A DNA stretch of 64,000 bases from Actinomycetota bacterium. GTDB taxonomy: Bacteria; Actinomycetota; Acidimicrobiia; Acidimicrobiales; JAJPHE01. Position 1 is the first letter of the stretch; each line of letters opens with the position of its first letter. The stretch is from contig JAJPHE010000126.1 in the NCBI GenBank assembly GCA_021325435.1, positions 1 through 64,000 on the forward strand, given 5' to 3'. The notes beneath the pieces were generated by a model. The model was given only the letters and a program-made list of their open reading frames with translations, had not been told where the DNA came from and ran no database searches. Shown here one piece after another: positions 1 through 64,000 of this stretch. Both the position numbers and the translations under genes were made by a program.

Positions 1-599
1 CGGCTGTCGTTGACGATGTCGTCGAGCAGCATGCGCAGGTGGGCGTTGATCGGGTAGTGGCCCGACAGCTTGGTGTCGAGGTACTTGGCGAACACCTCGA
101 CGTGGCGGGCTTCGTCCATCACCTGGGTCGAGGCGTAGTACTTGGCGTCGATCCAAGGCACCGTCTCCACGATCTTGGCCGTGCAGACCAGCGCCCCCTG
201 CTCGCCGTGCATGAACTGCGACAGGGTCCAGTTCTGGCTCTCCACCCCGAGCTGGATGAACTCCTTCTCCGTCCATTTCTCGAACGGCGTGCCGGTCAGG
301 TCCATGCCGGCGTTGAGCCCGCCGGCGGCCGCCGCGTTAGCCATCACGACGGCCTCCTGATCGACCTCGGTCTCCCAGGGCAGGTCGGTCTCGCCGTTCC
401 ACTGGGTCGTCTTGGCCTTCTCGTACAGCTTGGACAGGCCGGGGCGCGCCCCCTTCTCGTAGTCCCACGTGAAGATGGCGTCGGAGTTGTCCTTGACCGT
501 GTGGATCACCTGGTCGACGTCGGTGTTGGTGATCGACAGGATCGCCTCGAGGTCGTTGATCTCCTCCCGGCCGATCAGGTCTCGGTTGCTGGTTGCCAT
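1..599 (-). CDS. Ferritin-like di-iron protein, N-terminal 199 residues (cut by window edge)
   Basis: The first 199 residues of a helical di-iron carboxylate protein of the ribonucleotide-reductase R2/monooxygenase-like ferritin superfamily are visible; the C-terminus lies outside the window. One iron-ligand glutamate is expected in HGEQGAL, and the second set in the DEARHVEVF motif near residues 174-182, which supplies E and H ligands. The ATG at 597-599 is preceded by a clear AAGGAGG ribosome site. It lies 20 bases downstream of a TetR gene on the same strand and ends the acyl-CoA ligase/TetR cluster, so a role in oxidation of a lipid or acyl substrate is a guess from context. A hydroxylase, an N-oxygenase and a desaturase-like enzyme all remain possible. 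Confidence 0.75.
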   Translation of the reverse strand, partial: MATSNRDLIGREEINDLEAILSITNTDVDQVIHTVKDNSDAIFTWDYEKGARPGLSKLYEKAKTTQWNGETDLPWETEVDQEAVVMANAAAAGGLNAGMDLTGTPFEKWTEKEFIQLGVESQNWTLSQFMHGEQGALVCTAKIVETVPWIDAKYYASTQVMDEARHVEVFAKYLDTKLSGHYPINAHLRMLLDDIVNDS

Positions 600-619
600 C
601 TGGGGGTCCCTCCTTGGGG

Positions 620-1282
620 CTAACGGCCCGCGGCGACGGGCTCGTTGCGGCAGCCGGGGCCGCCGCTACTGCTGTGATCGAGGCCCGCTGTCAGAGCGGG
701 CACCACGAACCGGCGGACGAGGCGCCGGACCGACTCTTCGTCTTGGACTTCGACTTCGGGCGAGGGGCAGGTGAGGTAGGAGACGACCAGGCGGCACAGC
801 CACTGGGCGGCCCGGTCGGCGTCGTCCGGCCCCAGCCAACGGGTCAGGTGGGGCCCGATGAGGGCGCCGGCCGCCCGCAGGGCCCGGTCCATGCCGGAGA
901 AGGCCAGCTCCGGCAGGACGACCTCGGGTTCGTAGGCCAGGACGAACTGGAGGGCGGCGTGGCCGGTGACGATCCGGCCCGCCTCGGCGATGGCGCCCAC
1001 CAGGGCGTCCTCGAGGTCGTCGGCGGCGTCGAGGCGGGCCCGGACGGAGTCCATGAGCGAGGAGACCTCGCGCACGGCGACGGCCCGCAGGAGGACGTCC
1101 TTGCCCCCGGGGAAGGCCCGGTAGAGCGTGGCCCGCGAGCAGCCCGCCTCGCGGGCCACATCGTCGAGGGTCGTCTTGGCCACCCCCCAGCGGCCGATGC
1201 AACCGAGGGCGGCGCCGATGACCCGGTCGGGCACGGCGTCTCGCATGACGCGGTCCTCGGCCCCAGCGCGCATGTGAGACAT
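620..1282 (-). CDS. TetR/AcrR-family transcriptional regulator (first of two)
   Basis: This is a 220-residue TetR-type repressor. The N-terminal helix-turn-helix is clear (TTLDDVAREAGCSRATLYRAF, about residues 37-57) and is followed by the usual helical ligand-binding domain. I chose the ATG at 1280-1282. A TTG at 1327 would give 15 extra residues and lies inside a palindrome, and a second ATG at 1273 is also possible. The product resembles the next TetR protein upstream in domain layout and in phrases such as ELAF/EPE-L-LP, so the two look like paralogues. It sits between that gene and the di-iron protein. The palindrome directly upstream suggests autoregulation, probably with a fatty acyl-CoA or similar ligand (inference). 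Confidence 0.85.
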   Translation of the reverse strand: MSHMRAGAEDRVMRDAVPDRVIGAALGCIGRWGVAKTTLDDVAREAGCSRATLYRAFPGGKDVLLRAVAVREVSSLMDSVRARLDAADDLEDALVGAIAEAGRIVTGHAALQFVLAYEPEVVLPELAFSGMDRALRAAGALIGPHLTRWLGPDDADRAAQWLCRLVVSYLTCPSPEVEVQDEESVRRLVRRFVVPALTAGLDHSSSGGPGCRNEPVAAGR

Positions 1283-1290
1283 TTTCCCGC

Positions 1291-1305
1291 TCAGTGTATC
1301 AGTGT
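1291..1305. promoter_or_regulatory. Direct repeat TCAGTGT x2 upstream of the first TetR gene
   Basis: Two copies of TCAGTGT lie 8 bases apart (1291-1297 and 1299-1305), directly upstream of the chosen TetR start. Read on the minus strand the region also contains TTGACA (1303-1308), a possible -35 element. It is probably part of the promoter/operator, but no good -10 partner is visible. Confidence 0.35.
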
Positions 1306-1318
1306 CAACCTCGTCTCT

Positions 1319-1336
1319 CTGTGACAACCGTCACAG
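1319..1336. promoter_or_regulatory. Perfect inverted repeat, likely TetR operator
   Basis: CTGTGAC-AACC-GTCACAG is a perfect 7-base inverted repeat with a 4-base spacer. It lies between the stop codon of the second TetR gene (1341) and the start of the first (1282). There is no following T-run, so an operator is more likely than a terminator. Its size and symmetry fit a TetR dimer site. Confidence 0.5.
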
Positions 1337-1340
1337 ACGG

Positions 1341-1916
1341 TCAGCCGGCGGGCCCCGGACCCACCGCCGCCAGCAGCTCGGTGGCCACCAGTTGGCGCAC
1401 CTGATCGCGGTCGGAGAGGTCCCATGAGCCGGGGGAGGCGATGTAAGACAGGACCAGCCGGGCCAGGAAGTCGGCAGCCTCGTCGACGCCGAGCCCGGCC
1501 CGCAGATCGGCCCGGGTGACGTGGGTGGCGAGGAAGGCCCGGACGAAGGGCAGCACCCGCGAGCTCTCCACGGTGAGCTGGGGCAGGATCAGCTCGGGCT
1601 CGGTCTCGAGGACCTTCTGGAGGACCTCGTGCTCGAGGAAGGCCCGCCGGGCGAACCAGACGGTCTCCTCCAGCTGCTCGGCCAGGCTGCCGGCGCCGCT
1701 GACCGCCTCGGCCAGGCGGGCGAAGAACCGGCCGGCCTCCCACGAGATGACCTCGCGGACCAGCTGCTCGCGTCCCCCCGGGAAGTACCGGTACACCGTC
1801 GCCCGCGACATCCCCGCCACCCGGGCCACGTCCTCCACCGTCGTCTTGGAGATGCCGTAGCGGCTGATGCAGGCGTATCCGGCCTCGAGCAGCCGGCGCC
1901 GGGCGCTCCCCGCCAC
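1341..1916 (-). CDS. TetR/AcrR-family transcriptional regulator (second of two)
   Basis: This 191-residue TetR protein has its helix-turn-helix at about residues 25-47 (TTVEDVARVAGMSRATVYRYF). The GTG start at 1914-1916 lies 4 bases after the stop of the acyl-CoA ligase gene, so the two are almost certainly co-transcribed. The ligand domain contains an LETEPELILPQL stretch that resembles the first TetR protein's EPEVVLPEL, which supports a tandem duplication. TetR proteins in such positions often sense acyl-CoA thioesters, and the adjacent ligase would make one. That functional link is inference. Confidence 0.88.
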   Translation of the reverse strand: MAGSARRRLLEAGYACISRYGISKTTVEDVARVAGMSRATVYRYFPGGREQLVREVISWEAGRFFARLAEAVSGAGSLAEQLEETVWFARRAFLEHEVLQKVLETEPELILPQLTVESSRVLPFVRAFLATHVTRADLRAGLGVDEAADFLARLVLSYIASPGSWDLSDRDQVRQLVATELLAAVGPGPAG

Positions 1917-1920
1917 CGGG

Positions 1921-3540
1921 TCAGGGGAGCTGGTAGCCGGAGAACCGCTCGCGCAGGTCCTTTTTGGAGAACTTGCCCACCGACGTCTTGGGGACCTCGT
2001 CGATGAACACCACGTCGTCGGGCAGCCACCACTTGGCGACGCGCGGCTCGAGCCAGGCGAGGACCTCCTCCTTGGTCAGCTCCTCGCCGGGCTTCAACAC
2101 CACGCAGGCCAGCGGGCGCTCCACCCACCTGTCGTGGGGGATGGCGATGACCGCCGCCTCCGCCACCTTCGGGTGGGCCATGATCTCGTTCTCGAGCTCG
2201 ACCGAGGAGATCCACTCCCCGCCCGACTTGACCAGGTCCTTGGTCCGGTCGACGAGGTGGATGTAGCCCTCGGGGCTGATGGTGGCCACGTCTCCGGTGC
2301 GCAGCCAGCCATCCGGGGCGAACGAGTCACCCGCCCGGTCGTCGTTGTAATAGGTGCGGGCGATCCACGGGCCGGCCACCTGCAGCTCGCCGCTCGTCTT
2401 GCCGTCCCAGGGGAGCTGGTCTCCGGTGCCCGGGTCGACGATGCGGGCGTCGACTCCGGGCACGGGGATGCCCTGGGTGGCCCGGATGTCGGCCAGCTCC
2501 TCCTCGGGCCGCCCCTTGACGGTGGAGAGGAGCTGGGCGACCGACGCCAGGGGGCTGGTCTCGGTCATGCCCCAGGCCTGCAGGAGGGGCCGGCCGACCT
2601 TCTCGCGGTAGGACTCCGACAGGGCCCGGGGCACGGCCGACCCGCCGCACACGATCGTCCGCAGGGCCGACGTGTCGCGACCCTCGATGACCGGCAGCAC
2701 TCCCATCCAGATGGTCGGCACACCGGCGGCGACGGTCACCTTCTGGCCCACGATGAGCTCGGCGATGGCGCCAGGAGTCAGGTCGCGCCCCGGCATGACC
2801 AGGCTGGACCCGGCGAACACCGCCGCCTGGCACAGCCCCCAGGCGTTGGCGTGGAACATGGGGACCACCGGCAGGATGACGTCGGACTCGCAGATGGCCA
2901 GGGCGTCGGTCAGCATCGCGCCCATCGAGTGCAGGTACATCGAGCGGTGGGAGTAGACAACACCCTTGGGATTGCCGGTCGTGCCGCTCGTGTAGCACAT
3001 CGACGCGGCCAGGTTCTCGTCTGTTACCCGGAAGGGAACCGGGTCGGCCTCGGCCAAAAGGGCCTCGTAGTCGGAGATGCGGGCGTCGTCGGGTATCTCC
3101 ACGTCCCCGGCGTCGTCGTCCATCATGACCACGTGGCGCACGGTCGGCATCTCGCCGATGAGCGGCCACAGCACCGGGATCAGGCTGCGATCGACGAAGA
3201 TGACCTCGTCCTCGGCGTGGTTGACGATGTAGGTGAGCTGCTCGGCGAACAGGCGGATGTTCAAGGTGTGCAGCACCCGCCCGGTGCAGGGGCCGGCGAA
3301 GTAGAGCTCGAGGTGGCGGGCGCTGTTCCATGCGAAGGTGCCCACCCGGCCGTCAGCGGAGACGCCCAGCCGGTCGAGGACGCCGCCGAGGCGCCGGGTC
3401 CGCTCCGCCCACGTCCCGTAGGTGGTGCGCTGCACACCCTTGGGAGCGGCGGTCATCAGCGGCTTGTTGGCGAACAGCTTCTCGGCCCGCTCGAACATGC
3501 TGACCAGGGTCAGCGGATAGTCCTGCATCAGGCCCTGCAT
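1921..3540 (-). CDS. Acyl-CoA ligase (AMP-forming, FadD-like)
   Basis: This 539-residue enzyme of the ANL superfamily activates a carboxylic acid with ATP and joins it to CoA through an acyl-adenylate. The P-loop YTSGTTGNPKG is at about residues 184-194, the TGD motif (LRTGDVATI) and the hinge/A8 region (SGGEWISSVELE) follow, and the catalytic lysine is expected in KTSVGKFSKKDL near the C-terminus. The length is normal. The overall pattern is closest to medium- or long-chain fatty acyl-CoA ligases, but the exact chain length cannot be read from the sequence. The ATG at 3540 has a GGGAGGGAG site close upstream. It leads an operon with two TetR genes and a di-iron protein. Confidence 0.92.
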   Translation of the reverse strand: MQGLMQDYPLTLVSMFERAEKLFANKPLMTAAPKGVQRTTYGTWAERTRRLGGVLDRLGVSADGRVGTFAWNSARHLELYFAGPCTGRVLHTLNIRLFAEQLTYIVNHAEDEVIFVDRSLIPVLWPLIGEMPTVRHVVMMDDDAGDVEIPDDARISDYEALLAEADPVPFRVTDENLAASMCYTSGTTGNPKGVVYSHRSMYLHSMGAMLTDALAICESDVILPVVPMFHANAWGLCQAAVFAGSSLVMPGRDLTPGAIAELIVGQKVTVAAGVPTIWMGVLPVIEGRDTSALRTIVCGGSAVPRALSESYREKVGRPLLQAWGMTETSPLASVAQLLSTVKGRPEEELADIRATQGIPVPGVDARIVDPGTGDQLPWDGKTSGELQVAGPWIARTYYNDDRAGDSFAPDGWLRTGDVATISPEGYIHLVDRTKDLVKSGGEWISSVELENEIMAHPKVAEAAVIAIPHDRWVERPLACVVLKPGEELTKEEVLAWLEPRVAKWWLPDDVVFIDEVPKTSVGKFSKKDLRERFSGYQLP

Positions 3541-3577
3541 GGTCTCCCTCCCAATCGCCCGCCGTCGGGCGCCGGAA

Positions 3578-4393
3578 TCAGAGTATGCCGAGCACGGCGT
3601 CCAGACCCACCGTCAGCCCCGGCCGCCCGGCCACCGCCTTGGTGGCGATGAGCACTCCGGGCATGAACGAGGTGCGGTCCGACGTGTCGTGGCGCAAGGT
3701 GAGGGTCTGGCCGGTGGTGCCGAGGATGACCTCCTGGTGGGCCATCAGCCCCCGCATGCGCACCGAGTGCACCGGAGTGTGCCCGGCCCCCTCGGCGCCC
3801 CGAGCGTGGGCGATGGTGTGGGTGGTGGTGGGGTCGGGCGACCAGCCCCCCACTCCGGCGGCCTGGCGGGCCGAGTCCATCCGCTGGGCGGTGGCCACCG
3901 CCGTTCCGGACGGCGCGTCGATCTTGGCGTCGTGGTGCAGCTCGATGATCTCGCCGGTCTCGAAGAACGGGGCGGCGATCTCGGCGAAGCGCATCATCAG
4001 CACGGCGCCGACGGCGAAGTTCGGGGCGACGATGCAGTTGGGCCCCTCCGCGCCGAAGAGCCGCTCGAGCTCGGCCAGGTGGTCGGGGGCGAACCCGCTG
4101 GTGCCGACCACGGCGTGGACTCCCGTCGAGGCGCACCACCTCAGGTTGGCCATGGCCGCCTCGAGGTGGGTGAAGTCCACGGCTACCTCGGCTCCGGCTC
4201 GGGCCATCTCGGCCGGGTCGGGCGCCACCTGGAGGCCGCCGACGCTCACCCCGGTCACCTGGTGGAGGTCGAGGCCGGCGTAGTGGGGGTCGACCGCCGC
4301 CACCAGCTCGAGTTCGGGGTCGGCGGCCACCGCCTGGCAGACGGTGGCGCCCATGCGACCGCCGGCGCCGAACACACCCACGCGCACGGCCAT
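3578..4393 (-). CDS. dapB: 4-hydroxy-tetrahydrodipicolinate reductase
   Basis: DapB reduces hydroxy-tetrahydrodipicolinate with NAD(P)H in the lysine/diaminopimelate pathway, which also feeds peptidoglycan. The 271-residue protein opens with the Rossmann motif GVFGAGGRMG (about residues 6-15). It carries the family signature ELHHDAKIDAPSGTA near residues 152-166, which holds the catalytic histidine and lysine. The length is usual. The gene starts 4 bases after the stop of the M16 peptidase gene, a neighbour seen in many Actinobacteria, where pnp, pepR and dapB form one transcription unit. Confidence 0.96.
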   Translation of the reverse strand: MAVRVGVFGAGGRMGATVCQAVAADPELELVAAVDPHYAGLDLHQVTGVSVGGLQVAPDPAEMARAGAEVAVDFTHLEAAMANLRWCASTGVHAVVGTSGFAPDHLAELERLFGAEGPNCIVAPNFAVGAVLMMRFAEIAAPFFETGEIIELHHDAKIDAPSGTAVATAQRMDSARQAAGVGGWSPDPTTTHTIAHARGAEGAGHTPVHSVRMRGLMAHQEVILGTTGQTLTLRHDTSDRTSFMPGVLIATKAVAGRPGLTVGLDAVLGIL

Positions 4394-4397
4394 GAAC

Positions 4398-5648
4398 CTA
4401 CGCGACCCGGGGGGGCTCGAAGGCGTCGTCGGCGAACGGCCCGACCACGGCCAGCACGGGCGGTTCCGACAGGATGCGGTCGGCGACCTCCTGCAGCCGC
4501 TCGAGGGAGACCTCCTCGATGCGGGCCACCAGCTCGTCCACCGTCAGCACCTCGCCGTGCAGCATCAGGCTGCGGGCGATGCGGCTCATGCGGGCCGCCG
4601 AGTCCTCCAGCGACAGGGTGGTCTCTCCCCGGATGTGGCCCTTGGCGATGGCCAGCTCGCGGTCGGAGACACCTTCGGTGCCGACCCGTTCTATCTCCCC
4701 CACCATCCGGTCGAGGACCTGGTGGGCCTTGGAGGGGGCGGTGCCGGCGTAGCAGGCGAGCACTCCGGCGTCGTCGAAGGTGGACCGGTAGGAGTACACC
4801 GAGTAGGCCAGGCCCCGCTTCTCGCGGATCTCCTGGAACAGCCGGCTCGACAGGCCGCCGCCGAGGACGTGGTCGAGCACGGCGAGGGCGAAACGGTCCT
4901 CGTCGTGGCGCCCGGGGGTGCGCATGCCCACCACCACATGGGCCTGCTCGGTGGGGCGGTTGGCCACCGTCACCGCCCGGGTCATGTCACCCGGGGCGGC
5001 CCGCTTGGGGCTCTCGCCTCCCGGCGTGCCGGTGAAGCGATCCTCCAGGCCGCCCACCACCTCGTCGTGGTCGACGTTGCCGGCCACGGCGACGACGATG
5101 TTCGCCGGGCGGTAGTGGTGGGCGAAGAAGCGGCGGATGTCGTCGACGCCCATGGCGGCGATGGTCTCCTCGGTGCCGAGCACGTCGCGGCCGAGCGGAT
5201 GACCGGGGAAGGCGGCGTCGAGCAGCACGTCGTGGACCAGCTCGGAGGGCTCGTCGGCGTGCATCAGGATCTCTTCCAGGATCACCTGGCGCTCCGCCTC
5301 CACCTCGTCGGGGCGGAAGGCCGGGTCCCACATCACGTCGGAGAGAATGTCGAGACCGAGGTCGAGGCTCTCGGCCAGCAGCCGCACATAGAAGGCGGTG
5401 TACTCCTTGGTGGTGAAGGCGTTGATGTCGCCCCCCACCGCGTCAACCGCCTCGGCGATCTGGGCGGCGGTGCGGCGCGGCGTTCCCTTGAACAACAGGT
5501 GCTCGAGGAAATGGGAGGCGCCGGCCAACGGCGGGTCCTCGTCTCGCGAGCCGGTGCCCACCCAGAAGCCGACGGTGACCGAGCCGATCTCGGGCATCGA
5601 CTCGGTCACCACCCGGATTCCGCTTGGGAGTTCGGCGACCCGGATCAA
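4398..5648 (-). CDS. M16-family zinc metallopeptidase (processing-peptidase-like)
   Basis: This 416-residue single-chain M16B peptidase is related to mitochondrial processing peptidase and to mycobacterial PepR. The inverted zinc motif HFLEH is at residues 46-50, with the third ligand expected in the downstream ERQVILEEI region. The second M16 half carries the usual RGLAYSVYS stretch. It begins with TTG (5646-5648). It lies between pnp and dapB, a conserved actinobacterial arrangement. The cytoplasmic substrate is not known. There is no signal peptide. Confidence 0.92.
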   Translation of the reverse strand: MIRVAELPSGIRVVTESMPEIGSVTVGFWVGTGSRDEDPPLAGASHFLEHLLFKGTPRRTAAQIAEAVDAVGGDINAFTTKEYTAFYVRLLAESLDLGLDILSDVMWDPAFRPDEVEAERQVILEEILMHADEPSELVHDVLLDAAFPGHPLGRDVLGTEETIAAMGVDDIRRFFAHHYRPANIVVAVAGNVDHDEVVGGLEDRFTGTPGGESPKRAAPGDMTRAVTVANRPTEQAHVVVGMRTPGRHDEDRFALAVLDHVLGGGLSSRLFQEIREKRGLAYSVYSYRSTFDDAGVLACYAGTAPSKAHQVLDRMVGEIERVGTEGVSDRELAIAKGHIRGETTLSLEDSAARMSRIARSLMLHGEVLTVDELVARIEEVSLERLQEVADRILSEPPVLAVVGPFADDAFEPPRVA

Positions 5649-5681
5649 TCGGTCAGCTCGATCTGTCGGGTCGCCGACGGC

Positions 5682-8090
5682 CTAGCGGCGGGGGCCGCGG
5701 CGCGGGTTGCGCCGGGGACCGCCGGGACCGCCCCGCTCGCCGCCGGGACGGCGGCCACCGCCGGCCGGCGCCCCGCCGGGACCCAGGTCTCCGAACTCGT
5801 CCTCCAACTCCTTCTCGAAGCTGTCCTCGAAGGACACGAACTCCTCGTCGCCCGCGCTGGACTCTCGGGGCGGGCGGGGCGAGGCGCCGGCTGAGCCGTT
5901 GCCGGAGCCGGCCTCGACGTCGCCGTCGTCACCCTCGCCGACGAGCGACAACGACACCTTGCCCTGCGGGTCGATGTCGTCGACCCGCACGCTGACCTCG
6001 TCGCCCAGGTCGACCACGTCCTCCACCCGCTCCACCCGCTTGCCTCGACCGAGCTTGGAGATGTGGACCAGCCCGTCGCGGCCCGGCAGGATGTTGACGA
6101 AGGCGCCGAACTTGGTGATGTTGACCACCTTGCCGGCGTACACCGCCCCGATCTCCGCCTTGGGCGGGTCGAGGATCAGCTCGATGCGCCGGCGGGCCTC
6201 CTCCACCGCCGAGCCGTCCTTGGCCCCGATGGTGACCGTGCCGACCCGGCCGTCGTCGTCGACGTTCACGTCGGCGCCGGTCTCCTGCTGGATGGTGTTG
6301 ATGACCTTGCCCTTGGGCCCGATCACCTCACCGATCTTGTCCATCGGGATCTCGAAGCTCACGATCTTGGGGGCGGTGCCCCTCACGTCCGACCGGGGCT
6401 CGGCGATGGCCGAGCGCATCACCTCGAGGATCTGCAAGCGGGCCTCGCGGGCCTGCTGCAGGGCCTGGCCGAGGACCTCGGCGGGCAGACCGTCGATCTT
6501 GGTGTCGAGCTGGAGGGCGGTGACGAATTCGGCGGTGCCGGCCACCTTGAAGTCCATGTCGCCGAAGGCATCCTCGGCGCCGAGGATGTCGGTGAGCGGG
6601 GTGTACTTGCCCTCGGCGTACACCAGGCCCATGGCGATGCCCGCCACCGGCGCCTTGATCGGAACGCCGGCGTCCATCAGCGACAGGGTGGACGCGCACA
6701 CCGACGCCATCGACGTCGAGCCGTTGGACGACAGCACCTCGCTCACGAGGCGCAGGGTGTATGGGAACTCCTCCTGGGGCGGCACCACCGGCAGCAGGGC
6801 CCGCTCGGCCAGCAGGCCGTGGCCGATCTCGCGCCGCTTCGGCCCCCGCATGAACCCGGTCTCGCCCGTCGAGAACGGCGGGAAGTTGTAGTGGTGCATG
6901 TAGCGCTTGGAGTCATCGATGCCGATGGTGTCGAGCATCTGCTCCATGCGGGGCATGCCGAGGGTTGTCACGTTGAGCACCTGGGTCTCGCCCCGCTGGA
7001 ACAACCCCGACCCGTGGGCGGTGGGTATGACCCCGACCTCGGCCGACAGCGGCCTGATGTCCTTGGTGCCCCGGCCGTCGATGCGGACGCCCTCCTCGAC
7101 AATGCGCTTGCGGACCAGCTTCTTGGTGAGGGACCGCACGGCCGCCTTGACCTCTTTGTCGCGGCCGTCGAACTCGGTGGCGAGCTCGTCGATGATGGCG
7201 GCGGTGGCGTCGTCGATCGCCGCGTTGCGCTCGGCCTTGCCCGCGATCGCCGTCGCCTGCGACAGCCGCTCGGTGCCGGCCGACTGGACCCGGTCCCAGA
7301 CGTCGTCCTGGTAGTCGACCTGGGCCTGGTAGGGGACTGGCTCGGGCTTGCCGACCTGGTCGACCAGCTGACGCTGCAGCTCGATCGACTCGCGGATCCA
7401 GCGCTTGGACGCCTCCAGCCCCTCGGCGATGACCTCCTCGGTCACCTTCGGCGCACCCTGCTCGTAGTAGCGCCAGGCGTCCTCGGTGCCGCCCGCCTCC
7501 ACCATCATGATGGCGACGTCACCGTCGGGCAGGGCCCGCCCGGCGACCACCAGCTCGAAGGTGGCGGCGTCGCCCTCCTGGTAGGTGGCGTGGGGGATCC
7601 AGCTGCCGTCGGTGGAATAGGCGATGCGCACGGCGCCGATCGGCCCGTCGAAGGGGATACCGGAGACCATCAGCGCGGCCGAGGCGGCGTTGATGGCCAG
7701 CACGTCGTGGGGGTTCTCCTGGTCGGCGCCGAGGATGGTGCCCACGATGTGGACCTCGTTGCGGAAGCCGTCCGGGAAGGACGGACGCAGGGGCCGGTCG
7801 ATGAGCCGGCAGGTGAGGATGGCCTGGTCGGTGGCCCGGCCCTCGCGGCGGAAGAACGAGCCGGGGATCTTGCCCGCCGCGTACATCCGCTCCTCGATGT
7901 CCACCGTGAGCGGGAAGAAGTCGATCCCCTCGCGTACGGTCTTGGCCGCGGTGGCGGTCACCAGGACCACGGTCTCCCCCAGGCGGCCCACCACCGCCCC
8001 GTCGGCCTGTCCGGCCAGCTTGCCCGTCTCGAAGCTCAGCGTCTTGCTGGTCTCGCCGACCGGGCCCGACACGGTGATTGGGTCACCCAT
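5682..8090 (-). CDS. pnp: Polyribonucleotide nucleotidyltransferase (PNPase)
   Basis: PNPase degrades RNA 3' to 5' with phosphate, or adds tails in reverse, as a trimer. The 802-residue protein has two RNase PH domains joined by an alpha-helical linker, then a KH domain (IGEVIGPKGKVINTIQQETG, about residues 592-611) and an S1 domain (GKVVNITKFGAFVNILPGRDG). The C-terminus is an extension of roughly 90 residues, acidic and then rich in Gly/Arg/Pro, which is longer than in E. coli and probably binds RNA or partners. The ATG at 8090 is preceded by GGGAGGGAG. The gene follows rpsO, the classic pairing, with a structured leader between them. Confidence 0.97.
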   Translation of the reverse strand: MGDPITVSGPVGETSKTLSFETGKLAGQADGAVVGRLGETVVLVTATAAKTVREGIDFFPLTVDIEERMYAAGKIPGSFFRREGRATDQAILTCRLIDRPLRPSFPDGFRNEVHIVGTILGADQENPHDVLAINAASAALMVSGIPFDGPIGAVRIAYSTDGSWIPHATYQEGDAATFELVVAGRALPDGDVAIMMVEAGGTEDAWRYYEQGAPKVTEEVIAEGLEASKRWIRESIELQRQLVDQVGKPEPVPYQAQVDYQDDVWDRVQSAGTERLSQATAIAGKAERNAAIDDATAAIIDELATEFDGRDKEVKAAVRSLTKKLVRKRIVEEGVRIDGRGTKDIRPLSAEVGVIPTAHGSGLFQRGETQVLNVTTLGMPRMEQMLDTIGIDDSKRYMHHYNFPPFSTGETGFMRGPKRREIGHGLLAERALLPVVPPQEEFPYTLRLVSEVLSSNGSTSMASVCASTLSLMDAGVPIKAPVAGIAMGLVYAEGKYTPLTDILGAEDAFGDMDFKVAGTAEFVTALQLDTKIDGLPAEVLGQALQQAREARLQILEVMRSAIAEPRSDVRGTAPKIVSFEIPMDKIGEVIGPKGKVINTIQQETGADVNVDDDGRVGTVTIGAKDGSAVEEARRRIELILDPPKAEIGAVYAGKVVNITKFGAFVNILPGRDGLVHISKLGRGKRVERVEDVVDLGDEVSVRVDDIDPQGKVSLSLVGEGDDGDVEAGSGNGSAGASPRPPRESSAGDEEFVSFEDSFEKELEDEFGDLGPGGAPAGGGRRPGGERGGPGGPRRNPRRGPRR

Positions 8091-8103
8091 GACGTCTCCC
8101 TCC

Positions 8104-8188
8104 CGCCCCTTCGGGGGCGAGCTCTGGGCGGCGGGGCCAGTTCCCAGTCGTCGGTCACCCCGGCTCGGCCCGGGTGGCCGGCGACTGG
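8104..8188 (-). promoter_or_regulatory. Structured rpsO-pnp intercistronic leader with two hairpins
   Basis: Between rpsO and pnp the transcript can form a long imperfect hairpin. Its outer arms are CCAGTCG/CGACTGG (8182-8188 with 8144-8150), with further pairing CACCCGG/CCGGGGTG inside. A second hairpin, CGCCCC-CGAA-GGGGCG (8104-8119), sits next to the pnp ribosome site. In E. coli the same position holds the RNase III cleavage hairpin through which PNPase controls its own synthesis. A similar role here is inferred from position only. Confidence 0.5.
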
Positions 8189-8228
8189 CAGCTGACCGCT
8201 TGCCGCTCGACTGAAGTTCCGGTGTCCC

Positions 8229-8489
8229 CTACCGGCGGATGCCGAGCCGGGCGATCAACGAGCGGTAGCGCTCGACGTCGTTGTCCCTGACGTAGTCGAG
8301 GAGCCGGCGGCGCCGACCGATCAGCTTCATGAGGCCGCGACGGGTGTGATGGTCACCCTTGTGCGCCTTGAGATGCTCGGTCAGGTGGTTGATGCGCTCC
8401 GTCAGCACGGCTACCTGCACCTCCGGCGAGCCGGTGTCGGTGGGATGGAGCCGGTACTCGGCGATGGTCGCCGTCTTGTCGGGAGACAT
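8229..8489 (-). CDS. rpsO: Small ribosomal subunit protein S15
   Basis: S15 is a primary binder of 16S rRNA in the 30S platform. The 86-residue protein has the family core: [26 protein letters not shown] and the RRRRLLDYV segment. Length and start (ATG at 8489) are normal. pnp follows 138 bases downstream on the same strand. The leader contains a GC-rich hairpin (8543-8559), and S15 is known in other bacteria to repress its own translation through a leader structure. Confidence 0.98.
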
Positions 8490-8542
8490 ACTTGCTGCGG
8501 TTCCTCGCGCGTCCGAGTGGTCGGTTTCCCTCGGGGGGGACG

Positions 8543-8573
8543 CGCCGGCGGCGCCGGCGATCCGGTCATGCTA
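8543..8573 (-). promoter_or_regulatory. rpsO upstream hairpin and possible -10 element
   Basis: CGCCGGC-GGC-GCCGGCG (8543-8559) is a perfect 7-base stem with a 3-base loop in the likely rpsO leader. Just upstream, TAGCAT on the minus strand (8568-8573) could serve as a -10 box, with no convincing -35. The region is shared with the divergent release-factor-like gene starting at 8579. The core 15-mer recurs upstream of rpsB (27336-27350). Confidence 0.35.
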
Positions 8574-8578
8574 GCAGC

Positions 8579-9004
8579 GTGCCCGCCCCCGAAGCCCAGG
8601 TCCTCCGGGTGACCAGGTCCTGCGCCGTCCCCTTGGACGAGCTGACCTGGAGGTTCACCACCTCCTCCGGCCCCGGCGGCCAGCACGCCAACCGGTCACG
8701 CACCGCGGTCGAGGTCTCCTTCGACGTGGCCGGGTCGCCGTCGCTCGGGCCCCGCCAGCGGGCCCGTCTCCTCGAGCGGCTGGGCCCGGTGGTGACGGCC
8801 CGCTCGTCCGACGAGCGCTCCCAGCACCGCAACCGCGAGCTCGCCCTCGACCGCCTCCGCCGGCGGCTGGCCGACGGCCTGGCCGTGGAGCGGCCCCGGG
8901 TGGCGACCGCCCCCACGGCGGGGGCCCGGCGCCGGCGCCTCGAGGCCAAGCGGATGCGGGGCGAGGTGAAGCGGCTCCGGGGCCGCCCCGAGCCGACCGA
9001 CTGA
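8579..9004 (+). CDS. arfB: ArfB-like peptidyl-tRNA hydrolase (RF-1 domain protein)
   Basis: This 141-residue protein contains the class-I release-factor catalytic domain, with the GGQ motif at residues 33-35 inside SGPGGQHANRS. It lacks the codon-recognition domain of RF1/RF2. It ends in a strongly basic tail (AKRMRGEVKRLRGR), as in ArfB/YaeJ, which inserts its tail into the empty mRNA channel and frees stalled ribosomes. I chose the GTG at 8579-8581, because an upstream ATG at 8492 would add a low-complexity stretch overlapping the rpsO leader. It is the only plus-strand gene in the first 48 kb, divergent from rpsO. Confidence 0.88.
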   Translation: MPAPEAQVLRVTRSCAVPLDELTWRFTTSSGPGGQHANRSRTAVEVSFDVAGSPSLGPRQRARLLERLGPVVTARSSDERSQHRNRELALDRLRRRLADGLAVERPRVATAPTAGARRRRLEAKRMRGEVKRLRGRPEPTD

Positions 9005-9033
9005 CCCGGGGCCGACCCCGGGCTCGGCGGGGG

Positions 9034-9981
9034 CTAGCGGGGCCGGAGGGCGGTGCGCACCTCGGCCACGTCGCGGTGCATCTGTTCGACGAGGGCCTCG
9101 GCCGAGTCGAAACGGACCTCGTCGCGGATCCGGCTGACGAAGCGGACCCGGGCCGCCTCGCCGTACAGGTCCCCGGAGAAGTCGAGCAGGTACGCCTCCA
9201 GCAGGCGGGGTCCTCCCTCCGGGTAGAAGGTCGGGCGCAACCCCAGGGAGATGGCGGCGGTGAGGACCGTCCCGTCGGGCCGGAGGTACCAGCCGGCGTA
9301 GATGCCGTCGAGGGGCAGGAGGATGTCCGGGGGCACGGCCACGTTGGCGGTCGGGAACCCGAGCTGCGATCCGGCCCGGCCGTCGCCCTTGTCGACGGTC
9401 CCGCGCACCTCGTGGGGCCGACCCAGCAGGGCGGCGGCCTCCACCACGTCGCCCTCGGCCAGCAGACCCCGGATGCGGGTGGAGGAGACGACCTGGCCGG
9501 CGGTGCGGTCAGCGACCAGGTGCATGCCCACCACGTCGAAGCCGAGGCGGTTGCCCATCTCGGACAGGAGGGCGACGTTGCCCCGGCGGTCGTGGCCGAA
9601 GTGGAAGTCGTGGCCGACGACGATGCCGCGGGCCGACAGCTTGCCGACCAGCAGATCGGATACGAAGTCCTCAGCCGTCTCGGCCGCCCGCTCCTCGTCG
9701 AAGTGGACCACGACCGTGAAGTCCACGCCGGTGGCGGCCAGGAGCTCGAGCTTCTGGTCGAGGTCGGTCAGCAGCAGAGGGGCCGACTCCGGCCGCACGA
9801 CCCGGGCCGGGTGGGTGTCGAAGGTGACGACCACGCTGGCGCAACCCTGGGCCGCGGCCCGCGAGCGGACCTCCCCGATGATGGCCTGGTGGCCGCGGTG
9901 GACGCCGTCGTAGGCGCCGATGGTGATGATGGAACCGCGGGGGAACGCCGGGAACCGACCCGGCTCGGCGACGACCTCCAT
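9034..9981 (-). CDS. ribF: Bifunctional riboflavin kinase / FAD synthetase
   Basis: RibF phosphorylates riboflavin to FMN and adenylylates FMN to FAD. The 315-residue protein has the N-terminal nucleotidyltransferase motif GAYDGVHRGHQ (about residues 23-33) and GHDFHFGHDRRGN. The C-terminal kinase domain carries GSQLGFPTANV (about 205-215). Length is normal. It is the last gene of the rimP-nusA-infB-truB group, 15 bases after truB, the usual position in many bacteria. Confidence 0.97.
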   Translation of the reverse strand: MEVVAEPGRFPAFPRGSIITIGAYDGVHRGHQAIIGEVRSRAAAQGCASVVVTFDTHPARVVRPESAPLLLTDLDQKLELLAATGVDFTVVVHFDEERAAETAEDFVSDLLVGKLSARGIVVGHDFHFGHDRRGNVALLSEMGNRLGFDVVGMHLVADRTAGQVVSSTRIRGLLAEGDVVEAAALLGRPHEVRGTVDKGDGRAGSQLGFPTANVAVPPDILLPLDGIYAGWYLRPDGTVLTAAISLGLRPTFYPEGGPRLLEAYLLDFSGDLYGEAARVRFVSRIRDEVRFDSAEALVEQMHRDVAEVRTALRPR

Positions 9982-9996
9982 CGCCGGCGACGATAC

Positions 9997-10875
9997 TCAG
10001 GCGGGGTCGAGCACCACCGCCGCCCGCAGGGCGCCGGACCCGCCCGCCTCGTAGACGGCGAGGAGCCGGCCTGACGGGGTGTGCACCGCCCACGGGCCCG
10101 GTGAGCCCAGCCCGGCCCGGTCGGCCAGGGGGCGGCCATGACGGACGTCGTCGGCCTCGGAGCCGTCGACGACCACCGCCTCCAGGAAGGACACGGCCTC
10201 GGCCGGGGCCAGCACCGCGTCCGGGCCGACGTCGTCGAGGGGAACGGCCCGGTCCAGGGTGAAGGGCCCGACGGCGGTCCGGCGCAGCCTGCGCAAGTGG
10301 GCGCCACCCCCGAGGTCGGCGCCCAGGTCGGCGGCCAGGGAGCGCACGTAGGTGCCCGAGGAGCACTCGACCTCGAACCGGTAGACAGGGGCCGGCGCCG
10401 GCCCGTCGGTCAGCGGCCACAGCCGGAACCAGTGGACGGTGACCGGCCTGGCCTGGCGCTCGACCTCGACGCCCTGGCGGGCCAGCTGGTGGAGCCGGCG
10501 CCCTCCCACCTGGACGGCCGACACCATCGGCGGCACCTGGAGAATGTCGCCGGTCAGCCGGACGGCGGCGGCGGTCACCGCCTCGGCCGACACCCCGGAC
10601 ATGTCCCAGGTGCCGGTCACCTCGCCGGACGCGTCGAGGGTGGAGGTCGCCACCCCAAGGACGAGGTCCCCCTCGTAGGACTTGGACAGGGCGCCGGCGA
10701 AGCGCAGCAACCGGGTCACCCGGCCGACGCCGACCACCAGGACTCCGGTGGCGTCCGGGTCGAGGGTGCCGGCGTGGCCGACCCGGCGCTGGCCGAGCGC
10801 CTTGCGGCAGCGGGCGACCACGTCGTGGGACGTCCACCCGGCGGGTTTGTCGACGATGAGGACGCCGTCGGTCAC
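9997..10875 (-). CDS. truB: tRNA pseudouridine(55) synthase
   Basis: TruB makes the conserved pseudouridine in the T-loop of tRNAs. From the GTG at 10873-10875 the protein has 292 residues and begins with the family N-terminus (DGVLIVDKPAGWTSHDVV). The catalytic aspartate is D39 in HAGTLDPDATG. An open frame continues upstream to 11058, but that part overlaps nrnA and is low in family likeness, so I used the internal GTG. The gene lies 16 bases after nrnA. Confidence 0.96.
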   Translation of the reverse strand: MTDGVLIVDKPAGWTSHDVVARCRKALGQRRVGHAGTLDPDATGVLVVGVGRVTRLLRFAGALSKSYEGDLVLGVATSTLDASGEVTGTWDMSGVSAEAVTAAAVRLTGDILQVPPMVSAVQVGGRRLHQLARQGVEVERQARPVTVHWFRLWPLTDGPAPAPVYRFEVECSSGTYVRSLAADLGADLGGGAHLRRLRRTAVGPFTLDRAVPLDDVGPDAVLAPAEAVSFLEAVVVDGSEADDVRHGRPLADRAGLGSPGPWAVHTPSGRLLAVYEAGGSGALRAAVVLDPA

Positions 10876-10891
10876 GCGGGGACGGGCCCGC

Positions 10892-11860
10892 TCAGCCGGC
10901 CAGCGCGGCCCGGACCAGCTCGACCGCCTCCTCGACCGAGCCCGCGTGGGTGAAGCCGGCGGCGTGAGCATGTCCGCCCCCGCCGAGGGAGACGGCGACC
11001 GCCCCGACGTCGGTCCCGTCCATCGATCGCAGCGACACCCGGGCGCCGTCGGGCGCATAGCGGGCCACCACCGCCACCCGGGCCTCGGCAGTGCGCCGCA
11101 CCAGGTCGATGAAGCCCTCGGTCTCCTCGAGGGCCACGCCGAAGCGGCCGAGGTCCTCCTCGGTGATGGTGGCCGACACCAGCCCGGTGCCGGCGTCGAG
11201 GCGCATCCGGGTCAGGCAGGCGGCGGCCATCTGGATGTAGGCGAAGCGGCTCTTCTCGAACAGCTCGCGGGTGATGCTCTCGATGGGCAGGTCGAAGGCG
11301 GCCAGCTCCTGGGCCAGGGCGAAGACCTCGGGCGTGGTGTTGGCGTACTGAAAGCGGCCGGTGTCGGTGACCAGGCCGGTGTAGAGGCACAGGGCCGCGT
11401 CGCGGTTGAGGGGCCAGTCCAGCCGGCGGGCCAGGCGTCGCACCATGACCGCGGTGGCCGCCGCATTGGGGTCGATGGCGTTGATCGAGCCGTAGCCGGA
11501 GTTGGTGGCGTGGTGGTCCAGCACGATCAGGTGGTGGGCCGAGCGGGCGGCCACCTGCAGCTTTCCGAGTCGTTCGATGGAGCCGCAGTCGAAGGTCACC
11601 ATGACTGCCGGCTCCGAAGGGAACCGCGCCGGCGGGGTGGTGGCGTCCAGACCGGGCAGGAACCGGTAGTGGGGGGCCACCTCCTCGGGCTCGGGCCAGG
11701 AAGCGAGCGAGGACCGGCCCTGGGCGCGGCACAGGTGGAACAGGGCCATCATCGAGCCGAGGGCGTCGCCGTCGGGCCACTCGTGGCAGGCCAACGCCAC
11801 TTCGGGGGCGCCGGCGATGGCCTGGGCGGCCCGGTCGAGCTCCTCGCTCCAGCCCTTCAC
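10892..11860 (-). CDS. nrnA: DHH-family oligoribonuclease / pAp phosphatase (NrnA-like)
   Basis: NrnA-type proteins degrade very short RNAs and dephosphorylate 3'-phosphoadenosine 5'-phosphate, using two metal ions. The 322-residue protein has DGDALGS (residues 30-36), the DHH triad at 115-117 and the DHHA1 substrate domain with GGGHAHAAGF near the C-terminus. It overlaps rbfA by 4 bases. The rbfA-nrnA-truB order is widespread in Actinobacteria and Firmicutes. Activity on cyclic dinucleotides has been reported for some relatives, so the exact substrate is open. Confidence 0.92.
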   Translation of the reverse strand: MKGWSEELDRAAQAIAGAPEVALACHEWPDGDALGSMMALFHLCRAQGRSSLASWPEPEEVAPHYRFLPGLDATTPPARFPSEPAVMVTFDCGSIERLGKLQVAARSAHHLIVLDHHATNSGYGSINAIDPNAAATAVMVRRLARRLDWPLNRDAALCLYTGLVTDTGRFQYANTTPEVFALAQELAAFDLPIESITRELFEKSRFAYIQMAAACLTRMRLDAGTGLVSATITEEDLGRFGVALEETEGFIDLVRRTAEARVAVVARYAPDGARVSLRSMDGTDVGAVAVSLGGGGHAHAAGFTHAGSVEEAVELVRAALAG

Positions 11861-12231
11861 CGCTCCCCCGCACCCTCGGAGTGCAGACGGCGCAGCACCG
11901 CTTCAACGGCCTCGCCCTGGACGACTGCCGGGTCGACCTCGAAGCTGAGCCGGGGGGTGCGCTTCATCCGGGTCTGGCGGCCGACGGCCGCCTGCAGGGC
12001 GACCCGATGCTCCTCGAGGGCGTCGGCCGCGTCCTGTCCCAGCGAGCTCAGGAACACGACTGCATGACGGAGATCGGGGTCGACCGTCACACCGGTGACC
12101 GTCAACAACGACAGTCGCTCGTCGGTGTCCGACATCCGCTCGAGCTCCTCGGCCAGGACCTCTCGAACCACCTGGTTGACCCGCGACGTCCGCGGGTAAC
12201 GGTGGGAGCCGCCGGACGACCGGTGGGCCAC
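11857..12231 (-). CDS. rbfA: 30S ribosome-binding factor A
   Basis: RbfA is a KH-fold assembly factor that helps process the 5' end of 16S rRNA and matters in the cold. The 124-residue protein begins with GTG (12229-12231). It shows the conserved N-terminal RVNQVVREVLAEEL helix and the VTGVTVDPDLRHAVVFLS strand pair. The GTG start is 1 base from the ylxP stop, and the 3' end overlaps nrnA, so translation is coupled. Length is typical. Confidence 0.95.
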   Translation of the reverse strand: MAHRSSGGSHRYPRTSRVNQVVREVLAEELERMSDTDERLSLLTVTGVTVDPDLRHAVVFLSSLGQDAADALEEHRVALQAAVGRQTRMKRTPRLSFEVDPAVVQGEAVEAVLRRLHSEGAGER

Positions 12232-12232
12232 C

Positions 12233-12526
12233 TCAGCTCTCCATCTCCATCCACCGCCGCTCGGTGGACAGCACCTCGACGTCGGGCCGCGACCACACGA
12301 ACCGTTCCAGCTTGTCGAGCATCTCCTCGACCCGCGCGGGGCTGGAGGCCACCGCCGCCATCCCCAGGCAGGCCCGCTGCCACTGGTCCTGGTGGTCGAC
12401 CTCGGCGGCGGCCAACGAGTAACGGCGACGGGCCGCTTCGAGTATGGGTTTCACCAGCGCCCGCTTGGCCTTCAGCGAGCGACTCTCCGGAAGGTGCAGC
12501 TCGACCCGTAGGGCGGCTACGTGCGT
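12233..12526 (-). CDS. ylxP: DUF503 / YlxP-like protein with apparent ACG start
   Basis: This 97-residue DUF503 protein is conserved between infB and rbfA and is linked to ribosome biogenesis in other bacteria. The conserved core LPESRSLKAKR, AEVDHQDQWQRACLG and the C-terminal strand are present. Family members normally begin about two residues before the first strand, which here corresponds to an ACG codon (12524-12526). That codon follows a GGAGAGGGAG site and overlaps the last 10 bases of infB. The only standard in-frame start upstream is a GTG at 12604, which would add 26 unrelated residues inside infB. I used the ACG for the coordinates; this start is uncertain. Confidence 0.8.
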   Translation of the reverse strand, partial: THVAALRVELHLPESRSLKAKRALVKPILEAARRRYSLAAAEVDHQDQWQRACLGMAAVASSPARVEEMLDKLERFVWSRPDVEVLSTERRWMEMES

Positions 12527-15393
12527 GGGATCTCCCTCTCCTCGAAGGTCTCGATGATGTCGCCCTGGTGGAGATCCTGGAAGTCCGACAGCCCGATGCC
12601 GCACTCGAAGCCCTGCTGAACCTCGCGGACGTCGTCCTTGAAGCGCCGCAGGGAGGAGATGGCGCCCTTCCAGATGATGACGCCCTCGCGCAGGAACCGG
12701 ACCTTGGAGCCGCGGGTGATGACCCCGTTGCGGACGTAGCAGCCCGCCACCGCCCCGACCCGCGGTACCCGAAACACCTCGCGGACCTCGGCCTCGCCGG
12801 TGACGACCTCCTCGTACTCGGGGGCCAGCATGCCCACCATGGCCGCTTCGATGTCCTCGAGAACCTTGTAGATGATCTCGTAGGCCCGGATCTCCACGTC
12901 GCTGGCCTCGGCCATCTCGCGGGCCTTGCGGTCGGGTCGGACGTTGAAACCGATGATCGTGGCGTTCGAGGCGGCGGCCAGCCCCACATCGTTCTCGGTG
13001 GTGCCGCCCACCGCCCGGTGAACGAAGGCCAGCTTCACCTCGTCGCGCTCGAGCTTGCGCAGCGACTCGGTCAGCGCCTCCAGCGAGCCCTGCACGTCGG
13101 CCTTGAGGATGAGGTTGAGGGTGGCGACCTCTCCCCGCTGGATCTGCTGGAAGATGTCCTCCAGCTTGGCTCCCGCCGCCGTCGGCGTCGGCGCGTAGCC
13201 GGCAGCCCGGAACCGCTGCTCCCTCGCCTCACCGATCGTCCGGGCCGTGCCCTGGTCGGTCGTCACCCTGAACTCGTCGCCGGCCCGGGGCACGTCGTTG
13301 AACCCGAGCACCTGCACCGGCATCGCCGGCGCCGCCTCCTTGACGTTGTCGCCCCGGTCGTCGATGAGGGCTCTGACCTTCCCCCACGCCGCCCCGGCCA
13401 CGATGGGATCGCCCACCCGGAGGGTTCCGTTCTCCACCAGGACGGTGGCCACCGGACCCCGGCCCACGTCGAGATTGGCCTCGAGCACCGATCCGCGGCC
13501 GCGCCCCTCGGGGTTGGCGGTGAGCTCCTCGACCTCGGCGAGGACGAGGAGCTGCTCGAGCAGATCGTCGATGCCGAGGTTCTGCAGGGCGGAGATCTCC
13601 ACCATGATCGTGTCCCCGCCCCACTCCTCGGGCACCAGCCCCTGTTCGGACAGCTGCTGGCGGACCCGGTTGGGGTCGGCGTCCTCACGGTCGATCTTGT
13701 TGATCGCCACCACGATCGGCACCTCGGCCGCCTTGGCGTGGTTGAGCGCCTCCACCGTCTGGGGCATGACCCCGTCGTCGGCCGCCACCACCAGCACGGC
13801 GATGTCGGTCACCTGGGCGCCCCGCGCCCGCATGGCCGTGAAGGCCTCGTGGCCCGGCGTGTCGATGAAGGTGATCAGCCGACCGTCCTTCTCGACCTGG
13901 TAGGCGCCGATGTGCTGGGTGATGCCGCCAGCCTCACCGGCGACCACGTTGGTCTCGCGGATGCGGTCGAGCAGCAGCGTCTTGCCGTGGTCGACATGAC
14001 CCATGACCGTGATGATCGGCGGACGTGGACGCTGGAGGGAGTCGTCCTCCTCCTCGTCCTCGAAATAGCGGGCCTGGAGCTCGGCCTCCTTCTCCTCGCC
14101 CGGGTCGACCAGCCGCACGGTGGCGCCCAGCTCGGCGGCGAACAGCTCGATCATCTCGTCGGAGAGCGACTGCGTCGCCGTCACCATCTCGCCCTGGAGC
14201 AACAGGAAACGGACGACGTCGCCGGCGGACCGGAAGAGCTTGGGCCCCACCTCCTGGGCGGTCGACCCTCGCTCGATGATGACCTCGTCGGTCGGCACCG
14301 GCGCGTTCGACGGCGTGTAGACCGTCGGCAGCGTCGGCTCCAGCTCCTCGAGGTTGCGCCGGCGCCGACGCGACCTCCGCTGGGGCGGGCGTCCCCGGCC
14401 GGGGGGGCCGCCACCACGGGTGCCGGGGGGCGCGCCGCCGCCCGGGCGACCGCCGAAACCTCCGCCTCCTCCGCCGCCGCCAAAGCCGCCCCGGCCGCCG
14501 CCGAAGCCGCCGGTGCGTGCGCCCCCACCGCCGCCAGGCGCCCCGCCGGTGCGGGGCGGGCGGCCGGCCCCCATCGGCGGGCGACCCACCCCGGGCCCGG
14601 TCGGGCGGCCTCCGCCACCGGGCGGCGGGGGAATGGGCCGGCCCGACGGCGAGCGCGGCGGGCCGCCCGGGGGGGGCGGGATGGGCTTGCCGGTGGGCGA
14701 CAGCGGGGGTCGCCGGGCCCCCGGCGGGGGCGGGATGGGCTTGCCGGTGGAGGACGAGGTCGGGGGTCGGCGCGCCGGCGCTGCCTCCTGGCCGTCGTGG
14801 CGGGCGGCGGCCGCCGGGCGCGGAGCGGCCGGGCGGGGCTCCTGCTCGCTGGCCGGGCGGCTGGTGATCAGGCGGGGGTCGCGGCCCGAAGCGGGCGGGC
14901 GGGTGGCGGCGGGGCCGTCGGCGGCGGCGGGCCGTTCGGCGGCCGGACGTTCAGCGGCGGGGCGCTCCGGTGCGGCGGCAGCCGGCCGTTCGGGCGCCGG
15001 CCGGGGGGCGACGGGTGGTGCCTCGGCCGCGGCGGCGGGCTGCTCGGAGGGACGGGGCTGGGGCGCCGGGCGGCTCTCGGTGGCGACCCGGGCGGCGGGA
15101 CGTTCGGCGGGCTCCTCGGCGGGGCCCGGGGCCGGCGTCTCCGCCCTGGCCGGGGCCGGCTCGGCCTTCTCGGCGGCCGGGCGCGACTTGGCCGGCGCCG
15201 GCTCCTCCGGAGACTTCTCGCGGCGCAGGCCGTCGCGGTCGGCCTTGCGGCGGACCCGATCGGCCTGGGCGTCCTCGATGCTCGACGAATGGCTCTTGAC
15301 GCCGATGCCGAGCGACTCGCACAGGTCGAGCGCCTCTTTGTTCGTCAGCCCGAGCTCACGAGCCAGCTCGTAGACCCGGATCTTCTTCGGCAA
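12517..15393 (-). CDS. infB: Translation initiation factor IF-2
   Basis: IF-2 is the GTPase that brings initiator tRNA to the 30S subunit and joins the subunits. The 958-residue protein begins with TTG (15391-15393) and the N-terminal [14 protein letters not shown] subdomain. A long disordered Ala/Pro/Arg-rich region (about 60-330) follows, with a Pro-rich repeat and a glycine/arginine-rich stretch. The G domain has GHVDHGK near residue 460, DTPGHEAF near 508 and NKID. Two beta-barrel domains and the C2 domain complete it. It lies between ylxR and ylxP in the canonical nusA operon. Confidence 0.98.
14622..14758 (-). repeat. Imperfect repeats coding for a proline-rich GKPIPPPPG motif in IF-2
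   Basis: Three imperfect tandem copies encode (S/T)GKPIPPPPG or [10 protein letters not shown] in the disordered N-terminal part of IF-2, around residues 213-257. A glycine- and arginine-rich tract follows directly. The units are roughly 45-50 bases long and diverge at both the DNA and the protein level. Confidence 0.7.
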
Positions 15394-15478
15394 GTGCTGT
15401 CTGTCCCTCTCTCATCCCGCCAATGCGCGGCCTTCCATCCTCCCACACGATGGGAGAGCCTTCGACCGGCCCTACTCG

Positions 15479-15727
15479 TCAGCAGCCGAGCTGAGCGCGG
15501 AGCCGGTCCACCATGTCGGCCGTGACCTGGACTCGCAACGCCCGGGAGAGGCCGTTCCTTCCGGTGGCCCGCTCGAGACAGCCGGGCGAGCCTCGGCACA
15601 GCCAGGCGCCCCGCCCAGGGAGGTTCCTGCCCACCACCAGGCCCTGGCCGTTGATGTGGACGACCCGCACGAGCTCGTCCTGTCCGGCCACCCTACGGCA
15701 CCCGACGCAGGTCCGGCCAGCGACTAT
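15479..15727 (-). CDS. ylxR: YlxR (DUF448) RNA-binding protein with apparent ATA start
   Basis: YlxR is a small nucleic-acid-binding protein that sits between nusA and infB. The conserved RTCVGCRR motif and GRGAWLCRGSPGCLE are present; the Cys residues fit the family. The expected N-terminus falls on ATA (15725-15727), which shares a 4-base ATAG overlap with the nusA stop codon and gives 82 residues. The only standard in-frame starts are GTG at 15826 and 15868, both inside the acidic tail of nusA, and they would add arginine/glycine-rich residues that are a shadow of that tail. The start is therefore uncertain, while the gene itself is not. Confidence 0.82.
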   Translation of the reverse strand: MVAGRTCVGCRRVAGQDELVRVVHINGQGLVVGRNLPGRGAWLCRGSPGCLERATGRNGLSRALRVQVTADMVDRLRAQLGC

Positions 15728-16916
15728 GGGGCCGCCCCGGGGTCTGCCCCTTCGGCGGACGGCTGCTCGGCTGGCGCCTCCTCGGCCGACGGCTCCTCGG
15801 CCGACGGCTCCTCGGCCGAGGCCCACTGCTCGGCGGACAGGGCCTCGCCACCCTCGGCCGGCTGCCACACCATCTGCCGTCCTCGTTCTGGACCCATTCG
15901 CCCTCGGCCCACTCCTCGCCGGAGTAGCCGGCCTCCTCCTCGGCCAGCTGGGTCTCGCTCTTGATGTCGATCCGCCAACCGGTCAACCGGGCGGCGAGCC
16001 GGGCGTTCTGGCCCTCCTTGCCGATGGCCAGGGACAACTGGAAATCGTGGACGATCACCGTGGCCGTGCCGGTCTCCTCGTCGAGGTGGACCTCCTTGAC
16101 CCGGGCCGGCTGCAGGGCACGGGCCACGAACTCGGCCGGGTCCTCGGAGAACGGGACGATGTCGACCTTCTCGCCTCGAAGCTCGTTGGTGACCATCCGC
16201 ACCCGGGCACCGCGGGCCCCGACGCAGGCGCCGACGGGGTCGACGTTGGCGTCGTTCGACCAGACGGCGATCTTGGTGCGGTGACCCGGCTCGCGGGCGC
16301 ACGCCTTTATCTCGACCACGCCGCTGCTGATCTCGGGGACCTCGAGCTCGAAGAGGCGCTTGATGAGGCCGGGATGGGTGCGGCTTACGACGATCTGGGG
16401 GCCTTTGGTCGTCTTGCGCACCTCGACGATGTAGGCCTTGAGGCGGGCGCCGTGCTCGTAGCGCTCGTAGGGGACCTGCTCGGCCTGGGGCAGCAGCGCC
16501 TCGACCTTGCCCAGGTCGAGCAACGTGTAGCGGTTGTCGCTCTGCTGGATGATGCCGGTGACGATGTCACCCTCGCGCCCGGCGTACTCCTCGTACTTGA
16601 GGTCGCGCTCGGCCTCGCGGATGCGCTGCAGGATCACCTGCTTGGCCGTCTGGGCGGCGATCCGGCCGAAGTCGTCGGGGGTGTCGTCCCACTCACGGGT
16701 CACGTTGCCGTCTTCGTCGAGCTCCTGGCCGTAGACCCGGATCTCGCCCGAGTCGGGGTCGATGGTGACCACCGCCTCCTCCGCCGCCTCGGGCATCCGC
16801 TTGTAGGCGGCGACGAGGGCGTTGGCCAGGGCGTCGAGGAGGGTCTCGACGGAGATGCCCTTGTCGCGGGCGATCATCTGGAGGGCCTCTAGGAACTCGA
16901 AGTTGGTCTTGCTCAT
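15724..16916 (-). CDS. nusA: Transcription termination/antitermination factor NusA (apparent frameshift near 3' end)
   Basis: NusA binds RNA polymerase and nascent RNA and tunes pausing and termination. The ATG at 16914-16916 overlaps the rimP stop. The N-terminal domain, S1 domain and two KH domains are intact up to about residue 346 (EWVQNEDGR). There the reading frame must shift by one base, near 15867-15872, to continue into a well-coded acidic tail (QPAEGGEALSAEQWA, then SAEEP repeats) ending at TAG 15724-15726. Without the shift, the frame runs on as an Arg/Pro-rich tail to 15693 with atypical third positions. One missing G, making TGGGTG into TGGTG, would explain it. This may be a sequencing error, a true mutation or recoding. 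Confidence 0.9.
15778..15820. repeat. 15-base tandem repeats in the nusA acidic tail
   Basis: Nearly three copies of a 15-base unit CTCCTCGGCCGACGG (plus strand) encode the SAEEP repeats of the NusA tail. Copies one and two are identical (15778-15792 and 15793-15807), and the third breaks off after 12 matching bases. Such repeats can vary in number by slippage. Confidence 0.85.
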
Positions 16917-17425
16917 CGGGTGGACGCTTTCCTGCGCTGGCGGTCGGGACGGCCGGGCTTGGGGGCCGGGCCCCACTCGAAAACGGTGCGGGCCCGCTCG
17001 ATCTGGTCGTAGGAGAGGCGCCGTGGGGAGGAGCCGTCCGGCGCGCCGTCGGGGAGCAGATCGATTCCGTCGTCGTCTGCGCCGACCAGGCTGCCCTTCA
17101 CTCTCCGGTCGCCCTCCACCCCGGCGTGGGTGCGAACCGACACGGCGCTGCCGACGAAGCGGCGGAACTGCTCGGGCGTTCGCAACGGTCGCTCGAGACC
17201 CGGGCTCGACACCTCGAGCTGGTAACGGTCCTTGATGGGCTCGGCCGCGTCGAGGGCAGAGGAGATGGCCGGGGTCACCGCGGCGATGGCGTCCAGGTCG
17301 ACGCCGCCGGGCCGATCGACCGAAAGCCGGAGCAACCCGGGGCGGACCTCCACGTCGACCAGCTCGAGACCCGACGAGGCGAGGATCGGCTCGACAAGCT
17401 CGCGGACCAGCTCATCCGGGCCCAT
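16913..17425 (-). CDS. rimP: Ribosome maturation factor RimP
   Basis: RimP acts in 30S subunit maturation. The 170-residue protein has the family pattern: the N-terminal VDVEVRPGLLRLSVDRPGGVDLD region, the LEVSSPGLERPLRTPEQFRRFVG signature (about residues 70-92), and an SH3-like C-terminal part ending in a basic tail. The ATG at 17425 is preceded by GAGGAGG. It is the first gene of the nusA-infB operon and overlaps nusA by 4 bases (ATGA). A leader with a terminator hairpin lies upstream. Confidence 0.95.
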   Translation of the reverse strand: MGPDELVRELVEPILASSGLELVDVEVRPGLLRLSVDRPGGVDLDAIAAVTPAISSALDAAEPIKDRYQLEVSSPGLERPLRTPEQFRRFVGSAVSVRTHAGVEGDRRVKGSLVGADDDGIDLLPDGAPDGSSPRRLSYDQIERARTVFEWGPAPKPGRPDRQRRKASTR

Positions 17426-17448
17426 CTCACCTCCTCACTGGTCAAGGA

Positions 17449-17479
17449 CCAAACAAAAGCGTGGGCGCAAGCCCACGCT
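17449..17479 (-). terminator. Intrinsic terminator/attenuator in the rimP-nusA leader
   Basis: On the minus strand AGCGTGGGC-TTGC-GCCCACGCT forms a perfect 9-base stem with a 4-base loop (17458-17479), followed by TTTGTTTGG. This is a convincing intrinsic terminator. It lies between the promoter at 17503-17508 and the rimP start at 17425. No gene ends here on this strand, so it probably acts as an attenuator of the operon, perhaps through NusA itself (inference). Confidence 0.75.
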
Positions 17480-17502
17480 CCGCCGGAAGGACCGGCCCCG
17501 AA

Positions 17503-17508
17503 ATTATA
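17503..17508 (-). promoter_or_regulatory. Extended -10 promoter of the rimP-nusA-infB operon
   Basis: The minus strand reads TGATATAAT, a perfect TATAAT hexamer with a TGN extension and no recognisable -35. Transcription would start near 17496 and give a leader of about 70 bases that contains the terminator hairpin. A perfect -10 is striking in so GC-rich a region. Confidence 0.7.
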
Positions 17509-17568
17509 TCAGTGCCTGCCCCGCCCGGCCGGCGCCCACTGGCGTTCTCGGGGCCGGTGCACGCCCGT

Positions 17569-17585
17569 TCGCCGGCCGCCGGCGA
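17569..17585 (-). terminator. Hairpin directly after eis stop
   Basis: TCGCCGGC and GCCGGCGA are separated by one base and form a strong stem only a few bases downstream of the acetyltransferase stop codon at 17589. There is no T-run. Hairpins of this kind are often predicted as terminators in Actinobacteria, but function is not shown. Confidence 0.35.
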
Positions 17586-17588
17586 GGC

Positions 17589-18815
17589 TCAGAACTCGGT
17601 GCCGCACCACGGCGCCGGGTCGCTGCCGAGCATCAGGTCGGCCCGGGCCAGAGCCCCGGGGCGCAGCTCGGCGAGCCGCCCGGCCCGCGCCAGGGAGGAG
17701 GGCCGGACGCCGCCTAGGAGGACCGATCCCAGCTCGGCCGGGCCCAGAGCCAGGTCGGCTGGGCACGACTTCTCGTAGCGGCAGGAGGCGCCGTCGGGCC
17801 CACCCTCCACCACCAGGTGGCCCTCGTTCCACGGGCACAGCTCGTCGCGGATCTCCAGGCACAGCTCGCCTTCGGCCCGGTAGCGGCGGGCGGCCAGGGC
17901 GGCGGCGGCGTCCACCGGTCGGCACCACAGATGGTCCGCCACCCGCCGGGTGCGCAGCTGGCGGCCGTCGACCAGCCGCCACCGCAGCGGGTCCTCCACC
18001 GGGCGGCCTTCGAGCTTGACCTTGGCGACGAGGTCGATCGACAGCAGATAGGACACCAGGGCGGCCTCGGCCTGCGGGTTGGTGGCCCACAGGTCCGAGA
18101 CGGTCAGCTGGGCGTCGGGCATGCTGTCGGTCCATTCGTCGCGGAACCGGTAGCTGGCGTAGCCGTCCACCTCGCCGCCGCGACGGTGGACGACGAAGAA
18201 GCGGCTGCCGTCCTGATCGGCCCACGGCTGGATGGCCTCCACCGAGGTGCGCCACCACCCTTCCGTGCGGCTCACCTCGCCTACCTGGGCTCGCCGGTAG
18301 GACTCGTAGGCCCCGGCGACCAGCCCGGGCACGGCGCCGCCCTCGACCAGCTCGACCCCCTCGGCCCGGGCGTCGTCCCCCAGCCGGGCCTCGCGCCGGC
18401 GCAGCTCGTACTCGGCGGTATAGGTGGCGGGCCCGTACCCGAAGCGTCCGTAGATCCCCGCCTCGCTGGCAGTGAGGACGGCGAGCGGCTCACCCCTCCG
18501 ACGGACGTCGTCGAGCTGGCAGCGCATCAGGGCGGACAGGACCCCTCGCCGACGGTGGGTGGGAAGCACCCCGACGTAGCTGACGGCGGCCGCCGGCACT
18601 GACGCCAGGCCCGGCAGGGTGACCTCGAACGAGAACGACCCGGCCGTCCCCACAAGCCGGTCGCCCTCGAAGGCGGCCAGGCTGCGGTCGGCCTCGAACA
18701 CCGGCCGGTGGCTATCGAGCACCCGGTCGTCGACCTTCCCGCCGAAGGCGGCGAAGTCGACCCGGGCGAAGTCGATGAACTCGTCGTCGGAGACGGGGCG
18801 GATGTCGATGGGCAC
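17589..18815 (-). CDS. eis: Eis-family GNAT acetyltransferase
   Basis: This 408-residue protein has the three-part Eis layout: an N-terminal GNAT domain with the acetyl-CoA loop (VGVLPTHRRRGVLSALM, about residues 81-97), a second degenerate GNAT domain, and an SCP2-like C-terminal domain. Tyr/Phe residues in IYGRFGYGPATY fit the expected active site. The chain ends in Phe, as in mycobacterial Eis, where the C-terminal carboxylate takes part in catalysis. Known members acetylate lysines and aminoglycoside amines. It follows ispG after about 39 bases and precedes the rimP leader. The natural substrate is unknown. Confidence 0.88.
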   Translation of the reverse strand: MPIDIRPVSDDEFIDFARVDFAAFGGKVDDRVLDSHRPVFEADRSLAAFEGDRLVGTAGSFSFEVTLPGLASVPAAAVSYVGVLPTHRRRGVLSALMRCQLDDVRRRGEPLAVLTASEAGIYGRFGYGPATYTAEYELRRREARLGDDARAEGVELVEGGAVPGLVAGAYESYRRAQVGEVSRTEGWWRTSVEAIQPWADQDGSRFFVVHRRGGEVDGYASYRFRDEWTDSMPDAQLTVSDLWATNPQAEAALVSYLLSIDLVAKVKLEGRPVEDPLRWRLVDGRQLRTRRVADHLWCRPVDAAAALAARRYRAEGELCLEIRDELCPWNEGHLVVEGGPDGASCRYEKSCPADLALGPAELGSVLLGGVRPSSLARAGRLAELRPGALARADLMLGSDPAPWCGTEF

Positions 18816-18854
18816 GGCCCAGGTCTAGCGGGGTGGGGACCGGCCCGCGCCCAA

Positions 18855-20093
18855 TTAGCCGTCGACGACGTGATGCGTGGTCTTGCGGATCAGCTCGACC
18901 CGGGCCTCGCTGTGGTTGACGTCGTCACCCTTAGCCTCCAGCAGGGCCAACCGGTCTGACTCGGCCTCGGACTCCGCCGAGGCGTCGGCGGCGGCCAGGC
19001 GGGCCTCGATCCCTTCGGCCACCAGCTTCTCGGCCTCTTCGACGAGGGCGGCCACCATGTCGTCCTCGGGCACGACCCGGACAATCTTCCCCTTGATGAA
19101 CAGATGCCCTTTGTGCCGACCGGCGGCGATGCCGATGTCGGCCTCGCGGGCCTCGCCGGGGCCGTTCACCACGCAGCCCATCACCGCCACCTGGATGGGC
19201 AGGTTCTTCTCCTCCAGCGCCTCCTGGGCCGCCTTGGCCACCCCGATCACGTCTATCTCGGCCCGACCGCAGGACGGGCAGGCGATCAGGTCGAGGCCCT
19301 TGCGCTCGCGCAGCCCCAAGGCCTCGAGCAGCTGACGCCCGGCCCTCGCCTCCTCGACCGGATCGGCGGTGAGCGAGTAGCGGATGGTGTCCCCGATGCC
19401 CTCGTTGAGGAGGGTGGCGATGCCGGCCGTGCCTTTGATCAGCCCGGCCGGCGGCGGCCCCGCTTCGGTCACCCCGAGGTGGAGAGGATGTTCGACCGCA
19501 TCAGCCAGCATCCGGTAGGCCTCGACCATCAACGGGACGTGGGACGCCTTGACGGAGATCTTCACGTCCTCGAAGTCGACCTGGCGGAAGTAGTCGAGCT
19601 CCATCAGGGCCGATTCGACCAGCGCCTCGGGGGTGGCCCCGCCGTGCTTCTTGTAGAGATCGGGATGCAGCGAGCCGGCGTTCACGCCGATGCGGATGGG
19701 CACCCCCCGATCGCGCGCCTCGCTCGCCACCAAGCGGATCTCCTCGGGCTTGCGCAGGTTTCCGGGGTTGAGGCGCAGGCAGGCCACGCCGGCCTCGAGG
19801 GCGGCGAGCGCCATCTCGTGGTGGAAGTGGACGTCGGCCACCAGCGGCACGGGCGAGCGGGGCACGATGCGGGCCAGGCCCTCGGCCGCTTCGGCCTCGT
19901 TGCACGTGCAGCGCACGATGTCCGCCCCCGCGGCGGCCAGGGCGTAGATCTGGGCCAGGGTGGCGTCGACGTCCGCCGTCTTGGTGGTGGTCATCGACTG
20001 CACCGTCACCGGCGCGCCGCCGCCCACCGGCACGTTGCCGACCATGATCTGGCGGGTGGGGCGGCGGGTGGCCGCGGTCAGGCTGGGGCGCAT
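18855..20093 (-). CDS. ispG: 4-hydroxy-3-methylbut-2-en-1-yl diphosphate synthase
   Basis: IspG is the iron-sulfur enzyme that converts methylerythritol cyclodiphosphate to HMBPP in the MEP isoprenoid pathway. The 412-residue protein has the TIM-barrel N-terminal part. The cluster-binding cysteines lie in CPSCGR (near residue 273) and CVVNGPGEA (near 306), with the glutamate of the latter as fourth ligand. The last 45 or so residues are an acidic Ala/Glu/Ser extension that bacterial homologues usually lack. The gene follows rseP by 4 bases; dxr, from the same pathway, lies two genes upstream. Confidence 0.96.
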   Translation of the reverse strand: MRPSLTAATRRPTRQIMVGNVPVGGGAPVTVQSMTTTKTADVDATLAQIYALAAAGADIVRCTCNEAEAAEGLARIVPRSPVPLVADVHFHHEMALAALEAGVACLRLNPGNLRKPEEIRLVASEARDRGVPIRIGVNAGSLHPDLYKKHGGATPEALVESALMELDYFRQVDFEDVKISVKASHVPLMVEAYRMLADAVEHPLHLGVTEAGPPPAGLIKGTAGIATLLNEGIGDTIRYSLTADPVEEARAGRQLLEALGLRERKGLDLIACPSCGRAEIDVIGVAKAAQEALEEKNLPIQVAVMGCVVNGPGEAREADIGIAAGRHKGHLFIKGKIVRVVPEDDMVAALVEEAEKLVAEGIEARLAAADASAESEAESDRLALLEAKGDDVNHSEARVELIRKTTHHVVDG

Positions 20094-20097
20094 GGGC

Positions 20098-21393
20098 TCA
20101 CTGGAACGGGTTGGGGAACGGCTTGACGATATCGAGGTAGAGGGCGCTGACCCCGAGCAGCACGATGAGGAAGAACACCAGGTAGGTCGCGGGCATCAGT
20201 TTGCGGATGTCCACCCGGTAGCGCCGGCCCCGCCGCGAGCGGGCCCGTTCATAGATGGCGACAGCTACGTGACCACCGTCCAGGGGCAGCAGCGGCACCA
20301 TGTTGAACACGCCCACGAACACGTTGATGGCCACCAGCAGCACCAGCACGTCGCGTACGCCGCTGCTGGCCGCGTCGGACGCCAGCCGCACGAGGCCGAC
20401 CGGAGAGACGAAGCGGTTCTGCTGATCCGTGCTCGCCGACGGGCCCGAGGGGGCGTGTCCGGTCAGCTGCTCGCCGTAGGAGGAGAGCCCGTGCGGCGAG
20501 AAGATGTGGCCCAGGGCGCCGACGACGGTCCACGTGTACTTGCCCACGTCGACCGCCGCCGCCGGCACGGCCGCCGCCGGGTTCTTGCGGTCGACCGGAT
20601 AGGCGGGACCGATGCCCACGAACCCGTAGGGCTTCGCCGTCGACGGCACCGGTGCGCCGCCCCCGGTGACCTTCACCTTCTGCAGGTCGACCGGCACGGC
20701 CGTCAGGGTCAGGGTGGCGCCGTGCCGCAGGACAGTGAACCGGACCGGCTGACCGGGCCGGGCCTGGATCATCGGAGGTAGCTCATCCCACTTCTTGAGC
20801 GGCTTCCCGTCGACCGCCACGATCCGGTCGCCGGCGCGGAAGCCGGCCTTCTGGGCGGGGCTCGGGCCGGTGGCGAGGGTGCTGATCGAACCGACGGTCA
20901 GCAGGGGGTGGTCCCCTTCGACCGTTCCCACGAAGCTGAGCATCCCCCAGAGCAGGAGGAAGGCCAGGAGGAAGTGCATGGCGGAGCCGGCCGACACCAC
21001 CAGGAGCCGGCGAGGGAATGTCGACTGCCGGTAGGTGCGAGCCTCGTCGGCCGGGTCGACCTCCTCCATGTTGTTCATGCCGACGATCTTCACGTAGCCG
21101 CCGGCGGGTATGGCCTTGACGCCGTACTCCGTCTCCCCCCGGCGCACGGACCACAGCCTCGGGCCGAAGCCGAGGAAGTACTCGGTCACCTTCATGCCCG
21201 ACCACTTGGCCGTGGCGAAGTGGCCCAGCTCGTGGAGCATGATCATCAACACGACCGCCGCCACCACGGCGACGGTCTTGACGGTGCCGGTGAGCACGGC
21301 GGCGAAGACGCCGCCCCCTACCACCAGGGCCAGCCGGCCCAGGGCCGCCCACTGCTCCGACGGCGAGACCCCGCGGGTCAGACGGGCGCTCAT
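20098..21393 (-). CDS. rseP: Site-2 intramembrane metalloprotease (RseP/Rip1-like)
   Basis: This 431-residue polytopic protease cuts transmembrane segments of anti-sigma factors and similar substrates. Zinc is bound by HELGH (H54, E55, H58) in the first membrane helix region and by the conserved aspartate of VPLLPLDGGH near residue 370. A PDZ domain (KAGFRAGDRIVAVDG) lies between. I chose the ATG at 21391-21393, which overlaps the dxr stop in ATGA; longer frames upstream lie inside dxr. The dxr-rseP-ispG order is standard in Actinobacteria. Confidence 0.95.
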   Translation of the reverse strand: MSARLTRGVSPSEQWAALGRLALVVGGGVFAAVLTGTVKTVAVVAAVVLMIMLHELGHFATAKWSGMKVTEYFLGFGPRLWSVRRGETEYGVKAIPAGGYVKIVGMNNMEEVDPADEARTYRQSTFPRRLLVVSAGSAMHFLLAFLLLWGMLSFVGTVEGDHPLLTVGSISTLATGPSPAQKAGFRAGDRIVAVDGKPLKKWDELPPMIQARPGQPVRFTVLRHGATLTLTAVPVDLQKVKVTGGGAPVPSTAKPYGFVGIGPAYPVDRKNPAAAVPAAAVDVGKYTWTVVGALGHIFSPHGLSSYGEQLTGHAPSGPSASTDQQNRFVSPVGLVRLASDAASSGVRDVLVLLVAINVFVGVFNMVPLLPLDGGHVAVAIYERARSRRGRRYRVDIRKLMPATYLVFFLIVLLGVSALYLDIVKPFPNPFQ

Positions 21394-22568
21394 GCCGCCC
21401 TCGCCCGGCGCTCGACGGCGGCCGCCGCGGCCCGACGGGCGGTGGCGTCGGCCTCGAGCACGGCATCGACGTCGGCGAGTACCGCCCCGTCGTGGACCTG
21501 CAAGGCCTCCTCGACGACCTCGCCGATGCCGGCCCAGCCGAGGCTGCCGGCGAGGAAGGCGGCCACCGCCACCTCGTTGGCCGCGTTCAGCCAGGCCGGG
21601 GCCGAGCCCCCGGCCCGGCCGGCCTCGTAGGCGAGGGCCAGGCAGCGGAACACGCTGGTGTCGGGGGCCTCGAAATCGAGGCGGGACAGGCGCGACCAGT
21701 CGATCCGCCCGTAGGGCGAAGGCCACCGGTCCGGGTAGGCGAGGGCGTAGGAGATGGGGAGGCGCATGTCGGGCATGGAGAGTTGGGCGACGGTGGCTCC
21801 GTCGGTGAACTCGACCATCGAGTGCACGATCGACTGGGGGTGGATCACCACCTCGATCCGGCCGTAGTCGACGTCGAACAGCTCGTGGGCCTCGATCACC
21901 TCGAGCCCCTTGTTCATCAGTGTGGATGAGTCAACCGTGATCTTGGGCCCCATCTTCCATGTCGGGTGGGCGAGGGCGTCGGCCACGGTGACCTCGGCCA
22001 GCTCGGCCAGGGTCCGGCCCCGGAACGGTCCGCCGCTGGCGGTCAGGACGATCCTCGCCACCTCGTCGGCACCCGAGCGGGAAGACCTGAGGCACTGGTG
22101 GACGGCGCAGTGCTCGGAGTCCACCGGCAGGATCTCGCCTCCGCCCTCGGCTCGGGCCTGGCGGACGACGGGCCCTCCGGCGATGAGCGACTCCTTGTTG
22201 GCCAGGGCCAGCCGGCGGCCCCCCCGCAGGGCGGCCAGGGTGACGGGCAGGCCGGCGAAGCCGACCACGGCGTTGACCGTCACCTCGGCCTCGGCGGCGA
22301 TGGCGGCCAGGGCCTCGGGCCCGGCCCGCAGCTCGGTCCCCGCCGGCAGGCGGCCCCCCAGCTCGGCGGCGGCGGCGGGGTCGGCGACGGCGACGACCTC
22401 CGGACGAAGCTCCCGGGCCTGCTCGGCCAGGGCCTCGACCGAGGCCCGGGCGCCCAGGGCCACCACCCGGTAGCGGTCGGGATCGGTCCGGATCACCTCG
22501 ATCGTCTGGGTGCCGATCGAGCCAGTGGAGCCGACCAGGCTCACCGTCGTCGGCCCGCCGGAGGTCAT
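21390..22568 (-). CDS. dxr: 1-deoxy-D-xylulose 5-phosphate reductoisomerase
   Basis: Dxr makes methylerythritol 4-phosphate from DXP with NADPH, the committed step of the MEP pathway. The 392-residue protein begins at the ATG at 22566-22568 with the NADPH motif GSTGSIGTQT. It has ANKESLI, and the metal-binding region is spread over PVDSEH and the MGPKITVDSSTLMNKGLEVIEA stretch, with the HPQSIVHSMVEF loop. It overlaps cdsA upstream and rseP downstream by 4 bases each, so the three are tightly coupled. Confidence 0.97.
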   Translation of the reverse strand: MTSGGPTTVSLVGSTGSIGTQTIEVIRTDPDRYRVVALGARASVEALAEQARELRPEVVAVADPAAAAELGGRLPAGTELRAGPEALAAIAAEAEVTVNAVVGFAGLPVTLAALRGGRRLALANKESLIAGGPVVRQARAEGGGEILPVDSEHCAVHQCLRSSRSGADEVARIVLTASGGPFRGRTLAELAEVTVADALAHPTWKMGPKITVDSSTLMNKGLEVIEAHELFDVDYGRIEVVIHPQSIVHSMVEFTDGATVAQLSMPDMRLPISYALAYPDRWPSPYGRIDWSRLSRLDFEAPDTSVFRCLALAYEAGRAGGSAPAWLNAANEVAVAAFLAGSLGWAGIGEVVEEALQVHDGAVLADVDAVLEADATARRAAAAAVERRARAA

Positions 22569-24127
22569 CCGATGCCCAGCACCCGGACCAGGTAGTAGGT
22601 GGCGGGCAGGACGAAGAGGATGGCGTCCACCCGGTCGAGGAGCCCTCCGTGTCCGGGCAGCACCGTCCCCATGTCCTTGAGCCCGAGGTCGCGCTTGATC
22701 AGCGACTCGCACAGGTCGCCCAGGGGGGCGACCACCGCCACCACCAACCCGAGGGCCACGCCGTCGCGGAGGGTCCACGGGTGGATCTGGCCGGCGATGA
22801 CCGCCGAGGCGAGCAGGGCGGTAAGCATGCCGCCGAACAGCCCCTCCCAGGTCTTGTTCGGGCTGATGGCCGGGGCCATCGGATGGCGACCGAGCTGGCT
22901 GCCGAACACGAAGCCGCCCACGTCGTAGCCCACCGCCCCGATGAGGGCGCCCAGGAGGAAGGCGATCCCGTGCCGGGCGGGGAACACGTTCGGGTCCAGC
23001 ATCAGGCCGGCGTAGGACGCCAGGAACCCCACCCATACGAACCCGAGCAGCGTCGCCCCCAGGTTCACCGTGGGCCGGGCCCGGACCACGCCCGCCAGGT
23101 ACCACAGGAAGCCGAAGACGAGCGTCATGGAAAGGACGAGGGGAAGGGCGGTCTCACCCTTCAGGTAGGCCCCGACCATCACCGCCACCGTGGCGGTCAG
23201 CCCCAGCAGGGTGGCGGGGCGGTAGCCGGACCGTCGCAGGGCCCCGAAGCCCTCGGCGGCGGCCAGGGTGGCGACCAGGGTCACCAGGACCATGGCCGGG
23301 GCGGTGCCGGCCTTGAACAGCAGCAGAGCGAGGACCCCGATGCCGACCCCGGTGAGCACCCGGGTCCTGGTGCCGGCCCGGGGCAGGGGCGGCGTGCGGC
23401 GGGGCACCTCAGGGGGGAGGCCGGAGCCGCCTGACGGGGCCCTCCAGGCGGGCGGGGGCGTGCTGACCACCGCCGTCAGCTGGCGGACCTCTTCCTCCTC
23501 GGCCTCGCGGTCGAAGGCGAACGGGTCGGCGTCGTCGTCGGGCACGTGGGCCGCTCCCAGCCGGCTCTCCTCGGCCAGGGCGCTGGCGTCCTCGAAGTCG
23601 GCTTCGTCCCAGTCCCCCCGCCCCTCCCGCCAGCGGGGCGCCCGGCTGGCGAAGCCGGACCAGGCGTCGAGATCGTCCTCCTGCTCGGTCGACGCCGCCG
23701 CCAGCACCGGGGGAACCTCCCCCGTCGGGGGTTCGGTCCAGTGGAGCAGGTCGTGATCCCCGCCCGGCGCCACCAGCGGCTCGTCGCTGGCGACGGGCAC
23801 CGGCGTGTCGAGCAGGGTCTCGTCGGTGCCGGTCGGCTCGGGGACCGGCTCCGGCCCCGGCCGCCCGACCGCCGGGCTCACCTGGGGCCGGGGCACGTCC
23901 TGGCCGCTGTCAGGAAGGGGAAAGCGCAGCGCCGGACGGGGGCCCTCGGGGTGAGGGGGCACGTCCCCGAACCGGGGTTGGTCCTCGGGCCGGCGCCCGG
24001 CGGCCTGGCCGGCCTGCAGAGCGGCGGCGGCCTCGTCGGCGCCGATGATGCGCACCCCCTCGCCGACCTTGCGCGGGGTGGGCGGCGCCTCCTCTTCCTC
24101 TCCGTCCTGATGGTTTTCGGAGTCCAT
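22565..24127 (-). CDS. cdsA: Phosphatidate cytidylyltransferase with long disordered N-terminus
   Basis: CdsA makes CDP-diacylglycerol, the precursor of phospholipids, in the membrane. The C-terminal half of this 520-residue protein (from about 255) carries about eight membrane helices and the family signature: SPNKTWEGLFGG, GDLCESLIKRDLGLKDMG and LPGHGGLLDRVDA. The first 250 residues are acidic, Pro-rich and without a recognisable fold, while typical CdsA proteins have only about 270-300 residues in all. The start (ATG, 24125-24127) follows frr after a 45-base gap. The extension could be a protein-interaction arm facing the cytoplasm. Confidence 0.95.
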   Translation of the reverse strand: MDSENHQDGEEEEAPPTPRKVGEGVRIIGADEAAAALQAGQAAGRRPEDQPRFGDVPPHPEGPRPALRFPLPDSGQDVPRPQVSPAVGRPGPEPVPEPTGTDETLLDTPVPVASDEPLVAPGGDHDLLHWTEPPTGEVPPVLAAASTEQEDDLDAWSGFASRAPRWREGRGDWDEADFEDASALAEESRLGAAHVPDDDADPFAFDREAEEEEVRQLTAVVSTPPPAWRAPSGGSGLPPEVPRRTPPLPRAGTRTRVLTGVGIGVLALLLFKAGTAPAMVLVTLVATLAAAEGFGALRRSGYRPATLLGLTATVAVMVGAYLKGETALPLVLSMTLVFGFLWYLAGVVRARPTVNLGATLLGFVWVGFLASYAGLMLDPNVFPARHGIAFLLGALIGAVGYDVGGFVFGSQLGRHPMAPAISPNKTWEGLFGGMLTALLASAVIAGQIHPWTLRDGVALGLVVAVVAPLGDLCESLIKRDLGLKDMGTVLPGHGGLLDRVDAILFVLPATYYLVRVLGIG

Positions 24128-24172
24128 GCTGCCTCCTAGTGAGTCGGCGCCGGCTGGCCGGTGCTGGGGCCC

Positions 24173-24745
24173 CTATACCTCGAGCAGCTCCTGCTCCTTG
24201 TGCTGCAGGACCCGGTCAATCTCCTCGACGTGGTCGTGGGTCATCTTCTCGAGCAGCTTCTCCGCCCGCTCGAGCTCGTCAGCGGAGATCTCCCCCTCCT
24301 TCTCCAGGCCCTCGAGATCGTGGCGGGCGGCCCGGCGGAGGTTGCGCACCGCCACCCGCGCCTCCTCGGCCATGTGGCGGACCACCTTCACCAGGTCCTT
24401 GCGCCGCTCTTCGGTCAGGGGCGGGAAGCTGAGGCGGATGACCTGCCCGTCGTTGGAGGGGTTGATGCCGAGATCCGAGTTCTGGATCGCCTTCTCGATC
24501 GACTTGATGGCCCCCTTGTCGTAGGGGGTCACGACGAGGAGGCGGGCCTCGGGCACGCTGAAGCCGGCCAGCTGCTGGAGCGGCACCTCGCTGCCGTAGT
24601 ACTCGATCTTCAGCTTCTCGATGAGACCCGGGGTCGCCCTCCCCGTCCGGACGCCGGCGAACTCGCTCTGCGCGTGGGAGACCGCCTTGTTCATCTTCTC
24701 GCGCGTCTCGGCCAGGGCCACCTCGATGAGGGAGGAGTCTTCCAT
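24173..24745 (-). CDS. frr: Ribosome recycling factor
   Basis: RRF splits the post-termination ribosome together with EF-G. The 190-residue protein shows the family signatures: the first-helix AGVRTGRATPGLIEKLKIEYYG, PLQQLAGFSVPE, GINPSNDGQVIRLSFPPLTEERR and a helical C-terminus. The ATG at 24745 overlaps the pyrH stop by one base (TGATG). A GTG directly before it is also possible. Order rpsB-tsf-pyrH-frr-cdsA is conserved across bacteria. Confidence 0.97.
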   Translation of the reverse strand: MEDSSLIEVALAETREKMNKAVSHAQSEFAGVRTGRATPGLIEKLKIEYYGSEVPLQQLAGFSVPEARLLVVTPYDKGAIKSIEKAIQNSDLGINPSNDGQVIRLSFPPLTEERRKDLVKVVRHMAEEARVAVRNLRRAARHDLEGLEKEGEISADELERAEKLLEKMTHDHVEEIDRVLQHKEQELLEV

Positions 24746-25509
24746 CACTTGATAAGGGTACCGATCGGCTGTCCGACCAGGGCCCGTCCGATGTTGCCCG
24801 GGACCATGACGTCGAACACGAGGATGGGCAGCCCGTTGTCACGGCAGAGGGTGATGGCGGTCAGGTCCATCACCCGCAGGTCGCGGGAGATGACCTCCAT
24901 GAAGGCGATCTCGTCGAACCTGGTGGCGGATGGATCGCGTTTGGGGTCGGCGCTGTAGACGCCGTCCACACCGGAATGAGTCCCCTTGAGGATCCCCTCC
25001 GCTTCGATCTCGGCGGCCCGCAGGGCGGCGGTGGTGTCGGTGGTGAAGAACGGGTTGCCCGTGCCGGCGGCAAAAATCACCACCCGTCCCTTCTCGAGGT
25101 GGCGGATGGCCCGCCGGCGGATGTACGGCTCGGCCACCTCGGCCATCTGGATGGCGGACAGCACCCGGGTCGGCTGCCCGTGTCGCTCGAGGGCGTCCTG
25201 CAGGGCGAGGGCGTTGATGGCCGTGGCCAGCATGCCCATGTAGTCCGACGTGGCCCGGTCGAGGCCGGCGCCGGCGCCCGTGGTACCCCGCCAGATGTTG
25301 CCGCCGCCGACCACCACCGCCATCTCCACGTCCATTTCCTGGCGGGCGCGGGCGATCTCGCCGGCGAGTCGCTCCACCACCGGACCGTCGATCGTCTCGT
25401 CCGACGCCGAGCTGGCCAGGGCCTCCCCGGAGAGCTTGAGGACGACCCGGCCCCAACGGGGCTGGCGGGCGGCCCGCTCCTGCACCGGGCCGGTGGCGGT
25501 CTCGGTCAC
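24745..25509 (-). CDS. pyrH: UMP kinase
   Basis: PyrH phosphorylates UMP to UDP and is a hexamer regulated by GTP and UTP. From the GTG at 25507-25509 the protein has 254 residues, with KLSGEAL, the [11 protein letters not shown] loop, [14 protein letters not shown], and the C-terminal [19 protein letters not shown] region of the amino-acid kinase fold. It begins 2 bases after the tsf stop. The frame is open further upstream, but only as a shadow of tsf. Confidence 0.97.
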
Positions 25510-25511
25510 CG

Positions 25512-26306
25512 CTACTGGCCGACTACCACCTGGGCGAAGCGCTTCAGCTCCGCCGAGCCCAGCAGCTTCGAGATCGTCATCTTCTCGTCGCGCACGAAGT
25601 CCTGCTCGAGCAGCACCCGCTCCTTGAACCAGCCGTTCAGGCGACCCTCCACGATCTTGGGCAGGGCGGCCTCCGGTTTGCCCTCGTTGCGCGAGATGTT
25701 CTCGAGCGTCGCTCGCTCGGCGGCCACCTGATCCTCGGGCACCTCCTCGCGGGACAGGTAGGCGGGGCGGGCGAAGGCGACGTGCACGGCGACATCGTGG
25801 GCCAGCTCCTGGGACCCGCCGGCGATCTCGACCATCACCGCGTTCACACCCCGCCCGTTCTGCACGTGCAGGTAGGTGTCGATGACCGAGCCGTCGGAGG
25901 AGTCGAAGCGGGCCACCCGGCCGAGCTGGATGTTCTCCTTGAGGGTGACCTTCAACCGGTCGATCTCCTCCTGGCGCTCCGAGACGGCGTCCTCGCCCTT
26001 GGCCGCGACCAGGCGGGCCAGGTCCTCTACCAGCTCGACGAAGTCGGTCGACTTGGCCACGAAATCGGTCTCGCACCGCAGCTCGACAATGGCGGCGGCG
26101 TTGCCGACGGTGTCGACCGCCACCGCCCCCTGCGTGCTCTCGCGATCGGAGCGCTTGGCCGAGCTGGCCAGGCCCTTCTCGCGCAGCCACTGGGCGGCCG
26201 CCTCGGCGTCTCCGTCGTTCTCCTCCAGGGCCCGCTTGGCATCCATCATCCCGGCGCCGGTCGCCTGGCGCAGCGCCTGCACGTCCTTGGCGGTGAAGGT
26301 GGCCAT
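25512..26306 (-). CDS. tsf: Elongation factor Ts
   Basis: EF-Ts is the nucleotide exchange factor for EF-Tu. The 264-residue protein begins with the family N-terminus [25 protein letters not shown] (split by the UBA-like helices) and has the catalytic TDFVAKS motif near residue 80. Length agrees with actinobacterial EF-Ts. The ATG follows the rpsB stop codon with no gap (TAG-ATG). Confidence 0.97.
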
Positions 26307-27254
26307 CTACTGCTCCTCCGGTGCGCCGGCGGACGCCTCGGGCGTCGCCGTCTCGACTGGCGTGTCAGGAGCGCTCTGCCCCGGCGCCGATTCGGCCCCA
26401 CCCTCGGCGGCCGGGGCCTCACGGGTGGCGGCCAGACGGGCGGCGCGCTGCTGGGCCTCGGCGGCGGCCTGGCGGCGGGCCTCACGCTGGCGCTCGGCCC
26501 GGCGGGCCTCCTCCTCGGGGTCCGGCGGCGCCGGCGGCGGGCCGCCGGGGGCGATGGTCCCCCGTCGGGCGCCCATCATCCGGCCTTCCTCGACCGCGTC
26601 GGCGATCACCCGGCACATGAGAGTGCCCGAGCGGATGGCGTCGTCGTTGCCCGGGATCACGTACTGGATCAGATCGGGGTCGCAGTTGGTGTCCACCACG
26701 GCGACGATCGGCACGCCGAGCTTGTTGGCCTCGGTGACCGCGATGTGCTCCTTCTTGGTGTCGATGATGAAGACAGCGTCGGGCAGGCGCGACATGTCGC
26801 GGATGCCGCCGAGGTTGCGCTCCAGCTTCTCCAGCTCGCGAGAGAGGATCAGCGCCTCCTTCTTCGGCATGGCCTCGAAGTCCCCCGCGGCCCTCATCCG
26901 CTCGTACTCCTGCATCTTCTTCACCCGGCCGCTGATGGTGGCGAAGTTGGTGAGCATGCCGCCGAGCCAGCGCTCGTTGATATATGGCATGCCGCAGCGC
27001 TGGGCGTGAGCGGCGATCGGGTCCTGGGTCTGCTTCTTGGTGCCGACGAACAGGACCGTGCCTCCGTCGGCCACCAGGTCACGGACGAAGGTGTAGGCGA
27101 CCTCGATCCGCCGCAGGGTCTGGTTGAGGTCGATGATGTAGATGCCGTTGCGCTCGCCGAAGATGAACCGCTTCATCTTCGGGTTCCAGCGCCGGGTCTG
27201 GTGGCCGAAGTGGACCCCGGCCTCCAGCAGCTGCTTCATGGTCACGACAGCCAT
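26307..27254 (-). CDS. rpsB: Small ribosomal subunit protein S2 with C-terminal extension
   Basis: S2 binds the 30S platform near S1. The first 230 residues follow the family: [21 protein letters not shown], the FVGTKKQ and [12 protein letters not shown] motifs, VDTNCDP and PGNDDAIRS. After residue 235 an extension of about 80 residues rich in Ala, Glu and Arg follows, starting with a short Pro-rich link ([11 protein letters not shown]). Such tails occur in other Actinobacteria but are absent in E. coli. Start is ATG 27252-27254. Confidence 0.97.
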
Positions 27255-27292
27255 GGTTTGTCTCCCATCGGTTGGTCTCGACCCGGGCGACG

Positions 27293-27351
27293 CGCCCCGC
27301 GGGGCGACCGTGGGTAGCTCGGGCAGGTGTGTGTGGCCGGCGGCGCCGGCC
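27293..27351 (-). promoter_or_regulatory. rpsB leader with two GC-rich hairpins
   Basis: The region between whiG and rpsB holds two inverted repeats: CGCCCC-GC-GGGGCG (27293-27306) and GGCCGGC-GGC-GCCGGCC (27335-27351). The second begins 14 bases after the whiG stop and could act as a whiG terminator, although no T-run follows. The first lies in the probable rpsB leader, where S2 feedback control is known in other bacteria. No clear promoter boxes are seen. Confidence 0.4.
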
Positions 27352-27364
27352 CGCCGAGTCTAGA

Positions 27365-28138
27365 TCAGGCCGGCTCTCGCTCGGCCTCGGCCAGGCGGGA
27401 CCGGAGCTGCAGGATGGCCTTGGTGTGGATCTGGCACACCCGGCTCTCGGTGACCCCCAGCACCTGGCCGATATCGGCCAGGGTGAGGCCTTCGTAGTAG
27501 TAGAGGGTCAGGACGATCTTCTCGCGGTCGCCCAGGCGGTTGATGGCCCCGGCGAGGATCTGCTTCATCTCCTCGACCTCGAAGGCGGCCACCGGGCCCT
27601 CGCCCCGATCGGCGATGGTGTCCCCGAGGGTGCTGCCCTCACCCTTGTCGCCGCCCGAGAGCATCTCGTCCAGGGCCACCAGGCCGACGAAGGAGACCTG
27701 GTTGTAGATCTCGTGCAGCTCCTTCTCGGCGATGCCCATCTCGGCGGCGATCTCGGCGTCGGTCGGCACCCGCATCAGGGTCGCCTCGAGCTTGCCCAGC
27801 GCCGTCTCCACCGCCCGGGCCTTGGCCCGTACCGACCGGGGCACCCAGTCGATGGAGCGCAGCTCGTCGATGATCGCCCCCTTGATGCGGGCGATGGCGT
27901 AGGTCTCGAACTTCACCTTGCGGGTCATGTCGAACTTCTCGATTGCGTCGATAAGCCCGAATATCCCGTAGCTGACCAGGTCGGACTGCTCGATGCTCTG
28001 GGGCAGACCAACCGCCACCCGGCCGGCCACGTACTTGACCAGCGGCGAGTAGTGCACGATCAGCCGGTCGCGGGCGTCGCGGGACGCCGAGCTCTTGTAC
28101 TGCTGCCAAAGCTCTTGTATTGCGTCGCTGGCGTCCAC
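27365..28138 (-). CDS. whiG: RNA polymerase sigma factor, WhiG/FliA type
   Basis: This 257-residue group-3 sigma factor has regions 2 ([13 protein letters not shown] through [20 protein letters not shown]), 3 ([14 protein letters not shown]) and 4 ([22 protein letters not shown] helix-turn-helix). It matches WhiG of Streptomyces, which starts sporulation, and FliA for motility. No flagellar or whi target is visible nearby, so the regulon is unknown. It starts with GTG 7 bases after xerC and precedes rpsB on the same strand, an arrangement found in many Actinobacteria. Confidence 0.93.
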
Positions 28139-28145
28139 GCAGTTC

Positions 28146-29045
28146 CTAGGCCCGCGGATGGCTGCGTTCGTATACGTGAAGCAGCCTTTCCTTGCTCACG
28201 TGAGTGTAGACCTGCGTCGTCTGCAGGCTGGCGTGGCCCAGCAGCTCCTGGACCGCCCGCAGGTCGGCGCCCCCGTCGAGCAGGTGGGTGGCGAACGTGT
28301 GGCGCAGGGCGTGGGGATGGGTGGGCGCCGCCGCCGCCCGGTCGAGGACGCGGCGGGCGTCGCGGGGACCGAGCCGCCTGCCCCGCGAGTTGAGGAAGGC
28401 AGCGTCGGCGGGGGTCTCGTCCCTGACGAAGTGGGACCGGCCGTGTCGCAACCACCGGTCGGTCGCCTCGGCCGCCGGCACGCTCATGGGAACCTGCCGC
28501 TGCTTGGACCCCTTCCCCCAGACCTTGACCAGCCGCCGCTTGAGATCGAGGTCGGCGGGCCGCAGCCCGCAAAGCTCGCTGACCCGCAGCCCGCTTCCGT
28601 ACAGCAACTCGAGTATCGCCTCGTCGCGCAGGGCCACCGCCGTCTGCCAGGGGTCCCCCGCGACGGCCGGGCGCCTCGCCGGTCCGTCGAGCAGATCCTC
28701 CAGCTCGGCCCGGCCCAGAACCCGGGGCAGCCGTCCCTCACCGCGGGGCGCCGACACCCCGACGGTGGGGTCGACGGCGAGGACCCCGGTCCGGACCAGC
28801 CAGTGGAAGTAACGGCGCAGGGAGGCGACCTTGCGGGCCACCGAGCGCCGGGCGTAGCGGCGGGTGCCGAGGAAGGCGAGGTAGCGGCGGACCAGCACCC
28901 GGGTCACGCCGGCCGGCTCCTCCACCCCCGCCCGCGCCGCCCACTCGGCGAACGATCGGAGGTCGGAGGTGTAGGCGGCGACCGTGGCCGGCGAGCTCGA
29001 CGTCAGCGACCGTGCGAACTCGTCGACCCTCCACACCAGGACCAC
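28146..29045 (-). CDS. xerC: Tyrosine recombinase XerC-like
   Basis: This 299-residue tyrosine recombinase is probably XerC, which with XerD resolves chromosome dimers at dif. The N-terminal SAM-like DNA-binding domain is followed by the catalytic domain. Its arginine lies in [16 protein letters not shown] and LGHAS supply HxxR and H, and the tyrosine nucleophile is in QTTQVYTH near residue 281. All catalytic residues are present. It lies between dprA and whiG among housekeeping genes with no attachment site nearby, which argues against an integrase of a mobile element. Confidence 0.92.
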
Positions 29046-29076
29046 CGTACGGGACGCCGCCCCGGCCGGCGGCGAC

Positions 29077-30189
29077 CTACCGCCGCTCCCACCAGCCCGC
29101 GCCCCGCAGGACCCGCCCGGCCGCCTCGAGCCGACCGAGGGCGGCCGCCGCCTCCACCGGGTTCATGCCGGTTCGCCCGAGGACGGTCTCGAACATGGTG
29201 GGGGTGGGGTCCACCGCCCACAGGACCCGGTCGTCGCCGGTCGGCTCCGGTTCCTCCTCAGGGTCGGGGGCCGGCGGCGCCGGGCGTTCGAGGGCGATGC
29301 GGGCCAGCATGTCCTCCACGTCGCGCGCCGGCGCGCACCCGTCGACCAACAGGGCGTTGCACCCTTCCGACGCCGGGCTGGTCACCGGCCCGGGCACGGC
29401 CATCACCGGCTTGCCCCGGGCGATGGCGGCCTCGACCGTGTGCATCGAGCCGCCAACCCGGTGCGACTCGACCACCACCACCACGTCGCCCAGGGAGGCC
29501 AGGATGCGGTTCCGCTCCGGGAACCTCCAGGCGGTGGGCGCCGCCCCCAAGGGAGCCTCGCTGAGCATCACGCCCGTGCGCGTCACCGCTCGCCAGAGGC
29601 CGGCGTTGCCCGCCGGGTAGGGGACGTCGATGCCACTTCCGCCCACGCCGGCGGGCGGACCGGCCTCGGCCGAGAGGGCTCCGCCGTGGGCGGCGGCATC
29701 GATGCCAGCTGCCAACCCCGAGACGACCACCACGCCGGCGGCGGCCAGGCCCCGACCGAGCGTCCAGGCCACCTCAGCGCCGTACCCGGTGCAGCGGCGG
29801 GTCCCCACGACCGTGGCGGTCGGCCCTTCGAGGACCGACACGTCCCCTGCCGCGAACAACACCGCGGGAGCGTGGGCGTCACCGGCGAGCCGGGCCGGAT
29901 AGCCCTCGGCCCCGCGCAACAGCACGGTCACGCCCGCGGCCGTGCAGCGACACCAGAGCTCGTCCACGTCCGTGGACCGGGCCGCCGCCCGCCAGTTGCT
30001 CTTGGCCGTGGCGGACAGTTTGTGCAGTGAGGTCAGCCGGTTCACCTGCCGATTGCTGACCAGGTCGGACCAGACCAGGGAGGGCGGGGAGCCATCGAGC
30101 AACAGCCGAAGGGTCCGGGGGTTCATCGACGGCAGACCGAGGAGGGCCGCCCCGTAGGCCTCCTCCGGCAGGTGCCCGACGCCGCTCAC
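29077..30189 (-). CDS. dprA: DNA-processing protein DprA
   Basis: DprA protects incoming single-stranded DNA and loads RecA during natural transformation. The 370-residue protein has an N-terminal SAM-like region, the Rossmann-like domain (VVGTRRCTGYG, VVSGLAAGIDAAAH, FPERNRILASLGDVVVVVE, KPVMAVPGPVTSPASEG) and a C-terminal winged-helix-like domain (GMNPVEAAAALGRLEAAGRV). The GTG start overlaps the comM stop by 4 bases. With comM it forms the usual competence-associated pair. Confidence 0.95.
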   Translation of the reverse strand: MSGVGHLPEEAYGAALLGLPSMNPRTLRLLLDGSPPSLVWSDLVSNRQVNRLTSLHKLSATAKSNWRAAARSTDVDELWCRCTAAGVTVLLRGAEGYPARLAGDAHAPAVLFAAGDVSVLEGPTATVVGTRRCTGYGAEVAWTLGRGLAAAGVVVVSGLAAGIDAAAHGGALSAEAGPPAGVGGSGIDVPYPAGNAGLWRAVTRTGVMLSEAPLGAAPTAWRFPERNRILASLGDVVVVVESHRVGGSMHTVEAAIARGKPVMAVPGPVTSPASEGCNALLVDGCAPARDVEDMLARIALERPAPPAPDPEEEPEPTGDDRVLWAVDPTPTMFETVLGRTGMNPVEAAAALGRLEAAGRVLRGAGWWERR

Positions 30190-31694
30190 CGCTCCCCCAT
30201 CAGCCGCCCGTAGGCGGCCCGCAGCTCGAGGGCGCCGGCGACGTGCTCGGCTCCCACCCGCTCGGCGGCGAATAGGTCGGCGATCGTTCGGGCGACCCTT
30301 CTCAGCCGGTGCAGCCCCCGGGCCGACAGCGACCCCCGCCGGAGCTGACCCTCGAGCGCCCGGGCGGCGTCAGGCTCCAGCGGGGCCACCCGGTCGAGAG
30401 CCGACGCCGGGATGAGGCCGTTGGCCATCACCCCCCGCTCCGCCGCTCGGGCCCTCGCCTCGGCCACCCGTTTGGCGACCACCTCGGTCCCGTCCCCGTC
30501 GGGGGGCCCGAGCAACTCGGCCGGCTCGGGCCGGGTCACCGCCACCCGCAGGTCGAACCGGTCCATGAGGGGCCCCGACAGCCGGCGGGCGTAACGCTTC
30601 CTCATCCCGTCGGTGCACCGGCAGTGCGAGGGGGTCTGGCCCTCGCCGCACGGGCACGGGTTGAGCGCGCCCACCAGCAGGAAGCGAGCCGGGAAGCTCG
30701 CCGACGCCGCCGCCCGGCACACCGTGACGGTTCCCTCCTCCAACGGCTGGCGCAGGCCATCGAGCACGGCCGGAGCGAACTCGGCCATCTCGTCGAGGAA
30801 CAGCACGCCGTTGGTGGCGGCGCTGACCTCGCCCGGCCGCATCGAAACCGTGCCACCGCCGATGAGCGAGGCGGCCGAGGCGCCGTGGTGCGGGGCCCGG
30901 AACGGGGGTCGGCTGACCAGGCCGGCCCGGGGCAGGGGAAGTCCGGCCGCCGAATGGATGCGGGAGGTCTCGAGGGCCTCCTGCTGGGTCAGCTCGGGCA
31001 GGAGCCCCGGCAGCCGACGGGCGAGCATCGTCTTGCCCGAGCCCGGGGGCCCGATGAGGAGCAGGTGGTGCCAGCCGGCGGCGGCCACCTCGAGGGCCCA
31101 TCGCCCCAGCCGCTGGCCTCGCACATCGGACAGGTCCGGGGCGTCCTCGTCCTCGGGGTCGGCCGGGCGGGCCGGCGGCTTGGGCCAGTCGCCCTGGCCG
31201 GTCAGGGCGTCGAACAGCTCGCGCAAGTTCCGGGCCGGGCGCACCTGGCAGCCGGCTACCAGCGACGCTTCGGGGAACGAGGCCCACGGCACCACGGCGG
31301 CGTCGACCGGCATGGCGGCCACCAGCGACATGGCTCCGGGCACCCGGCGCAGGCCGCCGTCAAGGCCGAGCTCCCCGACGAACCCGCATCGCGAGACGCA
31401 CTCCGGGGGCAGCTGGCCGATCGCCGCCAACAATCCGACGGCGATGGGGAGGTCGAGGCCGGACCCGGCCTTGCGCACCCCCGAGGGCGCCAGGTTGACC
31501 GTCACCCGCTTGACCGGCCAGGACAGGCCGCTCGACAGCAGAGCCGCCCTCACCCGGTCTCGCGACTCACGGCAGGCGGCATCGGGCAGGCCGACGACGG
31601 TGAAGCCGGGCAGGCCGTTGGAAACGTGGACCTCTACTCGGACCGGGGTTCCTTCGACCCCGTTCAGGATTGCCGAGAAGACGCTGGCGATCAT
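30186..31694 (-). CDS. comM: ComM/YifB-like AAA+ helicase (Mg-chelatase family)
   Basis: ComM is a hexameric AAA+ motor that extends branch migration in transformation. The 502-residue protein has the N-terminal Lon-like S5 domain (GLPGFTVVGLPDAACRESRDRV). Walker A is GPPGSGKTMLARRL near residue 217, Walker B is in FLDEMAEF, and a zinc-finger-like insertion holds CPCGE and HCRC. The C-terminal lid follows the family. It starts with ATG and precedes dprA on the same strand. Confidence 0.94.
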   Translation of the reverse strand: MIASVFSAILNGVEGTPVRVEVHVSNGLPGFTVVGLPDAACRESRDRVRAALLSSGLSWPVKRVTVNLAPSGVRKAGSGLDLPIAVGLLAAIGQLPPECVSRCGFVGELGLDGGLRRVPGAMSLVAAMPVDAAVVPWASFPEASLVAGCQVRPARNLRELFDALTGQGDWPKPPARPADPEDEDAPDLSDVRGQRLGRWALEVAAAGWHHLLLIGPPGSGKTMLARRLPGLLPELTQQEALETSRIHSAAGLPLPRAGLVSRPPFRAPHHGASAASLIGGGTVSMRPGEVSAATNGVLFLDEMAEFAPAVLDGLRQPLEEGTVTVCRAAASASFPARFLLVGALNPCPCGEGQTPSHCRCTDGMRKRYARRLSGPLMDRFDLRVAVTRPEPAELLGPPDGDGTEVVAKRVAEARARAAERGVMANGLIPASALDRVAPLEPDAARALEGQLRRGSLSARGLHRLRRVARTIADLFAAERVGAEHVAGALELRAAYGRLMGER

Positions 31695-31789
31695 GGGACT
31701 CCTCCCGCGACGAAACGGACTTACTTGGGGAGGAGGCGCCCTTCTCCGAGGCTTGCCCTCAGCCTACGGAGGGGCTGTGACAGCGAGGC

Positions 31790-32560
31790 TCAGCGGCCCT
31801 GATAGCGAGGCTCCCGCTTCTCGATGAAGGCGGTCATGGCCTCGGTCGTGTCGGCGGTGGTGAAGTTGACCGCCTGGCAGCGGGCCTCGTTCTCCAGCGC
31901 CTCGTCCATCGACACGGAGAACGAGCCGTTGAGCAGCGTCTTGGTCATCGACAGCGCCAGGGGCGGCCCGGCGGCCAGCCGGCGGGCCCAGTCAGCGACG
32001 AACTCGTCGATCTCGCCGCTGGCCACGACCCGGTTCACGAGGCCGAGCTCGGCGGCCTGCTCGGCCGAGAGGATGTCGGCGAAGAAGGCCAGCTCCTTGG
32101 CCCGGTGCAGGCCGATGAGCCGGGGCAGGACCCACGACCCGCCGAAGTCGATGGTCAGGCCCCGGCGAGCGAAGATCTCGCTGAATCGAGCCTGCTCTGA
32201 AGCGACCACCAGGTCGCATCCCAGCGCCAGGTTGCAGCCGGCGCCGGCGGCCACGCCCGTCACCTTGGCGATGGTGGGCTTGGGCACCCGGTGCAACGCC
32301 AGGGCCACGTCGGCGACGTGGCGCATCCGCACCAGCTGGTGGCTGCTGGTCGCCCGGGGGTCGGTGAGGTCGGCGCCCGAGCAGAAGGCCCCGCCGGCTC
32401 CGGTCACCACCACCACCCGGTCGTCGGTGCGGTCGGCCACCTCCTCGAAGGTCTCGAGCAGGTCGTCCCACATCTGGGTGTTGATGGCGTTCTTCTTGTC
32501 GGGCCGGTTGAGCGTGACCGTCACCACGCCCTGGTCCCGCTCGACCAGCAGGGTCTCCAT
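31790..32560 (-). CDS. Enoyl-CoA hydratase/isomerase family protein
   Basis: This 256-residue crotonase-fold enzyme has the oxyanion-hole segments GAGGAFCSGADL (about residues 52-63) and GVAAGAGCNLALGCDLVVA (about 100-118). The second glutamate of classical hydratases near residue 134-144 is replaced by a RRGLTIDFGGSWVLPRL stretch typical of many family members of uncertain reaction. It may hydrate enoyl-CoA or act as an isomerase in fatty-acid breakdown. It has its own long upstream region (32561-32814) and is followed by comM after 95 bases, so it is probably its own unit. Confidence 0.88.
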   Translation of the reverse strand: METLLVERDQGVVTVTLNRPDKKNAINTQMWDDLLETFEEVADRTDDRVVVVTGAGGAFCSGADLTDPRATSSHQLVRMRHVADVALALHRVPKPTIAKVTGVAAGAGCNLALGCDLVVASEQARFSEIFARRGLTIDFGGSWVLPRLIGLHRAKELAFFADILSAEQAAELGLVNRVVASGEIDEFVADWARRLAAGPPLALSMTKTLLNGSFSVSMDEALENEARCQAVNFTTADTTEAMTAFIEKREPRYQGR

Positions 32561-32640
32561 GGTGCGGACCTTATCCAGGCCCGTTGGCGCGAGCCGCTGG
32601 CCGGGCTTGCGTCACGGACCGTCGCCGGCGTTTATCGCCG

Positions 32641-32760
32641 ATGGACCGGAGGGGCGGGCGGGCTGAAAAAAACAGTGTCCCGAATCCGGACAAACGTGTC
32701 GACCACGCCACCACCTTTGCCAATGATGGTTGACACAATTTTTTTGACGCGCGCCGGGAG
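32641..32760. promoter_or_regulatory. AT-rich intergenic region with repeats, function unknown
   Basis: The gap between yraN and the enoyl-CoA hydratase gene holds two A/T tracts (32665-32671 and 32739-32746), a TGTCC-N7-GGACA inverted repeat (32676-32692) and a plus-strand TTGACA (32730-32735). Base composition differs from all neighbours. It probably contains the hydratase promoter and a TetR-like operator. No -10 partner is convincing and no small ORF in it looks coding. Confidence 0.4.
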
Positions 32761-32814
32761 CCCGTCCGTCAACGCATGTTCACGCAAGTGACGGGCGGCG
32801 GAGGCGCCGAGAGC

Positions 32815-33168
32815 TCAGAAGGCGTTCTCGACCACTTCCACCTGCCCGCCCAACACCGCGGCGACGTCGAAGCGGATCGGGCCGGGCCCGGAGCCCCCGG
32901 CCTGCTCGAGCCACGTGGCGGCCAGGCGCCGCAGGCGGGCCTGCTTGGTCGGCGTCACCGCCTCCAGCGGAGATCCGAAGGCGTCGGAGGTGCGGGCCTT
33001 GACCTCGCAGAAGACCAGTAGCCGGCCGCGGCGGGCGATGAGGTCTATCTCGCCGTGACGGCAACGCCAGTTCCGGGCGACCACCTCGTAGCCGTGCTCC
33101 TGGTACCAGCCGGCGGCGGCCTCTTCTCCCGCCGACCAGACCGACCGGCGACCGGAGGCACCGGTCAA
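32815..33168 (-). CDS. yraN: YraN/UPF0102 nuclease-fold protein
   Basis: This 117-residue member of UPF0102 has a restriction-endonuclease-like fold with the expected metal-binding pattern: WRCRHGEIDLIA and VFCEVKAR (E, D, ExK). Its role is unsettled; homologues sit near comM, dprA, rnhB and lepB, as here. It begins with TTG (33166-33168), 2 bases before the DUF2469 stop. Length is normal. Confidence 0.9.
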   Translation of the reverse strand: MTGASGRRSVWSAGEEAAAGWYQEHGYEVVARNWRCRHGEIDLIARRGRLLVFCEVKARTSDAFGSPLEAVTPTKQARLRRLAATWLEQAGGSGPGPIRFDVAAVLGGQVEVVENAF

Positions 33169-33170
33169 GC

Positions 33171-33464
33171 TCAGAGGTCCTTTTCGGGGATCTCCTCGAC
33201 GTTGACGTCCTTGAAGGTGACTACCTTCACGGAGGAGACGAAGCGGGCGGGCCGGTACATGTCCCAGACCCAGGCGTCGCGCAGCTCGATCTCGAAGTAC
33301 GTCCGGCCACCCTCGTTGCGGGGGTCCATCCGGACCTCGTTGGCGAGGTAGAAGCGCCTCTCGGTCTCGACGACGTACTTGAACATCGGGAGGACGGCTC
33401 GATACTCCTGATAGAGCTGGAGCTCGATCTCCGTCTCGTACCGCTCGAGGTCCTCAGCGCTCAT
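33171..33464 (-). CDS. DUF2469 protein
   Basis: This 97-residue protein belongs to a family almost restricted to Actinobacteria, found between lepB/rnhB and yraN. The characteristic LFKYVVETERRF-like segment (here MFKYVVETERRFYLANEV) and AWVWDMYRPARFV are present. No function is known. The ATG at 33462-33464 gives the family's normal N-terminus SAEDLERYE; an open frame continues upstream but does not resemble the family. It is a useful lineage marker. Confidence 0.92.
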   Translation of the reverse strand: MSAEDLERYETEIELQLYQEYRAVLPMFKYVVETERRFYLANEVRMDPRNEGGRTYFEIELRDAWVWDMYRPARFVSSVKVVTFKDVNVEEIPEKDL

Positions 33465-33568
33465 GAGTACCCACCTCGTCCACTGTAGGGCCCGGGGCCA
33501 GGCCTCGTCGTCAACGCTCGGCCCGGCCGAGCCGCCCCGATCGGGCCGCCGGCGGGCGTCGCACCAGG

Positions 33569-34270
33569 TCAGAGGAACGACGCATCGTGGGGCGGCCACA
33601 CCCGGAAGTCCGCCCGGCCGACCACGGACGACTGGGTGATGGCGCCCTCCGGGAAGCAGCGGCTGTCGCAGGAGTCGCCCCGGTTGTCCCCCAGCACCCA
33701 CAGATGGCCGGCGGGCACCACCACCGGGCCGAAGTCGCTGGTCAGCACCTGGGGGGCGAGGTAGGGCTCGACCAGCAGGTGGCCGTTGACGTACACGTGG
33801 CCGCCCCGGGCCTCGACCGTGTCACCCGGAAGGCCGATCACCCGCTTGATGTAGTCCTCGGTGGAGGGGGTCACCACGCCCACCGCCTCGCCGGCGTCGC
33901 GGATCCAGCGCACCACGAGGGGCAGGGGCCGGGGCTGGACCGGCTGCTGGCTCGGCGGAGCCCGGAACACGATGATGTCGCCCCGCCGGGGGGCGTGCAG
34001 GTCGTAGGCGATCTTGGACACGACGACCCGGTCGTTGATCATGAGCTGGGGGATCATCGACCCCGACGGGATGTAGAAGGCCTGGGCGATGAAGGTCTTC
34101 ACCAGCACGGCGATCACCACGGCGATGGCCAGCAGGGTGAGGCCCTCGCGCGCCACGGCGGTGCCCGAGGTCTCGGTGAGCGAGCCCTCGGTGCCGGGGA
34201 GGGGGGGGAGGCCGGGCTCGTGAGGCGGCCGCCGGCGCCGGCCGGTCACCGTCCCGGCGAGGGGGGGCAA
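33569..34270 (-). CDS. lepB: Signal peptidase I
   Basis: Type I signal peptidase removes signal peptides of secreted proteins. The 233-residue protein has an N-terminal Pro/Arg-rich cytoplasmic arm, one membrane helix (LTLLAIAVVIAVLVKTFIAQ), the catalytic serine in PSGSM and the lysine in KRVIGLPGD. The conserved GDNRGDSCDSR box is also present. A TTG at 34270 is used as the start; GTG at 34249 is possible, and neither has a good ribosome site. It follows rplS by 11 bases, the usual actinobacterial order. Confidence 0.94.
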   Translation of the reverse strand: MPPLAGTVTGRRRRPPHEPGLPPLPGTEGSLTETSGTAVAREGLTLLAIAVVIAVLVKTFIAQAFYIPSGSMIPQLMINDRVVVSKIAYDLHAPRRGDIIVFRAPPSQQPVQPRPLPLVVRWIRDAGEAVGVVTPSTEDYIKRVIGLPGDTVEARGGHVYVNGHLLVEPYLAPQVLTSDFGPVVVPAGHLWVLGDNRGDSCDSRCFPEGAITQSSVVGRADFRVWPPHDASFL

Positions 34271-34281
34271 CCGGGTGGCGG

Positions 34282-34632
34282 TCAGCGGACCTGGCGCTTC
34301 TCTTTGATCTTGGCCGCCTTGCCGATCCGGTCGCGCAGGTAATACAGCTTCGCCCGCCGCACGTCGCCCACGGTCACCGGCTCGATCTTGGCGATGATCG
34401 GCGAATGGACGGGGAAGGTCCGCTCCACGCCCACCCCGAAGCTGACCTTGCGGACGGTGAAGGTCTCGCGCACGCCTGAGCCCTGGCGGCGGATGACCGC
34501 CCCCTGGAACACCTGGATCCGCTCGCGGTTTCCCTCGACCACCCTGACGTGCACCTTCAGGGTGTCGCCGGGGCCGAATTCCGGGATGTCCTCACGCAGG
34601 CTGTCGCGGTCGACGAGGTCGGTCGGGTTCAT
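34282..34632 (-). CDS. rplS: Large ribosomal subunit protein L19
   Basis: L19 lies at the 30S-50S interface. The 116-residue protein shows [22 protein letters not shown] (split across the first strands), the [13 protein letters not shown] signature and the basic C-terminal [11 protein letters not shown]. Start ATG at 34630-34632 overlaps the trmD stop (ATGA). Length is normal. Confidence 0.98.
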
Positions 34633-35405
34633 GGCGCGGAAGGCTCCTCGGAGTCGCCAGGGAGAAGCTCAGAATAGCCGTGCTCGGAGAGCAGCCGCAC
34701 CTCGTCATCTCGCAGCCCGCCTCGGGCGGCGATGAGGTCGGGGCGCCGGCGGAGGGTGAGGGCCAGGGCCTGCGCCTTGCGCCAGCGCTCCACCTTGCCG
34801 TGGTCTCCCGAGCGGAGGATCTCGGGGACCTCCCAGCCCCGGAAGTCGGCGGGGCGGGTGTAGTGGGGGTACTCGAGCAGGCCGTCGGAGAAGCTCTCCT
34901 CCTCGGCCGACGCCTCGTTGCCCATGACCCCGGGGACGAGCCGGGCCACGGCCTCGACCACGACCACCGCGGCCGCCTCCCCGCCGGCCAGGACGTAGTC
35001 GCCGACCGAGAGCTCCTCGTCGACGAGGTGGTCGACGATCCGGTGGTCCACCCCCTCGTAGCGTCCGCAGAGCACGGAGAAGCCGCCCGACCGGCTCGAG
35101 CGCAGACCGGCCAGCCGTTGGGCCTCGGCCTGGTCGAAACGGCGGCCGGCGGGGCTCATGAGGATCAGCGGCCGGGGCGGGTCGACCCGCTCCACGGTGG
35201 CGAACACCGGCTCGGGGGCCAGCACCATGCCGGCCCCTCCTCCGAAGGGGGAGTCGTCCACCGAGCGGTGCGGGTCGACGGCGGCCGAGCGCAGGTCGTG
35301 GACCCGCAGGTCGAGCAACCCTTGGCGGCGGGCCTTGCCGATCAGGCTGTGGCCGAGCCACGCCTCCACCATGTCGGGGAAGACGGTGATGACGTCGATG
35401 CGCAC
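34629..35405 (-). CDS. trmD: tRNA (guanine-N1)-methyltransferase
   Basis: TrmD methylates G37 next to the anticodon and prevents frameshifting. From the GTG at 35403-35405 the protein has 258 residues and opens with [11 protein letters not shown]. The trefoil-knot SAM site is formed by [23 protein letters not shown] and [12 protein letters not shown] longer upstream frame is a shadow of rimM. It lies between rimM and rplS, as in most bacteria. Confidence 0.97.
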
Positions 35406-35415
35406 GGCGTCACCC

Positions 35416-35874
35416 TCAGTCGAGCAGCCCGGTGGGAAGGTCGGCCACGACCACGCCGGGCCGGTGCTCGACGACGAAGCGCAGCGGCACCAGGCCGCCG
35501 CCGTCGAGGACGAGCAGGTCGCTGGCCGGGTTGGCCTGGACGGCCACCACCGTGCCGTGGTCGGCACCGTCCGGCTCGACGAGACGGCACCCGATCAGCT
35601 CATGGACCCAGAGCTCCCCGGGGTCCTCCACGGGCTCGGCGCTGAGGATGAGGTCGCGCAGCGCCTCGGACCCCTCCCGTCCTTCGACTCCGGCGAAGGT
35701 CACGATCCACCGGTGCTGGTGGGGCGAGGAGGCGAGAACCTCGAGCTCGACGTCCCCGGCGTAGAGGCGGCTGCCCGGGTCGAGCCGTTCGGTCCGGTTG
35801 GTGGTCAGCTCGACCACCACCTCTCCCCTAAGGCCGTGGGGCTTGACGATCCGGCCGACCTCCAGCCGGCTCAC
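35416..35874 (-). CDS. rimM: Ribosome maturation factor RimM
   Basis: RimM helps assemble the 30S head together with S19. The 152-residue protein begins at the GTG at 35872-35874 with the family N-terminus LEVGRIVKPHGLRGEV. It has the second PRC-barrel domain (ELIGCRLVEPDGADHGTV). The start lies 4 bases after the khpA stop. The order rpsP-khpA-rimM-trmD-rplS is canonical. Confidence 0.95.
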   Translation of the reverse strand: MSRLEVGRIVKPHGLRGEVVVELTTNRTERLDPGSRLYAGDVELEVLASSPHQHRWIVTFAGVEGREGSEALRDLILSAEPVEDPGELWVHELIGCRLVEPDGADHGTVVAVQANPASDLLVLDGGGLVPLRFVVEHRPGVVVADLPTGLLD

Positions 35875-35878
35875 CGGA

Positions 35879-36178
35879 TCAGTCGACGATGTCGACCTGG
35901 ACGTCGACCCGGTCGCGGGCGCCGGCGGCCCGGACCACCGCCCGCAGGGCCTGAGCGACCCGGCCCCGACGTCCGATGACCTTTCCCATGTCGTCGGGGG
36001 CGACGTGTAGGCGCAGGGTGGTGCCGTAGCGGGCCTCCTCGGTCTCGACCACCACCGAGTCGGGATCGTCGACGATCGAGCGGGCCACGTAATCGAGCAC
36101 CGAACGGGATACGGCGGCCGGCACCCGGTTGCCAGCCATGTCGTCGACCTGCTCGTCGTCGTAGTTGGGATCACTCAC
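35879..36178 (-). CDS. khpA: KhpA KH-domain RNA-binding protein
   Basis: This small KH protein (formerly UPF0109) binds RNA, often with KhpB, and influences cell division and small-RNA function in Gram-positive bacteria. From GTG at 36176-36178 it has 99 residues. The KH core is [20 protein letters not shown] with the GxxG loop (GRRG). The start overlaps the rpsP stop in GTGA. The first 20 residues are acidic. Confidence 0.93.
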
Positions 36179-36447
36179 GACGTGGCGCCTCCCGACTTGA
36201 ACGTGTCCCAGGCGCCGGAGAGCCGGAGCAGCTTCTGCACCGTCTCGGTGGGCTGGGCGCCCTTCGACAGCCACTGCACGGCCCGGTCGTTGTCGATCTT
36301 GACCACCGACGGCTCGGCCCGCGGCTCGTAGGTGCCGAGAATCTCGATGAACCGGCCGTCGCGCGGCGAACGGCTGTCGGCCGCCACGACCCGATAGGTC
36401 GGCTGCTTCTTCTTTCCCATCCGCATCAGGCGGAGCTTCACTGCCAC
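36175..36447 (-). CDS. rpsP: Small ribosomal subunit protein S16
   Basis: S16 stabilises the 5' domain of 16S rRNA. The 90-residue protein has [18 protein letters not shown], the [20 protein letters not shown] signature (split over residues 22-41) and the [19 protein letters not shown] helix. It begins with GTG. It follows ffh by 23 bases, as is common. Confidence 0.97.
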
Positions 36448-36470
36448 TTCAGTTGGTCCTTTCGTCGTGT

Positions 36471-37835
36471 TCAGCGCCGCCGCTGCGGGCCGAGCCCCGC
36501 TGGCGTCACCCGGCCCCGTTTGGCCTTCTTCGCCTTCTTGTTGGAGATCTTGGCGCTGAGGCCCATGGCCTGCATCATGCGCTGCATCTCACGGAACTGC
36601 TTGAGCAGCAGGTTGACCTCGGAGGTGGTGCTGCCGCTGCCGTTGGCGATCCGCAACCGGCGGGAGCCGTTGATGAGCGACGGGTCCCGCCGCTCCTCGG
36701 GGGTCATCGAGTGGATGATCGCCTCCACCCGGGTGAGCTCGCGCTCGTCGATCTTGGCGTTCTTGATCTCCTTGGGGATGCCCGGCAGCATCCCGACGAT
36801 GCTCTGCAGCGGGCCCATCTTCTTGATCTGCTGCATCTGCTCGAGGAAGTCCTCGAGGGTGAAGCGGCCCTCCTGCAGGGCGGCCGCCGCCTTGGCCGCC
36901 ACCTCCTCGTCATAGGTCTGCTCGGCCTTCTCGATCAGGGTGAGGACGTCGCCCATCCCGAGGATGCGGCTGGCCATCCGGTCGGGGTGGAAGGTGTCGA
37001 AGTCGTCGAGCTTCTCGCCGGTGGAGGCGAAGGCGACGGGCCGGCCCACCACCTCCTTGACCGACAGGGCGGCGCCGCCCCGGGCGTCGCCGTCGAGCTT
37101 GGTGAGGATCACGCCGTCGAGGGCGAGGGCGGCGTGGAACGCCTCGGCCGTGGTCACCGACTCCTGGCCGATCATGGCGTCGATGACGAGGAAGGTGTAG
37201 TGGGGCGAGGTCGATTCCGAGATCCGCCGGACCTCGCCCATCAGCTCGTGGTCGACGGTGAGGCGCCCGGCGGTGTCGATGATGAGCACGTCGCGGCCGG
37301 TCCGCTCCGCCTCGGCCTTGCCGGCGACGGAGACGGCAACCGGGTCGGTGGTCTCGCTGAAGACGGGCACCCCAGCCTGGGACCCGAGGACCCGCAGCTG
37401 CACGACGGCAGCCGGTCGTTGCAGGTCGGCGCCGACGAGCAGGGGGTTGCGGCCCTGCTGGCGGAACCAGCGGCCGAGCTTGGCCGCGGCGGTTGTCTTA
37501 CCCGCTCCCTGCAGGCCGGCGAGCAGGACCACGGTCGGAGGCTTCGACGCGTAGGTGACGCGCAGGGGCTCGCCGCCGAGTACGCCGATGAGCTCCTCGT
37601 GGACGGCCTTGATGACCTGCTGGGAGGGGCTCAGGCTTTTCGAGAGCTCGGCCCCGACGGTCCGCTCTCGAATTCGGGTTATCAGACCCCGGACGACCTG
37701 GAAGTTGACGTCCGCTTCGAGCAGGGCGACGCGGATCTCGCGCAGCGCCTCGTCGACGTCGGCCTCGTCCAGGCGGCCGCGGCCACGCAGACGGGTGAAG
37801 ATCCCCTCAAGCCGCTCCGATAGAGACTCGAACAT
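36471..37835 (-). CDS. ffh: Signal recognition particle protein Ffh
   Basis: Ffh binds signal sequences of membrane proteins and the 4.5S RNA and is a GTPase paired with FtsY. The 454-residue protein has the N domain, the G domain with [14 protein letters not shown] (near residue 106), DTAGRL and [10 protein letters not shown], and the methionine-rich M domain near the C-terminus. No SRP RNA gene is visible in the window. It lies between ftsY and rpsP. Confidence 0.98.
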
Positions 37836-37898
37836 GCGGCGTCCCAGGCTACTGGAGACCCGCTGGGCCCATTAGCGGGGGCTGCAGGGCGGGACGCC

Positions 37899-39119
37899 TC
37901 AGTCGAACAGGGCCTCGACGAACTCGTCGGGGTCGAAGTCCACCAGGTCCTCGGCGGCCTCGCCGACGCCGACCAGCTTCACCGGCAGTCCCAGGTCGTG
38001 CTGGATGGCCAGGACGATGCCGCCCTTGGCGGTGCCGTCGAGCTTGGTCAGCACCACGCCGGTGACCCCGACCGCCCCGGTGAACTCGCGGGCCTGGGTG
38101 AGGCCGTTCTGGCCGGTGGTGGCGTCGAGGACGAGGAGGACCTCGGTCACCCGGCCCGGCTCGCGCTCGGCGACCCGGCGGACCTTCTTGAGCTCCTCCA
38201 TCAGGTTGACCTTGGTGTGGAGCCGCCCGGCGGTGTCGGCCAGGACGAGGTCGGCGCCCCGGGACGCGGCCCGCTGGACGGCGTCGAACACCACCGAGCC
38301 CGGATCGCCGCCCTCGGCCCCCCGTACCAGGTCGGCGCCGACCCGGCGGGCCCACAGCTCCAGCTGCTCGGCGGCGGCCGCCCGGAAGGTGTCGGCCGCC
38401 GCCATCACCACCTGCTGGCCCTCGCTCACGTGCCGGAGGGCGACCTTGCCGATGCTGGTGGTCTTGCCCACCCCGTTCACCCCCACGAACAGCCAGACGT
38501 TCGTCGCTCCGGCCTCGAGGTGGAGGGCGTGGTCGCCTTCGGAAAGGTCCTCCTTCAGCTGGGCCTTGAGGGCGGCGACCAGCTCTTCCGGCGTGCCCAG
38601 AGACTCGGCCTTCACCCGCTGGCGGAGGGAGTCGAGCAGGGTTTGAGCGGTGGCGACGCCGACGTCGGCGCGGATGAGTGCCTCTTCGATCTCGTCGAAC
38701 GCCTCCTCGTCGATCGAGGTCCGGGACAGCACCGAGCCCACGTAGCCGGACAGCAGGCTGCGGGCCCGGCCCATGCGCTGGCGGAAGCTGGGCCGGGGCG
38801 GGGCCTCCGGGGGAGCCGGGGCCTCGGGCTCGGGCAGAACCCGGAGGTCGGGCACGGGCTGGGCCTCGACGACCTCGCCCGGCGCCACCTCGACCGGAGA
38901 GGTGGCGTCCTCGGGCAGGGCGGTCTGGAAGGCCTCCTCGACCTGGCGGGCGACGTCGGCTTGGACCTGGTCGGCGACGGCCCGGTCGCGACTGTCGACG
39001 GCCACCCCCGGAGCGGGGGGCTCGAGGTCCACACCGCGCCGCGACCGGACGGCCACCGCCGTCAGCACGACGAAGGCGAGAGCGACCGCGACAACGACGA
39101 TGACAACCACGACTTCCAT
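37899..39119 (-). CDS. ftsY: SRP receptor FtsY
   Basis: FtsY is the membrane-associated receptor for the signal recognition particle. Unlike E. coli FtsY, this 406-residue protein starts with a hydrophobic helix (EVVVVIVVVAVALAFVVLT, residues 2-20), an anchor also seen in other Actinobacteria. An acidic linker to about residue 110 follows. The NG domain carries GVNGVGKTTSIGKVA, DTAGRL and TKLDGTAKGG. It lies 36 bases after smc and is followed by ffh. Confidence 0.97.
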   Translation of the reverse strand: MEVVVVIVVVAVALAFVVLTAVAVRSRRGVDLEPPAPGVAVDSRDRAVADQVQADVARQVEEAFQTALPEDATSPVEVAPGEVVEAQPVPDLRVLPEPEAPAPPEAPPRPSFRQRMGRARSLLSGYVGSVLSRTSIDEEAFDEIEEALIRADVGVATAQTLLDSLRQRVKAESLGTPEELVAALKAQLKEDLSEGDHALHLEAGATNVWLFVGVNGVGKTTSIGKVALRHVSEGQQVVMAAADTFRAAAAEQLELWARRVGADLVRGAEGGDPGSVVFDAVQRAASRGADLVLADTAGRLHTKVNLMEELKKVRRVAEREPGRVTEVLLVLDATTGQNGLTQAREFTGAVGVTGVVLTKLDGTAKGGIVLAIQHDLGLPVKLVGVGEAAEDLVDFDPDEFVEALFD

Positions 39120-39155
39120 CGCCGGGGAGCCTACCGAGCCCCCGCGGCCGCTCCG

Positions 39156-42100
39156 TCAGGCGCCGGCGGCGACCTTCTCGCTGATGACCCGGCTGGAGCC
39201 GCCCGGCTGCATCGTCACCCCGTAGAGGCAGTCGGCGGCCTCCATGGTGCGCTTCTGGTGGGTGACGATGAGGAGTTGGGCCTCGTCGCGGAACTCGCGC
39301 ACCAGGTCGATGAAGCGATGGAGGTTCACGTCATCGAGGGCCGCTTCGACCTCGTCCATCAGGTAGAAGGGCGAAGGGCGGCTGCGGAACACGGCGAACA
39401 GGAAGGCGATGGCGGTCAGCGACCGCTCCCCGCCGGACAGCAGCGAGAGGCGCCGCACGTTCTTCCCCGACGGCCGGCCCTCGATCTCGACGCCGGTCTC
39501 CAGCAGATTCTCCGGGTCGGTGAGACGCAGCTGGCCGGAGCCTCCCGGAAAGAGGGTGGAGAACAGGTCCGAGAAGTTCGCCGACACGTCGGCGTAGGCG
39601 GCGGCGAACACCTCCACGATCTCGGTGTCGACGGCCCGGATGACCTTGGCCAGCTCGCGGCGGCTCGACTTCACGTCCTCGAGCTGGCCTTCGAGGAAGC
39701 CGTGACGCTCCTCCAGGGCGGCGTACTCCTCGAGGGCGAGGGGGTTGATGGGCCCCAGCAGACGCAGCTCGCGCTCGAGGTCGCGCAGCCGGGCCTCGGG
39801 CGAAGCCCCGTCGGGCATCTCCGGTCGGGGCGCGGCCTTGGCCGCGTCCGGCTCACAGTCGAGGTCGCGCCGGATGGTCTCCACCACCGCCTCGAGGCGC
39901 ATGCGGGCCTCGGCTTCCTCGAGGGCGCCCTTCTGGACCCGGTCGCGGATCTGCTCGAGGGTTCGCTCGGCCTCGGAGCGAGAGCGCCGGAGCCCGTCGA
40001 GGTGGGCGGCCGCCGCCCGGGTGTCCTCCGCCTGGCGGCGCCGGCGGTCGCGCACGTCCGCGATCAGCTCTTCCAGGACGGCCGAGTGGCCGGACACGGT
40101 CTCCGCCAGCCGCTCGACGGCGGCCAGCGAGCGCTCGATGGCGACCCGGCGGGCGGCGGCCCGCTCGCGCTCGGCCACGTTCGAGCGCAGCCGCTCCTCG
40201 ACCTCGGCGAGGCGTTGGGAGAGGACAGAGCGTCGCTCCTCGAGACCGGCGGCCCGTACCTCGAGGTCGGAGCGGAGGGCGGCGGCCGCCACCACCAGCT
40301 CGTCGAGGCGCCGGCGCGCCTCGCGGCGTTCGGCGGCCCGCTCGGTCTGAACCCGTTCGGCTTCCTCCAGCTCCGGCAGGCGAGCCTCGAGGTCGGCCAG
40401 GGAACGCTCCTCTTCGGCGGCGCGGGCCTCGGCCTCACCCAGCTGGCGGGCCAGCGACTCGTCCTCGGCCTCCAGCTCGGCCCGCTGGGCGGTCAGGCTG
40501 GCCAGCTCGGAACGGTTGCGAGCGGCGGTGGATCCCCGTTCGGCGGCGGCCCGGGTGGCGACGTCCTCGTCTTGGCGGGCCTGGCTCAGGCGGGCCCGGG
40601 CCGCTGTCAGCGCCTCTGCGGACCGGGCGGCGTCGGCGGCTGCCTCGCCGGCCCGCCGGCGGGCCTCCTCGAGGGCGGCGCCGGTCGCTCCGGGTCCGGC
40701 CGCTCCGGTCCGCCAGCCGCGGGGCCCGAACCGGTGCCCCTCCCTGGTGACGGCGACGACGGCCGGGGCGTCGGTGGCGAGCCCCACCGCGTCCGACCAG
40801 GTGGCGGCGACGACCACGCCACCGAGGAGGGCGTCGAGGAGCTCGCCGACCCCGGGGTGCGAGGAGCGGACATGGGACCGGACCAGCTCGGCGCCCGACG
40901 GCACGGCCCGTCCGGTGGATCCTTCGCCGTCGGGCCGGCGCAGACCGAGGGGCAGCAGGGCGCCCCGCGCGTCTTGCTCGTGGAGCCGCGCCACCGCCGC
41001 CCGGGCGGCGGGGGGCCCGTCCACGACGACGGCGGCCACCGCGTCTCCCAGGGCGGCCTCGAACGCCGCCTCCCATCCGGGGTCCACCTCGACCAGGTCG
41101 AGCAGGGTGCCGACGATGCCGTCCATGCCGGCCAGGCGGGCGGCCCCGGCCCGGGCGGCAGCCTCGTCGAGGGCGAGCGCCAGGGCCTCGGCCCGGGCCG
41201 ACCACGAGTGGCTGGAGCGCTCGGCGGCTCGCGACTCGGCCTCGGCCCGCTCGGCGGCAGCCTCGGCCGCCGCCCGGGCGGACGTGGCCTCCTCGACGGA
41301 GCGGGCCAGCTCCTCGGCGGAGCCGGATGCCACCGCCAACTCCTGCTCGAGGCGGGCGACCTCGGCGCCCAGGCGGGCCTTGCGCTCGGCTAAGGCGGTG
41401 CGCCGGGCGGCCAGGCGAGACATCTCCGCCCGGTCTCGCTCGAGGGCGGATCGGCGGCCGGCGACCGTGGCCCGCAGCTCGGCGGCGGACGAGTCGGGCG
41501 CCTCCTCGTCCCCTCCCCACCGGGCGGTGAAGGCGTCTCGCTCCCGTTCGACCTTGAGCTCGGCCTCCTCCACCCGGCCGACCTCCTCGGCCAGCGAGCT
41601 GGCGCCCCGGTCGACCTCGGCCAGCTGGGTGGTGAGGGCGGCGGCATCGGCCTCGAGGGAGGCGACCACGCCCTCGTCGCGGGAGGCGGCGAGGTCTCGC
41701 TCCAGGGACCGGCGACGCTCGGCCAGCAGGGCGGTGAGGCCCCGAGCCCGTTGGCGGGCGCTCTCCAGGCGTCCGAGGGTGTCGGCCAGGTCGTCGTTGG
41801 CCGCCGATGCCGACACCGCGTCCTCGGCCTGGCGCACTTCGGCGTCGAGGCCGGCCAGACGCTGCTTCACCTCGACCTCGTTGGTGGCCAGCAGCCGCCG
41901 GCTGTCCGCCGCGGCGGCCAGCCGGTGCTCGAGGGAGGCGACCTCGCGCCCGGCGACGTGCAGGCGCAGGTCGCGCACGTGACCGGCGAGCTCGGCGTGG
42001 CGGCGGGCCGCTTCGGCCTGCTTCTCGAGGGGACGGAGCTGACGGCGAACCTCGCGGAGAAGGTCGTTGAGCCGGGTGAGGTTGGCCTCGGTCGACTCGA

Positions 42101-42641
42101 GCCGGCGCTGGGCCCGCTCGCGCCGGCGCCGGTACTTGAGGACCCCGGCCGCCTCCTCGATGACGAGCCGCCGGTCCTCCGGGCGGGCGTTCAGCACGGA
42201 GTCGAGCTGGCCCTGGCTGACGATGACGTGCTGCTGGCGGCCCACGCCCGAGTCGGAGAGCAGCTCCTGGATGTCCAGGAGGCGGCAGGGCACACCGTTG
42301 AGCGCGTACTCGCTCTCCCCCGAGCGGAACAGGGTGCGGGTGATGGTCACCTCGGTCAGCTCGATCGGAAGCAGCCCGGCCGAGTTGTCGATCGTGAGCG
42401 ACACCTCGGCCCGCCCGAGGGCGGGTCGCGACGAGGTGCCGGCGAAGATGACGTCCTCCATCTTGGCCGAGCGCACCGTCCGGGGGCCCTGGGCGCCCAG
42501 CACCCAGGCGACGGCGTCGACGACGTTCGACTTGCCGCTGCCGTTGGGCCCGACGACCGCGGTGACCCCGGGCTCGAACTCGAGCGTCGTGGAGTCGGCG
42601 AACGACTTGAAACCCTTGAGGGTGAGGGACTTCAGGAACAC
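39156..42641 (-). CDS. smc: Chromosome partition protein SMC
   Basis: SMC dimers organise and condense the chromosome. The 1161-residue protein has the N-terminal Walker A GPNGSGKSNVVDAV (residues 32-45), long coiled coils on both sides of a hinge (about 510-650), and the C-terminal signature LSLLSGGERSLTAIAFLFAV with Walker B FYLMDEVEAALDD. It begins with GTG (42639-42641). Codon use gives strong shadow frames on both strands, which I ignored. scpA and scpB are not in the window. Confidence 0.97.
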   Translation of the reverse strand: MFLKSLTLKGFKSFADSTTLEFEPGVTAVVGPNGSGKSNVVDAVAWVLGAQGPRTVRSAKMEDVIFAGTSSRPALGRAEVSLTIDNSAGLLPIELTEVTITRTLFRSGESEYALNGVPCRLLDIQELLSDSGVGRQQHVIVSQGQLDSVLNARPEDRRLVIEEAAGVLKYRRRRERAQRRLESTEANLTRLNDLLREVRRQLRPLEKQAEAARRHAELAGHVRDLRLHVAGREVASLEHRLAAAADSRRLLATNEVEVKQRLAGLDAEVRQAEDAVSASAANDDLADTLGRLESARQRARGLTALLAERRRSLERDLAASRDEGVVASLEADAAALTTQLAEVDRGASSLAEEVGRVEEAELKVERERDAFTARWGGDEEAPDSSAAELRATVAGRRSALERDRAEMSRLAARRTALAERKARLGAEVARLEQELAVASGSAEELARSVEEATSARAAAEAAAERAEAESRAAERSSHSWSARAEALALALDEAAARAGAARLAGMDGIVGTLLDLVEVDPGWEAAFEAALGDAVAAVVVDGPPAARAAVARLHEQDARGALLPLGLRRPDGEGSTGRAVPSGAELVRSHVRSSHPGVGELLDALLGGVVVAATWSDAVGLATDAPAVVAVTREGHRFGPRGWRTGAAGPGATGAALEEARRRAGEAAADAARSAEALTAARARLSQARQDEDVATRAAAERGSTAARNRSELASLTAQRAELEAEDESLARQLGEAEARAAEEERSLADLEARLPELEEAERVQTERAAERREARRRLDELVVAAAALRSDLEVRAAGLEERRSVLSQRLAEVEERLRSNVAERERAAARRVAIERSLAAVERLAETVSGHSAVLEELIADVRDRRRRQAEDTRAAAAHLDGLRRSRSEAERTLEQIRDRVQKGALEEAEARMRLEAVVETIRRDLDCEPDAAKAAPRPEMPDGASPEARLRDLERELRLLGPINPLALEEYAALEERHGFLEGQLEDVKSSRRELAKVIRAVDTEIVEVFAAAYADVSANFSDLFSTLFPGGSGQLRLTDPENLLETGVEIEGRPSGKNVRRLSLLSGGERSLTAIAFLFAVFRSRPSPFYLMDEVEAALDDVNLHRFIDLVREFRDEAQLLIVTHQKRTMEAADCLYGVTMQPGGSSRVISEKVAAGA

Positions 42642-42695
42642 GCTGGGGCGAGGTTACGTCAGGGTCCCCGGCCGAGGGTGTACCTCCGGAGCCGC

Positions 42696-43532
42696 CTATC
42701 TCTGGCAGTTGGGACAGAAGAAAGTCGACCTTCCACTCCACCGCAGGCGCTGCACCGGGCCGCCGCAGCGGCGGCAGGGAAGGCCCGCCCGGCCGTACAC
42801 GCGGTGACGGAGCTGGAAGGCCCCGGGCACCCCGTAGATGTCGCGGTACTGGGCGTCGGCCAGCGAGGACCCTCGGTGTTCGACGGCCCGGCGCAGGGTG
42901 GTGACCATGGCTCGGTGGAGGCTTCGGGCCTCGGGCTCGGTCAGCCCGTCGGAGGTGCGGTCATGGCGCAGCCCGGCGGCGAAGAGGATCTCGTCTGAGT
43001 AGATGTTGCCGATGCCGGCCACGAAGCGCTGGTCCATCAGCAGCGCTTTGAGGCCGACCCGCCGGCCGCTCAGGCGGCGGGCGAACTCGGCCGGCCCGAC
43101 CCGGTCCTCGAGGGGATCGAAGCCGAGGTGGGCGAGCTCGGCCAGCTCCGCCCCCGGCGCGGGCGGGGCGGTGACGAACAGCTCGCCGAAGGTGCGGGGG
43201 TCGACGAAGAGCAGGCGGCGGCGGTCGTCGAGCTCGAGGGTGACGTGGGTGTGGCGGGGCGGCTCGTCCTCCGGCGCCAGCAGCACCAGCTGGCCGCTCA
43301 TCCCCAGGTGGATGACCAGGGCCTGGTCGCTGTCCAGCACGGCCACGATGTACTTGCCTCGTCGGCGGGTGCCCACCACCCGGTGGCCGGCGAGGCGGCG
43401 TCCGACCTCCCCGGGGTCGGCGTGGCGGCGGACCGACCGGATGCCCGTCGCCGCGGCGGAGACGACCCGCCGGCCGGAGACCTCGGCCTGCAGGCCCCGC
43501 CGGACGGTCTCGGCCTCGGGCAGCTCGGGCAC
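42696..43532 (-). CDS. mutM: Formamidopyrimidine-DNA glycosylase
   Basis: Fpg/MutM removes 8-oxoguanine and related lesions. From the GTG at 43530-43532 the protein has 278 residues and begins PELPEAETV, so that Pro2 and Glu3 are the catalytic pair. Lys57 is expected in RRGKYI. The helix-two-turn-helix is GIGNIYSDEILF, and the zinc finger CRRC...CPNC is at the C-terminus. It lies between rnc and smc, the conserved actinobacterial order. Confidence 0.97.
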   Translation of the reverse strand: MPELPEAETVRRGLQAEVSGRRVVSAAATGIRSVRRHADPGEVGRRLAGHRVVGTRRRGKYIVAVLDSDQALVIHLGMSGQLVLLAPEDEPPRHTHVTLELDDRRRLLFVDPRTFGELFVTAPPAPGAELAELAHLGFDPLEDRVGPAEFARRLSGRRVGLKALLMDQRFVAGIGNIYSDEILFAAGLRHDRTSDGLTEPEARSLHRAMVTTLRRAVEHRGSSLADAQYRDIYGVPGAFQLRHRVYGRAGLPCRRCGGPVQRLRWSGRSTFFCPNCQR

Positions 43533-43537
43533 CGGCC

Positions 43538-44308
43538 CTAGCCGGGCTCGGCGACGGGCTCCGGGTCGGGACCCGCCGCGTCGGGCGAGCGCCGCTCGTC
43601 GCCCAGAACCGTCCACGCCGATCGGGCGGCGGCCTGCTCCGCCTGCTTCTTGGAGCGCCCCTCGCCCCTTCCCACCTCCCGGTCGCCGAGATACACGGTG
43701 GCGTAGAAGCGCTTGGCGTGGTCGGGGCCGTCGTCGGAGACGTCGTAGCGGGGCAGCTGGTCGGCCCGGCGGGTGGCGAGCTCCTGCAGCCGGGTCTTGT
43801 AGTCCTGGCCCCCGGGGCCGAGGGCGGCCTCCTGGATCCGCTCCCCGAGCAGGCTCATCACCAGAGCCGATGCGGCACCCCAGCCCCCGTCGAGGTAGAC
43901 GGCGCCGAGGACCGCCTCCATGGCGTCGGCGAGAATCGACGGCTTCTCGCGGCCACCGGAGAGATCCTCCCCCCGGCCGAGCAGCAGGGCGGGCCCGAGA
44001 CCGACCGACGTCGCCACCTCGGCCAGCACCTCCGAATTGACGACGGCGGCCCTCAGCTTGGCCAGCTCCCCCTCGGGCAGGTCGGCGTAGGTGCGGAAGA
44101 TGTGGTCGGTCACCACCAGGCCGAGCACGGCGTCCCCCAGGAACTCGAGGCGCTCGTTGGAGTGGTTGCCCGGGTTCTCGGCGCACCAGGAGCGGTGGGC
44201 CACGGCCCGGGCCAGCAGTTCCGGGTCGGCGAAGCTCAGGCCCAGCCGCTCGACCAGGGCGGCGACGCCGTCGGCCGGCTCCGGATCAGGACGTTCCGAG
44301 CTTGGCAA
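43538..44308 (-). CDS. rnc: Ribonuclease III
   Basis: RNase III cuts double-stranded RNA, including rRNA precursors. The 256-residue protein has the nuclease signature ERLEFLGDAVLGL (near residues 54-66), the metal-binding D and E further on (ADAMEAVLGAVYLDGG), and a C-terminal double-stranded-RNA-binding domain (DYKTRLQELATRR through KKQAEQAAARSAW). The start is TTG at 44306-44308, inside the end of acpP (23-base overlap). No better in-frame start is seen. Confidence 0.95.
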   Translation of the reverse strand: MPSSERPDPEPADGVAALVERLGLSFADPELLARAVAHRSWCAENPGNHSNERLEFLGDAVLGLVVTDHIFRTYADLPEGELAKLRAAVVNSEVLAEVATSVGLGPALLLGRGEDLSGGREKPSILADAMEAVLGAVYLDGGWGAASALVMSLLGERIQEAALGPGGQDYKTRLQELATRRADQLPRYDVSDDGPDHAKRFYATVYLGDREVGRGEGRSKKQAEQAAARSAWTVLGDERRSPDAAGPDPEPVAEPG

Positions 44309-44549
44309 CCACGTAGTCGACCGCGTCGCGGACGGTCTTCAGGTCCTCGAGGTCCTCGTCCTCGATGCGGAAGCCGACCGTCCGCTCGCCGAGCTCCTCT
44401 TCGAGGGCCTCGACCAGCTCGATGAGGGCCAGGGAGTCGGCGTCGAGGTCCTCGCTAAAGGAGGCCGACTCGGTGATGGTGTCCGGCTCGACCTCGAGGA
44501 TGTCGGCCAACCGGTCGCGGATCAGCTCGAAGACCTGCTTGCGGTCCAT
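44286..44549 (-). CDS. acpP: Acyl carrier protein
   Basis: ACP carries fatty-acid intermediates on phosphopantetheine attached to the serine of the DSL motif, here Ser39 in LDADSLALIEL. The 87-residue acidic four-helix protein begins at the ATG at 44547-44549, behind a GAGAGGA site. It lies between plsX and rnc. The C-terminal half contains GFRIEDEDLEDLKTV as in other ACPs. Confidence 0.95.
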   Translation of the reverse strand: MDRKQVFELIRDRLADILEVEPDTITESASFSEDLDADSLALIELVEALEEELGERTVGFRIEDEDLEDLKTVRDAVDYVVAKLGTS

Positions 44550-44613
44550 CGGGGTCCTCTCCACGTGGGTCTCAGCCGGCACTTCGTCTCCAGGCGGTGT
44601 CGTCGGGCCTCCG

Positions 44614-44650
44614 ATGATACCGGGCCGTCCGCCGGCCCCTTCCGGCCCGG
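44614..44650 (-). promoter_or_regulatory. plsX-acpP intergenic hairpin and possible -10 box
   Basis: CCGGGCC (44620-44626) and GGCCCGG (44644-44650) form a 7-base inverted repeat between the plsX stop and acpP. TATCAT on the minus strand (44614-44619) could be a -10 for acpP, giving a leader of about 58 bases. No -35 is recognisable. Confidence 0.3.
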
Positions 44651-44679
44651 CGTCCCGGGGTTGGGCCAGCGTCAGGCGG

Positions 44680-45687
44680 TCAGGCCGAAGGCCGGGCGGC
44701 GGCGGCGGGGGTGGTGGTGGGGGACACCGCCTGGCGGATGCGGCCGACCAGGTCGGCGCCGACCATGTCGCGGGCGACGCCCAGGGCGTTGACGATGGCC
44801 CGGGCCGAGGACGAGCCGTGGCTGATGATGCAGACGCCGTCGACCCCGAGGAGCATCGCCCCTCCCGTGGTGTCGGGGTCGAGCTGCTCGGCCAGGGGGG
44901 CCAGGGCCGGCATGAGGACCTTGGCGGCCTCCCGGGCCTCGTCGGTCGAGGTCATGGCGGCGAGGACGGCGTCGACCACCGCCCGGATGCCGCCTTCCAG
45001 GGTCTTAAGGGCGACGTTGCCGGTGAACCCGTCGGTGACGACCACGTCGACCCGGTCACTGACGATGTCGCGCCCCTCGACGTTGCCGATGAACTCCACC
45101 CCGGCGCCCCCCTCCAACAGGGCGTGGGTCTCCTTCACCACCGGGGTCCCCTTGGAGGGCTCCTCGCCTATCGACAGCAGGCCCACCCGGGGCCGGTCGA
45201 TGCCGTAGCGCTCGGCGGCGAAGGCGGAGCCCATCTGGGCGAACTGGACGAGCATGGCCGGGGTGCACTCGGCGTTGGCCCCGGCGTCGAGCAGGACGGT
45301 GGGGGTCGAACCGGGCACCGGTATGGGCGTGGCGATCGCCGGCCGGCTGACCCCGGGCAGCCGGCCCATGCGCAGCAGGGCGCTGGCCATGGCGGCCCCG
45401 GTGTTGCCTGCGCTGACCATGGCGGAGGCCCGCCCGTCGCGTACGGCCTCGGCCGCCCGGACCAACGACGAGTCCTTCTTGCGCCGCACGGCGTTGGCCG
45501 GGTCCTCGTCCATGGCCACCACCTCGGTGGCGGGCAGGACGGCCAGGCCACCGGCGTCGCCGATCCGGTCGGGGGGACCCACGAGGACCACCTCCACGCC
45601 GAGGGACTCGACGGCCTGGCGGGCGCCGGCGACGATCTCGCCGGGGGCGTGGTCGCCCCCCATGGCGTCGAGGGCGATGGGAAGCAC
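44680..45687 (-). CDS. plsX: Phosphate acyltransferase PlsX
   Basis: PlsX makes acyl-phosphate from acyl-ACP for glycerolipid synthesis. The 335-residue protein opens with PIALDAMGGDHAPGEIV and contains VSAGNTGAAMASALL, LLDAGANAEC and VVTDGFTGNVALKTLEG. It begins with GTG (45685-45687). It lies directly between rpmF and acpP, the classic rpmF-plsX order, with 6 bases to rpmF. Confidence 0.97.
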   Translation of the reverse strand: MLPIALDAMGGDHAPGEIVAGARQAVESLGVEVVLVGPPDRIGDAGGLAVLPATEVVAMDEDPANAVRRKKDSSLVRAAEAVRDGRASAMVSAGNTGAAMASALLRMGRLPGVSRPAIATPIPVPGSTPTVLLDAGANAECTPAMLVQFAQMGSAFAAERYGIDRPRVGLLSIGEEPSKGTPVVKETHALLEGGAGVEFIGNVEGRDIVSDRVDVVVTDGFTGNVALKTLEGGIRAVVDAVLAAMTSTDEAREAAKVLMPALAPLAEQLDPDTTGGAMLLGVDGVCIISHGSSSARAIVNALGVARDMVGADLVGRIRQAVSPTTTPAAAARPSA

Positions 45688-45693
45688 GGGCCG

Positions 45694-45873
45694 CTAGTCG
45701 ACGTCGAGCGCCTGCCGGCCCCCGTACCAGCCGCAGTTGGGGCACACGACGTGAGGCAGCTTGGCCTCGCGGCAGTGGGGGCAGACGCTGCGGGGCGGAG
45801 CGGACAGCCGCCAGTTCGAGGCCCGCCGGCTGCGGCTCTTGGCCTTCGATGTCTTCTTCTTGGGGACGGCCAT
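45694..45873 (-). CDS. rpmF: Large ribosomal subunit protein L32
   Basis: The 59-residue protein begins AVPKKKTSKAKSRSRRA and carries two zinc-binding pairs (CPHC and CPNC) in the C-terminal half, so it is the zinc-containing form of L32. ATG is at 45871-45873 and stop TAG at 45694-45696. It lies between the DUF177 gene and plsX, exactly as in most bacteria. Confidence 0.96.
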   Translation of the reverse strand: MAVPKKKTSKAKSRSRRASNWRLSAPPRSVCPHCREAKLPHVVCPNCGWYGGRQALDVD

Positions 45874-45879
45874 GTCGGT

Positions 45880-46395
45880 CTAGCTCCCGTGTGAGTCGGT
45901 TTGGCGCAGGGAGTCGAGGGCGGCCCAGCGGGGGTCCCCGCCCGCCGGCGGGCACTCGCACCGGACCTCGTTCAGGTCGGCTCCGCACGTCGGGCAGAGT
46001 CCCCGGCACTCCTCCCTGCAGAGGGGTGCCTGGGGCAGCTCGAGCAGTACAGCGTCGCGCGCCAGCGGCTCGAGGTCGAGCTCGTCACCGGCCAGCGGGT
46101 AGGTCTCGTCGCCGCTGCTGTGCTCCTCGTACAGCTCGCGGACCTCGGCGTGGAGGGCGCCGGTCGCCTGACCCAGGCAGCGCCGGCACTCCCCCTCCCA
46201 CTGGGCGTCGACCCGGCCGGAGACCATCACCCCGTGGGTGACCGGCTCGAGCAGGACGTTGACGTCGATCTCGGACCCGGGACGGACCCGACTGCCCGAC
46301 ACCGCCAGCCCGGCGATCTGGCCCCGTCGATGCTCGCGGCGGCTCCCCTGCCGGGCCAGGGAGGCGATCCCGACCCGGAAGTCGGTCCTGGTCAC
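45880..46395 (-). CDS. DUF177 (YceD-like) protein
   Basis: DUF177 proteins are encoded next to rpmF and have been linked to 23S rRNA accumulation. The 171-residue protein has the C-R-R-C pair in the middle (GECRRCLGQATG) and a C-terminal region with CREECRGLCPTCGADLN, consistent with metal binding. The GTG start overlaps the upstream gene's stop by 4 bases. Confidence 0.9.
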   Translation of the reverse strand: MTRTDFRVGIASLARQGSRREHRRGQIAGLAVSGSRVRPGSEIDVNVLLEPVTHGVMVSGRVDAQWEGECRRCLGQATGALHAEVRELYEEHSSGDETYPLAGDELDLEPLARDAVLLELPQAPLCREECRGLCPTCGADLNEVRCECPPAGGDPRWAALDSLRQTDSHGS

Positions 46396-46970
46396 GACCG
46401 GTCCTGGTCGAAGAACCCGCTGGCCGCCGGAGTAGTCGGCCCCGCCCCGGGCTCCACCATGCGGCCCACACCGTCGCCCCCCGCCTCGCTCGGGGGCGCC
46501 GGCGTGGCCTGGAGCCGCTCGCGCCCGGCGTGGACAGTCTTCATGGTCCGCTCGAGGACGATCTCGAAGGCGGCCAACTTCTGGTCGCAGTAGTCCTCCG
46601 CCTCGTGCCGGAGACGGGCCGCCTGCTCGCGGGACTCCTCGAGGATGCGCCGGGCGGCGTGCTCGGCCTCGCGCACGATCTCGGTGCGCTGCACCATGCG
46701 CTCGGCCCGGACCCGGGCGGCCTGCAGGATCTCGTCGGCCTCCCGCTGCACCTTGTCGAGGTACTCCTGGCGTTCGCGCAGCATCCAGCGGGCCTGGCGC
46801 AGCTCGTCGGGGAGCCGGTCGAGGGCCGCTTCGATCAGCTCGATGACCTCGTCCTTGCTGCTGATCAGAACCGAGGTCGAAAGCGGGACCGACTTCCCGT
46901 TGTTGATGACCTCCATGACCCGGCGCAGGAGCGTCTCGGAGTCGGGCTGGTCATGGCCGTCGGTGGTCAC
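46392..46970 (-). CDS. sepIVA: SepIVA-like DivIVA-family coiled-coil protein
   Basis: This 192-residue, mostly helical protein matches, by position and character, the mycobacterial SepIVA (next to the DUF177-rnc-fpg-smc genes), which acts in septation and polar membrane organisation. An N-terminal segment ends in the VLISSKDEVIELIEAALDRLP stretch, long coiled coils with EADEILQAARVRAERMV and HAARRILEESREQAARL follow, and the last 35 residues are disordered. GTG start overlaps the coaD side by 4 bases. Identity with SepIVA is inferred from synteny and coiled-coil pattern. Confidence 0.8.
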   Translation of the reverse strand: MTTDGHDQPDSETLLRRVMEVINNGKSVPLSTSVLISSKDEVIELIEAALDRLPDELRQARWMLRERQEYLDKVQREADEILQAARVRAERMVQRTEIVREAEHAARRILEESREQAARLRHEAEDYCDQKLAAFEIVLERTMKTVHAGRERLQATPAPPSEAGGDGVGRMVEPGAGPTTPAASGFFDQDRS

Positions 46971-47446
46971 TGGGACAGCTTCTTCTTGAGGCGGGCGGCG
47001 ACCGGTGACGGCACCAGGTCGGAGACGTCACCGCCGAGGCGGGCGACCTCACGTAGCAGGCGCGAAGCGATGAACGAGTAGGCGGGGCCGGTGGGCATCA
47101 GCAGCGTGTCGATCCCCGACAGGTTCTTGTTCATCTGAGCCATCTGCAGCTCGCTCTCGAAATCGGCCACCGCCCGAAGGCCCTTTACGATCGCCTCAGC
47201 TCCCTCGCGACGGGCCACCTCCACGGTCAGCCCGGTCGCCGCCACGGTGCGGACGTTTCCGAGATGGGCGACCGCTTCGTCGATCATGGCCTGGCGCTCC
47301 TCGGCGCTGAACAGGGGGGCGGACTTGCTCGGATTGGGCAGCACCCCCACGACTATCTCGTCGAACAGCCGCGCCGCCCTCTCGACGACCTCGAGGTGGC
47401 CGTTGTGGAAAGGGTCGAAGGACCCCGGGATGAGGGCGATGCGCAA
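46967..47446 (-). CDS. coaD: Phosphopantetheine adenylyltransferase
   Basis: CoaD transfers AMP to 4'-phosphopantetheine, the penultimate step of coenzyme A synthesis. From the TTG at 47444-47446 the protein has 159 residues, as usual, with ALIPGSFDPFHNGHLEVVER (HxGH motif at HNGH), the IVKGLRAVADFESELQMA stretch and the ISGTxxR-equivalent AYSFIASRLLREVA. It follows rsmD by 4 bases. The longer frame upstream is a shadow of rsmD. Confidence 0.96.
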   Translation of the reverse strand: MRIALIPGSFDPFHNGHLEVVERAARLFDEIVVGVLPNPSKSAPLFSAEERQAMIDEAVAHLGNVRTVAATGLTVEVARREGAEAIVKGLRAVADFESELQMAQMNKNLSGIDTLLMPTGPAYSFIASRLLREVARLGGDVSDLVPSPVAARLKKKLSQ

Positions 47447-47450
47447 CTGG

Positions 47451-47999
47451 CTACCTTTCGAGCGGAGAAGGGCTGTCGCCCCCTGCCGCCGCCTTGGCGA
47501 AGAGCACAACAACGGTACCGCCGTGGCGGCGCGACCTGAGAACTCTCCAGCCGTCGGGGGCGGCGACCTCGTGGTCCGATTCCACCGCCACCACCGAGGC
47601 GTCGAGTCGTCCCAGCAGTTCCGGCCATCCGGCGAAGTCGTAGGGCGGGTCGCACAAGGCGAGGTCGTAGGGCTCTCCGGCCTGCAGGAAGGAACCGGCG
47701 TCGGCTCGCACCACCCGGGCGGGCCCGACCCCGGTCGTCTCGAGGTTGGCCCGCACGACCCGCAGGGCCTCCGGGTCGCGGTCGACGAAGGTGGCCGACG
47801 CCGCACCTCTGGAGAGGGCTTCGATGCCCAGGGCGCCGGTGCCGGCGAACAGATCGAGGACCTTGGCCCCCACCACGGCGTCGAGGCTTCCGAGCATGGA
47901 GAACAGCGCCTCGCGCACCCGGTCGGAGGTGGGCCGGACGGATCGGCCAGCCGGCGTGACCAGCCGGCGGCCCTTCGCCGTGCCGGCGACGACCCTCAC
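47451..47999 (-). CDS. rsmD: 16S rRNA (guanine966-N2)-methyltransferase
   Basis: RsmD methylates G966 of 16S rRNA. The 182-residue Rossmann methyltransferase has RVVAGTAKGRRL, RPTSDRVREALF, the SAM motif DLFAGTGALGIEALSRGA and the catalytic DPPY (in LALCDPPYDF). It begins with GTG and is paired with coaD, as in nearly all bacteria. It starts the long minus-strand block; a thioesterase gene diverges 34 bases away. Confidence 0.96.
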   Translation of the reverse strand: MRVVAGTAKGRRLVTPAGRSVRPTSDRVREALFSMLGSLDAVVGAKVLDLFAGTGALGIEALSRGAASATFVDRDPEALRVVRANLETTGVGPARVVRADAGSFLQAGEPYDLALCDPPYDFAGWPELLGRLDASVVAVESDHEVAAPDGWRVLRSRRHGGTVVVLFAKAAAGGDSPSPLER

Positions 48000-48033
48000 G
48001 GAGCGACAGTACCGGGCCGCTACCGTCGGGCTC

Positions 48034-48441
48034 GTGGACGGAGGCTGCTACGCCTGTGGTGACGACAATCCCGTGGGGCTCGGCCTGACCTTCGAGGCTC
48101 GCCCCCCGGGGGTGGTGGCCACCTTCAAGCCGCGCGCCGAGCATCGGGGGGCGCCCGGATTGCTGCACGGAGGGGTGGCCGCCACTTGCCTCGACGAGAC
48201 CATGGCCGCCCTCGGCTTCCTGCTCGATGGCGTGCACACGGTCACGGCGACGCTCGAGTTGCGCTACCGGCACCCGGTTCCGCTCGACGGCGGGGCTGTC
48301 ACCATCGAGGCGTGGCGCGATCGCACCGAGTCGCGGCGGCGCCAGCGGGTGCACGGTCGGCTGCTGTTGGCCGACGGACGAGCCGCAGTGGAAGCGCGGG
48401 GCATCTTCGTTCAGGTGCCGCGACGGACGGGGGGTGGTTGA
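48034..48441 (+). CDS. Hot-dog fold thioesterase (PaaI-like)
   Basis: This 135-residue protein has the hot-dog thioesterase pattern with HGGVAATCLDETMAAL as the helix bearing the catalytic acid, and a Cys pair at the N-terminus (CYACGDDNPVGLGL) seen in many actinobacterial PaaI-like proteins. It probably hydrolyses an acyl-CoA. I chose the GTG at 48034-48036; the open frame upstream is a shadow of rsmD. It diverges from rsmD and precedes a small zinc-ribbon gene by one base, so the two are co-transcribed. Confidence 0.82.
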   Translation: MDGGCYACGDDNPVGLGLTFEARPPGVVATFKPRAEHRGAPGLLHGGVAATCLDETMAALGFLLDGVHTVTATLELRYRHPVPLDGGAVTIEAWRDRTESRRRQRVHGRLLLADGRAAVEARGIFVQVPRRTGGG

Positions 48442-48442
48442 G

Positions 48443-48619
48443 GTGACCGGGGACTGGCCCGACCCGGTGATCACCTGTGTCGAGTGCGGGGGCCAGGCTC
48501 ATCTGCTCACCCGCTTCCGTGACGACGAGCCGGCCATGCCCGGAGACCTGGCCGTCTACCGGTGCGCTGACTGCGCCGATCGGTTCGACATAGTCGTGCC
48601 CGAGCGCGACGACGATTGA
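48443..48619 (+). CDS. Small zinc-ribbon protein
   Basis: This 58-residue protein has two CxxC pairs (CVEC and CADC) 28 residues apart, consistent with one bound zinc. The rest is acidic and ends in PERDDD. It begins with GTG one base after the thioesterase stop; a GTG 9 bases earlier is also possible. It may be a partner of the thioesterase or a nucleic-acid-binding protein. The function is not known. The convergent gene ends 2 bases away. Confidence 0.65.
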   Translation: MTGDWPDPVITCVECGGQAHLLTRFRDDEPAMPGDLAVYRCADCADRFDIVVPERDDD

Positions 48620-48620
48620 C

Positions 48621-48818
48621 CTAGTCGGCCACCGTCGGGGCCCGCCGGTGCTCAACCACCGATCCCGGCGCGGCGTTGCGATCCTCCTGGCGGATGTCGG
48701 ACTCCTCCAGCACGGCGGCGGCCTGGCCCTCGGGGTCCTCACTGCCGACGTTGGCCTCCTCCGGCAGGAGGCCGGCGGCCCGGTCGCGGCGGCGTTCTCG
48801 GTCTGGTCGGTCGGCCAT
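48621..48818 (-). CDS. Small conserved-looking acidic protein
   Basis: This 65-residue protein begins with basic residues (DRPDRERRRDRAAGLLPEE) and continues with NVGSEDPEGQAAAVLEESD and a VVEHRRAPTVAD tail. It has no membrane segment or signal peptide. The mix of charged residues and strong third-position GC supports coding, and the DPEGQAAAVLEESD phrase resembles small actinobacterial proteins I have seen described as hypothetical. Function is unknown. It faces the zinc-ribbon gene tail to tail. Confidence 0.55.
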   Translation of the reverse strand: MADRPDRERRRDRAAGLLPEEANVGSEDPEGQAAAVLEESDIRQEDRNAAPGSVVEHRRAPTVAD

Positions 48819-48938
48819 GGCGCTAGTGATTCCCGCCCGGCGCTCGGCCCATCCGCCGCGGCCGATTGGACACCAGTTCCTGGGAGTAACTAGACAGTCC
48901 GCCTCCCGTCTTCCCAGGCTCGACCTGGCGCGCCCTGA

Positions 48939-49505
48939 ATGCGACGACTTCCCCCACCTGCCATCGCGCTGCTGCTCGGCGCCGCCGCGCTCGCCGTCCA
49001 GTGGACCGCCACACCGGCGTCGGCGCGGGTGCGGTCCGAGCCCCTCGTATCCCCGATCCCGGCCGTCGGCCGGGAGGCCCCCCCGGCCTGGCTCATGATC
49101 GAGTCGGTCGGGCCCTCCGACCTGGCCGCCGCCGCCGGTGACCCGTCGCTGCCGCAAACGGCACGGGCCCAGATCGCCGTGGCCGAGGCCGAGACCTACA
49201 TCGGCACCCCCTACCAGCGCGGCGGCACCACCCACGCCGGCATCGACTGCTCAGGCCTGACCATGGTGGCGTGGCGCGCCGCCGGGGTGCAGCTCGGGCG
49301 CTCGACCTGGGCCCAGCACGACGAGGCGGCGGCGGTGGCGCTGACCCAGCTGCAACCAGGTGATCTGGTCTTCTACGCCGGTCTTGCCCACGTCGCTCTG
49401 TACGTGGGCGGCGGCCAGGTGGTCGAGGCCCTCACCTACGGGGCCCGGGCCGGCGTGTATCCGATCGGCTACACGGGCGAACCGGTGGCCGCCGCCCGTC
49501 CCTGA
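48939..49505 (+). CDS. Secreted NlpC/P60 cell-wall hydrolase
   Basis: This 188-residue protein has a signal peptide (hydrophobic stretch [18 protein letters not shown], cleavage likely near ASA) and a C-terminal NlpC/P60 peptidase domain with catalytic Cys104 in GIDCSGL and His151 in [10 protein letters not shown]. It probably cuts a D-Glu-meso-DAP bond in peptidoglycan stems. Substrate specificity is inferred from the family. The linker between signal and domain is short. It diverges from the 65-residue gene with a 120-base gap. Confidence 0.9.
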
Positions 49506-49526
49506 CAAAGTCGTAACTTCCCGGGC

Positions 49527-50738
49527 ATGCGCGACTGCAGGCGGGGAACGTCCGCCGGTGTGGCTCGTGGCGGCCGGCTCCTGGTGGCCGCCCTGGTCGT
49601 CGGCGTCTCGCTGGCGGCATGCGGTTCTGCCGGCTCGCCCAATGCCGGGGCGGCGACGGTGAAGATCGCCATCGAGGGGCCGATGACCGGACCGCAGTCC
49701 TCGACCGGTATCGACATGTGGCGGGGCGCGCAGCTGCTCGCCAACCGGGTCAACGCTGCTGGCGGGGTCCTCGGTCGCCGGCTGCAGCTGGTGCAAGTCG
49801 ACGACAAGGCCGACGCCGCCACGGCGGCGGCCACCGCCCGCAAGGCCGTCAGCCAGGGCGTGTCCGCCGTCATCGGCCCCTACAACTCGGCCGTGGGGCT
49901 GGCCAACCTGCCGGTCTACCTCCACGCCCACGTCATCACGATCCGTCTGACCAGCAACCAGAAGACCAACCGGATGGGTATCACCGTGCAGCCGATGGAC
50001 TATCAGGTGGCGCCCATCGAGGCGGCGGCTGTCCAGAAGAGCCCGGCCATCAAGCGGGTAGGCATCGTCTACGACACTTCGGCCTACACCTCCGGTGTGG
50101 CCGCACAGATGCGCTCGCTCCTCACCGGCGCCGGAGTTCAGGTGCCCGCCTTCGAGTCGATCCAGAGCGATCAATCCGACTTCCACGACGTGCTCACCCA
50201 ATTGAAGGCGACCAACGCCGACCTCGACTACTTCGTCGCCTACGACCCACAGGCAGAGGACCTCGTCCAGCAGGCGGCAGCAGTAGGCGTGCCCGGTGAG
50301 TGTCTCGTCGACGGGCTGGCCGCCCAGGGACCCACCTTCCTCAAGACGGTCCCTCTGGCCCTGGCGGAGAGGTGCGTGTTCAGCGGCGTGCCCACTGCCG
50401 ACCAGATGCCCGATGCCCTTCCCTACCTGAGCGCCTATCGGGCCGCTTACCATCAAGACCCGGGCACCTGGGGCGCCTTCTCCTACGACTCGCTCGGTGT
50501 GTTGGTCTCCACCGTGCAGTCAGTGCACAGCTGGGAGTGGTCCAGGGTGGAGCCGGGGCTGTTCCACGTTTCGGGCTACCGGGGCATCACCGGCACGATC
50601 AGCATCGACCCGCCCACCGGCAACCGGCTGAACCCGCCACTGGTGATGCAGGTCGTCGACCCGTCGGGCCGCTACGTCGTCCCGTCGGACTGGACCGCAA
50701 ACGGCCGGCTACCGGTCTTGCCGAAACTGTCCGGCTGA
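49527..50738 (+). CDS. Orphan branched-chain amino-acid-type ABC binding lipoprotein
   Basis: This 403-residue type-I periplasmic-binding protein (LivJ-like) carries a lipobox LAAC with the lipid-modified cysteine at 32. Two lobes follow, with KIAIEGPMTGPQSS at the start, VSAVIGPYNSAV, and YDSLGVLVSTVQSV. Such proteins bring amino acids or amides to ABC importers. No permease or ATPase gene is in the neighbourhood, so it may work with a transporter elsewhere or act as a sensor. It lies 21 bases after the NlpC/P60 gene on the same strand. Confidence 0.88.
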   Translation: MRDCRRGTSAGVARGGRLLVAALVVGVSLAACGSAGSPNAGAATVKIAIEGPMTGPQSSTGIDMWRGAQLLANRVNAAGGVLGRRLQLVQVDDKADAATAAATARKAVSQGVSAVIGPYNSAVGLANLPVYLHAHVITIRLTSNQKTNRMGITVQPMDYQVAPIEAAAVQKSPAIKRVGIVYDTSAYTSGVAAQMRSLLTGAGVQVPAFESIQSDQSDFHDVLTQLKATNADLDYFVAYDPQAEDLVQQAAAVGVPGECLVDGLAAQGPTFLKTVPLALAERCVFSGVPTADQMPDALPYLSAYRAAYHQDPGTWGAFSYDSLGVLVSTVQSVHSWEWSRVEPGLFHVSGYRGITGTISIDPPTGNRLNPPLVMQVVDPSGRYVVPSDWTANGRLPVLPKLSG

Positions 50739-50746
50739 GCTCGGGG

Positions 50747-51760
50747 TCAGCGCCCTTCGCGGTCGTGTTCAGGCGCCCTTCGCTCGTCCAGTGGCTGGCG
50801 GTCGGCCTCAGCGCTGAAGAGGGCACCGACTTCGACCTCGGGCCGGCGGGCCTCCATGGCCGCCAAGCGGGAGAAGGTGCGCCTGTCGCCGTCCGTGAGG
50901 GGGGGCTGGGTGATCGAGCGGGGCCAGAGCCGATAGCGGCGCACGACGTTGACCTCTGCCGCCAGGAGAGTGAGCTGGGCCCCGATGTAGAGCCAGGACA
51001 GAAGGCCGATCACGATGGCGAAGAAGCCGTAGGTGGGACTGGCATGGGCCAGCGAGCGCCGTACGTAGAACCCGCCGAGGCTTTGGAGGAGCTCCCAGAA
51101 CAGGGTGGCCAATCCGGCCCCCACGGCCACGTCACGCCAGCCCAGGCGCTCCGAGGTCAAAAGCACGAAGGCAGCCGTGAACACCCCGAAGTTGATCACG
51201 GTGGAGACAGCGATCGACGCGGCGGTGGCGACATGGCCATGGAGCAGGCCGGGCGCGAAGCCGGCCACGGCAGTGGCGGCCAAGGTGGCCCCGCCCAGCA
51301 CGGCAAGGATGGCCATACCGCGCAGACGCCGCAGCCAGAAGTTGGGCCAGTCCTTGTAGGGCACGTTCCAGACGGTGTGCATGGCATTGAGGGACGCCTG
51401 ACCTACCCCTTGGGCCCCGTAGATGGTCCCGGCAATCCCCACGGCCACCGCCACGGCGCTTCCTCGCAAAGGCTGGGTGGCCGAGTGCAGCTGGTTGCCG
51501 ATGATGGGCAAGTCGGCCAGGGCGGTGTTGAGAACCCGCTGCCGGTATCCGGGATGTCCGCCGAGGATGAAGCCAAGCACAGTCGCCAAGAGCAGCAGGA
51601 GGGGGAAGAGGGCGAACAGGCCGTAGTAGGCGACCACCACGGCCTTCCCCCCAGCCTGGTCGTTGCCGTACTTCTGAATGACGGCATACGGAAAGCCGAG
51701 AGCCGCATGGCGCTGCTGAAACCCGTCGAGGCGGCGCACCAACACCTCAGCCCGGTTCAT
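50747..51760 (-). CDS. YihY/BrkB-family inner membrane protein
   Basis: This 337-residue protein has six predicted membrane helices and the YihY/BrkB core (KAVVVAYYGLFALFPLLLLL, GAQGVGQASLNAMHTVWNVP, YGFFAIVIGLLSWLYIGAQLTLLAAEVN). Family members were once called RNase BN but are membrane proteins of unclear function. The last 50 residues are charged and probably cytoplasmic. It converges on the binding-protein gene. Confidence 0.9.
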   Translation of the reverse strand: MNRAEVLVRRLDGFQQRHAALGFPYAVIQKYGNDQAGGKAVVVAYYGLFALFPLLLLLATVLGFILGGHPGYRQRVLNTALADLPIIGNQLHSATQPLRGSAVAVAVGIAGTIYGAQGVGQASLNAMHTVWNVPYKDWPNFWLRRLRGMAILAVLGGATLAATAVAGFAPGLLHGHVATAASIAVSTVINFGVFTAAFVLLTSERLGWRDVAVGAGLATLFWELLQSLGGFYVRRSLAHASPTYGFFAIVIGLLSWLYIGAQLTLLAAEVNVVRRYRLWPRSITQPPLTDGDRRTFSRLAAMEARRPEVEVGALFSAEADRQPLDERRAPEHDREGR

Positions 51761-51805
51761 CGCTGAGGGTCTCCTGGAACCGGGGGGCCCGTCCGAATCG
51801 TCGTC

Positions 51806-52144
51806 CTAGGCGACGTCGCCGGTACGGGGTCTCGTCCCGAGGAATCGGATGGCCCGCTCGAGGACGTCGACCCCTCCCGCGACGTCAGCGTCGCCCCCGT
51901 CTGCCAGCAGCCTGGTTCTTCCCAGTGCCATGGCGTGGGCCATGGTCGAAGCGTCGCGTTGGGCGGCCCGGAGCAGGTCCAGGGCGACCTCGGGCGGAGA
52001 CTGTCCATTCGGAAGGGCGGCCAGCTCCACAGCGCGTTGCCACACCACCTGCGCCCGCTCCGGCGGTCGCGGGCTATGGGCGGTCGCCAGCTTGCGGCGA
52101 CGACGGTGCGTCCTGACCACCCACTTCCCAAGGTCATCCGCCAT
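51806..52144 (-). CDS. Hypothetical helical protein
   Basis: This 112-residue protein is basic at the N-terminus (VRTHRRRRKLATAHS) and then helical (RAQVVWQRAVELAALPNG, VALDLLRAAQRDASTMAHAMALGRTRLL). There is no signal peptide or membrane segment, and I do not recognise a family. Third-position GC is high, which supports coding. It lies 46 bases after the YihY gene start and 7 bases before a zinc-finger gene on the same strand. Confidence 0.55.
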   Translation of the reverse strand: MADDLGKWVVRTHRRRRKLATAHSPRPPERAQVVWQRAVELAALPNGQSPPEVALDLLRAAQRDASTMAHAMALGRTRLLADGGDADVAGGVDVLERAIRFLGTRPRTGDVA

Positions 52145-52150
52145 GATCGC

Positions 52151-52447
52151 TCACCGGGCCGACCGGACCGAGGATGGATGGCGCCTGACGGCTCCCAGCA
52201 GGGCCTCTCGACAGGGCATGCAGATCCACCACTCGGGCAAGGCGGTGGGGTGGAGGGTGGGGTCCCCCTCGAAGATCCCCCGACACCGTCCACACTGACG
52301 CGGCTGCACCTCCGCCCCCCCGGGCGGCGTCAGGTCCTGCGGCTTGACAGGCCGGTCCGCCGTTACAGCAGGACCGACGCCCTTGACATCGTTGGGCCAG
52401 TGCCGCTCGGGACTCTGGTCTGGACCGACAATCCCGGCGACAAGCAC
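52151..52447 (-). CDS. Hypothetical protein with C-terminal CxxC/CxxC zinc ribbon
   Basis: The C-terminal half holds CGRC and CMPC separated by about 21 residues (including WWICMPC), which fits one zinc ribbon. The N-terminal half is Pro/Val-rich and without recognised fold. GTG at 52447 gives 98 residues; the true start may lie further inside. The gene precedes the 112-residue helical protein and diverges from the SPFH gene across a 233-base AT-rich spacer. Function unknown. Confidence 0.5.
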   Translation of the reverse strand: MLVAGIVGPDQSPERHWPNDVKGVGPAVTADRPVKPQDLTPPGGAEVQPRQCGRCRGIFEGDPTLHPTALPEWWICMPCREALLGAVRRHPSSVRSAR

Positions 52448-52524
52448 GGCGGGCTCCTCTGGCCGCCGGACGGGGGGCGGCCAGCGGCAGCCCTCTTGGC
52501 GGTAAGTCCGAGTCTACGCCTGTA

Positions 52525-52569
52525 TTCTTAGACTAGCAATTTGCTTCTAGAATTGTTGTACCATTCTAC
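52525..52569 (+). promoter_or_regulatory. Promoter/operator of the SPFH gene with shared motif
   Basis: TTCTTA-N17-TAGAAT (52525-52530 and 52548-52553) forms a likely promoter, with a good -10. The spacer contains AGACTAGCAATTT (52530-52542), which recurs on the minus strand before the winged-helix gene (53851-53863). A 6-base inverted repeat TAGAAT-N9-ATTCTA (52548-52568) and an AGTCTA-N12-TAGACT repeat (52511-52534) overlap it. The region is far richer in AT than its surroundings. Confidence 0.6.
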
Positions 52570-52680
52570 GAGTGGCTGACCGCAGCTCGCTGACAATCAC
52601 CCTCGCGCCGTGGTGCTCACAGCCAAGCACCGCCGGGCGCGGCTCAAGCGCCGATAGACGTCGGCGAAAGGAAGGTCATC

Positions 52681-53472
52681 GTGTTCGGCTTCCACGTCAT
52701 CGATCAGTACGAGCTGGGCATCGTGTTCAGGTGGGGCAAGCTCCAGGACAAGGTCCGGCAACCAGGCCTCACCTGGCTCAACCCCTTCAGCTGCCGGTTG
52801 ACGAAGGTGAACATGCAAACCATCGTGGCCCCGGTCCCGGCCCAGGAGGCCATCACCAGGGACAACGTGACCCTCACCGTGGACGCGGTCGTCTACTTCC
52901 GGGTGGTGGACCCCGTCAAAGCCGTGGTGAACGTGCAGAACTACCACCACGCCGTGTCCCAGGTCGCCCAAACGTCGCTGCGCTCGGTGATCGGCCATGC
53001 CGACATGGATCAGCTCCTCTCCGAGCGCGAGCGGGTCAACGCCGAGCTTAAAGACGTCATCGACGAGCCGACCGAGGGGCCGTGGGGTCTGCACATCGAA
53101 CGGGTTGAGGTGAAGGACGTGGCCCTGCCGGACTCCATGAAGCGCTCCATGTCACGCCAGGCCGAAGCCGAGCGCGAGCGTCGGGCCCGGGTCATCGCCG
53201 CCGACGGCGAATACCAGGCCTCCGAGAAGCTGTCCCAGGCGGCGGCGGTCATGGCCGACACGCCGGGGGCCCTTCAACTCCGCCTGCTGCAGACCGTCGT
53301 GGACGTCGCCGCCGAGAAGAACAGCACCTTGGTCATGCCCTTCCCGGTAGAGCTGTTGCGCTTCTTCGACCAGGCCACCACCTCGCCAACTGCGCCGACC
53401 GCTGCCCGGTCCGCCACGGACTTGCGAGCCACCTCACCCGCGGAAGCCGACGGTGCGGTGAGAATCCCATGA
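52681..53472 (+). CDS. SPFH/stomatin-like protein without membrane segment
   Basis: This 263-residue protein contains an SPFH (band 7) domain: QYELGIVFRWGKLQDKVRQPGL, the VDAVVYFRVVDPVKAVVNVQNY strand region, and the long Ala/Glu/Arg-rich helix (MSRQAEAERERRARVIAADGEY). Bacterial slipins normally start with a membrane hairpin, but none is visible here; the domain begins within 10 residues. Ser/Thr/Ala-rich residues end the chain. No NfeD partner gene is adjacent. The GTG has an AAAGGAAGG site. It probably forms oligomers at the membrane through partners (inference). Confidence 0.85.
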   Translation: MFGFHVIDQYELGIVFRWGKLQDKVRQPGLTWLNPFSCRLTKVNMQTIVAPVPAQEAITRDNVTLTVDAVVYFRVVDPVKAVVNVQNYHHAVSQVAQTSLRSVIGHADMDQLLSERERVNAELKDVIDEPTEGPWGLHIERVEVKDVALPDSMKRSMSRQAEAERERRARVIAADGEYQASEKLSQAAAVMADTPGALQLRLLQTVVDVAAEKNSTLVMPFPVELLRFFDQATTSPTAPTAARSATDLRATSPAEADGAVRIP

Positions 53473-53512
53473 CGATGGCGGTCCCGAGCCAAGGACCGCT
53501 GTGACGAAACAC

Positions 53513-53824
53513 CTACCGGCGGGCCCGGGACCGGGGCGGAGCCGGAGCATCGGTGTCGGTCAGAAGGGCCAGAAGCTCCCCGACAGTGCGCTTGCGCTTC
53601 GACGACTCGGGCAGAGGGAGGTGGGTGCGCACCCGGTAGCGGTTTCGCCGCCCGTCCTTCTCCTTCACCAGATAGCCCGCCTCGGTGAGGTCGGAAACGA
53701 TGCCGTAGGCATGGCGTTCGGTTATCGCCAGCTCAGAGGCGATGTCGCGCAGCCTGATGCCGGGGTCATCGGCGATGCACATCAGAGCCCGGGCGTGGTT
53801 GGTCAAGAAAGTCCAGTCGGCCAC
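53513..53824 (-). CDS. Small winged-helix (MarR-like) transcriptional regulator
   Basis: This 103-residue protein is a single winged helix: FLTNHARALMCIADDPGIRL, the recognition region RDIASELAITERHAYGIVSDL and the wing EKDGRRNRYRV, followed by a basic C-terminal tail. It begins with GTG (53822-53824), only 7 bases from the operator-like motif it shares with the SPFH gene. Autoregulation and control of the SPFH gene are likely (inference). The stop lies 40 bases after the SPFH stop, tail to tail. No ligand or metal site is apparent. Confidence 0.85.
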   Translation of the reverse strand: MADWTFLTNHARALMCIADDPGIRLRDIASELAITERHAYGIVSDLTEAGYLVKEKDGRRNRYRVRTHLPLPESSKRKRTVGELLALLTDTDAPAPPRSRARR

Positions 53825-53830
53825 CCATGG

Positions 53831-53882
53831 AGTCTACCATTACTGGAATTAAATTGCTAGTCTTCGTCGACGGGTGTAAGGT
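53831..53882. promoter_or_regulatory. Divergent promoter/operator of the winged-helix and LapA genes
   Basis: The minus strand reads AGACTAGCAATTT (53863-53851), identical to the SPFH promoter motif, followed by a similar AATTCCAGTAATGG. On the plus strand TTGCTA (53854-53859), a 17-base spacer and TAAGGT (53877-53882) could drive the LapA-like gene. A TACCATT heptamer (53835-53841) also recurs at 52558-52564. The element overlaps both promoters, as expected for a repressor site. Confidence 0.55.
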
Positions 53883-53953
53883 GGCTGTACCGGACCAGAG
53901 CGCTCCGGAACTGCGCCAGAACGACTAGCGCTCACTCAAACAGGGATTGTCAA

Positions 53954-54328
53954 ATGACCGACACCAAGGGCCTGCCAGTAAGCGACATCGTCAGCGACGG
54001 CAATTCACAAGCCCCCCGCGGGCCGGAGGGCGCCCCGACCACTTCGGTTGGCGCTCGCCAGCCGAGGGTCACCCGGCTGGGCAACGCCCATGCCGGCCTC
54101 ATCGCCGCCGCGGTGGTCCTCGTCCTGTTGCTCGTGTTCATTTTGGAAAACGCCCATTCGGTCAACGTCGGCTTCCTCGGAGCGCACCTGCAGCTGCCGC
54201 TGTCGGTTGCGCTGCTCTTGGCCGGCGTGGGAGGCGCACTGCTCGTCGGTGCCGTCGGCGCCGGCCGCATTGCGCAGCTGCGCCGGGCCGTGCACCGCGA
54301 AGCGCACCGGTTCGACCAGCCCCGCTGA
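53954..54328 (+). CDS. LapA (DUF1049) domain membrane protein
   Basis: This 124-residue protein has a disordered N-terminal 45 residues and two membrane helices (LIAAAVVLVLLLVFILENA and LPLSVALLLAGVGGALLVGAV) separated by VNVGFLGAHLQ, which is the LapA/DUF1049 pattern. In E. coli LapA is involved in lipopolysaccharide assembly control; in Actinobacteria the family's role is unknown. The ATG at 53954 begins the plus-strand unit behind the shared operator. Confidence 0.85.
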   Translation: MTDTKGLPVSDIVSDGNSQAPRGPEGAPTTSVGARQPRVTRLGNAHAGLIAAAVVLVLLLVFILENAHSVNVGFLGAHLQLPLSVALLLAGVGGALLVGAVGAGRIAQLRRAVHREAHRFDQPR

Positions 54329-54399
54329 TCGGCAGGCTTTCGACTCCACAGGCGAGCGCCTGCCTGATCCTCGGCGTCCAATTCAGAGGAGTACCCGTC

Positions 54400-54732
54400 A
54401 TGCGAGATCCCTTCACGCCTCCTCCCCGCAACGCACCGGACGCTGCCCACTCGTCGAGCATCCCGGTTCGGTTTCAGGTCCGACCTGTCGCCTGGGGGGA
54501 CCGTCTTCGCTACGAGGTGGTAGACAGCCGCACCGGCACGACACTCGTCGTCTGCTCCACCCGCCACGGCGCCGACGGCGACGTCATGGTGTTGAACATG
54601 GGCGGCCTGGGCGGGCCTCGGGTCCTTGCTGCCGCCCTCCTCCCCCACGACCCCGATCCGCCGGCCTCCGGGGTCGGCCTGGGAGATGCGGACGCAATCT
54701 GGCCCACCGGGGTCGTGGTGCCGGCCCGGTAG
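54400..54732 (+). CDS. Hypothetical protein
   Basis: This 110-residue protein begins with ATG behind an AGAGGAG site. After a Pro-rich start it contains IPVRFQVRPVAWGDRLRYEVV and TGTTLVVCSTRHGADGD, suggesting a small beta-rich domain, and ends in PTGVVVPAR. No membrane segment or signal peptide. Family not recognised. It lies 71 bases after the LapA gene and 19 bases before a small membrane-protein gene on the same strand, so the three may be co-transcribed. Confidence 0.5.
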   Translation: MRDPFTPPPRNAPDAAHSSSIPVRFQVRPVAWGDRLRYEVVDSRTGTTLVVCSTRHGADGDVMVLNMGGLGGPRVLAAALLPHDPDPPASGVGLGDADAIWPTGVVVPAR

Positions 54733-54751
54733 CGATGCGGTCTCGTTGGTC

Positions 54752-54985
54752 GTGACAGGCTCGGCGTCCGTGCTCACCGCCTTCGGCGTCACCGCCCTCA
54801 CCTTCATGATGGTCATGTACGCCCTGGAGCGCCGGGGCCGACCGTACCTGGCCGGCTTTGCCGCCGGGTGCGCCCTGTCCAGCGCCTACGGGTTCCTGGC
54901 CGGCACCTGGCCGTTCGGGGTCATCGAGGCCATCTGGAGCGTCGTCGCCCTCAGGCGGTGGGCCACCGCCCGGAGCGTCTCCTAA
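54752..54985 (+). CDS. Small two-helix membrane protein
   Basis: This 77-residue protein has two hydrophobic segments (VLTAFGVTALTFMMVMYAL and AGFAAGCALSSAYGFLAGTW) and ends FGVIEAIWSVVALRRW. Small membrane proteins with this ERRG...YGFLAGTWPFG...RRW pattern recur in Actinobacteria; their function is not known. I used the GTG at 54752; a TTG at 54746 is possible. It converges on recG with an 83-base gap that holds a GCCCCCGGGGGC palindrome and no T-run. Confidence 0.65.
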   Translation: MTGSASVLTAFGVTALTFMMVMYALERRGRPYLAGFAAGCALSSAYGFLAGTWPFGVIEAIWSVVALRRWATARSVS

Positions 54986-55068
54986 AGACCGCTGTCCGGT
55001 GGGGCTCACGGTCTCAGTGGTGACCCCCGAGGCGCTGGAGGCCCCCGGGGGCGGGACCATGATCCGTA

Positions 55069-57195
55069 TCAGCTCTTGAAGAGGAACTCCGCCTCTTCGT
55101 CGTCGATAAGTAGCCGGATCTCGTCCGCCAGGTCCGGGTGTCCGGCCAGGGCCGGGTCGGCGGCGACCAGCTGGGTGGCCACGTCGCGGGCATCGGACAC
55201 CAGGTCCTTGTCGCGCCGAAGGGAGGCCAGCTTCAGGTCGTTGCGGCCCTTCTGGCGGGTGCCGAGGATCGTTCCCTCCCCGCGCAGCTCCAGGTCCACC
55301 TCGGCCAGGTAGAAGCCGTCCGTGCTCTGCTCCATGGCCTCCAGCCGGGCCTCAGCCTCCGGCGTCGACCCGGAGCCGAGCAGGAAGCACCAAGAGACCG
55401 CCGCCCCTCGGCCCACCCGGCCTCGCAGCTGGTGGAGCTGGGCTATGCCGAAGCGCTCGGCGTCCTCGATCACCATGACGGTGGCGTTGGGCACGTCGAC
55501 ACCCACCTCGATGACGGTCGTCGCCACCAGCACCTGCAGCTCCCCCCGCCTGAAGGCGCCCATCACCTCCTCCTTCTCGCGGCCGGGCATCTGCCCGTGA
55601 AGCAGTCCGAGGCGCAGACCGGCGAGCTCGGCCGCCCCCAGCCTCTCGAACTCGTCGGTGGCCGACCGGGCTTGGATCTTCTCCGATTCCTCCACGAGCG
55701 GGCACACCACGTAGGCCTGGTGGCCGGCCTCCACCTCCTCCCTCACCCGGGTCCAGGCCCCCTGCTCCTCGATGGGCCCGCGCGACCACACGGTCTTGAC
55801 CGGAGTCCGGCCGGGGGGCAGCTCGTCGAGCGTCGTCAGGTCGAGGTCCCCGTACACGGTCATCGCCGCCGTTCGGGGAATCGGCGTGGCCGTCATCACC
55901 AGCACGTCGGGATCCTCGCCCTTGCCCCGCAGCGCCGCCCGCTGCTCGACGCCGAACCGGTGCTGCTCGTCGATGACGACCACGCCGAGGGAGGAGAACT
56001 CCACATGTTCGACCAGCAGGGCGTGGGTGCCGACGAGGATGTCGACGTGGCCGGCGCGCAGAGCGTCGAGGATCTTGACCCGCGCCGACGCCGGGGTCCG
56101 GTTGGTGAGCAGCTCGATGCGCAACGGCCGTCCGCCCATCAGGGTGCCGGGGTCGGGGATCTCGAGACCGGCTAGGACATCGCGCACCGACAGGTGGTGC
56201 TGCTCGGCGAGGACCTCGGTGGGCGCCATGAGGGCACCCTGGTGACCACCCTGGACGGCGACGAGGAGGGCGGCGACGGCCACCAGCGTCTTGCCCGCCC
56301 CCACGTCGCCCTGGAGGAGGCGGTGCATGGGGTGGGGCCCGGCCAGGTCAGCACAGATCTCGTCGATTGCCTTGCGCTGGGCGCCGGTCAGGGCGAACGG
56401 CAACCCTGTGACGAAGTGGTCGAGCAACGCTGGCGCACCCTCGGGGGACGGGCCGACGACGTGGCGGATCCCCTTGGACTCGCGCTCGACGGCCCGCTTG
56501 CGCATGACCAGCATGGCCTGGAGCCGGAACAGCTCGTCGAAGGCGAGGCGCCGGCGGGCCGCGTCCTTGGCGTCGATGGAGTCGGGCAGATGGATCTGGT
56601 GCATGGCCCAGGTCCGGTCCTGCAGGTTCAGCCGGTCGCGCCAGCGGTCGGGTAACGGGTCGACCAGCTCGCCGGCGCGGCGCAGGGCCTCGGCTATCCA
56701 CACCGACAGGTCGCGGCTCGAGACCTCCGCCTTCTCCGACTGGGGGTAGATCGGGATGATGCGGCCCGTCTGGTCGCCGACCCGGTCGACCAACGGGTTC
56801 GTCATCTGCCGGCGACCCCGGTAGACGTCGACCTTGCCGAAGAAGATCGCCTCGGTGCCGACGGGCAGCTGCTTCACCCTCCACGCCTGGTTGAAGAAGG
56901 TGCACGTGAGGTAGCTGGTTCCGTCGAAAACGGTCAGCTCGGCGATGGACCTTCCGTTGCGTGCCCGGCGGGCGGATGCCTTCCTGACCGTCGCCACCAC
57001 CACCGCCTCCTCGCCGACCCGCAGCTCGCGGATGGAGGCCTGTCTGGTGCGGTCGTGCCAGCGCCGTGGGTAGTGCGTAAGCAGGTCGAGCACGGACGTG
57101 ATCTCGAGGGCCCCCAGGGACTCGACGGCCTTGGGCCCGACGCGGTTCAGCTCGCTGACCGGTAGGGCGGCGAGCTTGCGGAGAGGGGTCGCCAC
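55069..57195 (-). CDS. recG: ATP-dependent DNA helicase RecG
   Basis: RecG remodels stalled replication forks and Holliday junctions. From GTG at 57193-57195 the protein has 708 residues: a helix-hairpin-like start (LNRVGPKAVESLG), the OB wedge domain (TFFNQAWRVKQLPVGTEAIFFG), Walker A GDVGAGKT, DEQH box in VIDEQHRFGVEQR, TATPIPRT, and the motif VI region QLRGRVGRG. The TRG/C-terminal region follows the family. A longer frame upstream overlaps fakA and is not used. The gene lies 5 bases after fakA. Confidence 0.97.
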   Translation of the reverse strand: MATPLRKLAALPVSELNRVGPKAVESLGALEITSVLDLLTHYPRRWHDRTRQASIRELRVGEEAVVVATVRKASARRARNGRSIAELTVFDGTSYLTCTFFNQAWRVKQLPVGTEAIFFGKVDVYRGRRQMTNPLVDRVGDQTGRIIPIYPQSEKAEVSSRDLSVWIAEALRRAGELVDPLPDRWRDRLNLQDRTWAMHQIHLPDSIDAKDAARRRLAFDELFRLQAMLVMRKRAVERESKGIRHVVGPSPEGAPALLDHFVTGLPFALTGAQRKAIDEICADLAGPHPMHRLLQGDVGAGKTLVAVAALLVAVQGGHQGALMAPTEVLAEQHHLSVRDVLAGLEIPDPGTLMGGRPLRIELLTNRTPASARVKILDALRAGHVDILVGTHALLVEHVEFSSLGVVVIDEQHRFGVEQRAALRGKGEDPDVLVMTATPIPRTAAMTVYGDLDLTTLDELPPGRTPVKTVWSRGPIEEQGAWTRVREEVEAGHQAYVVCPLVEESEKIQARSATDEFERLGAAELAGLRLGLLHGQMPGREKEEVMGAFRRGELQVLVATTVIEVGVDVPNATVMVIEDAERFGIAQLHQLRGRVGRGAAVSWCFLLGSGSTPEAEARLEAMEQSTDGFYLAEVDLELRGEGTILGTRQKGRNDLKLASLRRDKDLVSDARDVATQLVAADPALAGHPDLADEIRLLIDDEEAEFLFKS

Positions 57196-57200
57196 CCGGG

Positions 57201-58853
57201 CTACTCGATGCTGAACAGGTACGGGTAGAGGGGCTGGCCGCCGTGGTGCACCTCGGCTGACACCATCGGGCGGTGCTCGGCGAGCCACTCGGTCACCCGG
57301 CGGGTGTCGGCGGCGCTCGACCCTTCACCCTCGATCAGGGTCACGATCTCGTGGTCGTCGGTCACCAGCTTGTCGAGCAGCCCGCAGGCCGCCTCCTCGA
57401 GGGTGGTGGCGACAACCTCGACACCGTGGCGCGACAGGCCCATCCAGTCACCCTCGTTGATGCTCCCGGCCGGGCTGTCGGAGGAGCGGACGGCCCGCGT
57501 CACCTCGCCGGAGACGACCCGCGACGCCGCCTCTCGCATGGCTTCGGCATTGGCGTCACCGTCCGCCTCGGGGTCGTAGGCCAACAGGGCGGCGAATCCT
57601 TCGGCCACCCCTGAGGTCGGCACCACCCGCACCCGCTTGTCGGTCAACGAGGCGACCTGCTCGGCCACCGGGACGATGTTCTTGTTGTTGGGAAGGATGA
57701 CCACCTGGTCGGCGGGCACCCTCTCGACCGCCTCGAGGATCTGGGCGGTGGAGGGGTTCATCGACTGACCCCCGGCGACCACCCCGTGAACCCCGAGGGA
57801 GCGGAAGATGCGCCGGATACCGCCCCCGGTTCCCACGGCGACGACGGCGGTCGTCTGGGGCGCGGCGGGCCACTCCTCGTCCTCGGCAGCGGTGCCCGCC
57901 TCGCGGACCCACCGCTCCTCCTCCACCTGCTCGAGCAGGTCGGTCACCCGGATGTTTCGGGGCCGGCCGACGTCGAGGGCGGCCTCGATGGCGGCCCCGA
58001 TGTCGTCGGTGTGGATGTGGCAGTTCCACAACCCGTCGCCGCCCACCACCACTATCGAGTCCCCGCAGCCGGCCCACACATCACGGAAGCCGGGCACCGA
58101 CTCGTCGGCCGCCTCCAGCAGGTACATGACCTCGTAACGCAGGCCCGATATGTCCTCGCCTTCGCCGGCCGGCGGCTGGAACCGGGCCAGCTGGGTGCCG
58201 CTGGGGGCGGGAGGCTCGGGCAGGGGCCGCCCGGCCGTCACCTTGAGCAGGGCATCCACGAACAGCAGAAGGCCGGCGCCTCCGGCGTCCACCACCCCGG
58301 CCTGCTTGAGAACGGGCAGCATCTCCGGCGTGCGGGCCAGGGCGTCGGCGCCCGCCTGCCGGACCCGGTCAAGCACGTCGACCAGGCCCACCCCGTCGTC
58401 GACGGCCAGGCGGGCGGCGGCACCCATCTCGCGGGCCACGGTCAGGATGGTCCCCTCGACCGGGCGCATGACCGCCTTGTAGGCGGCCTCGCTGGCCGCG
58501 CACAGCCCGGCGGCCAGCTCGTCGGCCCCGGCAGAGTCGAGCCGCGACAGCTGGTCCGACAGGCCCCGGAGCACCTGGGACAGGATCACGCCGGAGTTGC
58601 CGCGTGCTCCCATCAGGGAGCCGTGGGCGATCGCCTTGCACACCGCCGGCATCTCCGTGGCCGCCCCGTCGATGGCCTGCAGCTCGCTCACCACCGACTC
58701 GAGGGTGAGGGCCATGTTGGTGCCGGTGTCCCCGTCGGGCACGGGATAGACGTTCAGCCGGTTGATGGCGTCCTGGTGGGCGCGCAGGGCGTCGCGGTAG
58801 CTCGTAACGACCGCCACCAGGTCATCGGCGGCCAGCCGTTCGAGCGACTCCAT
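57201..58853 (-). CDS. fakA: DAK2-domain fatty acid kinase, FakA-like (YloV)
   Basis: FakA phosphorylates fatty acids bound to FakB proteins, feeding PlsX/PlsY. The 550-residue protein has the DhaL-like N-terminal kinase domain with the metal-binding aspartates in YPVPDGDTGTNM and SLMGARGNSGVILSQ, and the FakA C-terminal domain (NPSTAQILEAVERV, ILPNNKNI). The ATG at 58851-58853 gives the usual N-terminus; a GTG or longer start upstream is unlikely. It is followed by recG and divergent from rpmB. fakB is not in the window. Confidence 0.92.
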   Translation of the reverse strand: MESLERLAADDLVAVVTSYRDALRAHQDAINRLNVYPVPDGDTGTNMALTLESVVSELQAIDGAATEMPAVCKAIAHGSLMGARGNSGVILSQVLRGLSDQLSRLDSAGADELAAGLCAASEAAYKAVMRPVEGTILTVAREMGAAARLAVDDGVGLVDVLDRVRQAGADALARTPEMLPVLKQAGVVDAGGAGLLLFVDALLKVTAGRPLPEPPAPSGTQLARFQPPAGEGEDISGLRYEVMYLLEAADESVPGFRDVWAGCGDSIVVVGGDGLWNCHIHTDDIGAAIEAALDVGRPRNIRVTDLLEQVEEERWVREAGTAAEDEEWPAAPQTTAVVAVGTGGGIRRIFRSLGVHGVVAGGQSMNPSTAQILEAVERVPADQVVILPNNKNIVPVAEQVASLTDKRVRVVPTSGVAEGFAALLAYDPEADGDANAEAMREAASRVVSGEVTRAVRSSDSPAGSINEGDWMGLSRHGVEVVATTLEEAACGLLDKLVTDDHEIVTLIEGEGSSAADTRRVTEWLAEHRPMVSAEVHHGGQPLYPYLFSIE

Positions 58854-58912
58854 GGCCCGGGATGCTAACGTCTGGGGGTTCCCCAAAAGGACCCGTCGGG
58901 AGGGTGCGCGTC

Positions 58913-59107
58913 ATGGCAGCGGTTTGCGAGGTGTGCGGCAAGCATCCCTCGTTCGGCATGAGCATCAGCCACTCTCATCGGCGCACCAAGCGGCGGTGGA
59001 ACCCGAACATCCAGCGGGTCCGGGCCCTGGTGAACGGATCGCCCCGCCGCCTGCACGTCTGCACTTCCTGCATCCGCGCCGGCCGGGTCACCAAGGTCGC
59101 CCGCTAG
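58913..59107 (+). CDS. rpmB: Large ribosomal subunit protein L28
   Basis: The 64-residue protein has VCEVCGKHPSFGMSISHSHRRTKRR and RRLHVCTSCIRAGRV, with two CxxC pairs, so it is the zinc-binding form of L28. The ATG at 58913-58915 is preceded by GGGAGGG. Its stop codon overlaps the stop codon of the convergent thiL gene in CTAG. It is divergent from fakA, a pairing found in many Gram-positive bacteria. Confidence 0.96.
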   Translation: MAAVCEVCGKHPSFGMSISHSHRRTKRRWNPNIQRVRALVNGSPRRLHVCTSCIRAGRVTKVAR

Positions 59108-60042
59108 GCGGATCCCCGCCAGTGCTCGAACCCTGAGGGGTCCAGCCGGCGACCCTGCAGCTCGACCGAACCCGCCTCCTGGGTGCAGGCTCCGATCCGT
59201 ACCGGCGGGGGCAGGCCCCTGTCGGCGAACGCCGAGCCCAACCGGTCGGGGTCGGGGCCGGTGAAGGCGAGCTCGTAGTCCTCGCCCCCTCCGAGCGCCT
59301 CCTCCTCCGTCGCCCCTTCGGCCACCGGCACCCGGTCGAGAGTGATCCCCACCCCGGAGGCCTCCGCCACCCTCGCCAGGTCGAGGGCGAGGCCGTCGGA
59401 GACGTCGATCATGGCTGTGGCCCCGCCGATCCGCGCCGCCTCCCCCTGGTCCAGGAGGGGGCGGGGCCGTCGGTGGGCGGCGACCAACCGGTCGGATCGG
59501 ACGGCGCCGGCGGACCGCAGCGACCGCAGGCCGGCGGCCGAGGCTCCCAGGGGGCCGGTGACGAACACCGTGTCCCCCGCCTCCGCCCCCGACCGCAGCA
59601 CGGGTCCCGGTCCGAGAGGCCCGACCTCTCCGGTGACGGCCACCGACACCAGGACGACCGGGGCGGCGGAGAGATCCCCTCCGACGACCGGGCAGCCGTA
59701 GGCGGCGGCCGCCTCGAGCAGCCCCTCGTACAACCCTTCCAGGTCCAGATGGGCCGGCCCGGCCACCGACACCAGGGCGTGGCCGGGGCGCCCGCCCATG
59801 GCGGCGAGGTCGCTCAGGTTGGCGGCCAGGGCCTTCCACCCCACGTCGGCGGCCGAGCACAGCCCCGGCTCCCAATGGACGCCTTCAACCATCATGTCGG
59901 CGGCCAGCAGGAGGCGGGCGCCGGCCGGCGGCGGTCCGACCACGGCGGCGTCGTCGCCGATCCAGGCCTCGCCCGCCGGCGGGCGGGGCAGATGGTCAGC
60001 CAGCCAGGCCAGCGCGAACCGCTCACCCCCGCTGGCGCCCAT
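59104..60042 (-). CDS. thiL: Thiamine-monophosphate kinase
   Basis: ThiL makes thiamine diphosphate from thiamine monophosphate. The 312-residue protein has the N-terminal [11 protein letters not shown] region, the Mg-binding GDDAAVV, the [19 protein letters not shown] signature and a C-terminal [11 protein letters not shown]. Its length is normal. It ends head-on against rpmB with overlapping stops and is divergent from pckG with a 160-base spacer. Confidence 0.93.
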
Positions 60043-60202
60043 GGGGCCAGGCTATGGGCCCGGCGGGGGCGGACGGCGGGGGATTGGAAGGCGCCCTCGG
60101 CGGGGAACGCTCCCGCGGCGAATTGGGAGCGGCTGGGGAGGCGGCCCTAGCATCTTCGGATCCGATCGATCCGCGCAACGGCGCGTGGAGGAGGGCGAGA
60201 GA

Positions 60203-62008
60203 GTGTCGTCGGTTCCCCCGACCAACCACAGGAAGCTCATCGAGTGGGTGGAGGAGATCGCCGAGCTCACCCAGCCCGAGCGCGTCGAGTGGTGTGACGG
60301 CTCGGCCGAGGAGTACGACCGGCTGGCCCAGCTCCTGGTCGACCAGGGCACATTCACCCGGCTGTCGGACGCCAAGCGGCCCAACAGCTACTGGGCCCAC
60401 TCGGACCCGGCTGACGTGGCCCGGGTCGAGGACCGCACGTTCATCTGCTCTCAGCGTCCCGAGGATGCCGGCCCCACCAACAACTGGCGTGACCCGGTGG
60501 AGATGCGCGAGACGCTGCGGGGGTTGTTCCGAGGCTCGATGCGGGGACGCACCATGTACGTCGTCCCGTTCTCCATGGGACCCCTCGGCTCGCCGATCGC
60601 CCACATCGGCGTGCAGCTAACCGATTCGCCCTACGTGGCGGTGAACATGCGGATCATGACCCGCATGGGCACCGGGGCCCTGGAGGTTCTGGGCGACGAC
60701 GGTGTGTTCGTGCCCTGCCTGCACTCGGTGGGCGCCCCCCTCGAGCCCGGCCAGGACGACGTCCCGTGGCCGTGCAACTCGGAGAACAAGTACATCGTCC
60801 ACTTCCCCGACACCCGCGAGATCTGGTCCTACGGGTCCGGCTACGGCGGCAACGCCCTGCTCGGCAAGAAGTGCTTCGCCCTTCGCATCGCGTCGGTCAT
60901 GGCCCGCGACGAGGGGTGGCTGGCGGAGCACATGCTCATCCTCAAGTTGACCTCCCCTGCCGGTGAGACCCGCTACATCACCGGCGCCTTCCCTTCCGCC
61001 TGCGGCAAGACCAACCTGGCCATGCTGGTGCCGACGCTGCCGGGCTGGAAGGTCGAGACGGTCGGCGACGACATCTGCTGGATGAAGTTCGGCGCCGATG
61101 GCCGGCTCTACGCCATCAACCCGGAGGCGGGGTTCTTCGGCGTGGCCCCCGGCACCAGCAACTCGACCAACCCCAACGCCATGCTGACCCTCGACGCCAA
61201 CTGCATCTTCACCAACACCGCCCTCACCGACGACGGCGACGTGTGGTGGGAGGGCATGGACGGCGACGCACCCGCCCACCTCACCGACTGGCAGGGCAAC
61301 GACTGGACGCCCGGCTCGGGCCGGCCGGCCGCCCACCCCAACGCCCGTTTCACCGCCCCGGCCAGCCAGGACCCGGCCATCGCACCGGAGTGGGAGGACC
61401 CCGCCGGGGTGCCGATCTCCGCCATCCTGTTCGGGGGACGGCGTTCGTCGGTGGTGCCCCTCGTGTTCGAGGCGTTCGACTGGCAGCACGGCGTGTTCCT
61501 CGGCTCGATCATGGCTTCGGAGACCACGGCGGCGGCCGCCGGCGCCGTCGGCAACCTGCGGCGCGACCCGTTCGCCATGCTTCCGTTCTGCGGCTACAAC
61601 ATGGCCGACTACTTCGCCCACTGGCTAAGGGTCGGGGCCAGCTCCTCCCATCCCGAGCGGCTGCCGAAGGTCTTCTACGTCAACTGGTTTCGCAAGGACG
61701 AGAACGGCCGCTGGCTGTGGCCCGGCTACGGCGAGAACAGCCGGGTTCTCGAGTGGGTGTTCGAGCGGGTCGCCGGACGGGGGGACGCGGTGGACACTCC
61801 CATCGGCCGGGTGCCTGCGCCCGGCGCCCTCGACCTCGACGGTCTCGACGTGACCGCCGAGGACCTGACCGAGCTGTTGAGGGTCGACCCCGAGGACTGG
61901 CGGGCCGAGGTGCCCCTCATCCAGGAGCACTACAGCCGCTTCGGGGACCGGCTGCCCCAAGAGCTGCGCGACGAGCTCGAGGCCCTGGCCAAGCGGTTGC
62001 AGGGATAG
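60203..62008 (+). CDS. pckG: Phosphoenolpyruvate carboxykinase (GTP)
   Basis: PEPCK converts oxaloacetate and GTP to phosphoenolpyruvate, the entry step of gluconeogenesis. The 601-residue protein is of the GTP class: the P-loop with active cysteine [13 protein letters not shown] (about residues 269-281), the metal-binding K and H ([11 protein letters not shown]), and the nucleotide region [23 protein letters not shown] start at 60203 has a GGAGGAGGG site. The gene stands alone on the plus strand; TAGCAT near 60149 could be a -10. Confidence 0.97.
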
Positions 62009-62071
62009 CATCGCCGCGCCGGGCCTGACCCCGGTACCGCCAAGCGCCGAGGCGCCGTTCGAGGAGGCTCA

Positions 62072-62308
62072 GTGGCCGTCCACGCCTACGTCCTGATCCA
62101 GACCGAGGTGGGCAAGGCGGCCCAGGTCGCCTCGCAGGTGTCGGGGATCCCCGGCGTCGTGTCGGCCGAGGACGTGACCGGCCCCTACGACGTCATCGTT
62201 CGGGCCGAGGCCAACTCGGTGGACGAGCTCGGCAAGATGGTGGTGAGCAAGGTGCAGATGGTGGACGGGATCACCCGCACCCTCACCTGCCCGGTCGTGA
62301 ATCTCTGA
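62072..62308 (+). CDS. Stand-alone Lrp/AsnC-type ligand-binding (RAM) protein
   Basis: This 78-residue protein is only the RAM domain of Lrp regulators (HAYVLIQTEVGKAAQVASQV, VVSAEDVTGPYDVIV, VDGITRTLTCPVV) without a DNA-binding domain. Such proteins form decamers, bind small ligands, often amino acids, and are widespread in Actinobacteria. The GTG has a GAGGAGG site. Its position 63 bases after pckG suggests co-transcription, possibly as a metabolite sensor. Confidence 0.88.
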   Translation: MAVHAYVLIQTEVGKAAQVASQVSGIPGVVSAEDVTGPYDVIVRAEANSVDELGKMVVSKVQMVDGITRTLTCPVVNL

Positions 62309-62369
62309 TCGGCCGGCGCCGGCAAAACCGGTAGGAACAGCCAGGCGCGCGCCTGTCAGACTGCCCGGC

Positions 62370-63254
62370 GTGCAGCTGGCGGAGCCCGACCGGGCCGGCT
62401 TCGTGGAGGTGAACCGAACCCGGCTGCGGGTGTGGGAGTGGGGTGATCCGGCCGACCCGCCGGTGATCTGCGCCCACGGCGCCCATGACCACGGCCGGAT
62501 GTGGGACGACTTCGCCCCTCGCCTGGCCCGGCTCGGGTACCGGGTGGTGGCTCCCGACCTGCGGGGCCATGGTGACAGCGGCCGGGTGTCCTCGGGGCAC
62601 GTCTGGTCCTCGTCGGCGCTCGACCTGGCCCTGCTGGCCCGCCACCTCGGCCCCCCGGTGGGCATGGTCGGCCACTCGTTCGGTGGCGGCCAGGTCGGCT
62701 ATGTGGCGGCGGTGTGGCCCGAGCTGGTGCGCTGGGTCGTGAACCTGGACGGACTGGGCCCCCCGGCCGGCGCCTTCGAGGAGGCCGACCTGGTCGAGAT
62801 GGCCACCCGGTCTCTGCAGGCGGCCCACCGGGCGCTGTCGGGCGCCCCCCGGGTCTACCCGACGCTCGATGACATGGCCGAGCGACGGGCCCAGGTCAAC
62901 GTGCGGCTGCCCCGACCGTGGCTCGACCACCTGGTGGTTCATGGGGCCTCCCCGGTCGACGGGGGCTACCGGTGGAAGACCGACCCGATGTTCGGCGCCG
63001 GCATCCCCGACGACTTCTCCCTCGACCACCTGCGGGCCGAGCTCAGCGGCGTGACCTGTCCGGTCCTGGTGCTGACCGGGGCCGAGCACGACACGTGGAG
63101 CGAGCTGACGCCCGAGCAGGTCGAGGAGCGGCTGGCCTGGATGCCCAACGCCCGCCACCACGTCATCCCGGGCGCCGGCCACTACGTCCACGTCGAAGCG
63201 CCCGAGGCGGTCTTCGCCGAGGTGGCCTCCTTCCTGCGGGAGGTCCGCGGTTGA
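62370..63254 (+). CDS. Alpha/beta hydrolase
   Basis: This 294-residue alpha/beta hydrolase has the oxyanion motif CAHGAHDHG, the nucleophile elbow GHSFGGGQ (Ser near residue 108), the acid in TGAEHDTW and the histidine in GAGHYVH. All catalytic residues are present. The substrate is not predictable from the sequence. It begins with GTG, and its stop overlaps the start of the next gene (TTGA). Confidence 0.9.
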   Translation: MQLAEPDRAGFVEVNRTRLRVWEWGDPADPPVICAHGAHDHGRMWDDFAPRLARLGYRVVAPDLRGHGDSGRVSSGHVWSSSALDLALLARHLGPPVGMVGHSFGGGQVGYVAAVWPELVRWVVNLDGLGPPAGAFEEADLVEMATRSLQAAHRALSGAPRVYPTLDDMAERRAQVNVRLPRPWLDHLVVHGASPVDGGYRWKTDPMFGAGIPDDFSLDHLRAELSGVTCPVLVLTGAEHDTWSELTPEQVEERLAWMPNARHHVIPGAGHYVHVEAPEAVFAEVASFLREVRG

Positions 63255-63919
63255 GCGCCGGCCTGCCCCTCCTCGTGCTCCACGACTTCGGGGATCCGGC
63301 CGCCGGCGGCCCGTGGGTATCCGCCCTGCAGGAATCCGGTTGGCCCGGGGCGGTGCACGGCCCCGAGCTCCCCGGCCACGGCTCCTCGCCAGGGCTGCCG
63401 GGCAACTACGAGTCGTCCGACATCGCACTCAGCGCCCTCCGGGCCCTGGCCGATCAGCAGTGGGAGCGACCGGTGGTGCTGGGGGTCGGCGCCAGCGGTT
63501 GGCCGGCCCAGGTGCTCGCCCTAGGTGGGCGGGCGGCGGCGGTCGTGCTGGTAGACGGCCTCGGCGGCCCGTGGGCGGACGCCGAGGAGGTCATCGACGC
63601 CGGTCGCCGGTGGCTGCGGGCCATAGCCGACGACCCCGAGGCCCACGCCCCGCCGGTGCCGGGCCGCCCCGATCCCCGGGTGCGCCACGGAATCAGCGCC
63701 CAGCGCAGTCGGGCCCTGGCCGAGCGGGCGGCCGCCGCCATGCCCGTCCCCGCCCTGCTGGTGGTGACGGGGGCGAGTCCGCTTCCGGAGGCCGAGGCGG
63801 GCCGGCTGGCGTCCCTCTTCCCGTCGGGGGCCGTGCTGGCCAGGGCGACCGACCCCTCCCCGGGGTCGGTGGCTGGCTTGGTGGCGGAGTGGGGCAGGGC
63901 GCTCGCCAGTCAGGCGTGA
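63251..63919 (+). CDS. Degenerate alpha/beta hydrolase-like protein
   Basis: This 222-residue protein has the hydrolase-like LLVLHDFGD start and PELPGHGSSPG cap-loop, but the elbow is GVGASGWPA rather than GxSxG followed by small residues, and the catalytic histidine near the C-terminus is missing. It may have lost activity or act as a partner of the complete hydrolase, whose stop codon it overlaps. TTG start at 63251-63253. Identity as alpha/beta hydrolase fold is moderate. Confidence 0.7.
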   Translation: MSAGLPLLVLHDFGDPAAGGPWVSALQESGWPGAVHGPELPGHGSSPGLPGNYESSDIALSALRALADQQWERPVVLGVGASGWPAQVLALGGRAAAVVLVDGLGGPWADAEEVIDAGRRWLRAIADDPEAHAPPVPGRPDPRVRHGISAQRSRALAERAAAAMPVPALLVVTGASPLPEAEAGRLASLFPSGAVLARATDPSPGSVAGLVAEWGRALASQA

Positions 63920-63954
63920 CTGCCTGAGGGACCCGGCGCTACCCGGGCGCTCGG

Positions 63955-64000
63955 CTAATCGACAGTGGGATGGGCGGCGGCGATCATCGCCTCCGCCTCG
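63955..64000 (-). CDS. 3' end of an unidentified gene (cut by window edge)
   Basis: The minus strand has an open frame from the window edge to a TAG stop at 63955-63957, coding for the last 14 residues (EAEAMIAAAHPTVD). The short fragment cannot be identified. It converges on the hydrolase-like gene with a 35-base gap. Confidence 0.4.
   Translation of the reverse strand, partial: EAEAMIAAAHPTVD

Follow-up and report, generated by a model that had tools for sequence, protein, structure and literature searches.

Upstream of the rimP-nusA-infB operon in the window, by which we mean the whole 64-kb stretch of DNA analyzed here, we delineated a leader terminator (attenuator) that is strongly supported by its comparative pattern. 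The reading we favor, at a probability of about two in three, is an intrinsic terminator of the nusA operon at which transcription would terminate in part, with NusA as the best-candidate effector, its response being extrapolated from other bacteria. The attenuator reading follows from the conservation of the element, from its site between a conserved −10 element and the first gene, and from the divergent orientation of the upstream gene in two related loci. NusA is the best candidate because of the precedents in B. subtilis, S. agalactiae and E. coli, and an autogenous role for it is likely. What is new here is that a leader terminator of this kind appears to belong with nusA and not with rimP, the gene it usually adjoins. 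The features of the region are as follows.

17589–18815, minus strand: eis-like GNAT acetyltransferase gene, co-directional with the operon and upstream of the leader
17503–17511, minus strand: extended −10 element TGaTATAAT of the putative operon promoter, read from the sequence (TATAAT at 17508–17503, TG at 17511–17510)
17482–17496, minus strand: small 5′ hairpin GCCGG-UCCUU-CCGGC, a predicted fold adjoining the inferred transcription start at about 17496
17456–17481, minus strand: terminator hairpin GGAGCGTGGGC-TTGC-GCCCACGCTTT, predicted from folding, a pair scan and comparative counts
17477–17471 paired with 17466–17460, minus strand: conserved core CGUGGGC/GCCCACG of the terminator
17451–17458, minus strand: interrupted U-tract TTTTGTTT, read from the sequence and compatible as well with TTNTTT, the pause motif of B. 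subtilis NusG
17430–17434, minus strand: Shine-Dalgarno-like GGAGG of rimP, read from the sequence and lying outside the terminator hairpin
16913–17425, minus strand: rimP, ribosome maturation factor (PF02576 over the cut-off), with its ATG at 17425
15693–16916, minus strand: nusA, with matches to the NusA_N, S1 and KH domains
12517–15393, minus strand: infB (IF-2), downstream gene of the operon

Read along the minus strand, the leader runs from the −10 element through the small hairpin, the terminator hairpin, the tail TTTTGTTT and the GGAGG to the rimP ATG. The hairpin follows the extended −10 element after 21 nt and consists of 11 pairs, 9 contiguous Watson-Crick and 2 G-U; from its end at 17456 to the start of rimP at 17425 the spacing is 30 nt. 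The stop codon of rimP overlaps the start of nusA. The preliminary description of this DNA had named a perfect TATAAT with TG extension, a 9-base-pair hairpin with a T-run shortly past it, and a position ahead of the first gene of a NusA-encoding operon; all of these were found again, the identities of rimP, nusA and infB by domain matches, although the window rimP matches the NCBIfam RimP models below their curated cut-offs. The transcription start was placed by the position of the −10 element. There is no −35 consensus, and a scan for two-hexamer promoters over 12 kb found none, so the call of a putative operon promoter rests on the extended −10 element together with the −10 elements in 96 of 102 contexts of relatives (see below). 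A single tRNA gene, tRNA-Asp (gtc) at 40573–40660, was found in the window.

The hairpin alone is predicted to fold with −19.5 kcal/mol, and folding of the 80-nt leader gave z = −2.58, with 3 of 200 shuffles equally stable. A loose terminator scan over 12 kb returned two sites against 2.4 expected from shuffles; in view of this lack of a local excess, the case for a terminator rests on strength and conservation. Under a strict criterion, applied without a shuffle control (a stem of 8 or more contiguous pairs with 4 or more G-C, and 6 or more T in 8), the leader hairpin is the sole site on both strands of the 64 kb. The bare palindrome GTGGGC-N3–10-GCCCAC was dropped as a special genomic signal, since the genome holds it at 20 places and the reversed control at 27; only the hairpin with its tail is special. 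A model of the hairpin and tail of the close relatives (R1) recovered the leader in the own genome with an e-value of 1.3e-8 and the next different place with 0.2, and this search found no regulon sharing the hairpin. No part of the window exceeded any Rfam gathering score, and three matches to snoRNA and CRISPR models within 500 nt around the hairpin were discarded as chance. At an e-value of at most 1, the Rfam model RF01770 (rimP) matched nothing in the own genome and 8 of 14 controls, one of them over the cut-off. In passing, we noted a palindrome, GTGGGCGGACGTTGCCCAC, that recurs at contig ends in the own genome (G000 C22:46–64 and C41:44–62), perhaps an assembly-breaking repeat.

The preliminary description had proposed to look for the same hairpin upstream of rimP in other Actinobacteria; it was found upstream of nusA both near and far. 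Among close relatives, mostly Acidimicrobiaceae, Acidimicrobiales or Actinomycetes MAGs, we collected 111 loci (one from one search, 30 of 58 NusA-bearing genomes among 59 searched, and the best 80 of 398 from another). One of them (L028) had no upstream sequence, leaving 110 regions in which the window is counted twice (L001, L002). The hairpin, as CGTGGG...CCCAYG or a close variant, was present in 108 of these 110 regions, a count from a 1,300-nt pattern search without a shuffle control of its own; as the sources overlap, the 108 regions represent 101 distinct contexts. A T-rich tail, with at least 5 T in the 11-nt stretch starting 2 nt past the core, follows in 98 of the 101. Of 102 distinct contexts, 96 have a −10 element (TATAVT, TATGAT or TATGCT) no more than 90 nt upstream of the core, compared with 5.5% of composition shuffles; the distance is 37–43 nt in 70 of these 96 and 25 nt in the window. 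One of the two misses (L057) is on a contig that ends 388 nt upstream. The other (L003), from the same family, has no GUGGGC stem and carries another hairpin with TTTTTT, CCGGCTGGTCTCCGGGCCGGCTTTTTT, directly after its −10 element, as if termination were the feature that is kept.

In 71 aligned hairpins, the pair just outside the core is G-C in 49, A-U in 20 and G-U in 2. This alignment (A1) was picked from the 101 contexts by CGTGGG...CCC patterns, which largely accounts for its invariant core pairs. In eight loci (L021, L036, L063, L067, L070, L083, L085, L092) the GUGGG/CCCAC core is kept and the top of the hairpin has grown to an insert of 19–26 nt. A further stretch, GCCGTTCRGT or GCTGTCCGGTC, lies a few nt past the −10 element, near the predicted transcript start, and is shared within subgroups (for example L054, L059, L066, L091); a loose pattern for GTTCRGT/GTCCGGT-like stretches just past the −10 element, used without a chance control, matched 51 of 102 contexts.

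To cover the phylum, we used 296 genomes, 293 of them with NusA, and hand-picked 150 upstream regions, one to nine per family. Four were dropped as too short (L194, L198, L233, L271), and 21 of the remaining 146 come from same-order genomes. Taking the single best hairpin per region, we found GGG opposite CCC with a T tail at rimP distance in 98 of the 146 regions and in 0 of 438 dinucleotide shuffles; the 8 of 146 antisense segments that matched are read as complements of the same hairpins. Any terminator at all was present in 113 of 146 regions versus 27 of 438 shuffles. Five further regions have a GGG/CCC hairpin directly before nusA (a post hoc look at 38 of the 48 misses, without a shuffle control), bringing the total to 103 of 146 regions and 44 of 61 families. 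With the same-order genomes excluded, it is seen in 85 of 125 regions, which cover 39 of 55 families.

Within the 113 terminators, which were chosen by structure and T-tail alone, 91 have the stem sequence GYGGG/CCCRC. Across 75 aligned hairpins (alignment A2), six pairs show 80 cells with two-sided pair changes, compared with 9.3 for shuffles and no more than 12 for slid structures, and this excess argues that the stem is selected. A2 comprises 75 of 79 hairpins picked by GYGGG/CCCRC, so its invariant core pairs are largely due to selection of the sample, and 91 of 113 is the unselected count. Fold and stem sequence both look selected, with GUGGG/CCCAC strongly favored and the outer pairs covarying. 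For the reality of the element, we consider this comparative evidence decisive.

The remaining 43 of 146 regions fell short of the criteria, and no case was seen in 17 of 61 families, namely f35, f60, f62, f63 (four regions), f65, f70, f71 (five), f80 (two), f85 (four), f89, f92 (three), f107, f109, f110 (two), f111, f113 and f115; several of the 17 are single genomes. Hairpins that miss the criteria occur in f35 (GUGGCC/GGCCAC) and in f113 (GUGGGUUGC), and one locus with a GUGGG hairpin (L292) was counted as a miss because only the best hairpin per region was scored. The four f63 regions (L182–L185) all have a terminator with an inverted CCCC/GGGG stem before rimP, for instance GAAGCCCCTC...GAGGGGCTTC. 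Hairpins with a poor or missing U-tract were seen in L006, L075 and L087 among the close relatives and in L173, L206, L244 and L254 in the phylum sample, where L173, L206 and L254 have the GUGGGC hairpin; in such copies the hairpin may serve something besides intrinsic termination. The model R1, built from close relatives, reaches little of the phylum, matching 67 of 296 genomes at an e-value of at most 0.1 and none of the other 229. At an e-value of at most 0.001 it matched 22 genomes, in 18 of them upstream of nusA by coordinates and in 4 elsewhere (G092, G136, G270, G330), where a quick look gave no evident leader context; the tally of matches between 0.001 and 0.1 is incomplete. Two of the 18, G194 and G204, have their better or sole R1 match on the opposite strand.

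In ten loci the element lies directly before nusA without an adjacent rimP. Five belong to close relatives (L010, L017, L041, L084, L086), where the GGGC core begins 42–110 nt before nusA and rimP does not lie between. No match to PF02576 (RimP_N) at an e-value of at most 0.01 was found in these five genomes, two of which are 92 and 94% complete, while the same search matched 6 of 6 comparison genomes and 10 of 14 named controls. The other five are the five regions of f64 and f66 (L186, L188–L191), with the hairpin about 50–66 nt before nusA. Here G060 had no RimP_N match at an e-value of at most 0.01, and six f66 genomes had no match over the cut-off, with one sub-threshold match of 17.4 bits (G077); RimP_N was present in seven comparison genomes. 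On a tree of 104 NusA proteins, the lack of rimP requires two separate changes among the close relatives. The ten loci probably represent three or more lineages, f64 and f66 being counted by family labels and not by the tree. Because loci were collected through nusA, they can show that the element needs no rimP and could not show the reverse. Since the hairpin immediately precedes nusA in these rimP-less loci, RimP is not required as a regulator. The gene upstream of the hairpin in L017 and L084 is a divergent PilZ-domain gene, so the position of the hairpin there does not suit termination of an upstream gene.

From the anatomy of the leader and its conservation we propose the following course of events. 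RNA polymerase starting from the extended −10 element would meet the hairpin and U-tract after about 45 nt; part of the transcripts would stop in the leader, and the remainder would continue into rimP-nusA-infB. Forbidding the hairpin raises the predicted energy of the window leader from −37.5 to about −30 kcal/mol, a cost of about 7, and folding of this leader gave no competing fold of like stability that could serve as an antiterminator. This cost and the lack of a rival fold in the window leader make a protein acting on the polymerase at the terminator likelier than an RNA switch, and such a protein would most likely control the set point. When the hairpin is excluded from the fold, the prediction pairs its 3′ arm with the ribosome-binding region and the opening codons of rimP (window 17420–17497). 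By analogy with other bacteria, plentiful NusA would aid formation of the hairpin in the exit channel and increase termination in the leader, and scarce NusA would allow more read-through. According to a review, B. subtilis NusA is autoregulated via NusA-stimulated termination in its own leader (PMC12288461). The preliminary description had concluded autogenous attenuation; its attenuator is strongly supported by conservation, position and the divergent genes of L017 and L084, and NusA is the likely effector.

The element was absent from the four sampled f85 genomes under the structure and T-tail criterion. The NusA proteins of two f85 loci, compared with solved structures, had their best match in 1k0r, which we take to be M. 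tuberculosis NusA (very close for L282, close for L284). A structure of M. tuberculosis NusA with RNA is named in the reference list of the review PMC12288462, according to which mycobacterial NusA does not enhance intrinsic termination; stimulation by NusA therefore cannot be assumed in this phylum. An element missing where NusA is reportedly without termination activity would fit NusA as the effector, in this one family. A more far-reaching version, which we put forward tentatively and consider improbable as it stands, is that the GUGGG/CCCAC duplex is a sequence-specific signal read by NusA (or by NusA and the exit channel of the polymerase). The terminator would then be adapted to the very protein whose gene it controls; it would have stayed with nusA as the phylum diversified and would have disappeared from lineages, mycobacteria among them, in which NusA has ceased to stimulate termination. 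In several loci (among others L266, L267, L261, L263, L264, L268 and L272; families f76, f96, f82, f88, f99, f108 and f109) NusA was matched twice within a single open frame, once by the N-terminal domain and once by the S1-KH part, with the linker unaligned or inserted.

The main rival explanation, unlikely in our judgment, is that the efficiency of the terminator is set by NusG, or by NusA with NusG, via a TTNTTT-like pause motif past the hairpin. B. subtilis NusG reads TTNTTT (PMC12288461), and NusG of mycobacteria is described as pro-pausing and as stimulating termination at suboptimal U-tracts, which mycobacterial NusA does not (PMC12288462). The tail of the window includes TTGTTT, and as a discriminator between NusA and NusG the tail sequence is divided, with TTNTTT after the hairpin in 45 of 102 distinct contexts and missing from 57. 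Against NusG also count the f85 genomes, which lack the element and whose NusA is M. tuberculosis-like in the two compared, and the genes identified in the operon, which do not include nusG, so that the logic of feedback would be missing.

Still less probable is a fixed partial terminator or mRNA-stabilizing hairpin that holds a constant level without feedback. Neither an antiterminator nor a ligand-binding domain is seen, the anatomy alone demands no regulation, and some copies have no U-tract; the GYGGG/CCCRC shared by 91 of the 113 terminators chosen blind to sequence, however, exceeds what a passive terminator should need, an argument made in PMC2965389 for its own motif. It is very improbable that the hairpin simply terminates the upstream eis-like gene and that the −10 element is there by coincidence. 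The earlier statement that no upstream gene needs termination did not hold, as the co-directional eis-like gene ends 107 nt upstream and its read-through would meet the terminator too, but a conserved −10 element lies between that gene and the hairpin. The hairpin moreover stays with nusA beside varied neighbors, not only the eis-like gene of the window and the divergent PilZ genes but also proS-like (L037) and ispG-like (L086) genes, the latter two judged by eye only. The least credible explanation is feedback by RimP, an RNA-binding protein named as a possibility in PMC2965389 and encoded by the first gene in most genomes seen, on its own leader, given the ten loci without adjacent rimP, the negative RimP_N searches there, and the two separate changes on the NusA tree with f64 and f66 as further cases. 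As a general mechanism it is contradicted; to save it, RimP would have to be divergent or unassembled in every one of the rimP-less genomes.

The primary paper on the autoregulation of B. subtilis nusA by leader termination is reportedly that of Mondal et al. 2016. The element belongs to a known type: it is an actinobacterial member of the rimP-leader attenuator, a promoter-proximal terminator with a GGGc...gCCC stem for which NusA was already proposed as the feedback regulator (Naville and Gautheret 2010, PMC2965389). It shares with the rimP-leader the position of a terminator in the leader of rimP-nusA-infB, the U-stretch, the GGGc(...)gCCC stem (GGGC-TTGC-GCCC in the window) and a distance to the gene start of 4–130 nt (30 nt in the window). 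The rimP-leader has no visible antiterminator; here, folding of the window leader gave no rival fold of like stability, but many relatives carry the GTTCRGT/GTCCGGT-like stretch past the −10 element. It differs in its longer favored core GUGGGC/GCCCAC, in its occurrence directly before nusA where rimP is missing, and in being unmatched by RF01770. The supplementary species lists of PMC2965389 lay outside this comparison, and actinobacterial cases may already be listed there. A literature search aimed at such leaders in Actinobacteria led to this paper only; the excerpts of PMC8060035 and PMC10319736 hold nothing on this leader.

With B. subtilis the element shares the operon, the leader terminator and the proposed effector (PMC12288461), but the NusA response is here extrapolated, and mycobacterial NusA is reportedly inactive at intrinsic terminators (PMC12288462). 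The RimP-NusA-IF2 operon gbs0413-gbs0418 of S. agalactiae likewise has a termination site, 31 nt past its start; this is a case from a Firmicute, where short and long transcripts sharing one start were seen by RNA-seq, whereas ours was recognized in genome sequences (PMC4448216). NusA also lowers the expression of its own operon, metY-nusA-infB, in E. coli (as cited in PMC2965389 and PMC4448216); unlike here, that operon contains metY, and several Gammaproteobacteria have a tandem terminator and an antiterminator instead of a single short leader.

These results document that a predicted attenuator is widespread across a phylum in which intrinsic terminators are described as scarce (PMC2965389, PMC12288462). 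The rimP-less genomes separate the two proposed regulators, RimP and NusA, and leave NusA. The presence of the element in 44 of 61 families and its absence from the four f85 genomes offer a test of whether the termination activity of NusA co-evolves with the leader terminator. Through this short stop signal in the RNA, the cell can probably keep its own NusA in check.

Follow-up and report, generated by a model that had tools for sequence, protein, structure and literature searches.

The 13-base sequence AGACTAGCAATTT, which recurs in front of two genes in the window (the whole 64,000-nucleotide stretch of DNA analysed here), supplies one arm of a longer dyad with imperfect symmetry and appears to form the core of a winged-helix regulator's two-way switch. 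We consider it probable that the regulator has an operator with two sites in this genome, that a dimer bound there would shut back-to-back promoters, and that the site in front of the SPFH gene (copy 1) derives from a dead duplicate of the regulator gene. Similar two-way switches appear to precede the regulator's own gene in many actinobacteria, and this genome has two. The first-pass annotation had proposed a small regulon in which the regulator controls itself, the SPFH gene and perhaps a LapA gene. That remains the best reading, with the motif tied phylogenetically to the regulator and the LapA −35 box overlapping it, but it was incomplete: the operator is bidirectional, a further gene, P98, is a probable member, and copy 1 looks like a regulator remnant rather than an independently evolved site. 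Read from sequence, this picture draws on the phylogenetic link between operator and regulator, the bidirectional promoter geometry, the restriction of the motif to two sites, a coding-like relic behind copy 1 and the synteny of P98; repression by occlusion of both −35 regions would be the simplest mode of action.

The genes around the two motif copies are as first described: an SPFH/Band 7 protein of 263 amino acids (52681..53472, plus strand; PF01145, E=1.9e-39; GGAAGG 5 bases before its GTG), a winged-helix protein (PF13463) and, divergent from the latter, a LapA-domain membrane protein of 124 amino acids (53954..54328, plus strand; PF06305, E=5.6e-9). The SPFH protein does not classify as HflK or HflC, scoring 81.8 and 36.7 against NCBIfam cut-offs of 159.4 and 134.4, respectively. 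SPFH and winged-helix genes converge, with 40 bases between their stops (ends at 53472 and 53513), and the motif copies lie at 52530-52542 (plus strand) and 53863-53851 (minus strand) in AT-rich islands (63% and 55% A+T), all as initially reported. The likeness beyond the 13 identical bases (TTCTAGAAT against TTCCAGTAA) was also correctly noted, and reaches further than had been seen, upstream through TACRCCYGT and downstream into coding-like sequence. One detail of the earlier description fails: the motif is not in the SPFH promoter spacer proper, but covers the −35 region, 139 bases ahead of the start codon of the SPFH gene.

Repeated 13-mers are frequent in the window (1,552 of them, in sequence with 28% A+T), so repetition by itself is weak proof and a chance repeat has to be considered. 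However, AGACTAGCAATTT is the sole repeated 13-mer in the window with at least nine A/T bases, and it is kept upstream of orthologues of the regulator gene in other genera; this cross-genome footprint refutes the chance reading, to which we give practically no credence. The genome-wide search that the first-pass annotation had proposed as a check, done by pattern matching only over 4,008,378 bases in 160 contigs, found AGACTAGCAATTT exactly twice rather than among dozens of unrelated matches: there were no further copies with zero or one mismatch, and three unrelated matches with two mismatches. The long form ACTAGCAANNNNNTTCTAGNA likewise recovered the two known sites only, at zero and one mismatch, when up to two mismatches were allowed across the genome; two more matches at three mismatches are within noise, as the reversed control gave six. 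A regulon spread over the whole genome was rejected on this result.

The regulator itself is a protein of 103 amino acids with a GTG start (53513..53824, minus strand). It matches PF13463 (HTH_27) just above the curated cut-off (22.8 against 22.2 bits), and its AlphaFold model (pLDDT 77, from 18 sequences) has the H-H-H-E-E-H order of a plain winged helix with a single short C-terminal helix; profile match and fold together identify a winged-helix DNA-binding domain. It has the HTH_27 match and the fold in common with MarR-like winged helices, and the closest structures found by Foldseek (HcaR, SlyA, PcaV and AspA) align with TM scores of ~0.5. Membership of the MarR family proper, whose domain of about 140 amino acids has dimerisation helices at both N- and C-terminus, was nevertheless rejected: PF12802 (MarR_2) scores 20 bits against a cut-off of 27, the protein is shorter, the model shows one short C-terminal helix, and the longer MarR part for dimerisation and ligand is missing. 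AspA of plasmid pNOB8 (PDB 5k5q, 4rs8), a small winged-helix centromere-binding protein of similar length and fold, gives a profile match to regulator positions 3-69 (E=4e-4). AspA is a partition protein, whereas here no partition genes were seen beside the regulator gene and the dyads occur singly.

Relatives of the regulator came from 81 of 198 related genomes and from 27 loci of named genomes, including Acidimicrobiaceae MAGs, Humibacillus and Homoserinimonas. In many of them the motif stands ~20-35 bases 5′ of the start codon, and alignment of the operators upstream of 26 orthologues revealed a dyad conserved in the winged-helix gene's own promoter. The bases conserved among 22 aligned operators are ACTAGCAA-N3-ay-TTCTAGwAw, which makes an imperfect 18-bp dyad, CTAGCAAT..TTCTAG. 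By this pattern the predicted operator of copy 1, ACTAGCAATTTGCTTCTAGAAT, occupies 52532..52553 on the plus strand in the gap between P98 and the SPFH gene, without mismatches to ACTAGCAA-N5-TTCTAG; that of copy 2, ACTAGCAATTTAATTCCAGTAA, occupies 53840..53861 on the minus strand in the gap between the regulator and LapA genes, with one mismatch to the consensus, and is placed as in the orthologues. Presence of the motif splits by recognition-helix sequence: relatives with ERxA[YFH] have it, in degenerate form in some, and relatives with ERxAQ lack it. This split makes it very probable that the dyad is the operator of this regulator.

The distribution of perfect matches across the order ties the operator to the winged-helix regulator in the same way. 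Perfect matches occur in 11 of 397 genomes, and in eight of these the site lies directly 5′ of the winged-helix gene, whose fourth codon in one of the eight (G091) is an in-frame TAG. A further perfect site lies upstream of a winged-helix gene fragment (G322), another falls within a coding region (in G296) of which G393 has a conserved counterpart, and the match in the window's genome is the SPFH copy. It is very doubtful that the motif serves some other regulator, or an alternative sigma factor, and only happens to lie near the winged-helix gene, since the perfect motif tracks both this gene and its recognition helix across the order. An alternative sigma-factor promoter element in particular is rejected, as it should have many sites and there are two in 4.0 Mb. 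Two paralogues of the regulator in the same genome, C48 and C28, have neither such an operator nor informative neighbours, and searches of the accessible literature found no description of this operator or of the winged-helix subfamily.

The arrangement of the operator points to promoters on both strands. On the strand opposite the regulator gene, the motif's TAGCAA reads as TTGCTA, and in 21 of 26 orthologues a spacer of exactly 17 bp separates this TTGCTA from a TAnnnT box; with a TAnnnT frequency of ~2% in these regions, the probability of such conservation by chance is ~1e-30. The combination TTGCTA-N17-TAnnnT occurs only twice in the window, once in each operator. In operator 1 it predicts a leftward promoter towards P98 (52511..52539, minus strand; TTGCTA at 52539-52534, TAGACT at 52516-52511), and in operator 2 a rightward promoter towards LapA (53854..53882, plus strand; TTGCTA at 53854-53859, inside the motif, and TAAGGT at 53877-53882). 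In the other direction −10-like boxes are found by sequence at 52559..52564 on the plus strand for the SPFH gene (TACCAT, where orthologues usually have TAnnnT) and at 53831..53836 on the minus strand for the regulator gene (TAGACT, with the GTG start 7 bases on). Orthologues similarly place a TAnnnT box 7-8 bases 5′ of the regulator's start codon, a spacing that suggests leaderless transcripts, and the regulator's transcript is probably leaderless. A scan with a generic sigma-70 consensus found no promoters here. An early idea that the upstream TACnCCTGT element formed part of a three-half-site operator with 14-bp spacing was dropped, because the conserved bases of this element are the −10 box of the opposite promoter. 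A further GACTAGC just 5′ of LapA (53923-53929) is a single half-site, too short to interpret.

Most likely, a regulator homodimer would bind CTAGCAAT..TTCTAG. As two back-to-back promoters both have their −35 region under this dyad, such binding would shut the pair. At copy 2 the dimer would silence the regulator gene and LapA, and at copy 1 the SPFH gene and P98, perhaps with P112 downstream of it; an envelope or stress signal would then release the regulator. The probable targets thus form four units (the regulator gene, LapA, SPFH and P98-P112), an assignment in which LapA and P98 follow from the two-way operator. The sign of regulation could also be the reverse, as the forward promoters have no TTGACA-like boxes and the dyad would then sit at a poor −35 region like a class II activator site. 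We regard activation as unlikely, however, since the opposite-strand promoter has a fair −35 box, TTGCTA, that overlaps the dyad and thereby favours occlusion, the regulator is a bare winged helix of 103 amino acids, and a comparable autoregulator, SCO3205 of Streptomyces coelicolor, has been read as a repressor (PMC3737563). SCO3205 is the best precedent for the arrangement: a MarR-family autoregulator with pseudopalindromic operators between divergent genes, found by footprinting of orthologues, and few other genomic sites (PMC3737563). It differs in its consensus (TTnAAnnnTCAA), in having two separate operators where a single dyad here lies over both promoters, in being a full-length MarR protein, and in its dioxygenase-like divergent gene (PMC3737563).

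Behind operator 1, the likeness of the two copies continues: it spans the −10 area, reaches a GTG and extends over ~20 codons of coding-like sequence. This putative relic of a second regulator gene (52572..52630, plus strand, the 3′-end being approximate) now forms the SPFH 5′ leader. Its DNA, GTG GCT GAC CGC AGC TCG CTG AC / AAT CAC CCT CGC GCC GTG GTG ..., reads MADRSSLT, then, after a frameshift, NHPRAVVLTA..., and aligns with the regulator N-terminus, MADW(S/T)FLTNHARALLCIA; the disabling change is a one-base frameshift after codon 7, followed by a TAG. The relic is collinear with both promoter and coding start of the regulator gene and carries a lesion. When start codons outside the regulator gene itself were compared with a frameshift-tolerant profile of the family's N-terminus, GTG 52572 ranked best of 4,096 in the window (21.6 bits, the next best being 19.5), and at the DNA level the relic tied for best of 3,324. 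Likewise, an nhmmer model of the operator plus 5′ coding sequence, built from the 26 orthologues with the window left out, matched the window at 53883-53738 (E=3.7e-32) and 52510-52645 (E=4.7e-12). The SPFH promoter is most likely what survives, at the 5′-end, of a duplicated regulator gene that has died.

Alternatively, copy 1 may be a regulon site of the usual kind, produced by point mutation or by a local duplication of the operator alone, with a leader whose likeness to the regulator's N-terminus is due to chance. Two observations lean that way: the coding half of the relic alone reaches only 4.0 bits (E=3.3) in an unanchored search of the window, its match becoming significant only once the start codon is fixed as the anchor, and the leader from ~52624 onwards resembles the SPFH leaders of two other genomes (G030 and G079), so a junction near this position is likely. 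The resemblance to the regulator gene was, moreover, noticed before its tests were run, and the case for a relic rests on the anchored tests and synteny. These nevertheless make the ordinary-site explanation improbable, as the match runs collinearly from TACRCCYGT through operator, −10 area and start codon into the ~20 codons, the anchored tests place it at or level with the top, and P98 synteny puts a winged-helix gene at this position in other genomes. Specifically, P98, a zinc-ribbon-like protein of 98 amino acids (CxxC...CxxC; no Pfam match) encoded divergently from operator 1 (52151..52447, minus strand), has homologues divergent from the winged-helix gene directly in G012 and with an Hsp20 gene between in G040, where a homologue of P112 (112 amino acids; 51806..52144, minus strand), the gene downstream of P98, also follows. 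A further finding counts against the best explanation: the nearest SPFH orthologues (G030 and G079, ~81%) come from genomes that lack the regulator, and no clear operator accompanies them. Upstream of the G030 gene an operator-like sequence aligns with a score above all 500 shuffles, yet has no intact CTAG, and nothing similar was found upstream of the G079 gene.

That such an operator can persist after its regulator gene has decayed is shown by G322 (L155:2630-2773), where the operator and a divergent DUF6458-like gene are intact, only a fragment of the winged-helix gene, containing a stop, is left, and no further regulator copy was found in the genome. By the order of events that we infer for the window, a second regulator gene would have died while its promoter and first codons stayed, and the SPFH gene would have taken the downstream place. 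SPFH is not a conserved partner of the regulator, being beside it elsewhere only in Humibacillus (L041), where it is divergent; its closest orthologues lie elsewhere. In a same-family genome without the regulator (G002, L146:8506-9058) a P98 homologue and LapA stand side by side in tandem, and it seems from this that a block of SPFH and regulator genes with two inverted operators was placed between them.

The divergent partners of the regulator in other genomes share a theme of cell envelope and stress. They include ice-binding-like proteins (PF11999; L011, L013, L014, L020, L022, L024), DUF6458-like small membrane proteins assigned by sequence with weak or absent Pfam scores (L009, L017, L018, L025, L040, L042, L155), Hsp20 followed by P98 and P112 homologues (L015), P98 directly (L023), a DUF4389 protein (L044), a secreted Big_3_5 protein (L039) and a DUF3159-like protein between two divergent regulator copies (L021/L120). 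In the last arrangement (G114, L120:4442-6014) each regulator copy flanking the DUF3159-like membrane protein has an operator-like site. In G268 (L154:3414-3471) a second two-way operator separates an ice-binding-like gene from a gene for a DapB-like dehydrogenase; the ice-binding-like gene is convergent with the regulator gene ~2 kb off, repeating the window's SPFH/regulator layout.

New here are the relic alignment after the SPFH copy and the finding of two other genomes in which P98 is the regulator's divergent neighbour. The kind of system is ordinary; its value lies in the origin of a regulon member, as a candidate example of a structural gene captured into a regulon via the promoter that a dead copy of the regulator left behind. 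In addition, an uncharacterised winged-helix subfamily, common in this actinobacterial order, gains a defined candidate 22-bp operator and testable targets with an envelope and stress theme (ice-binding-like proteins, SPFH, LapA, Hsp20 and DUF6458-like proteins). Tentatively, and with rather more doubt than confidence, we suggest that regulator and two-way operator form a portable cassette that duplicates beside envelope and stress genes, and that the operator of a decayed copy may hand its neighbour to the survivor. If so, regulons may grow by regulator death, with G322 another operator outliving its gene.

Relatives with other recognition helices have different neighbours. In Cryobacterium, Salinibacterium and Nesterenkonia (L047, L049, L050, L052-L054, L060), those with an ERAAQR helix adjoin an SbtA-type bicarbonate transporter (PF05982), with a P-II-like protein also alongside at L047 and L054, and are candidates for the control of inorganic-carbon uptake. 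Other ERxAQ or ERxVQ relatives adjoin Proton_antipo_M proteins (L026, L029, L037, L051), which are possibly DabB-like subunits of an inorganic-carbon pump and would fit the carbon-uptake idea.
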